A DNA stretch of 25,478 nt, taken from IMG/VR virus record IMGVR_UViG_3300034684_000105, positions 1-25,478 of that record, one strand, 5' to 3'. The number at the start of each line of letters is the position of its first letter. Within the stretch, counting starts at the first letter, position 1. Shown piece by piece: positions 1 to 25,478 of this stretch. Source of the DNA: a virus. The translations under genes and the position numbers were made by a program. The notes under the pieces are model-generated. The model did no database searches and had not been told where the DNA came from. It saw nothing but the letters and a program-made list of their open reading frames with translations.

Positions 1-331
1 GACGGGTAAAGTCTCGTAGGATCTTGAGCGCAAGGTTGACCGGCGTCATGGTCTCCTCGACGTACTTCTCGCCACTCTCGATAGCCTCACATATTGCATC
101 GTATTCGTCGTCGGTTATGATGCCGTAGCCGTAGGCGTCTTGTGCCTCGACGATGGTTTTGTATTCGCTGAGCGCGGCAGCGCGTTCCTTGCGTTTTGCC
201 CGTTCCTTGGCGTCTGCCTTCACGAGTTGAGCAATGGGATAGGTAAGGCGCTTGATCACTTCCTTGCGCGCCTTGATCTCGAGTTCGAGGTTTTTGCGTT
301 CTTCTCTTTTCATGTTTCGCACATCTTCCAT
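1..331 (-). CDS. Hypothetical phage early protein, 3' end cut by window edge
   Basis: An open frame starts with ATG at 329-331 behind a good AAGGAGG ribosome binding site and runs off the left edge; 110 residues are visible. The protein is highly charged and mostly helical, with a lysine/arginine/glutamate-rich first half (residues 8-55) that could be coiled coil, then a segment around YGYGIITDDEYDAICEAIES. I do not recognise the family. It follows RecU by 24 bases in the leftward early operon, so it is probably an early or middle phage protein. The piece looks richer in G+C than its neighbours (36 of 60 bases at 121-180), which may mean a separate origin. It does not appear among simple ATG-to-stop open frames because its stop lies outside the window. 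Confidence 0.7.
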   Translation of the reverse strand, partial: MEDVRNMKREERKNLELEIKARKEVIKRLTYPIAQLVKADAKERAKRKERAAALSEYKTIVEAQDAYGYGIITDDEYDAICEAIESGEKYVEETMTPVNLALKILRDFTR

Positions 332-355
332 AGTTTTATCCTCCTTCAAAAGACA

Positions 356-877
356 TTACCATGTGGGCCACAAATTATCTACTGTTTCAAGATAATTGAG
401 CGCTATCTCTTTACTGTTTTTTGTTTCCCATTCCGGCTTCATATCTGTAGCCGTTATTGAAGCCAGACCTTCTTTTTTGTGCCAAAGCTGCATACGCTCT
501 TGCCAGAACTGCCACGGCACGACATAAAACCGTTCAAAGTTAAACCCCACAAATATAAATCCTATGCCTCCGCTCTTCTCCCATTCCTGGAGGAACAACG
601 CCTGGTGCGGTTCTACTCTATCCCATCGTATGCGGTCCCCTGAACATTGCTTCGCATCAAATCCGATCGGGCGGCCACGGTAGACACCGAGGAAGTCTAC
701 CGCAGCCTTTTCTTCCACCTTTGCGCTTACAATACGGCCGGCATTGTCCCGTATTGGCAGCCATGCCGTTGGCACCTTGTGTATCACGGCTATGCCTTGG
801 GCCCTATACTGCTGATTAGCCAGAATAATCAGCTCTTCCAATGCTCTGCCCCGGTTAGCCTGCCTCACTGCCTTCAT
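356..877 (-). CDS. recU: RecU-type Holliday junction resolvase
   Basis: RecU enzymes cut four-way DNA junctions made during recombination and help resolve branched phage replication intermediates. The 173-residue protein is slightly shorter than cellular RecU (about 200). It has the NRG motif near the N-terminus (residues 8-10) and the PD-(D/E)xK core: D61 in VDFLGVYRGR, D74 and K76 in GFDAK. The D-to-D spacing of 13 and the following K at +2 match the family; the second acidic residue is Asp where cellular enzymes usually have Glu. HQ at 91-92 and the GGIGFIFV strand are also family features. Its start codon overlaps the stop of the upstream gene (ATGA), so the two are translationally coupled. 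It sits in the leftward replication/recombination operon. Confidence 0.9.
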   Translation of the reverse strand: MKAVRQANRGRALEELIILANQQYRAQGIAVIHKVPTAWLPIRDNAGRIVSAKVEEKAAVDFLGVYRGRPIGFDAKQCSGDRIRWDRVEPHQALFLQEWEKSGGIGFIFVGFNFERFYVVPWQFWQERMQLWHKKEGLASITATDMKPEWETKNSKEIALNYLETVDNLWPTW

Positions 878-1089
878 CGTTTCATTACCTTCACATCGCC
901 TAGCATCACGTCAGTGTATGTGAAACACTCATACACCTTACCAAGCTTTACTCTGAAGTGATGTTCATATTTCTCCACTACCTGTCCTTGTTTATACTGA
1001 ATATCACTTACTTTTCTGCCAGCCCACACCGGCTTAAATCGCACCGTCTGTCCTGGTCGAATGCTCGCTTTCGCTGTTTCCAGTGTCAT
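874..1089 (-). CDS. Small protein with likely beta-barrel fold, unknown function
   Basis: The 71-residue protein begins at the ATG at 1087-1089, chosen because it overlaps the stop of the upstream gene as ATGA; a longer frame back to 1152 has no good ribosome binding site and would overlap coding DNA. The stop overlaps the RecU start in the same way. The segment from RPGQTVRFKPVW to VVEKYEHHFRVKLG looks like a small SH3/KOW-like beta barrel, the kind of fold often found in short DNA- or RNA-binding phage proteins, but this is inference from strand pattern only. The C-terminus is short and basic (KVMKR). No family name can be given. Confidence 0.6.
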   Translation of the reverse strand: MTLETAKASIRPGQTVRFKPVWAGRKVSDIQYKQGQVVEKYEHHFRVKLGKVYECFTYTDVMLGDVKVMKR

Positions 1090-1328
1090 TTTGCCTCGGC
1101 CTCGCTTTCTTGCATATTGTATGGATTCCAGCAGCACTCTGTACAAGGCCATTCAAACCAGCCTTTTACATTAACTCTGCCTCGTATACACTTATTGGTA
1201 TCACAATATTCCAAAAAATGTTCCGCTGCTTTTTTATCGTGTTCCTGTAATTCTGTTGACCCTTCCATTTTTATGTTATACATGTGCTTTGTTCCCCAGC
1301 GGTTTATGGGTGTTAATACTGTTTTCAT
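1086..1328 (-). CDS. Cysteine-rich small phage protein
   Basis: The 80-residue protein starts at the ATG at 1326-1328, which overlaps the upstream stop (ATGA). The longer frame back to 1421 lies inside the upstream gene. The C-terminal half carries CDTNKC followed about 17 residues later by CTECC, a spacing that could bind a zinc ion, so a zinc-ribbon-like fold is possible. The middle part, with EHDKKAAEHFLEYCDTNKC, resembles unnamed phage proteins that occur in strings of small genes near recU. Function is unknown. It is one link in a chain of four short genes joined by four-base overlaps or one-base gaps between dnaB and recU. Confidence 0.6.
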   Translation of the reverse strand: MKTVLTPINRWGTKHMYNIKMEGSTELQEHDKKAAEHFLEYCDTNKCIRGRVNVKGWFEWPCTECCWNPYNMQESEAEAK

Positions 1329-1573
1329 TTTTCCGCCACACTTGCGAACTCCACACATTTCAGCATCATGCCGCCCACATACCGTCTCCGTATGCCGCAC
1401 ATATGCTGGCAGTGGTAGCATATTTCGTCCGCAGCATCCGGGGCCTCCGCCCTATCGCGCAGTTCTTTGTGTAAATCATTTATAGCGTGCTCCACCTCTA
1501 TTTGTAGCTCGCTATCCGGGATAAATACGACCATATCTTCTAAATGTTTTAACGCCGACTTTATGTTATCCAT
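1325..1573 (-). CDS. Small phage protein, unknown function
   Basis: The 82-residue protein starts at the ATG at 1571-1573, behind AAAGGAG with seven-base spacing; the longer frame to 1690 runs back into the neighbouring gene. The N-terminal part (MDNIKSALKHLEDMVVFIPD) and the following ALKHLE/ELQIEVEHAINDLHKELRD segments are amphipathic helices, and the C-terminal part has CYHCQHMC and a later Cys, which may be a metal site. No family recognised. It is coupled to the next gene by ATGA overlap. Confidence 0.6.
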   Translation of the reverse strand: MDNIKSALKHLEDMVVFIPDSELQIEVEHAINDLHKELRDRAEAPDAADEICYHCQHMCGIRRRYVGGMMLKCVEFASVAEK

Positions 1574-1574
1574 T

Positions 1575-1838
1575 TTATTTGCTCCTTTCCATCGCTCTTC
1601 GTTTAATGCTTCTGATCCAAAGTTCCATGCCGCCATCGTATTTGTTATATATAGCCATGCTCTGTAGTGCTTCTGCCATTGCCTTTTCATCTACCCAAGC
1701 TTTACCCAGCGTGAACCCTTGCACCCGTGATTCGTTCCCGCAATTGCTGCACCTGAATATCGCCGTATGCTCATCTTCCCAGCACTTGATATCCACTTGC
1801 GACGACCCACATTTATAGCAAAATACTATGCTCTCCAT
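1575..1838 (-). CDS. Zinc-ribbon protein, possibly Lar-like
   Basis: The 87-residue protein starts at the ATG at 1836-1838, whose ribosome binding site (GGAAGGAG) lies inside the last codons of dnaB; the dnaB stop is one base upstream. Two Cys pairs, CYKCGSS near residue 7 and CSNCGNES near residue 30, form a clear zinc ribbon. The layout, with a short beta ribbon followed by a helical tail with EAL repeats, resembles the restriction-alleviation (Lar) family found in phage early regions, which act against host type I restriction, but many unrelated small zinc ribbons look like this. Lar activity is therefore only a suggestion. Confidence 0.6.
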   Translation of the reverse strand: MESIVFCYKCGSSQVDIKCWEDEHTAIFRCSNCGNESRVQGFTLGKAWVDEKAMAEALQSMAIYNKYDGGMELWIRSIKRRAMERSK

Positions 1839-1839
1839 G

Positions 1840-3138
1840 TCATTTCTCCTTCCTGAATTTTTCAAGCTCACCGAACAGAGTCAATGTCGGTATCCATGCC
1901 ATCTTCACTATGCCAGTGCCGTTATCACGCCCTTTAGCGATTATCACTTCTGCAATGCCTTTGTCAGCCGTATCCGGGTTATAATACTCATCGCGGTAGA
2001 GCATGAGTATTTTATCTGCGGCTGCCTCTATATCTCCGCTTTCACGTATATCGCTCATAAGCGGTTTATGATTCTGCCTTGCCTCACAAGCGCGTGATAA
2101 TTGGCTTAATAGCAATACCGGACAATCTAATTCTTTGGACATTTCCTTCGCTTCTCGTGCCACTTGCCCATATTCATATACAATGTTTTTGCCGAGTATT
2201 TTTATCAGCTGCAAATAGTCGATTATTACCAGCCCCAGCCTATTGTCGTTGTTCTTCGCTATGCGCCGGGCTCGGCTTCGTATGTCGGCCATGGATAAGC
2301 CCGGCGTATCAACGATAGACATCTTCATATCCATCACATTTGACATCAACGCCGCGAACTTATCTGTCTCGCCCCCATCCATATTCCCGGTCCTAATCTT
2401 CACGCTGTCTATGCCCGTTTCCATACTAGCCAGCCTGTATGTTAACTGTTTAGCGGTCATCTCAAGGCTAAATATCGCGATCGGTTCTTTGACCTTTTTA
2501 GCAAAATTCCTGGCGATGTTCAATGCAAATGCCGTTTTGCCCATGCTTGGCCTGGCTGCTATCACTATCAGCTCACCGTTTTGCATCCCGCCTATATAGC
2601 TGTCAAGACTTACAAATCCTGTCGGTTTGCCGATTAACCGTTTTCCGCCATTCTTTATGTTTTCGTCTACCTCATCTTCCACTTCCGCTGCCACATCTGC
2701 TATGCTTCTGTACTCATCAGCTTTTATGCTATTTGTAGCCAGCTCAAAAGCTGTTTGTTCTATGCGTTCCACAAAGTCTGCGCATTTTAAGTCAAGCGCC
2801 ATAGCCGAGCAGTCGTGCATGGCCTTTATGGCCTTTCTGCGCATATCCATCTCACGTATCACATCAACATATCCTGTGAAATATGCTGTAGACGGCAAAC
2901 TCCCTGTAAGCTCAAGCAGATACGATACATCCACCTTGCCCTTCAAAAGCGGTAACACCGTCACCGTACTTACAACTTTTTTCTGGGCTCTGAGCGTCTT
3001 TATCGCTGTAAATATAGCTCTGTTAACATCATCGTAAAACATGCTCTCATTTAGCGTATCGGCCTCGGATACGCATTCCGGGTCTAACAGCATGCAGCCA
3101 AGCACTATTTTTTCAGCTTCGATATCAGCAGGTAACAT
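1840..3138 (-). CDS. dnaB: Replicative DNA helicase, DnaB family
   Basis: This 432-residue protein is the phage replicative helicase, the hexameric motor that unwinds DNA at the fork. The N-terminal DnaB domain covers about residues 1-110 and the RecA-like domain about 165-430. Walker A is ARPSMGKT at 195-202, Walker B is LVIIDYLQL at about 303-311, the SQLSRACE motif lies at 345-352 and the SDIRESGDIEAAAD arginine-finger region at 362-375, all as expected. Length matches the family. The start has a strong GAGGAGGAG site. It follows the initiator gene by 18 bases, so helicase and initiator/loader are made together, as in many Gram-positive phages with theta replication. Confidence 0.96.
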   Translation of the reverse strand: MLPADIEAEKIVLGCMLLDPECVSEADTLNESMFYDDVNRAIFTAIKTLRAQKKVVSTVTVLPLLKGKVDVSYLLELTGSLPSTAYFTGYVDVIREMDMRRKAIKAMHDCSAMALDLKCADFVERIEQTAFELATNSIKADEYRSIADVAAEVEDEVDENIKNGGKRLIGKPTGFVSLDSYIGGMQNGELIVIAARPSMGKTAFALNIARNFAKKVKEPIAIFSLEMTAKQLTYRLASMETGIDSVKIRTGNMDGGETDKFAALMSNVMDMKMSIVDTPGLSMADIRSRARRIAKNNDNRLGLVIIDYLQLIKILGKNIVYEYGQVAREAKEMSKELDCPVLLLSQLSRACEARQNHKPLMSDIRESGDIEAAADKILMLYRDEYYNPDTADKGIAEVIIAKGRDNGTGIVKMAWIPTLTLFGELEKFRKEK

Positions 3139-3156
3139 AATTTCTCCTCCTCTTTG

Positions 3157-3996
3157 CTACACATAGCGGTATGGATATAATTCCGTCCCTGTGGCTATAT
3201 TTGCCGCTTCGTTTGGAGCTGCTCGGTTGTCGTATGTGCCTTCCAGCACTTTGAGCATGTTGTTGGTGTTCATAAGCCAATCAAAGTTACAGCTAGTCCA
3301 TTTGCCGGATCTCCCGGATAGAAAATCACTTGTCTCCGCTTTTTCAAAAAGCTGCTTAAACGTGTCTAAGCCCCGATTTTTAGCCCATATAGCTTTAATG
3401 GCTTTGCGTCGTTTTTCCGTAAGCTTCTCAACTTTAGGCATGGATATGCATGTCTGGTTATAAAGCTCAACAATTTCCTGATATGGAATTTGTTTATTGC
3501 TTTGTGATATATCATTATCAGGAGATGGGCAGTCATCAGCCGCAGGCGATGACAATATATCTTTATCTTCTCTTTTTATATTCTCTTTCTCTTTATTTTC
3601 TTTTTCTTTTTCTTTTAGTCCAGAATTATTCTCTACTGATTCCAGAATCATTCCAGAATCATTCTCTACCGGGTCAGGAATTTTTGAGGCTTGAGGCTTT
3701 TGCACGTTTTGCCATTTATCCCAATGTATAAATTTATAGTATCGGCTGCCGTCAACTTCGTAAAACACAACATTGATGTATTTAGCTATATTAACTAAAC
3801 TGCTTTCTATCTCGTTTATTGGGATATCATCATATGGGAATATTGTTGAGCGCAAATATACTGGATTAGCTCGACCTTTCCCATAGTCATCAGCGTTACT
3901 GAACATACCTATGAGCAGCAGCCTTTCAAGCATATTAAGCTTTCCAACGTCCTCACTAGTCCAAAAATTTGGGTCAATCATTCTTCGCCTAGACAT
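3157..3996 (-). CDS. DnaD-like phage replication initiator / helicase loader
   Basis: The 279-residue protein has an N-terminal segment (RRRMIDPNFWTSEDVGKLN onward) of the kind found at the start of phage replisome organisers, with a winged-helix-like region to about residue 105. A charged, low-complexity linker of Lys/Glu repeats follows (about 125-150). The C-terminal region (about 170-262) ends with SCNFDWLMNTNNMLKVLEGTYDNR, a signature of phage DnaD-like/helicase-loading proteins. Such proteins bind the phage origin and recruit DnaB; the adjacent dnaB gene supports this. Direct repeats inside the linker-coding DNA may be the origin itself. The start has AAGAGG upstream. The assignment as initiator is firm by context; the exact family is less certain. 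Confidence 0.8.
   Translation of the reverse strand: MSRRRMIDPNFWTSEDVGKLNMLERLLLIGMFSNADDYGKGRANPVYLRSTIFPYDDIPINEIESSLVNIAKYINVVFYEVDGSRYYKFIHWDKWQNVQKPQASKIPDPVENDSGMILESVENNSGLKEKEKENKEKENIKREDKDILSSPAADDCPSPDNDISQSNKQIPYQEIVELYNQTCISMPKVEKLTEKRRKAIKAIWAKNRGLDTFKQLFEKAETSDFLSGRSGKWTSCNFDWLMNTNNMLKVLEGTYDNRAAPNEAANIATGTELYPYRYV
3570..3669. repeat. Iteron-like repeats and AT-rich tract; candidate replication origin
   Basis: Within the initiator gene the 13-base unit TCCAGAAT(T/C)ATTC occurs at 3619, 3641 and 3652. The starts are 22 and 11 bases apart, close to whole helical turns. The first and last copies extend to 18 bases with one mismatch. A pyrimidine-rich, easily melted tract lies directly next to them at about 3570-3617. 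Lambdoid and several Gram-positive phages keep their origin inside the initiator gene with this iteron-plus-AT layout. The repeats also encode a repeated peptide in the linker, so a purely coding origin is possible. Confidence 0.4.
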
Positions 3997-4067
3997 TTTA
4001 TATTAACCTCTTCTCCCAAATATCAAAATAGTATCTCTTTTATATAATCCATACAAAACACTTCCCC

Positions 4068-4298
4068 TTAAAAAGGCAATTGCCCATTATCGGGACCTTT
4101 TAACATCATTTGAATAAAAAACTTTAATGTTTCAGACGCGCGCTGATCCAATACGATAAGCGTATCTTCGTCTTGGGATTCGATATATCGGATTGCGATA
4201 TGGCCGTCGCTGTTATAGCTGATCTGCGGCATACCGGATCCGACCTGTTCCTTTTGTGGCATTACTCCCGATTTACGTTTTATTATCTGTATTCCCAT
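4068..4298 (-). CDS. Hypothetical phage protein, 76 residues
   Basis: The start ATG at 4296-4298 follows GAAAGGAAAAAAAT, a fair ribosome binding site. The protein has a basic N-terminus (IQIIKRKSG), a middle with beta-strand character (ISYNSDGHIAIRYI) and an acidic/hydrophobic C-terminal helix (ETLKFFIQMML). No family is recognised. It lies between the initiator gene and the recombination genes. The stop is followed on the transcribed strand by a short GGCAATTGCC palindrome and TTTTT, which could act as a weak terminator, although the T run overlaps the last codons. Confidence 0.6.
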   Translation of the reverse strand: MGIQIIKRKSGVMPQKEQVGSGMPQISYNSDGHIAIRYIESQDEDTLIVLDQRASETLKFFIQMMLKGPDNGQLPF

Positions 4299-4369
4299 AT
4301 TTTTTTCCTTTCTAAAATAGGCAGGCGGCCTGCTATAGAATCCGCGTCCACGAACAGGAGGATTTTCAC
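4283..4369 (-). CDS. Possible 28-residue micro-ORF
   Basis: A GTG at 4367-4369 directly follows a TAG stop and has AAAGG three to four bases upstream. It opens a 28-codon frame (KILLFVDADSIAGRLPILER in the middle) that ends inside the next gene. The composition looks protein-like, and tightly packed tiny genes are common here, but nothing homologous is known to me and the DNA also forms part of an inverted repeat. It may be chance. Confidence 0.25.
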   Translation of the reverse strand: MKILLFVDADSIAGRLPILERKKIWEYR

Positions 4370-4419
4370 CTACCTTTCATGTTTGTATTTATTTTTTGCT
4401 TTAGCTTCTGCCGCCTGCC
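4320..4419. repeat. 10-bp perfect inverted repeat enclosing a possible RNA fold
   Basis: GGCAGGCGGC at 4320-4329 pairs perfectly with GCCGCCTGCC at 4410-4419. Between the arms, read on the minus strand, AATCC and GGATT (about 4341-4365) pair around a smaller UCC/GGA stem capped by a UUCG-containing loop. The left arm can also fold locally with 4330-4334. Together these could make a multi-stem RNA in the leftward early transcript. I compared it with riboswitch classes I remember and found no match. Confidence 0.4.
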
Positions 4420-4486
4420 GTGCTGTCTATGAAACCCGGTAAAGTGTTGAGCTCGGTGGTACTAAGGTTATAGGAGGCTTCATCAT
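4370..4486 (-). pseudogene. Possible small ORF interrupted by an amber codon
   Basis: Starting at the ATG pair at 4481-4486, the frame reads 19 codons (MMKPPITLVPPSSTLYRVS), then TAG at 4427-4429, then 18 more protein-like codons (TARQAAEAKAKNKYKHER) to a second TAG. One Gln-to-amber change would explain it. No ribosome binding site is visible ahead of the start, so it may instead be chance or a decayed gene. Recoding of TAG is unlikely because other genes in the window end with TAG. Confidence 0.25.
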
Positions 4487-4516
4487 AAAGGGGTGTAAAG
4501 CTCAACTACTTTACCG
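4437..4516. repeat. 17-bp inverted repeat with one bulge, just after the SSAP gene
   Basis: CGGTAAAGTGTTGAGCT at 4437-4453 is complementary to 4499-4516 except for one extra base at 4507: nine pairs, a bulge and eight pairs, with a 45-base loop. It starts 13 bases after the upstream stop on the transcribed strand. No U-run follows on either strand, so it is not a standard intrinsic terminator. It may stabilise the mRNA 3' end, be part of a small RNA, or be a remnant of a palindromic mobile element. Confidence 0.55.
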
Positions 4517-4528
4517 ATGATAACATTA

Positions 4529-5479
4529 TTACTTGCCCCAATTATTTAGCAGCTTAATTACATCAGACGCCACCTTTTTGGGCAGCTGGTCGGTATGCTC
4601 ATATCCATATGCGCCGATTATCTCGTAATAATCATCATCAGATATATTTTTACTTTTACGTATAGCGTGTATAGCGCTTTCCTGTTGCTTTGTCAGCGGT
4701 TCTTCTTGTGCGCCAGTATTTGCTCGAATGCTGCCGCTGCGTCTACCAGAGCCTTGTACTGCTTGTTGCTCTTGCTCTGCTCCTGAAGATACTGTTCCTC
4801 CGCTATCTTGTTCAATGTATATTGCTTCATCCGGTCCATCTCCGCCATCAACGCCGAGCTCACGAAAGGATTCGTCCTCATCGGCCACCTCGTATGCTGA
4901 AATGTCGTCTGCTTCCTCTTCGTTAATCATGTTGTCGACATCCAAAAAGCCATTTGCCGTTATATATCGCACGCAACGATTGAATGCTCTTGTTTGCGCC
5001 ATCACATCCAGATGTGCATGAATTGTGCTCATCTGCACATTTTCCTTGCTGGCCGTTGCTTTTGCGCTTATCTTTAACCCATCGCCAAACAGGATTATGC
5101 ATTTAGCAACTGCTGTGCCTAGCGGAGCGGTCCACATTTCGGCCATATAATCTCGCTCTTTCGCCATTGCATCTACCACCTGAGCCGGCAATTTTGATGC
5201 AAGTTCAAGCATTTGTTTCGGGTCCTCATGCGCATAGCTGCCGATAATGGTAAGTATGCTCTTTATGCCTTTACGTTTGTTGGCAACCTCTTGGAGCTTG
5301 AGTTCAAGGCCGCCTTTATCTATATAGGGCTTGCCGCCCATGTTCACCAAAAACGGCTTCATACCACGAACGTCAAGTTTGCCTTTGGTATCCGCTATAT
5401 CAGTAAGTGCTTTCAGGGCCTGTGGGCTTTCCGCCACTGAAATATTTTGCTTTTGCTGGATCATTTTTTCGTTTGCCAT
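4529..5479 (-). CDS. Putative single-strand annealing recombination protein
   Basis: The 316-residue protein starts at the ATG at 5477-5479, nine bases after GGAGG that lies in the end of the Gam-like gene; the longer frame to 5518 overlaps that gene. The N-terminal domain (about 1-195) includes KPYIDKGGLELKLQEVA and ends with a segment like MAQTRAFNRCVRYITANGF, which resembles the MAETRAKxRAL motif of phage proteins grouped with Erf/Sak-type annealing proteins. An acidic linker follows (200-265) and the tail (LTKQQESAIHAIRKSKNISD) is the short helical domain often found at the end of phage Rad52/Erf-like proteins. The Gam-like gene upstream supports a role in recombination. The family is inferred, not certain. 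Confidence 0.6.
   Translation of the reverse strand: MANEKMIQQKQNISVAESPQALKALTDIADTKGKLDVRGMKPFLVNMGGKPYIDKGGLELKLQEVANKRKGIKSILTIIGSYAHEDPKQMLELASKLPAQVVDAMAKERDYMAEMWTAPLGTAVAKCIILFGDGLKISAKATASKENVQMSTIHAHLDVMAQTRAFNRCVRYITANGFLDVDNMINEEEADDISAYEVADEDESFRELGVDGGDGPDEAIYIEQDSGGTVSSGAEQEQQAVQGSGRRSGSIRANTGAQEEPLTKQQESAIHAIRKSKNISDDDYYEIIGAYGYEHTDQLPKKVASDVIKLLNNWGK
4693..4881 (-). CDS. Possible overprinted 62-residue protein inside the SSAP gene
   Basis: A second frame on the same strand opens with ATG at 4879-4881, six bases after GAGG, and codes 62 residues that look like a helical, soluble protein (MAEMDRMKQYTLNKIAEEQY, then KALVDAAAAFEQILAHKKNR). In the main frame this DNA codes the low-complexity linker, which is the part most free to carry a second gene. 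It has no known family and could be a by-product of biased composition. Confidence 0.25.
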   Translation of the reverse strand: MRTNPFVSSALMAEMDRMKQYTLNKIAEEQYLQEQSKSNKQYKALVDAAAAFEQILAHKKNR

Positions 5480-5480
5480 A

Positions 5481-6050
5481 TCACTGCGCCTCCACTTCAA
5501 ATTTGGGCCCACGTTCAATAACTTCTACTCCGTCGATAATCTCGCCTGTTTGAATATCTACAACCCTGCTGCCTTCCGCTGCTACTACCTCTTTTAGCCC
5601 GGCCCAGTCCACATATTCTTTTGTTTTTACGAACCGCGGCTTGTTCGCTTTCACCCATTGCAGCAGTTTTTCGTCATCCCGCTTATATTCCGGCTGCTGT
5701 TCCTTTAGCCGTAGCGTCCCGGATGGCAGCTTATATATTTTTTGCGTTTTAGTTTTTTGAACTGCGGAGTCTGGCAATGATTTGATGTATTCCAGCAAGA
5801 GAAATTCACGATAATGGATTTCTTTTTCGGCGCTTTCTCGCTCTTTGTTGAGCCATTGCTGTATTTGTTCTATCTTTGCATTAGCTACCATTTCTTTGCG
5901 TTTCAAATCTGCTGTAACGATAGCTATTTTATCGATTTGCCAATCCGCTTCTATATCATTGCTTATTATAAAATCGTCTTCGTCTTCAATATAAGTCAAT
6001 TCATTCATACTGCTTACCATCTCATCAAATGCTTTATCTTCGTTTATCAT
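5481..6050 (-). CDS. Host-nuclease inhibitor Gam-like protein
   Basis: Mu Gam-type proteins coat DNA ends and block RecBCD/AddAB. This 189-residue protein has the family's long helical hairpin (IDKIAIVTADLKRKEMVANA to about residue 95) followed by a small domain with YKLPSGTLRLKEQQPEYKRD and WVKANKPRFVKTK, a pattern characteristic of Gram-positive phage Gam-like proteins. Length fits. The ATG at 6048-6050 follows AAGGAGG. The downstream annealing-protein gene starts one base beyond its stop, so the two form a coupled recombination module that protects and anneals phage ends. The N-terminal 30 residues are acidic and unlike typical Mu Gam. Confidence 0.85.
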   Translation of the reverse strand: MINEDKAFDEMVSSMNELTYIEDEDDFIISNDIEADWQIDKIAIVTADLKRKEMVANAKIEQIQQWLNKERESAEKEIHYREFLLLEYIKSLPDSAVQKTKTQKIYKLPSGTLRLKEQQPEYKRDDEKLLQWVKANKPRFVKTKEYVDWAGLKEVVAAEGSRVVDIQTGEIIDGVEVIERGPKFEVEAQ

Positions 6051-6107
6051 TGAAATATCCTCCTTAATATGCTATACTAGCTATAGAAATTCTTTTTTAT
6101 TGGCGCT

Positions 6108-6374
6108 TTAACAAGCGTCTTTTTTTATACCGTTGTCCACGGGATCCATAGACATATCCTCGTCTTTTGTACTTGTAGTAAAGACATTCATTACTGCTTT
6201 TATTTCATTTATCAGCATTGCCACCATCAGCACAAGCGGTAGTACAAGCCATTCTCCCCCAACCGCAAAATACCCGCGCTGGATATATGCAGCACGTATG
6301 CTCATTGGAGTGAGCATTAATCCCACGCCGAACGCTATAACATATAGCCAGTGTTTATTTAGCCAACGTTTCAT
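6108..6374 (-). CDS. Small membrane protein
   Basis: The 88-residue protein has two likely membrane helices: residues about 8-28 (LYVIAFGVGLMLTPMSIRAA) and about 40-62 (GGEWLVLPLVLMVAMLINEI). The N-terminus is basic (MKRWLNKH) and the C-terminal tail is acidic and hydrophilic, which suggests both ends are in the cytoplasm. The start overlaps the upstream gene by ATGA. I do not recognise the family; small early phage membrane proteins sometimes act in superinfection exclusion, but nothing here shows that. Confidence 0.6.
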   Translation of the reverse strand: MKRWLNKHWLYVIAFGVGLMLTPMSIRAAYIQRGYFAVGGEWLVLPLVLMVAMLINEIKAVMNVFTTSTKDEDMSMDPVDNGIKKDAC

Positions 6375-6601
6375 TTCTCCAACCCTTCTTTCACAACATA
6401 GAGGTCATATCCGCCGACATATTCGGATGCCAATTCCTCTAATTGCTCCCTGCATTTCCGCAGTTCGGCTTCGGCTTTTTGGGCTTCCCTGATTTGCCTT
6501 TGCAATTCCATCATTCTTGAAAGTACTGCTGCCATCTGCTCTTCAGTATGCTGTCTCTCTGCATCATAACCCTCAATTGTCGTTACTTTATACATTGTCA
6601 T
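6371..6601 (-). CDS. Coiled-coil small protein
   Basis: The 76-residue protein is mainly a coiled coil: residues about 15-58, with heptad-like QMAAVLSRMMELQRQIREAQ and the following EAELRKCREQLEELA, flanked by short beta-like ends (YKVTTIEGY and YDLYVVKEG). It starts within the end of the upstream gene (14-base overlap). Two start codons, 6599-6601 and 6593-6595, lie behind the run GGGAGGAGGTGA; the second has the better spacing from GGAGG, so the true protein may be two residues shorter. No known function. Confidence 0.6.
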   Translation of the reverse strand: MTMYKVTTIEGYDAERQHTEEQMAAVLSRMMELQRQIREAQKAEAELRKCREQLEELASEYVGGYDLYVVKEGLEK

Positions 6602-6770
6602 TCACCTCCTCCCTCTGTTGCCTCATCCATTCCATGAACTTGGGCGCTAATAGCTCAACCAGCGGCCTATAGTATTCATCCTCGTCCATCTCCTGATAGC
6701 CGATCACCTCTTCGCCTATCTTCTGCATCGTCTTTCTGTCGAGCGTTACCCTTACTGTTGCTACCTGCAT
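6588..6770 (-). CDS. Small acidic phage protein
   Basis: The 60-residue protein starts with ATG at 6768-6770 after GGGAGGGTATTTCA. The N-terminal strand (QVATVRVTLDRKTMQKIGEEV) is followed by an acidic stretch (QEMDEDEYYRPLVE) and a helix. The first segment resembles the N-terminus of small phage proteins of unknown role. It overlaps the coiled-coil gene by 14 bases, so the two are probably co-translated. Confidence 0.55.
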   Translation of the reverse strand: MQVATVRVTLDRKTMQKIGEEVIGYQEMDEDEYYRPLVELLAPKFMEWMRQQREEVNDNV

Positions 6771-6785
6771 TGAAATACCCTCCCT

Positions 6786-7532
6786 CTATGCCTGCTTTAA
6801 GGCAATAATATTATCTTCTTTGATGACTTTGCGAATAAAATCCAGCCCTTTCTGGTACACGAGCGTTTTGATGCTTATACGTGTAGAACCGTCTGGAACG
6901 GTGTATTTCTGCTCTATTGTGCGGAAATAACCGCGGTCAATGAATTCCTGATAAGGTATGTTGTCGGACATGAGTATGCCCTTTTGCCGTAATACTTTGA
7001 ATAGCTTATTACGGCCTAGATGTGTTTCTTCATAGATTATTTTAGCTGCTTCGCCCATACTGATAGCTGTCTTGCTACCAGCTACAGCGTCAAAGAATTC
7101 AGCTTTAGGAATAAGCTGCTGTATTTGCGCATCACGTTCAGCTAAAATTTTATTAGCTTCTATTAACGCGGTTGCTATAAGTTGATATGGATTTAATGAA
7201 TATGCACCTGTTTGGCGAATTTGTGGAATAACTTCATGTGTTATCCAGCGCTTGAAGTCTTTTGCTTCTGGCTTGCGGCTTCCAAGAACAAGGCTGTATA
7301 AACCTGCTTCGTTCACAATGTTTGTGTCTTGATTTCTGCCTAAACTATCGATGACCTCAATTGAGCTGACCTCATCTTCATCCAGTCGTTTTATCGTTTC
7401 TGACAGGTTGGCAAAATCAAGTATGTCGCATACATCTTTTGCTACAAACCATGGCTCACCGTCTATTATAATAGTACGGACCTGTTTGCCTGCATAATTA
7501 AACACCTGTGGTAAATTAGATATACTCTCCAT
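6786..7532 (-). CDS. Phage antirepressor, Bro-N plus KilA-C domains
   Basis: Antirepressors of this type bind repressor or DNA and favour lytic growth. The 248-residue protein has an N-terminal Bro-N domain (about 8-111) with WFVAKDVCDILDFAN and NEAGLYSLVLGSRKPEAKDF followed by the VIPQIRQTGAY signature, and a C-terminal KilA-C/ANT domain (about 135-240) with GEAAKIIYEETHLGRNKLFK, LRQKGILMS and YQKGLDFIRK. Length and domain order match the family. It follows the Cro-like regulator by 14 bases and is driven by the leftward early promoter at 7807-7834. The start ATG at 7530-7532 follows AAAGGAG. Confidence 0.92.
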   Translation of the reverse strand: MESISNLPQVFNYAGKQVRTIIIDGEPWFVAKDVCDILDFANLSETIKRLDEDEVSSIEVIDSLGRNQDTNIVNEAGLYSLVLGSRKPEAKDFKRWITHEVIPQIRQTGAYSLNPYQLIATALIEANKILAERDAQIQQLIPKAEFFDAVAGSKTAISMGEAAKIIYEETHLGRNKLFKVLRQKGILMSDNIPYQEFIDRGYFRTIEQKYTVPDGSTRISIKTLVYQKGLDFIRKVIKEDNIIALKQA

Positions 7533-7546
7533 CTTTTTACTCCTTT

Positions 7547-7774
7547 CTATGCCGTCGTAGCGGCTTGCTCGTCATCGGCATTGCTAAATATCTGCTGGAC
7601 TGGTAACCCAAAGTAATCAGCTATTTTTAACATGATTGCGCCGCCGGGTTCACTGTCTCCGCGTTCAATTTTAGATAAATATGGTCTAGCGATGCCAATG
7701 GCCTTTGCCAGCTTTTCTTGAGTTATTCCGCGCTCTGCGCGTAACTCTTTTATTCGGTTTATTATAGTTACCAC
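7547..7774 (-). CDS. Cro-like XRE-family regulator
   Basis: The 75-residue protein is little more than one helix-turn-helix domain (IKELRAERGITQEKLAKAIG, then IARPYLSKIERG, residues 7-60). It is the first gene under the leftward promoter and faces the repressor, the usual position of Cro. The annotated start is GTG at 7772-7774. That GTG is itself part of GAGGTGG, the only good ribosome binding site, so the true start may instead be a rare codon a few bases later: ATA codons stand at the right distance, in MVTIINR. If so the protein is three or four residues shorter. Confidence 0.85.
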   Translation of the reverse strand: MVTIINRIKELRAERGITQEKLAKAIGIARPYLSKIERGDSEPGGAIMLKIADYFGLPVQQIFSNADDEQAATTA

Positions 7775-7794
7775 CTCTTTTGCTGTGTACTGTT

Positions 7795-7815
7795 GTTTAC
7801 AATACTATTATACAC
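7795..7815. promoter_or_regulatory. Candidate operator over the leftward early promoter
   Basis: A 21-base dyad centred on 7805 has 8 of 10 paired positions matching and covers the -10 box of the leftward promoter. A protein bound here would block early transcription, as expected for repressor or Cro. The exact operator cannot be set from one sequence. Confidence 0.35.
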
Positions 7816-7834
7816 CTTATCAATGATTTGTCAA
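7807..7834 (-). promoter_or_regulatory. Leftward early promoter (PR-like)
   Basis: On the minus strand TTGACA (7829-7834) and TATAAT (7807-7812) match the sigma-A consensus perfectly with 16 bases between. It drives the Cro-like gene, the antirepressor and probably the whole early operon. Confidence 0.85.
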
Positions 7835-7865
7835 CTATCTTATACTAAAAATTTATGTTTTTATC

Positions 7866-7894
7866 TTGTGTAACCGATAGATTACATATATAAT
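7866..7894 (+). promoter_or_regulatory. Rightward repressor promoter (PRM-like)
   Basis: TTGTGT (7866-7871), a 17-base spacer and a consensus TATAAT (7889-7894) precede the repressor gene. The weak -35 box and strong -10 suit a regulated lysogeny promoter. Confidence 0.7.
7869..7886. promoter_or_regulatory. Candidate operator in the repressor promoter
   Basis: TGTAACCGATAGATTACA is an 18-base dyad with TGTAA/TTACA arms (7 of 9 pairs match) that lies in the spacer of the repressor promoter. It could serve for self-control by the repressor or shut-off by the Cro-like protein. Confidence 0.4.
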
Positions 7895-7912
7895 AAATAG
7901 GAGGTACGAACA

Positions 7913-8401
7913 ATGAAAACGATAGGAGAAAAAATTAAGGAATTTCGCAAGGCTAATCGTTTATCACTACGAGATTTTGCTCGAAGGGCTGGATTAAGTC
8001 ATGCGTATATTGCTAAACTGGAAAAAGAATATGATCCAATTTCGAAAAAGAAAATAGAGCCGACGATGGATACAGTTACCAAGCTGGCGGAAGCAATGAA
8101 TATGTCCGTTGAATCTTTGTTAGCTGAAACTGGATATATAGAAGAGGGACAAGATGAGCATCGTCAAATAAAAACATGGCGTCCAGCGATAACGCCCAAG
8201 GACGAGAAGGACATTGCGAAAGACTTGGAGCGCATTATGAGCGACCTCACGCAAGCAGATGGGCTTATGTTTTACAATGAGCCGATGACGGACGAAGATA
8301 AAAAACTATTGCGCGATGCGATAGATGTTGGCTTGCGCGCAGTAAAGCAGCGCAATAAGGCCAGATATACGCCAAAGAAATATAGACGTAATAAAGCATG
8401 A
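7913..8401 (+). CDS. XRE-family phage repressor (CI-like, no peptidase domain)
   Basis: The 162-residue protein has an N-terminal helix-turn-helix (about 5-70; GEKIKEFRKANRLSLRDFAR then AGLSHAYIAKLEKEYDP) and a C-terminal region with EKDIAKDLERIMSDL, GLMFYNEPMTDEDKKLLRDA and a basic end (KKYRRNKA). This tail is common in repressors of Bacillota phages and integrative elements and is not a LexA-type peptidase. Control is therefore expected to depend on cleavage by the neighbouring ImmA-type protease rather than on RecA-stimulated self-cleavage. The start follows AGGAGGTACGAACA. It lies 12 bases before the protease gene. Confidence 0.9.
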   Translation: MKTIGEKIKEFRKANRLSLRDFARRAGLSHAYIAKLEKEYDPISKKKIEPTMDTVTKLAEAMNMSVESLLAETGYIEEGQDEHRQIKTWRPAITPKDEKDIAKDLERIMSDLTQADGLMFYNEPMTDEDKKLLRDAIDVGLRAVKQRNKARYTPKKYRRNKA

Positions 8402-8413
8402 GGTGGTAATAGC

Positions 8414-8857
8414 ATGTACTCTGATAGCAAGATTATATCTATAGCTGCCTGTCTTAAAAGAAAGTACAAGACGGATAATCCCTTTGACATTGCCGAAAAC
8501 ATGGACGTAGTTATCGTAAAACAGCCTTTAGGCAATGTTTGGGGATTATATAAGTACGTACGACGCAGTAAAGTAATATTTATAAATACAGAGCTTGAAT
8601 ACGTACAGCAGAAGTTTGCTTGTGGACACGAACTGGGACATGCAATACTGCATCCAAGGGAGAACTGTTCGTTCCTCAAAGCATATACACTGCTTTCGGC
8701 AAGTCGGTTAGAGCAAGAGGCAAGCATCTTTGCCGCGTATTTACTGTGGCCCTCGGAAGATAATGATTTTTTTACATATGAACAATTACTTACTGTCCTG
8801 AAGGTAACCGAAAGTCCGGCTATATATGAAGCAGCCTTTGGAAAGGCTATTTTTTGA
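8414..8857 (+). CDS. ImmA/IrrE-family zinc protease
   Basis: ImmA-type proteases cleave phage or element repressors and so trigger induction. The 147-residue protein carries the HELGH zinc motif at 72-76 and the downstream glutamate (E102 in EQEASIFAAYLL) as third ligand, which is the family pattern. The start follows GAGGTGGTAATAGC. Together with the repressor it forms the ImmR/ImmA-like control pair known from ICEBs1 and many prophages. Its last eight codons are also the stem and U-run of a terminator, so the C-terminus (AAFGKAIF) is dictated by that structure. Confidence 0.92.
   Translation: MYSDSKIISIAACLKRKYKTDNPFDIAENMDVVIVKQPLGNVWGLYKYVRRSKVIFINTELEYVQQKFACGHELGHAILHPRENCSFLKAYTLLSASRLEQEASIFAAYLLWPSEDNDFFTYEQLLTVLKVTESPAIYEAAFGKAIF
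8833..8855 (+). terminator. Intrinsic terminator inside the 3' end of the protease gene
   Basis: AGCCTT-TGGA-AAGGCT makes a perfect 6-bp stem with a four-base loop, followed by A and six Ts. The Ts overlap the stop codon. It ends the repressor-protease transcript and limits read-through into integrase. Confidence 0.85.
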
Positions 8858-8898
8858 CATTGATGCAGAAAATTTATCCTGTGTTGGGCAATGTATGC

Positions 8899-8916
8899 AA
8901 CAGGCTAAAGCCTGTT
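8899..8916. terminator. Hairpin of uncertain role before the small membrane protein
   Basis: AACAGGC-TAAA-GCCTGTT forms a perfect 7-bp stem but lacks a U-run. It may back up the terminator at 8833 or control the integrase-operon leader. Confidence 0.4.
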
Positions 8917-8949
8917 TAGCATAAATAAAGATTTATGGAGGTATTAAAT

Positions 8950-9147
8950 ATGGCAAATAAAGGTGGTTTCTCATGGAAACGTGCTACTGGCGTATCAAAG
9001 GCTAAATCTAATATATCAAGAAAGACTGGCATACCGACGACAAAGTCAGGCAGACAACGAAAAGCCGGATCTAGCATGGGATGCGGAATAATAGCATTGC
9101 TCGCTGTAGCTGCATTAACAGGAATTTGCTTATTGCTTTTGTTATGA
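8950..9147 (+). CDS. Small basic protein with C-terminal membrane anchor
   Basis: The 65-residue protein starts at the ATG at 8950; an ATG at 8935 is rejected because GGAGG, the ribosome binding site, follows it. The first 40 residues are strongly basic (FSWKRATGVSKAKSNISRKT, then GIPTTKSGRQRKAG), and residues about 45-65 are a single membrane helix rich in Leu, Ala and Ile. The basic segment closely resembles unnamed small proteins in Bacillota phages and integrative elements, often near a recombinase. The role is unknown; binding nucleic acid at the membrane is a guess. It is followed after 34 bases by the integrase. Confidence 0.7.
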   Translation: MANKGGFSWKRATGVSKAKSNISRKTGIPTTKSGRQRKAGSSMGCGIIALLAVAALTGICLLLLL

Positions 9148-9181
9148 TATTGCAATATAAAATTTGAGAGGAGCCGCAAGA

Positions 9182-10750
9182 ATGAAAGCAGCAGCATATG
9201 TCCGATACAGCAGTGATAATCAACGTGAAGAAAGTATCGATGCTCAGATCCGCGCTATTCAGGAATATGCCGAACGCAACGGAATCGAAATAGTAAAGAT
9301 ATATCCTGATGAGGCCAAGTCAGCCACAACGGATCAGCGGCCATATTTTTTGCAGATGATGAAAGATAGTGAGCTGGGTATATTTCAAGCCGTGATCGTG
9401 CATAAGCTGGACCGTTTTGCACGTAATAGATATGACAGCGCCTTCTATAAGCGGCAACTCAAAAAGAATGGCGTAAGGCTCATATCAGTACTTGAGCAGC
9501 TTGGTGACAGTCCAGAGTCTATCATCTTGGAAAGTGTTTTGGAGGGTATGGCTGAATACTACAGTAAGAATCTTGCAAGGGAAGTCATGAAAGGCATGAA
9601 GGAAACTGCTCTTCAAGCCAAGCATAACGGCGGTATTCCGCCTCTAGGATATAACGTCGCTAAAGATAAGACATACGAAGTAAATGAAGGTGAGGCTGTA
9701 ATAATACGCAAAATATTCGACATGTATCTTGAAGGATATGGATATTCGAGAATAGCTCAGGTTCTCAACGAACAGGGCTATCGGACTAAGAAAGGCAATA
9801 CCTTCAGCAAGAATAACATATACGATATTCTCAGAAACGAAAAGTACAAAGGCACTTATGTATTTAACAAAAGGACCAGCAAAAGCGAAGGTAAAAGGAA
9901 TAACCATGCTTATAAGGAAAATGATGATATCGTTAGAATTCCTGGCGCAATGCCAGCAATAATAGATGAAATAACGTTTGACAAAGCACAGGAAAAATTA
10001 GATGGTAGAAGGAGTGGGCCAAGAATGACTGGGAAAAGATATTATCTGCTAACAGGATTAGTGTTTTGTGGTGAATGCGGCAGTCCATATACCGGAAATG
10101 GTTATCGTCACGGCCGTGGCGGTAAGAAGTATGTAATATACTCCTGCACAAACAGGAAAAACAAAGGTAACTGCAAGAATAAATCTATTCGGCAGGATAT
10201 ATTAGAGCAAAGGGTTATTAATGAATTGCTTAATACTGTTTTTAGCAGTGCTGAAATTGAGGAAATTTCCGATAAGATTATAGAGTATGCTAAGAATTAT
10301 TCATCTGAGGCTGCCGATGAAAGGGCATACATAGAAGATAAGATAAAAGAGATAAATAATAAAGTCAATAAGCTGTTAGATGCAATAGAAGAAGGCATAG
10401 CTGATAAGGAATTTACTAAACAAAGAATGTCCCAATATAAGCTTGAATCATCACAATATCAGCAGAGGTTATCAGAACTAAGTTCTACCGATTATTCATG
10501 GGTCAACAGAGAAAATATCGCTGCTTATATACAGAAGTCAAAGGAGATTTTGCTTACCGGTGAACCTCAGGAAAAAAGGAAAGTGATTGAAACTTACGTT
10601 GATAAAGTAATAATCTACCCTGATAGGATAGATATAGAGTTTAAGATTAATATGGACAGTGATATAGGTGGTGGAGGCGAACCCCTCTTAACAATAGCAC
10701 TGTCCATATCTCTATCAAATTTATATCATTATACAGCTGAATATCCATAA
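9182..10750 (+). CDS. int: Large serine recombinase (phage integrase)
   Basis: Large serine integrases join attP and attB with a serine nucleophile. The ATG at 9182 lies eight bases after GAGAGGAG and gives 522 residues; a TTG at 9164 precedes that site and is rejected. The resolvase domain (about 1-145) has YVRYSSDNQ with catalytic Ser10, and VIVHKLDRFARN. The recombinase domain (about 150-265) has GGIPPLGYNV and VLNEQGYRTKKGN. A zinc ribbon (about 292-340) has CGECG and CTNRKNKGNC, and a coiled coil (about 370-460) follows. The C-terminus ends VIIYPDRIDIEF, then a Gly-rich GGGGEPLL tail coded inside an inverted repeat that may belong to attP. Size is at the normal upper range for this family. 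Confidence 0.96.
   Translation: MKAAAYVRYSSDNQREESIDAQIRAIQEYAERNGIEIVKIYPDEAKSATTDQRPYFLQMMKDSELGIFQAVIVHKLDRFARNRYDSAFYKRQLKKNGVRLISVLEQLGDSPESIILESVLEGMAEYYSKNLAREVMKGMKETALQAKHNGGIPPLGYNVAKDKTYEVNEGEAVIIRKIFDMYLEGYGYSRIAQVLNEQGYRTKKGNTFSKNNIYDILRNEKYKGTYVFNKRTSKSEGKRNNHAYKENDDIVRIPGAMPAIIDEITFDKAQEKLDGRRSGPRMTGKRYYLLTGLVFCGECGSPYTGNGYRHGRGGKKYVIYSCTNRKNKGNCKNKSIRQDILEQRVINELLNTVFSSAEIEEISDKIIEYAKNYSSEAADERAYIEDKIKEINNKVNKLLDAIEEGIADKEFTKQRMSQYKLESSQYQQRLSELSSTDYSWVNRENIAAYIQKSKEILLTGEPQEKRKVIETYVDKVIIYPDRIDIEFKINMDSDIGGGGEPLLTIALSISLSNLYHYTAEYP
10650..10709. repeat. 12-bp perfect inverted repeat in the int 3' end; attP candidate
   Basis: ATATGGACAGTG at 10650-10661 and CACTGTCCATAT at 10698-10709 are perfect inverted copies around a 36-base centre that holds GTGGAGGCGAACCCCTC. 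Counting inward, some further positions also pair. The element spans the last codons of int. Serine integrase attP sites are roughly 50-bp imperfect palindromes close to int, so this is a candidate; a long-loop hairpin at the end of the transcript is the alternative. Confidence 0.4.
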
Positions 10751-10943
10751 AGTAAATACTACCTTTACCGCACGACCTCATGACAACGATTGCATTTAAG
10801 CCGAAATGGCATGGGTGGTATGTTTGTACTTCTCTTTTATCTTTATTATTATCGCAAGATATTACAAGTTTAATTAGCAAAACGCCTATAAACCGCACAA
10901 AATAGGCAAATAAAAAATAGCAAGATAGTACATGAAATAAGTG
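10751..10943. other. Intergenic region between int and the moron promoter
   Basis: No gene with a ribosome binding site and no clear terminator can be seen in these 193 bases. Short open frames here lack signals. It is one of two non-coding places (with 12471-12615) where attP could also lie. Confidence 0.5.
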
Positions 10944-10972
10944 TTGACTTATACGTATAGTATGCGTATAAT
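10944..10972 (+). promoter_or_regulatory. Moron promoter with tandem 11-bp operator-like repeats
   Basis: TTGACT (10944-10949), a 17-base spacer and consensus TATAAT (10967-10972) form a strong sigma-A promoter. ATACGTATAGT at 10951-10961 and ATGCGTATAAT at 10962-10972 are abutting direct repeats (9 of 11 identical), the second covering the -10 box, so a repressor site is likely. Confidence 0.8.
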
Positions 10973-10991
10973 ATACTCAGAGAGAGAAAAG

Positions 10992-11019
10992 AGCTGCGGG
11001 CACAATAAGGTGCCGGGCT
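10992..11019 (+). promoter_or_regulatory. Leader hairpin before the first moron gene
   Basis: GGCAC-AATAAG-GTGCC (10999-11014) with outer AGC/GCT pairs folds just ahead of the AAGGAG site. A two-codon frame ATG-AAA-TGA at 11031 overlaps the true start codon and may add a small translational effect. Confidence 0.4.
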
Positions 11020-11035
11020 AAAAGGAGAAGATGAA

Positions 11036-11479
11036 ATGAGGTACGAATTAGAAGCATGGAAAAACGTAGATTTACATGAAGATGGTGACTTTTGTGTTAC
11101 CGCCATCGAACCTTTAGACAGCGATGGTGAATATGAGCCATTCGAACGTGCTAGGCTATATGGCTTCTGGACACCTCTGAATGGTACAGAAGTACCGGCC
11201 ACGGCGGGGATAGAACTCGATGAGCCTGCTATTACTCCAGATGACATATTCTCGCGCGGTTGGTACGTACTAGAAATAGCAGCCGAGACAAGCACGTTCA
11301 GAGTTGTGCGCCGCTCACTATCGGATACAGCCGCACAGCTAGCTTATAGTGATGCCCCGTTCGTGCTTGAGAAGCTTACAGAAGACGGTTGGCAGGCCAT
11401 ATGGGGACTGGACGAAATGTGTAGCACCATAGAAGCATTGCAGCAGGTACCGCGAGAAATTTTAGCAGATTTGCTGTAA
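11036..11479 (+). CDS. Acidic protein of unknown function, first moron gene
   Basis: The 147-residue protein begins with ATG at 11036 (AAGGAG eight bases upstream). It is acidic, with no membrane segment or signal peptide. Predicted strands alternate with loops in the first 100 residues (FCVTAIEPLD, ARLYGFWTPLN, GWYVLEIAAET, FRVVRRSLS), then helices (DEMCSTIEALQQV, REILADLL). I do not recognise a family. It is first in a three-gene cassette with its own promoter and terminator, running against the late genes, so it is likely expressed in the lysogen. Its stop codon touches the first stem of the hammerhead-like RNA that follows. Confidence 0.7.
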   Translation: MRYELEAWKNVDLHEDGDFCVTAIEPLDSDGEYEPFERARLYGFWTPLNGTEVPATAGIELDEPAITPDDIFSRGWYVLEIAAETSTFRVVRRSLSDTAAQLAYSDAPFVLEKLTEDGWQAIWGLDEMCSTIEALQQVPREILADLL

Positions 11480-11544
11480 CGCCCTGACGAGCCGCTGGCA
11501 ACGGCGAAACCTAGGCCCCACCGAGTTGGGGTCGACGGTCGGCG
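11480..11544 (+). ncRNA. Type I hammerhead self-cleaving ribozyme
   Basis: All core parts are present in order. Stem I 5' strand is CGCC (11480-11483). The core CUGACGA lies at 11484-11490. Stem II is GCCG/CGGC (11491-11494 with 11502-11505) and a 7-base loop. GAAA follows at 11506-11509. Stem III pairs A11509-U11539 and CC/GG (11510-11511 with 11537-11538), then after a small bulge GGCCCCA/UGGGGUC (11514-11520 with 11527-11533), closed by a 6-base loop. Cleavage is expected after C11540 in GUC; GGCG (11541-11544) closes stem I. Stem I is only 4 bp before an internal loop, which is the weak point. The ribozyme would cut the moron mRNA between its first and second genes. Confidence 0.8.
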
Positions 11545-11568
11545 AAAGCCAAAAAAATTTTTTGGAGG
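11541..11568 (+). promoter_or_regulatory. GNRA hairpin and A/T palindrome ahead of the second moron gene
   Basis: Right after the predicted cut, GGC-GAAA-GCC (11541-11550) can form a GNRA-capped hairpin. It competes with stem I, which uses GGCG. CCAAAAAAATTTTTTGG (11549-11565) is a palindrome that reaches into the GGAGG site (11564-11568), so it could mask the site unless the GNRA hairpin takes up the CC. Confidence 0.45.
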
Positions 11569-11576
11569 TAATGACA

Positions 11577-11846
11577 ATGGCTAACAAAATAAACAAAGAG
11601 CAGGCAATAGAAATGCTGGAGGCAGCGCAAGAATCGTTGCAAAACAATGGATACCCGGCAATATATCGATATGAAGGACGTATCGATATATCAAGAGGAG
11701 ATCGGTTCGGTACAGCCGAGCCGGTATACAACCACGAGGCCGAGATACTCGTCGACACAGAAACATTAAAAGTGTTGTTAAACCCATACGACTATGACAG
11801 AGAGTCGGCAGTTGAAGCCTTAATGGACATGGTGAACGAAGAATAG
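11577..11846 (+). CDS. Acidic protein of unknown function, second moron gene
   Basis: The 89-residue protein starts at the ATG at 11577, eight bases after GGAGG; the ATG at 11571 is too close to that site. It opens with an amphipathic helix (NKEQAIEMLEAAQESLQNNG), continues with strands (AIYRYEGRIDIS, AEILVDTETLKVLL) and ends with an acidic helix (AVEALMDMVNEE). It is strongly acidic. No family is recognised. Such small acidic moron proteins are often anti-defence proteins or DNA mimics, but here that is only a possibility. It ends with TAG. Confidence 0.65.
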   Translation: MANKINKEQAIEMLEAAQESLQNNGYPAIYRYEGRIDISRGDRFGTAEPVYNHEAEILVDTETLKVLLNPYDYDRESAVEALMDMVNEE

Positions 11847-11847
11847 C

Positions 11848-11919
11848 CTATAGCCCCGCCGGTGGCTTTGTTACCGGCTCATAAATTCAGCGGCACCGGC
11901 TGTGACGGGGTGCGGATAG
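11848..11919 (+). promoter_or_regulatory. Structured GC-rich leader before the EXLDI gene
   Basis: Nested pairs are visible: CTAT (11848-11851) with ATAG (11916-11919), CCCCG (11854-11858) with CGGGG (11906-11910), inside them CCGGT/ACCGG (11859-11863 with 11873-11877) and CAGC/GCTG (11888-11891 with 11899-11902). GCCGGTG (11858-11864) is also complementary to CACCGGC (11894-11900), so two folds compete. No hammerhead core or known riboswitch motif is present. It ends next to the AAGGAG site of the gene and may control its translation. Confidence 0.5.
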
Positions 11920-11930
11920 AAGGAGAAATA

Positions 11931-12446
11931 ATGAAAAAGAATATCTATGTAAAAGATGAAGACGCCTCAATATTCGAAGAGGCGGAGCGGTTAGCCGGCA
12001 GTGAAAGTTTGAGCAGTATCATCGCCACAGCCTTGAAGCAATACATAGAGGACAAAAAGGCTGAGGAAGAAATAGTTTTAGAAGTCGGCAATTGGAGACC
12101 ACGCGGCGCAAATGACACGCGGAAGGTGGCCTTCAAAGGCCGCCTGTTAGCCGACGGCACTGACTTCTGCGGCCAGACAATGAGCCGCGATGACAGGGGA
12201 ACAGACTGGGCCATATATCAGACTAGTAAAGGTAAGTTTCTGATATACTGGAAGAATTGGTCGAGGTGGGAAAATGAAAGCGATAGTGCCGACTACACTA
12301 TCGTCGATGAACTGCCGGAGCCTGACACAACGTTTATAGGCGATAGCGGCCTATATACAGAAAGCAGCGGTAACATTCCAGCCAGCATCGTTGAAGATGC
12401 TGCAAAAGCGCTAGGGCAAAACCTAGTGAAGCGGCTGGACATATGA
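11931..12446 (+). CDS. EXLDI-family protein
   Basis: The 171-residue protein starts at the ATG at 11931 behind AAGGAGAAATA; the longer frame from 11862 lies in the structured leader. The N-terminus (KKNIYVKDEDASIFEEAERL and ESLSSIIATALKQYIEDKK) resembles the start of EXLDI-family proteins and has ribbon-helix-helix character. The middle has VAFKGRLLADG and AIYQTSKGKFLIYWKNW, and the chain ends in an alanine-rich helix and LVKRLDI, the family's C-terminal signature with Lys in place of the usual Glu. The biochemical role of the family is not known to me. It is last in the moron operon; its stop overlaps the terminator stem. Confidence 0.75.
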   Translation: MKKNIYVKDEDASIFEEAERLAGSESLSSIIATALKQYIEDKKAEEEIVLEVGNWRPRGANDTRKVAFKGRLLADGTDFCGQTMSRDDRGTDWAIYQTSKGKFLIYWKNWSRWENESDSADYTIVDELPEPDTTFIGDSGLYTESSGNIPASIVEDAAKALGQNLVKRLDI

Positions 12447-12470
12447 GAGGTATAACACCTCTCTTTTTTT
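12445..12470 (+). terminator. Moron operon terminator
   Basis: GAGAGGT-ATAAC-ACCTCTC is a perfect 7-bp stem followed by seven Ts. It starts within the TGA stop of the EXLDI gene and closes the moron cassette. Confidence 0.93.
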
Positions 12471-12615
12471 ATGTCAATTTATCAGCCTTATCCTGCTTAC
12501 GACATTTGCCTATATCGAGTTTTGTTATGTGCATACAGTAATTCATATTACCGGCATGGATAAATTGAATACAGGTAAAATATGAGCGAATTAGGGGCAT
12601 ATCTATTTTTGGACA
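12471..12615. other. Non-coding gap between two facing terminators
   Basis: These 145 bases lie between the rightward moron terminator and the leftward late terminator. No gene or clear repeat is visible. As the junction between lysis genes and the moron/integrase side it is another place where attP could be. Confidence 0.45.
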
Positions 12616-12659
12616 TAAAAATAAGCCTCTGCTATGATATTTGTTGCCATAGCAGAGGC
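12616..12659 (-). terminator. Late operon terminator
   Basis: A perfect 12-bp stem (GCCTCTGCTATG at 12625-12636 with 12648-12659) and 11-base loop is followed on the minus strand by TTATTTTTA. It ends the capsid-to-lysis transcript. Confidence 0.9.
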
Positions 12660-12688
12660 CATTTCTATGAAATAAGTAAAATGCGTAT

Positions 12689-12868
12689 CTATATTATATC
12701 ACGTTCTTTATTTTTTTGCTCTGTTATTTCATCCCATATTAGTTTTTGTATCTTATTAATATGCCAGAGCACGTATGAGGCATAAATGGGATTTTCAAAA
12801 GCATCACTGTACTTATACCACACGTCAGCTAATTCTTGAATTGCTTCATTTGCTAATTCTTCATTCAC
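12689..12868 (-). CDS. Small protein after the holin, unknown function
   Basis: A GTG-started 59-codon frame begins at 12866-12868, eight bases after AGAAGG, overlaps the end of the holin gene by eight bases and ends with TAG 30 bases before the late terminator. The product (NEELANEAIQELADVWYKYS, then NPIYASYVLWHINKIQKLIW and a charged tail) is helical and rich in Trp and Tyr. Similar small genes often close phage lysis modules, but I know no function. It is too short for ordinary gene finders and would be easy to miss. Confidence 0.6.
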   Translation of the reverse strand: MNEELANEAIQELADVWYKYSDAFENPIYASYVLWHINKIQKLIWDEITEQKNKERDII

Positions 12869-13112
12869 CTTTTACACCTTCTATTGTATTTTTCACGCCA
12901 CTATATAATCCAGATGCGGACAATCCCATGGCCAATCCTACCAGGATGCCTTGTAAGATATCATTTGGTGCTATATAGATTACTCCAATTACTATGCCCA
13001 GTATAGCAGCAACTAATGCTGAGAATTTAACTGGTAATCCCAGCTGTTTCAATAGTTCTACTACTCCAACAATAAGTGGAATTATAACTACATCATATAC
13101 TTCTATATCCAT
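12861..13112 (-). CDS. Phage holin, A118-like
   Basis: Holins form holes in the membrane at a set time and let endolysin reach the wall. The 83-residue protein has a short N-terminus (MDIEVYDVV), membrane helices at about 8-24 and 30-48, a third hydrophobic segment at about 53-70, and the conserved end MGLSASGLYSGVKNTIEG seen in A118-type holins. The start follows GAGGGGATAAAT. It sits directly after the endolysin in the late operon. Confidence 0.88.
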   Translation of the reverse strand: MDIEVYDVVIIPLIVGVVELLKQLGLPVKFSALVAAILGIVIGVIYIAPNDILQGILVGLAMGLSASGLYSGVKNTIEGVKGE

Positions 13113-13130
13113 ATTTATCCCCTCTTTTCA

Positions 13131-13910
13131 TTATAGTAAATTTGCTGCTTTTTTGAATGAATCAAATCTATCAATACCAGTGCCCACCACAATAACTTTT
13201 TTAGCTTTCAATCCGCTAGAATTGTAATCGCTCTGACGCATTATGGGTGCTTTGTATTTTTGGCCAACTAAAATAGCAGATAAAGCATCTATATCACCAG
13301 TATATACTACTATTGTATCCATATCTATCTCACCCTCTTTTGGTGGATTAGAAGGCTTGGTTATCATAAATGGGATTTTCAAATATTCACATATTCCACG
13401 TGCTATACCATTAGCCACGGTTTGTCTAAAATCCGAATTGGCTAATTTCTTTTCTTCATTGGGATTGCTTATAAACGCAGTTTCTACTAGTATTGCGGGC
13501 ATTAATGTTTTCCTCAATACCACAAAATCCGCCTTCTTAACATCTGCTCTACTGGCCAAGCTAGTGGCTTTTACCAGAGATGCTTGTACTTTTCTAGCTA
13601 GTTTCTCCCCCTCTCCACCAAAGTCATAACAATAAGTTTCCACTCCATGAGCTTGTTTATCTGTAAACGAATTACAATGGATACTTACAAAATAGTTAGC
13701 CCCCCATCGATTAGCAATAGCTGCTCTATCGTCCAAATCTACAAATATATCAGTTGTTCTGGTATAATTTATTGTTATACCATTTATTGCCAATATGCCT
13801 CCCAGTCGTTTTGCGATGTCTAGATTTACATCTTTTTCTTTTAGTCCACTTGGGCCAACTGCTCCTGGGTCTTTGCCTCCGTGTCCTGCATCAATCATTA
13901 TTTTAGCCAT
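13131..13910 (-). CDS. Endolysin: N-acetylmuramoyl-L-alanine amidase
   Basis: The enzyme cuts the bond between muramic acid and the peptide stem of peptidoglycan. The 259-residue protein has an Amidase_3 domain (about 1-175) with zinc ligands H10 in DAGHGG, E25 in KEKDVN and H78 in SIHCNS, and catalytic E143 in LVETAFISNP. A short linker with PSNPPKEG leads to a C-terminal domain (about 195-259; VVYTGDIDALSAILVG and AKKVIVVGTGIDRFDSFKKA) that resembles the cell-wall-binding repeat type 2 of clostridial wall proteins. There is no signal peptide, so export depends on the holin. Confidence 0.94.
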   Translation of the reverse strand: MAKIMIDAGHGGKDPGAVGPSGLKEKDVNLDIAKRLGGILAINGITINYTRTTDIFVDLDDRAAIANRWGANYFVSIHCNSFTDKQAHGVETYCYDFGGEGEKLARKVQASLVKATSLASRADVKKADFVVLRKTLMPAILVETAFISNPNEEKKLANSDFRQTVANGIARGICEYLKIPFMITKPSNPPKEGEIDMDTIVVYTGDIDALSAILVGQKYKAPIMRQSDYNSSGLKAKKVIVVGTGIDRFDSFKKAANLL

Positions 13911-13922
13911 TTTATCACCTTC

Positions 13923-14165
13923 CTATTTTATTACAAAATTCAAAAATGTTAATAATAAACCAGTTGCTGCTATAGCAATTGGCGTGAGCCACATCAGAGT
14001 ATTGACTTTTCCGGCCGTGTCTTCGACTTTTCCCCTAAGATTATTATAATCTCTGATTAAGGTTCGGGTTGACTCGAGATCGGTCCGCAAGTTATCTATT
14101 TTTGAATCAAGCGCATCTATTTTTTCAAGCAGGGCTTTGTTGTCATACCAGTTTCCATCACTCAT
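13923..14165 (-). CDS. XhlA-like membrane-anchored lysis accessory protein
   Basis: The 80-residue protein starts at the ATG at 14163-14165, ten bases after AGGAG; a GTG at 14172 is too close to that site. A coiled coil (about 12-53; KIDALDSKIDNLRTDLEST, then NNLRGKVEDTAGKV) is followed by one membrane helix (about 56-76; LMWLTPIAIAATGLLLTFLN). This is the layout of XhlA/haemolysin-type proteins that lie beside holin and endolysin in Bacillus and clostridial phages, supporting membrane lysis. It comes three bases after the tail spike gene. Confidence 0.75.
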   Translation of the reverse strand: MSDGNWYDNKALLEKIDALDSKIDNLRTDLESTRTLIRDYNNLRGKVEDTAGKVNTLMWLTPIAIAATGLLLTFLNFVIK

Positions 14166-14167
14166 AT

Positions 14168-17011
14168 TTACCACACTCCTATTGCCGTAGCGGCTATTGT
14201 ACAGGTTGTACCTGACGCACGTGATGATACATCATATCCACGAAGGACAGCATAAGAGTAGGTTGCGGCAGAAACACCGCCCCATGATGCACCCGTGCCC
14301 CATTTAAACTCACTGCATGTGACCGTAGGCGGATTCAAAAATTTTGCTGGGAACGTCCAATTACGTGTGCCTATGAAAAGTGAGCCATATGCCCGATTTA
14401 TCGCTTGGTCGGTTACAGACATTCTTACCCAACATATCATGGTGCCGTCGCCGAACTTGACATAGCTACCGTTAGTGTTGGTATCTTTGTCTACCATATG
14501 AGCTGGGATATACCGCGTTGCGTGGTTCCATAGTTCGGATTCGGGTTCATAACGTACTGGACGTGAGCCTTCCACCAATTGGATTCCATCCCAATAGACC
14601 CATGCGGTACTGGCCGCATAGGGAACTATCCTAACATAAGCAGCTTCATCTGGAGTAGTGAACGTGAATGAATACCTGTTCCAATTGAATTGTCCAGATA
14701 CAGCTGTAAACGTTTTGGACGTTGTTGAAATGCTTTCCCATGTTGGTAAATAAAATTCAGCAAACAGTTTTGGTATTCCCGCTGTACTTCTATACCCACC
14801 AGCAGCAAATCCGCTCAAAGTATATGTGGTTAAAGGCTGACATTTTACTGTAACTTCTAGCCAATTGCCGCTATTAGATACCAGCGAATTAGTTCCATAC
14901 AAAGCCGCCATATCTAATAAATGAGTTAACCGCATACAAATCAATCGTGGACTTCCTTGCTTGCTCCAGTTATTCCACCTCATATCGCCAATAGCATAAT
15001 CTTTATATGTCGCGTCCACACTTCCAGTAACTGGCACTGTCTCAAAGCCATGCTCTGGAATAAGGTTAGGCATCTGCTGTAAAGACATTTCCAAGCCTTT
15101 GTCTTTGAGAACATAATACCCGCTGTCTACCCATGCTCCATATTCCCCAGTTTGATATTGTCCAAAATGCGCCCGCTTATTATTGCTTCCATCGAATATT
15201 TGAATACCAGTATTTGTAAGCTTGGTATAACTCGGGAGATTATGCGGAGATGCTAGAGCATTATGCGTATCTACTTTGGCCTGCGCCCCATCTGGCGTTT
15301 CTTTTGTGCTTGGGTCATATCCACTTGCGAATTGCGCTGTATTAGCTCCAATATACAATCCATTGAAATTCATCACATTTCGCCAAGATGTTCCACCATC
15401 TGTCGTGAAAGCTATGCCATAGTTCATTCCATCGTATTTCCCAATTCTAATTTGTTGATTACTGTCCGATGGATTGATAACATATATGTTGTCTCCATCC
15501 CAATAGAATTGAGTGCTTCCAAATATCTTTACCAGCGATGTTTGAATTTGTCCAGCATTAATCTGGTCTGCGGTAAAGCCATCGCCAGTACCAAATGTTC
15601 TCCAATTCCAGTCTCCTTCTGGTGTCTTACTATTGGCTATAGCAAATATCCCGCCTAGTAACCTCAAAGCTTTAGTGGGATTGGTAGCATTATCAGTTAT
15701 AAGTATTCCGTTATCGTCAGTTATAGTTACAGTACCAGCACCCGCCTTGACTTCTGTTACCAAAGTATCAATAACGCCTTCCAGCCATTCAGTAGATAGC
15801 GTACCGTCTGGATTAAACGCTGTTGCCCTATCCCATACACCACTGCGATCTGATACCATCTGATTAATTCTATTTTGGGCTATACTCAAATTAGCCAAAT
15901 TCGGCAAGAAATTTCCTAGCACTATTTTTGTGTTCTCTGGTAGTAACAAATCCCGCCCAATCTCAATTATTCGTGCTACTACATCTATGCCCAAATCAAT
16001 ATCCCGCACATTTACACTATCGCCCAAACGCACTGCTTCATGTTCATAACCCGCTAGTCTTTCCAAATCCAATACGTCCATGGTATACGTTATCAATGGA
16101 ACTTTGTGCTCTTGAACATATTGCCATGTTTTTTCTAGCAATACATCAGGGTCAGTTTCTTCATCGTCTTGATATATAGCAAATCTATGTTGTCCGCCTC
16201 GCCCCCATTGTGCTAAAGCATCTGTATCGCCCACCCATTCTTGACCAGCAGGTTTGTCGACAGGATCGCCATTAGCTATGCTCCATACAACATCAGCAAA
16301 CGTTGTTCTGCGGCCATAAGCAGTTCCGCCTTCTGCTGTTTCTATTTCCTCGCCTTTACCCCGCCCATAAGCAGCAGTGCATATATTGCTAATATCTATA
16401 TCACGCTTAACTTCTTTGATATCTTTAGTGAATTCAAAACGCTTGCCAGTTACTTCACCACGTCTAGCTGGCAAGTCAACGTATCTGGCAGTTATCTGGT
16501 TATTATTGATAGCTATCCGATATCTTAACTCACCGCCCCACGTGTTAGCCACTTTTTGTACTGCCGATAATGCTGTTTCATAATAGAAATTAGTGCTGTT
16601 TATGCCTAAATCTGCTACTGTTCCAACAGACCAACGTGTGTTCTCAAGAGCACGCTGTAGCGCAAATGCTGCTGATACGTTATATGGACGAATATCAGTT
16701 ACAATACTATCGATTAATTCATAATACGCATGTTCAGCATATACTTCACGTGTAATCCCATCACTATTATGTGTATCAGTGGTTTTCTTGATTTCAAATA
16801 ACTGCCAATATCCATCCTTATCTTGAAATGCTACGCTATTGCCTTCTACAATAAATTCACTTTCTTCTTTATCAGCCACAGTGGAAAACGTGAACGTATT
16901 TTCGCCTGTCAGCTTTTCATCATGAACAGCATCCCAAAATGGGCAGGCATCGGCATCGTTGGATAGTACTGCTTGAAGCACATCATTTTTATCATAAATA
17001 TACAGATTCAT
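14168..17011 (-). CDS. Tail spike / tail-associated receptor-binding protein (Tal-like)
   Basis: The 947-residue protein starts with the 'phage minor structural protein' N-terminal region (about 1-390) that builds the tail tip hub; IDISNICTAAYGRGKGEEIE is typical. The middle (about 430-560) has LRLLGGIFAIANSKTPEG and FTADQINAGQIQTSLVKI, common in siphophage tail proteins. A jelly-roll carbohydrate-binding-like module follows (about 650-830; AAYVRIVPYAASTAWVYWDG), and the C-terminal end (about 850-947), with NGSYVKFGDGTMICWVRM and NPPTVTC, resembles a receptor-binding tail-fibre tip. No peptidase motif was seen. It follows the jelly-roll protein by 11 bases. Confidence 0.88.
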   Translation of the reverse strand: MNLYIYDKNDVLQAVLSNDADACPFWDAVHDEKLTGENTFTFSTVADKEESEFIVEGNSVAFQDKDGYWQLFEIKKTTDTHNSDGITREVYAEHAYYELIDSIVTDIRPYNVSAAFALQRALENTRWSVGTVADLGINSTNFYYETALSAVQKVANTWGGELRYRIAINNNQITARYVDLPARRGEVTGKRFEFTKDIKEVKRDIDISNICTAAYGRGKGEEIETAEGGTAYGRRTTFADVVWSIANGDPVDKPAGQEWVGDTDALAQWGRGGQHRFAIYQDDEETDPDVLLEKTWQYVQEHKVPLITYTMDVLDLERLAGYEHEAVRLGDSVNVRDIDLGIDVVARIIEIGRDLLLPENTKIVLGNFLPNLANLSIAQNRINQMVSDRSGVWDRATAFNPDGTLSTEWLEGVIDTLVTEVKAGAGTVTITDDNGILITDNATNPTKALRLLGGIFAIANSKTPEGDWNWRTFGTGDGFTADQINAGQIQTSLVKIFGSTQFYWDGDNIYVINPSDSNQQIRIGKYDGMNYGIAFTTDGGTSWRNVMNFNGLYIGANTAQFASGYDPSTKETPDGAQAKVDTHNALASPHNLPSYTKLTNTGIQIFDGSNNKRAHFGQYQTGEYGAWVDSGYYVLKDKGLEMSLQQMPNLIPEHGFETVPVTGSVDATYKDYAIGDMRWNNWSKQGSPRLICMRLTHLLDMAALYGTNSLVSNSGNWLEVTVKCQPLTTYTLSGFAAGGYRSTAGIPKLFAEFYLPTWESISTTSKTFTAVSGQFNWNRYSFTFTTPDEAAYVRIVPYAASTAWVYWDGIQLVEGSRPVRYEPESELWNHATRYIPAHMVDKDTNTNGSYVKFGDGTMICWVRMSVTDQAINRAYGSLFIGTRNWTFPAKFLNPPTVTCSEFKWGTGASWGGVSAATYSYAVLRGYDVSSRASGTTCTIAATAIGVW

Positions 17012-17022
17012 TATATCACCTC

Positions 17023-18453
17023 CTAGTTTACAAGTTGAACGGATATGTCATCAAAATAAGCAGTGCAAGTACCGTTAGCATAACATATCAATAAAATATA
17101 ATATGCATCTTCATTTGTAGTGAATGTAAATTCCAAATATTGATTATCTACAGTAGAAAAGCCATAAACAACTTGTTGCGTAAAACCATACCGCAACATA
17201 TCTGTTCCAACAACACTTATATATGGTCTGTTTGTATCATTAACATATCCACTTAATCTTACTTTGATTTTATAAGTATTGTTTGGCAATGCCTTTATAT
17301 ACTGCCTTGCAAAAAAAGTCGAAACACTATCTGCCCGTGTCGCAACACCTTTTAACCTGCCATTTTCAACTACTGCTTCATTGAATAATTCCCATCCATC
17401 ACTACCATTACTAAAATCACCATTTATCACCATCTCAGTGTTCATATCATCAAATACGACGTTTGCTGCCTCCACTGTAGTAATAACATTTGTGCGATAT
17501 AGTGTTACACTTTCAATGAATGAATTACTTTCCAAATCTACAGTATTCAACGATAACGTGTTAAATCCAGCAGCTAACGGTTGTGTCGTCGCAATTGTGC
17601 TTATTGTCGTTCCATTATTTAACCTTGCGTATAAATACGTTGTATTTCCAGCACGTGTTAATATTATTTTGATAATCTGGTATCTAGCGTGTTGTATTGC
17701 TGGCAACTCAACATACGTCCATGTACTGCCTATCCTTTGTGCCGCTTGGATAATGCCATTGTTGTTTTCTAATATGCGTATTTCTGAATTTAAGCTAGAC
17801 AGCCGCATCCATACTGCACCGCCAGTTGGTACATTATTATACTCAAAGTTTGGCGCAACAGCAAAAGATATGCTAAATGTATCAGACAGTGGCTCAATAG
17901 CTAATCCTTGAGCATCGGCAGCTCTAGGCAAATCTGTAAACGTGCTACATGTATTAACAGCTTCAAGTTGAACATTTCTAAACCATACCGTGCCAATGTC
18001 GCCAGCAGCTCGGGCATAAGCACGCAAAACTATTCGTGCTTTAGCTGCGTTTGAAGGTGGCGTTATGTTTTCAGTTCGATGTAATTTCCAATATGTGGTG
18101 GGGTCTTGAAAGCTCAGGATGCTTTGGCTTATAACAGCGTCAGATATATCAAGCCACGTTATATATATATTGTTTTTGAATGTGCCTGCCAAAACGATAC
18201 CGCGCGAAAGTACCTGAAAACTATATGCTGTGGACGGAGATACTGTAATAAGGGGGGTGTTTATAGCAGCAGCACCTACAGCAGTGCTTGCTGTAATATC
18301 TATTTTTTGTGCGTTATCATCAATTGAAAATACAGCTGTTATGCCAGCATCGTACCACGACGCAAAGCCATCAACTCTACCGTTTCCATCGCTGTCTGTA
18401 TTCATTTTGCTTGAGAATACTGGTGTACAAGCTCTTTCAATTAAAACTGCCAT
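17023..18453 (-). CDS. Tail protein with jelly-roll and LamG-like modules
   Basis: The 476-residue protein appears to have three beta-rich modules: a carbohydrate-binding-like jelly roll (about 15-180; ARIVLRAYARAAGDIGTVWF and RNVQLEA), a LamG/concanavalin-like sandwich (about 185-335; FSISFAVAPNFEYNN, IIKIILTRAGNTTYLYARLN) and a second jelly roll (about 345-476; EMVINGDFSNGSDGWELF at its start, CTAYFDDISVQLVN at its end). Such modules bind sugars, which suggests a role in adsorption. It lies between Dit and the tail spike, where most related phages have nothing, and its start abuts the Dit stop. Whether it is part of the virion is inferred from position. Confidence 0.75.
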   Translation of the reverse strand: MAVLIERACTPVFSSKMNTDSDGNGRVDGFASWYDAGITAVFSIDDNAQKIDITASTAVGAAAINTPLITVSPSTAYSFQVLSRGIVLAGTFKNNIYITWLDISDAVISQSILSFQDPTTYWKLHRTENITPPSNAAKARIVLRAYARAAGDIGTVWFRNVQLEAVNTCSTFTDLPRAADAQGLAIEPLSDTFSISFAVAPNFEYNNVPTGGAVWMRLSSLNSEIRILENNNGIIQAAQRIGSTWTYVELPAIQHARYQIIKIILTRAGNTTYLYARLNNGTTISTIATTQPLAAGFNTLSLNTVDLESNSFIESVTLYRTNVITTVEAANVVFDDMNTEMVINGDFSNGSDGWELFNEAVVENGRLKGVATRADSVSTFFARQYIKALPNNTYKIKVRLSGYVNDTNRPYISVVGTDMLRYGFTQQVVYGFSTVDNQYLEFTFTTNEDAYYILLICYANGTCTAYFDDISVQLVN

Positions 18454-19395
18454 CTAATACCACCTTCCTTGCGTGGTTATTTTTAGTTCGGTCAATGTGG
18501 CGCCACCGCTTAAAGTCCACGACAACGTGTTTTCTCCTGCTACCAATTTTGGAAATTCACCAATAAAATACATCATAGCTCTTGTATCATTCCTTTTCAC
18601 GCTGTATTTTTGGCAATCTATCGTCAGAATATCGCCGCTAATCAACGCCCCAGTATATGAAAAAGTCGTGCCATTTAACGTAATGCTTATTTGTCCGCTT
18701 GTATTTGTGCCTTTTAGTGAAATTATTGGATAACTATCAGCAGTGCCTGGCATATAAAATGATTTTGTAGCAGCTTCATCGTATAATGTTACATTTTCAA
18801 TGCCATCATAAGAAATATAATCCAAGCTATTAGCCAGCGGCCATATAACTCCTATGGTTCGCTGTTCTTCATCTGTATATTGTATTTTAGTGCCAATAGG
18901 CCAGTATCGTGGCATATTATTGCCAACAGATGTATAATCAATATTATATGCTGCACTATTACGCGAGAACGGACTGCCACTAATAACTATGCTATAGATT
19001 AACATTAAATCATCATACGCAAACGGTTCACAATTAAATTCCAATGTAAACGTGCCAGTATATAGGAATCTATTTAAATCTCCACCGTTGGTTAACTTTG
19101 CCATATAATACTTGCCGGGCATATCGCTTAGCTCTAGCCGTACTCTATCGTTAGTATTTAGCCATGCTGATATAAGGAATATATCCTGTCTAACATTGCT
19201 GAAATCGGAGGATAAGCGTAAACACTCAATCGTAACAATCCTATCGCCATATGCCTGCGGGAATAGATAACTACCATGCCTTCCGGCTATGGCCTCATAT
19301 TGGTCGCGTATTGCGGGCATGATAGAATGTTGTATGTTCATTACCTTTAAGCCCATATCCGATGCTTTAACTCCATTAAACGTAAAATCAAGCAT
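18454..19395 (-). CDS. Distal tail protein (Dit), siphovirus tail family
   Basis: Dit forms the hexameric ring that joins the tail tube to the tip. The 313-residue protein has the family's N-terminal FTFNGVKASDMGLKVMNI and the HGSYLFP / RIVTIECLRL pattern (about 1-130), with FTLEFNCEPFAYDD near 118-131, which ends the N-terminal Dit domain. The C-terminal half (about 150-313) is a beta-rich galectin-like domain (KAQ-poor, with TLSWTLSGGATLTELKI at the end). The start ATG overlaps the stop of the tape measure gene by one base (TAATG). Position right after the tape measure supports the call. Confidence 0.9.
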   Translation of the reverse strand: MLDFTFNGVKASDMGLKVMNIQHSIMPAIRDQYEAIAGRHGSYLFPQAYGDRIVTIECLRLSSDFSNVRQDIFLISAWLNTNDRVRLELSDMPGKYYMAKLTNGGDLNRFLYTGTFTLEFNCEPFAYDDLMLIYSIVISGSPFSRNSAAYNIDYTSVGNNMPRYWPIGTKIQYTDEEQRTIGVIWPLANSLDYISYDGIENVTLYDEAATKSFYMPGTADSYPIISLKGTNTSGQISITLNGTTFSYTGALISGDILTIDCQKYSVKRNDTRAMMYFIGEFPKLVAGENTLSWTLSGGATLTELKITTQGRWY

Positions 19396-22300
19396 TACCT
19401 CATCCCCCTTGCACGGCTTGTAGACTGAATCATACTATATAATCTCTGAGATATAAGCTCTATATCCTGATCGTCTCTTACAGTCATATTCTGCACCACA
19501 ATCGCAGGCCCCGCCGTTGTTTGTACGTTCATCTGTTTTAGCGTATCAGCCATAATTTTGCTTAATTTGTCAATTGGCACGACTGCCTCAGCTCCCGCTT
19601 CACCCACGCCGATTATGCTAGGCTGTGTGAATATGCCTCCCTTTTTATACCAATCAATCTTTACGTTGGGCACTGGGAAACTTAATCCCGCCACATTAAC
19701 CTGCTTTGTTGAAAACTTAAAATGCGGCAGGGGTATATGCAAGTTCTTAAACGGAGCCAATATGGCATCTTTTACATTATTAAATATCGTCGACGCTGAT
19801 TTCTTTAATCCGTTCCAAGCATCAGTAGCTGATTTAGTTATGCCGCCCCATACATCTGATAATAGTTTTTTAACCGAATTAATCGGAGTCATAATGTTAG
19901 TCTTTATACCTTCCCATACTGTATTCGCAGTATTCTTTATACCGTTCCACAGATTAGACGCTGTAGTTTTTATGCTGTTCCACGCGTCAGAAAGCAGCAT
20001 TTTAGCTGAGTTAATCGGAGTCATTATTGCATTCTTGATACCTTCCCATACTTCACTAGCTTTAGATTTTATGCTATTCCATAAATCTGAAACAAACTTT
20101 TTTATAGCGTTCCATACCTGTGTAAGAAGCGTTTTTGCAGCGTTTATCGGAGCAATTATAGCGTTCTTGATGCCTTCCCATATGCTGCTTGCAGTAGCTT
20201 TTATGCCTTCCCATAAACCGCTTAAAAACTCTTTTATTCCATTCCAGACTTCTTTGACCTTCGCCGTAATAGCCTCCCATACACCCGCAAAAAAGTCTTT
20301 TAAGCCGTTCCATACTGTTTCGCCAACCTCTTTTATCTTATTCCATGTTTCAGTAAGAAACTTTGAAACGTCATCCCAATTCTTCCACAGCAAGATAATC
20401 ACTGCAATTAAGCCAAGTATAGCCGCGACTATCCATGTTATTGGGTTCGCTAAAAGCGCTGCTGTGAAGCTCCAAGCAGATGCAATAGCGCCACCCATAG
20501 CCCCTACAAAAGAAGTTATAGCACTCCATGCCGTAGTTGCCAATTGCACGGCAAAACTTGCTACCGCCTTTACTCCGTCTACGGCTAGCTTTGTGGCAAA
20601 TTCACCGATTTTAAGCGCTCCCTCGCCTATTTTAGAAGCAAAATTACCTGCTGCTTGCAGACCGTCGACCGCTAATTTGCCGACAAATTCGCCCAGTTTG
20701 GCAACGCCATCGCCTATTGCCGATCCAAAGCTGGTTACGGCATTGAATGCATCAGTACCAAGCTTTGATGCAAAACTGCCGGCAGATGTGGCTACATCCA
20801 CTATTGCCGAGCCAAAACCTTTTATTGCATCAAGCGAACCAGTAGCAAACTTACCAATGAATTTGCCCACTGCTACAGTTGCCCCCGGCAACTTGCCCAC
20901 CAGTGGCGCTAAGCCTTTTGTAATATCTCCGATTGCGCTTACGAATTTGCCAGTAACTACCAACGCTGGACCCAAGACCGCTGCCAAAGCTCCTATTTTT
21001 AATATCATATCTTGTTGTTTCGGCGAGAGCTCGGTGAACCGGTCTACTAATTCTGATATTTTGCTAAGTAAATTAGAAAGAGCCGGTGCTAACTTATCGC
21101 CGATATCTTGCGCAGTTGTTTCAATTTTAATCTTGAATTGTTCCCATTGAAAGCCGGCGGCATTAATGCCTTCGGTCTGCTCTTTAAAAGCCTCATCCGT
21201 TGCGCCGGATACGTCTTTCATTGCGTTTAACTTTTCTGTAAACGATTCTGCTTGCGGCCCAGCTAAAGCCAAAGCTAAAGTTTGCCCTTCGATAGACCCA
21301 ATATATTTTTGAAGTGGAGTGTTAGACTTCTCGGCTGCGTTTACTACTGTATTAATTGTTTCTTGAAGTCCTAACTGCTCTAACATAGCAGCTCCGCTCT
21401 CAAAACCCATTTTTTTAATTAGCTTTGTCATTGAATCAGTAGGGGCCATTAAAGATTGAAGAACACCGCGTAATTGCGTTGATACTTCCGCCGCACTTCC
21501 TGTTACGCCAGTAGCTGTGGCCATAACCCCAAATAATTCCTCCATACTCAGGCCAAGTGAGGCCGCTAAAGGTGTCACCCTGCCAATGGAAGACGCTAAC
21601 TCCGGAAATGTGGTTTGCCCAAGCTTAACCGTGGTAAAAGCTAAGTCGCTAACTTTACCTACTGCTTCGGCCGTGGTGTCCCCATATCCTTTTGTAACTG
21701 CACTTGTTAAATTAATTGCATCGGTCGTAGTAGCAACACCAGCAGCCGCAGCTTTAGCGTTGATTTCCAAAATCTTCGCAGTATCCGCAGTGTCGCCAAA
21801 AGCCGAGATAACTTGGTACAATCCATCCGCCAAGTCACCAGTATGTTTCCCAACATCTACAGCCATATCTTGGACAGCATCTTTGAGCTCGTTTACCCTA
21901 TCAACGTTTCCCGGAATAAGCGTAGCCACATTTGCCATTGAGGCGTCGAAATCATTAGACATTTTTATTGCAGCGGCGCCGGCGGCCACAATAGGCGCGG
22001 TGACCTTCATCGACATCGTCTTGCCGACGTCCGTCATTTTAGTGCCTATGCTTTTAAGGGACTCGCCGGTTTTTGCGACCGCATCTTTGAGTTTGCTTTG
22101 GCCTTTCGAGACTTCATCGAGTTGATCTTCGTAGCTTTTCAGTTTCTGTTCGGTTGCAACTATCTCCCGCTGAAAGTCCCTGTATTGTTCTTCTCCTATT
22201 TCACCTTTGCGATATTGTTCGTTTACTTGCACCTGCGCGTCCTTAAGCCTGTCAAGTTTTTGTTTTGTTACTTCAACTTGTTCGGATAGTATCTTTTGTT

Positions 22301-22469
22301 TTTGCGCTACAAGCTCAGTATTTTTCGGGTCAAGTTTTAGAAGCGTCTCGACGCCTTTAAGTTCTTTTTGAAGATCACGACTTTGTTTATTAACGTCGCC
22401 TAAAGCCTTACTAAGCCCTTTGGTTTCGCCGTCAATTTCTATTGTTATGCCTTTTATATTTCCTGCCAT
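19395..22469 (-). CDS. Phage tail tape measure protein
   Basis: The tape measure sets tail length and is carried in the tube lumen. The 1024-residue protein has an N-terminal coiled coil (about 15-135), the tape-measure core domain (about 165-480; SNDFDASMANVATLIPGNVD and ATATGVTGSAAEVSTQLRGV), a hydrophobic region that may insert into the host membrane (about 663-696; ANPITWIVAAILGLIAVIIL), and two sets of repeats: a Gly/Ala-rich one (about 540-640) and Trp-rich repeats (about 710-890) with period 44 residues. The start follows GTAGGAGGTGAATTC. It comes right after the chaperone genes, as expected. By rule of thumb the length fits a tail of about 150 nm. Confidence 0.95.
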   Translation of the reverse strand: MAGNIKGITIEIDGETKGLSKALGDVNKQSRDLQKELKGVETLLKLDPKNTELVAQKQKILSEQVEVTKQKLDRLKDAQVQVNEQYRKGEIGEEQYRDFQREIVATEQKLKSYEDQLDEVSKGQSKLKDAVAKTGESLKSIGTKMTDVGKTMSMKVTAPIVAAGAAAIKMSNDFDASMANVATLIPGNVDRVNELKDAVQDMAVDVGKHTGDLADGLYQVISAFGDTADTAKILEINAKAAAAGVATTTDAINLTSAVTKGYGDTTAEAVGKVSDLAFTTVKLGQTTFPELASSIGRVTPLAASLGLSMEELFGVMATATGVTGSAAEVSTQLRGVLQSLMAPTDSMTKLIKKMGFESGAAMLEQLGLQETINTVVNAAEKSNTPLQKYIGSIEGQTLALALAGPQAESFTEKLNAMKDVSGATDEAFKEQTEGINAAGFQWEQFKIKIETTAQDIGDKLAPALSNLLSKISELVDRFTELSPKQQDMILKIGALAAVLGPALVVTGKFVSAIGDITKGLAPLVGKLPGATVAVGKFIGKFATGSLDAIKGFGSAIVDVATSAGSFASKLGTDAFNAVTSFGSAIGDGVAKLGEFVGKLAVDGLQAAGNFASKIGEGALKIGEFATKLAVDGVKAVASFAVQLATTAWSAITSFVGAMGGAIASAWSFTAALLANPITWIVAAILGLIAVIILLWKNWDDVSKFLTETWNKIKEVGETVWNGLKDFFAGVWEAITAKVKEVWNGIKEFLSGLWEGIKATASSIWEGIKNAIIAPINAAKTLLTQVWNAIKKFVSDLWNSIKSKASEVWEGIKNAIMTPINSAKMLLSDAWNSIKTTASNLWNGIKNTANTVWEGIKTNIMTPINSVKKLLSDVWGGITKSATDAWNGLKKSASTIFNNVKDAILAPFKNLHIPLPHFKFSTKQVNVAGLSFPVPNVKIDWYKKGGIFTQPSIIGVGEAGAEAVVPIDKLSKIMADTLKQMNVQTTAGPAIVVQNMTVRDDQDIELISQRLYSMIQSTSRARGMR
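19813..20340 (-). repeat. 132-bp tandem repeats in the tape measure gene
   Basis: Equivalent points recur every 132 bases: ATCGG at 19882, 20014 and 20146; CCTTCCCATA at 19909, 20041 and 20173; and the TTCC/TTCCC starts at 19813, 19945, 20077 and 20208. Each unit codes 44 residues with Trp spaced through helices. Unequal crossing-over in units of 132 bp would change tail length in fixed steps. Confidence 0.85.
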
Positions 22470-22480
22470 GAATTCACCTC

Positions 22481-22660
22481 CTACCGCAAGAGTGCATCAA
22501 TATCATCTTGTGTGGCCTCAATAGCTGTTTCGCCAAGCGCAATATCAGCCATTAGAGCTATATCTCTTATTCGTAATTCGTTCATTTCTTCGAAAGTAAG
22601 ACCTATATGCTTTCCTACGAGCAGCCATTCTAAAGCTATATCAACGCTTCGGTTATTACT
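22481..22660 (-). CDS. Tail assembly chaperone second frame (gpGT extension)
   Basis: A 59-codon frame with no start of its own begins at the A6G run that ends the first chaperone gene. It reads SNNRSVDIALEWLLVGKH, then IGLTFEEMNELRIRDIALMA and an acidic tail, ending at TAG 22481-22483. The helix pattern (short LxF, then 'FEEMxELxxRDIALMAD') matches the T domains of Gram-positive phages, which bind tape measure. It would be made only as a 175-residue fusion after a frameshift, as in lambda gpG-gpGT. The tape measure ribosome binding site overlaps its stop. Confidence 0.75.
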   Translation of the reverse strand, partial: SNNRSVDIALEWLLVGKHIGLTFEEMNELRIRDIALMADIALGETAIEATQDDIDALLR

Positions 22661-23006
22661 TTTTTGCCCCTTCTTCAGCTTTGTTTGCGGTACGAAAAAA
22701 TCCGTCTATGGCTTCGTCGGCAATAGCCTGAATAGTGTCATTGTCAGTTATGTCAAAAAATTCAAGCTCGCTCAACCAGTTTATGAACGAAGGAAATTGC
22801 TTGTTAAGCCCGTTAGCTGCTTTCGCCATTGCCCATGCAATTTGAAGAAAAAGTAATGCATCAAAGGAATCAGGTTGTTCTTGAACATCTCTAAGCTTAA
22901 TTAAATCTCCTGCAAGGTCATGGTTAAACTCTTGCTTGTAAAAAAGAAGGGCCAAAGGAGTGGCCTTTAGCCCTATGGTTTTGTCGCCTATCTTTATTTC
23001 TCTCAT
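22656..23006 (-). CDS. Tail assembly chaperone (gpG-like)
   Basis: The 116-residue protein begins KIGDKTIGLKATPLALLFYK, a pattern typical of tail chaperones of Gram-positive siphophages, and is helical through DALLFLQIAWAMAKAANG and INWLSELEFFDITDND. The start ATG at 23004-23006 follows TGGAGGGATAAAAC. It lies between the major tail protein and the tape measure, the fixed place for this gene. It stops at TAA 22656-22658, next to a run of six As and a G, where part of the ribosomes should change frame into the extension. It keeps tape measure soluble during tail assembly. Confidence 0.85.
   Translation of the reverse strand: MREIKIGDKTIGLKATPLALLFYKQEFNHDLAGDLIKLRDVQEQPDSFDALLFLQIAWAMAKAANGLNKQFPSFINWLSELEFFDITDNDTIQAIADEAIDGFFRTANKAEEGAKK
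22658..22666 (-). promoter_or_regulatory. Programmed frameshift site
   Basis: On the minus strand GCA-AAA-AAG-TAA has six As before G and the stop. Slipping of the Lys tRNA back by two (AAG to AAA) or forward by one puts the ribosome on AGT-AAT, the frame of the T extension. A -1 slip gives only seven codons, so the usual lambda-type shift does not work here. Confidence 0.65.
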
Positions 23007-23020
23007 GTTTTATCCCTCCA

Positions 23021-23599
23021 TTATGGTGTTACGACCGCTGGTACCAGCACAGAACCAAAGAATGCGTTGAATGCCGTCGCATTAGTATCGCTCAGCTCTA
23101 TTACGCCTTTAATTACATTTTCGCCGCCAATGTTAATCGGTAATATTGTTATAGTTAGCGTGGTCGTATCCGGAGTAATAGTATCCTCCTGCGTGTTATG
23201 TTCTTCATCACTTCGCGCTGCCGTGCAGCGATAATATACGAATCTCCTGTTCTTGCTATCGCCCTTGACTTCGCCAAGCAGTGCAAACTCTTTAGGCATG
23301 GCATCGGCATTTTCCACCAGCATACCATTACTATCTATGCGCCAACCCATCATCTCAGCCAAAACATCATCTGGTATTAACGCCATTTCAAGTTCGGCCG
23401 TATATCCATTATTTGTCGTTACTTTAAAGTAGGGCCCATTGTCCGCATAGAACGTATTTTCGTCGCCTTCGGGTGATGGCGAAAATGACACGGCACCGGG
23501 TATCTTTACAGGTGTTTTCCATGCCGGTTGCTCAGGCGCTTCCGTATCCATGAACGCTATATGCACGTTCTCTAATCCAAATATTACTTTATTAGCCAT
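23021..23599 (-). CDS. Major tail protein, phi13-like
   Basis: This 192-residue protein forms the rings of the tail tube. The N-terminus (ANKVIFGLENVHIAFMD) and the motif GAVSFSPSPEGDENTFYADN followed by GPYFKVTTNNGYTAELEMAL are hallmarks of the phi13-type family, as are the FALLGEVKGDSKNRRFVYYR segment and the end with FFGSVLVP. Length fits. The start follows GGAGGGATAATTT. It is 15 bases ahead of the chaperone gene and four after the tail terminator gene, so stoichiometry must be set by translation. Confidence 0.92.
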   Translation of the reverse strand: MANKVIFGLENVHIAFMDTEAPEQPAWKTPVKIPGAVSFSPSPEGDENTFYADNGPYFKVTTNNGYTAELEMALIPDDVLAEMMGWRIDSNGMLVENADAMPKEFALLGEVKGDSKNRRFVYYRCTAARSDEEHNTQEDTITPDTTTLTITILPINIGGENVIKGVIELSDTNATAFNAFFGSVLVPAVVTP

Positions 23600-23602
23600 A
23601 AA

Positions 23603-23917
23603 TTATCCCTCCATAATTTCTACTAAGTAGACTTCTTGCCATAAGTTTTCATCATCTATCCAAGCTTCATATTTTGTATATGTCAAGCCATTAGTTTTTA
23701 ATACTTCTTCTAAAGCCTTTTCAATTGTCCTATCTTTAATTTCGGTGTAAAGCTCAATCTGCCATGTGCCTTTTGTTACTGAATTCTGGTTGTCAAAATA
23801 AATATCATTCGATGCATTGAATTGGTAAGTAATAAACGGTGGAGTCACAGGGGAAATAAATTGTCCATAGGCCACAGGATATCCAAGAGATATCAATATC
23901 TGATATAAATGTTCCAT
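23603..23917 (-). CDS. Tail terminator / tail completion protein
   Basis: The 104-residue protein matches, by pattern, short proteins that lie just before major tail protein in Gram-positive siphophages: LGYPVAYGQFISPVTPPFIT, then WQIELYTEIKDRTIEKALEE and a C-terminal VYLVEIMEG. Tail terminators cap the finished tube and join it to the head. The start ATG at 23915-23917 follows GAGGACGATAAT. It is one base after the HK97 gp10-like gene. Assignment rests on gene order and a remembered pattern. Confidence 0.75.
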   Translation of the reverse strand: MEHLYQILISLGYPVAYGQFISPVTPPFITYQFNASNDIYFDNQNSVTKGTWQIELYTEIKDRTIEKALEEVLKTNGLTYTKYEAWIDDENLWQEVYLVEIMEG

Positions 23918-23918
23918 A

Positions 23919-24290
23919 TTATCGTCCTCTTACAGCCGCTTCTATATCACGTACTATTTTTTCTTCGATCTCATCCCGCGCCGGGCCTATATGTGGTTGC
24001 CCAGGTACTCTGCCGCCGCTCCTTTTTGCGTGGCCGAACTCAAGCAAATGCGTTAACTGGTAGCGGTCTTTGTTATACACCGTATAAGTTACGCGTCCAT
24101 CCAGCGTGCTTTTCTTTTTAGTCCAGCCTTTAGCATACTCACCAGTCTTTTTCGGCGATGTGGCTTTAAGCTTGTTGACTAATTCGGTTGAATCTTTATC
24201 AAGCACTTTTTGTACTGCCTGCTCAACATCTTCACTGTATTCCTGTATGGTTCTGGCTATTTCATTTGAAAGCTCATCAATTTTTATCAT
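23919..24290 (-). CDS. HK97 gp10-like neck protein
   Basis: The 123-residue protein carries the family pattern: an N-terminal helix region (ELSNEIARTIQEYSEDVEQA), SPKKTGEYAKGWTKKK in the centre, then YTVYNKDRYQLTHLLEFGHA, a GRVPGQPHIGPA loop and a C-terminal helix. HK97 gp10 proteins sit at the head-tail junction and help tail joining. The start overlaps the upstream stop (ATGA), with AAGGTGG before it. Confidence 0.93.
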   Translation of the reverse strand: MIKIDELSNEIARTIQEYSEDVEQAVQKVLDKDSTELVNKLKATSPKKTGEYAKGWTKKKSTLDGRVTYTVYNKDRYQLTHLLEFGHAKRSGGRVPGQPHIGPARDEIEEKIVRDIEAAVRGR

Positions 24291-24589
24291 TGTCCGGCCA
24301 CCTTCTCACAATATAACCGCGTTCTCTCACCGCGGGTATCTGCACGTACTATATTGTATGTCTGCCCCTCGTATTCTAATTTATCTTGACCGCTATACTC
24401 AAAAGAATAAATATCAAAAGCTTTGGATGGCCTTAAACCTGTCAAAGCTGCGTTGTAATATTCATCGGCCGATATGGAATACAAATTTGCAAACACCAAT
24501 ACGCGTTCATATTCGCCCGGTATTTGGTTGCCAATAGCGTCTGCCGTATATGGACTTTTTAATAGTGTTATCACTTCTTTATATCTCAC
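24287..24589 (-). CDS. Head closure protein / head-tail adaptor
   Basis: The 100-residue protein starts with GTG at 24587-24589, inside the end of the connector gene (11-base overlap); GGCGGTGAT is a weak ribosome binding site, so coupling is likely. The pattern RVLVFANLYSISADEYYNAA and KLEYEGQTYNIVRADTRGER matches the SPP1 gp16-like/head-tail joining family, a beta barrel that closes the head after packaging. Gene order agrees. Confidence 0.88.
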   Translation of the reverse strand: MRYKEVITLLKSPYTADAIGNQIPGEYERVLVFANLYSISADEYYNAALTGLRPSKAFDIYSFEYSGQDKLEYEGQTYNIVRADTRGERTRLYCEKVAGQ

Positions 24590-24857
24590 TATCGATCACC
24601 GCCTGATATTCGCTTGATAGCATAAGATGCATTTTTAGCATGTCATATGCCTTGATAAGTCGATCGGCATCTGGATTATCGTAACCAAAATACGCTTTGC
24701 AGTACGTTATAACGGCGCGTTGAATTAATGTATCTTGGTTGGTTGTATTGATGCCGCCCATGGCCAAATCAGCCAGAGCGGCATCAATCAAATTCTGTAT
24801 CTCTGCATCAAACGCGGTATTCGATACTCTTAGAGCTAATTTTACAAGCTCCAGCAT
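24579..24857 (-). CDS. Head-tail connector, HK97 gp6-like
   Basis: The 92-residue helical protein (LELVKLALRVSNTAFDAEIQ, NLIDAALADL, then TYCKAYFGYDNPDADRLIKA) matches the gp6/gp15-type connector family that forms a ring under the portal. The start ATG at 24855-24857 follows AAAAGGAGATGATTCTCC. It lies 18 bases after the capsid gene, the normal position. Confidence 0.9.
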   Translation of the reverse strand: MLELVKLALRVSNTAFDAEIQNLIDAALADLAMGGINTTNQDTLIQRAVITYCKAYFGYDNPDADRLIKAYDMLKMHLMLSSEYQAVIDSEI

Positions 24858-24875
24858 GGAGAATCATCTCCTTTT

Positions 24876-25478
24876 TTATAGCGCTGTACCAACGTAAAGC
24901 TTCCTAAAAGCATCCGGAATAGCTATATCACAATCAAATATAGCAGCCCCACGGAAGTCTATAGAGTTATTCAGGAATCCGCTCTGTGTCGAAGATTCTA
25001 CTGCGATATCCTGACTTAAATTGCCCACTACTTTGGTGAAATCGCCAAAGTATACGGTGTTATCGGCCACGTAGTCGCTGAGTATGACGGGAAAGCCCAT
25101 AATCCTAAAAGCTACACCGTTCTCCATATCCTTCACGTATATTGGCATACCATCAGCGTCTTTTATTTTAGCCAATGTACCATAAAACATTCTGCTGTTG
25201 CACAGGAATTTTGCATTGCTCATATAACCATTTGGCAACAAGGCGATTAGGTCCATTATGTCATCGAAGTCCAACGCCTCAGCTGGCGTAGCGTCGGTAT
25301 CAACCAAGATTGCGGTAGTCCCATCAGTCCATGTGGTATATGCTGACGCTATACCTTTAGGTTCGTTTGTGCCGGTACCGTTGATGATATCGTCTTCTAT
25401 TGCCCTCGCAATATCTTCAGCGAGCATATTTACAAGCCATGCCTCGAAAGCGTCAATGGCCATGGTGGCGACTGTCTT
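24876..25478 (-). CDS. Major capsid protein, HK97 fold, 5' end cut by window edge
   Basis: The frame is open to the right edge; 200 residues of the C-terminal part are visible, and the ATG at 25461-25463 is internal (K-T-V-A-T precedes it in frame). The sequence has family features: DIARAIEDDIINGTGTNEPK (E-loop/P-domain junction region), DDIMDLIALLPNGYMSNAKF and FLCNSRMFYGTLAKIKDADG, then FRIMGFPVILSDYVADN and a VYFGDFTKVV strand. About half the usual length is missing to the right. It is followed by the connector gene, as in HK97-like phages. Confidence 0.9.
   Translation of the reverse strand, partial: KTVATMAIDAFEAWLVNMLAEDIARAIEDDIINGTGTNEPKGIASAYTTWTDGTTAILVDTDATPAEALDFDDIMDLIALLPNGYMSNAKFLCNSRMFYGTLAKIKDADGMPIYVKDMENGVAFRIMGFPVILSDYVADNTVYFGDFTKVVGNLSQDIAVESSTQSGFLNNSIDFRGAAIFDCDIAIPDAFRKLYVGTAL

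Follow-up and report, generated by a model that had tools for sequence, protein, structure and literature searches.

A pseudoknotted type I hammerhead ribozyme between two genes of a temperate phage operon, and its probable role in message cutting

Introduction

What does a hammerhead ribozyme do when it lies exactly between two genes of a phage operon? The field regards the role of bacterial and phage hammerheads as an open question (PMC6155905), and in 2011 phage hammerheads were proposed to act as processors of operon transcripts (PMC3088659). Clustered hammerheads that flank prophage genes were found to cleave both in vitro and in E. coli, no in vitro activity was seen for 4 of the 18 consensus hammerheads, and an mRNA 5' end of haloviruses HF1/HF2 maps within three nt of the hammerhead cut (PMC3088659). 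Here, the question is raised by a 65-nt element in virus record IMGVR_UViG_3300034684_000105. This record of 25,478 bases was analysed as a whole and is referred to as the window; all coordinates refer to it unless another locus is named.

The phage and its accessory operon

The window encodes a CI-like repressor, an M78 peptidase and a large serine integrase on the + strand, and tail, holin, amidase, helicase and anti-repressor proteins on the - strand. This combination of repressor and integrase with tail and lysis genes indicates a temperate tailed phage. Its tail proteins are closest, among named ones, to those of Bacillus and Paenibacillus phages (30-41% identity); no DNA similarity of the window to named phages or plasmids was found.

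Located 3' of the integrase, between it and the holin/amidase (lysis) genes, are three + strand genes without known family, which form an operon with promoter-like and terminator-like ends:

10944-10972 (+): sigma-70-like promoter TTGACT-17-TATAAT before gene 1, 11/12 consensus matches (consensus match only)
11036-11479 (+): gene 1, 147 aa, no known family; TAA stop at 11477-11479
11562-11569 (+): ribosome-binding site of gene 2, TTGGAGGT, read from the sequence
11577-11846 (+): gene 2, 89 aa, ATG at 11577; relative in Geobacillus virus E3 (52% over 59 aa)
11931-12446 (+): gene 3, 171 aa, no known family
12445-12463 (+): intrinsic-terminator-like hairpin followed by T7 (consensus match only)

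The operon is oriented opposite to the lytic genes, and its G+C content is locally raised. Having its own promoter and terminator (both as consensus matches only) and being inserted between phage modules, it is plausibly a phage moron that would be expressed in the lysogen. No relatives of genes 1 and 3 were found in named phages, and a search of 380 genomes from one bacterial class likewise found none for genes 1 and 2; no relative of gene 1 was found outside this phage. None of the three genes matched defence-system models. The predicted fold of gene 1 is useless as a model (pLDDT 34); that of gene 2 has a pLDDT of 80, yet no PDB match. The only other copy of the operon found is in IMGVR_UViG_3300034683_000039 (L002-L004), a record that matches the window at 99.99% identity across the 8.4 kb compared.

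In Geobacillus virus E3 (L237, 131313-137489) the gene 2 relative sits among regularly spaced small genes with gaps of about 100 nt between them. These gaps do not contain hammerheads; repeated promoters or RNA elements of another kind may be located in them. At the gene 2/gene 3 border of the window (11847-11930, +), directly 3' of the gene 2 stop, a G+C-rich three-way junction is possible, in which GCCCC/GGGGU closes two hairpins. Its folding z-score is only -1.0, and neither a hammerhead-like core nor an Rfam family was detected there; it could be another structured processing element.

Architecture of the hammerhead

The first-pass annotation had read the gene 1/gene 2 border as a type I hammerhead, and every part that it named is present in the sequence, in that order and at those positions on the + strand:

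11480-11483 (+): stem I 5' strand CGCC, pairing with 11541-11544; stem I covaries in relatives
11484-11490 (+): catalytic core CUGACGA, read from the sequence
11491-11505 (+): stem II, GCCG (11491-11494)/CGGC (11502-11505), loop CUGGCAA
11506-11509 (+): core GAAA
11509-11539 (+): stem III hairpin with closing pair A11509-U11539; 11509-11511 pair with 11537-11539, plus an inner G+C-rich helix
11540-11541 (+): predicted cleavage site, 3' of C11540, the C17 position in the hammerhead consensus
11541-11544 (+): stem I 3' strand GGCG
11548-11551 (+): tail GCCA, pseudoknot partner of loop II UGGC (11496-11499), from pairing in the window and a covarying family pair

The invariant core CUGANGA...GAAA...UH is complete, with UC at 11539-11540 as U16.1 and C17. 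The three core helices have 4, 4 and 3 bp and include A15.1-U16.1 (A11509-U11539) and G10.1-C11.1 (G11491-C11505). Stem I is open and stems II and III are closed by loops, giving the order CGCC-core-II-GAAA-III-UC-GGCG, and the tertiary contact between stems I and II is provided by the predicted pairing of loop II with the tail. Two details differ from the initial description. Stem III is indeed a closed hairpin but not one continuous helix, consisting of 3 bp, a short internal loop and then about 7 bp. The parts lie within 11480-11544, but pairing between loop II and the tail GCCA extends the functional unit to about 11551. The placement exactly between two genes holds: the TAA of gene 1 ends at 11479, stem I starts on the first base after it, and the ATG of gene 2 is at 11577.

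The nested fold of the site is not unusually stable (z-score -0.9); thus, folding energy alone would be insufficient to find it, and it is conservation and covariation that do so. A palindrome, CCAAAAAAATTTTTTGG, at 11549-11565 extends into the gene 2 ribosome-binding site and shares its CC with the pseudoknot tail. Ribozyme folding could therefore be in competition with pairing to the ribosome-binding site.

Detection and relatives

A plain descriptor (core plus minimal stems) gave one match in the window and none in 400 dinucleotide shuffles, searched on both strands. The Rfam models, which had been proposed as a check, score the site below threshold: Hammerhead_3 was best with 21.3 bits against a gathering score of 48.5, and in a permissive search Hammerhead_HH9 touched the site with 14.4 bits (gathering score 52). 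At curated thresholds, no hammerhead was reported in the window or in 15 relative loci. We attribute this to poor coverage of the subgroup by the Rfam models.

Relatives were gathered by partial-pattern scans of IMG/VR. The first seed pattern constrained only stem I, a portion of the core, GAAAC and GTC; most of the 28 records retrieved were plain hammerheads whose stems II and III differed. When a wider descriptor was applied to every locus fetched, 75 distinct candidates resulted. Chromosomal matches to another pattern, GGCAA..GTCGGCGAAAGCC, were mostly chance hits in coding DNA, and only the one in Treponema (L062) is a hammerhead. A covariance model (R1) was built from 20 aligned relatives, excluding the window, and run on the whole window with filters off. 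The site scored 41.3 bits (E=2.7e-9), which establishes profile homology to other natural hammerheads. The next best match had E=1.6, indicating that the record holds one hammerhead of this subgroup and no run.

Model R1 also recognises copies in cellular genomes. Matches at E<=1e-4 were found in 19 of 380 genomes from the class of a Sporomusaceae genome, a set chosen independently of the seed patterns, and in 2 of 297 from the class of a Treponema genome.

Covariation and the pseudoknot

The covariation evidence comes from the relatives in other phages, the ribozyme locus itself being known in one further, near-identical record only. In these relatives, strong compensatory changes are seen in all stems, as had been anticipated for related phages. 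When the 20-relative alignment was scored against the hammerhead plus pseudoknot structure, 98.6% of cells were paired and 12 of 18 pairs had changed on both sides; none of 500 shuffles was as good and no shifted register came close. A second alignment that included the whole-genome model matches was 99.8% paired, with covariation in all three helices.

The pseudoknot, formed by (U)GGC of loop II and GCC(A) of the tail, was absent from the first-pass list of parts. Taken alone in 23 sequences it is 100% paired, and its covariation score was equalled by none of 500 shuffles. The first two pairs are invariant and uninformative either way. The third pair (25-73 of the family alignment) is C-G in 14 sequences, U-A in 4, G-C in 4 and U-G in 1, with 8 double changes. 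Variants GGG/CCC and GGU/ACC occur among the whole-genome copies. The tail GCC might instead serve to form a conserved GGC-GAAA-GCC hairpin at the 5' end of the downstream product. This was rejected as a general explanation: the tail is kept where stem I is CCGC/GCGG (L040, L065, L139), so that pairing with loop II explains it better.

Natural core variants were seen as well. A locus at L033 3517-3583 has GUGAUCA, in which C3-G8 is swapped to G3-C8, and several among L040, L065, L018, L118 and L247 have CCGANGA (U4C); the stems and pseudoknot are retained in these variants. A second group of phage type I hammerheads (L006 5237-5302, L030, L013, L017, L026) has the loop II UGAAAAUU and lacks a matching GCC tail, and thus probably uses another stem I-II contact. 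Rfam misses the tested members of this group at threshold. L030 also encodes a RAGATH-36 RNA (6470-6612, -; 119.5 bits) near tRNAs and a hammerhead on the same phage contig.

The type I assignment is thus borne out by the R1 score, by covariation in relatives and by a consistent position at gene borders in other phages (see next section). On this basis 11480-11544 (+) is confirmed as a real hammerhead, for which self-cleavage is predicted.

Placement at gene borders

Placement was counted in 66 deduplicated relatives, with random positions in the same loci as the null. An upstream stop was counted if it closed a frame of >=60 codons (30 at a contig edge) and fell between 20 nt before and 8 nt into the element. 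By this simple ORF test, which uses uncurated genes and includes some interrelated contigs, a stop lies against the element in 58 of the 66 relatives (null 11%), and a Shine-Dalgarno sequence (SD) with start codon follows 15-75 nt after the cut in 43 (null 13%). Both are found in 40 of 66, against 1.7% for the null. The median stop offset is -1 nt, and the cut-to-start distance has a median of 41 nt, compared with 36 nt in the window. In many relatives without a recognised ribosome-binding site, an ATG lies at the same distance behind an AT-rich leader (L126, L155, L157, L231); in this they seem to resemble bacteria that do not rely on a ribosome-binding site. Among 11 genome copies legible to the descriptor, including the pattern-found Treponema locus, the upstream stop is adjacent in 8, and in 4 of these 8 it is the core UGA. 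Relatives frequently occur as runs with one copy at each gene border: single phages carry 3 to 8 copies on one strand, and phage contigs L157, L169, L065, L118, L101 and L155 hold 4-8 in succession, roughly one for every small gene. In L169, an ArdA anti-restriction gene (Pfam PF07275, E=1e-22) follows one of the copies.

Possible roles of the ribozyme

We suggest, with a probability of roughly three in four, that the hammerhead at 11480-11551 splits the transcript of the accessory operon into separate messages. Of the roles considered, message cutting in the operon is the likeliest, and we infer that the mRNA cut would be that of the lysogen. The ribozyme would be transcribed inside the three-gene operon of the temperate phage, and its stems I and II would be locked side by side by the pseudoknot between loop II and the 3' tail. 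The folded RNA would then cleave itself co-transcriptionally 3' of C11540. The upstream product would be the gene 1 message, its 3' end formed by the structured ribozyme body with a 2',3'-cyclic phosphate. The downstream product would be the gene 2-3 message, with a 5'-hydroxyl end, a 36-nt leader and a strong ribosome-binding site. In this way, one transcript might provide separately stable and separately translated messages. The core, all stems, the pseudoknot, the position of the stop codon and the promoter and terminator on the same strand are supported by sequence and comparison. The runs of copies in single phages, the matches in the class of the Sporomusaceae genome, the published activity of prophage hammerheads and the ArdA neighbour shared with them also speak for this reading. 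Against it stand the scores below the Rfam thresholds, the ordinary stability of the nested fold, a local hairpin that competes with stem I, the interruption of stem III and the 4 published hammerheads that were inactive.

An active hammerhead might instead be gated by translation, which we regard as unlikely. A ribosome at the gene 1 UAA (11477-11479) would cover stem I and the core, so that the RNA could fold and cut only between ribosomes, and the rate of cutting would report the translation level of gene 1. This is consistent with the stop abutting stem I here and with the median offset in relatives. Furthermore, the UGA within CUGANGA closes the open upstream frame in 29 of 68 relatives, compared with 13% for CTGA at other sites in these loci (18 of 49 with one copy per contig, p=2e-5). 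However, the tight spacing may arise simply from genome compactness in phages, or from selection that favours a minimal 3' trailer.

Somewhat less probable still is that the hammerhead chiefly marks the edge of an exchangeable cassette of gene plus ribozyme. Here, the main benefit would be that a gene, when gained, comes with 3' and 5' mRNA ends of its own and causes little disturbance to its neighbours. The runs of copies, one for each small variable gene, fit a cassette, as do the locally raised G+C of the operon and the finding of no gene 1 relatives outside this phage. Such a cassette is, however, compatible with message cutting rather than opposed to it.

That the element is a decayed, inactive hammerhead, kept as a structured spacer or as the 3' end of gene 1, appears quite improbable. 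Stem III is interrupted, and when flanks are included the best nested fold replaces stem I with a local hairpin, GGCGAAAGCC, in an energy model that ignores the pseudoknot. Decay would nevertheless be expected to lose some of the core bases, A15.1-U16.1, C3-G8, G10.1-C11.1 or the 4-bp pseudoknot, all of which are intact. Finally, chance resemblance, to which the low folding z-score and the Rfam scores might point, has a negligible probability given the absence of matches in 400 shuffles and the E-value from an independent model.

Comparison with known hammerheads

The closest known elements are the type I hammerheads of bacteria and prophages described by Perreault et al. in 2011, which share the core, the open stem I, runs of copies flanking prophage genes, a stem I-II pseudoknot (reported for all three types), an ardA neighbour (in Agrobacterium and Legionella) and the proposal of transcript processing (PMC3088659). 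The subgroup described here differs in that loop II is mostly GGC, GGU or GGG paired to a tail GCC, ACC or CCC, and in that it directly adjoins the upstream stop; the term "stop codon" is absent from the main text of that paper (PMC3088659). The HHphage hammerhead of haloviruses HF1/HF2 is likewise viral and precedes a start codon by a few nt, but it has a variant core, belongs to an archaeal lytic virus and precedes the first gene of the transcript rather than occupying a border between two genes (PMC3088659).

Among the Rfam families, Hammerhead_3 (RF00008) and Hammerhead_HH9 (RF02275) align with the core and GAAA region. RF00008 is type III, whereas the element in the window is type I. HH9 is the type I group of vertebrate introns, with an internal loop in stem I. 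For one relative (L051), the best-scoring Rfam family is the hammerhead variant RAGATH-1-hammerhead (RF03152; 26.5 bits, threshold 56.3), but that model has an upstream hairpin, which is not seen in the subgroup.

Phage hammerheads, type I forms, pseudoknots and the idea of message processing are thus already published (PMC3088659, PMC6155905). Judged against the open-access literature, what provisionally appears to be new is a sharply defined subgroup, outside the reach of Rfam and tightly coupled to stop codons. Its covariance model finds copies that current Rfam models miss. Since the layout of stop, ribozyme, ribosome-binding site and start is fixed and recurs across many phages and a bacterial class, the idea of message cutting can be tested directly. 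It is a more speculative, rather doubtful extension that phages in general use this widespread pseudoknotted subgroup as stop-codon-coupled message cutters. If they do, a stop against or inside the core would link the end of translation to an RNA cut, and whole operons would become strings of single-gene messages.
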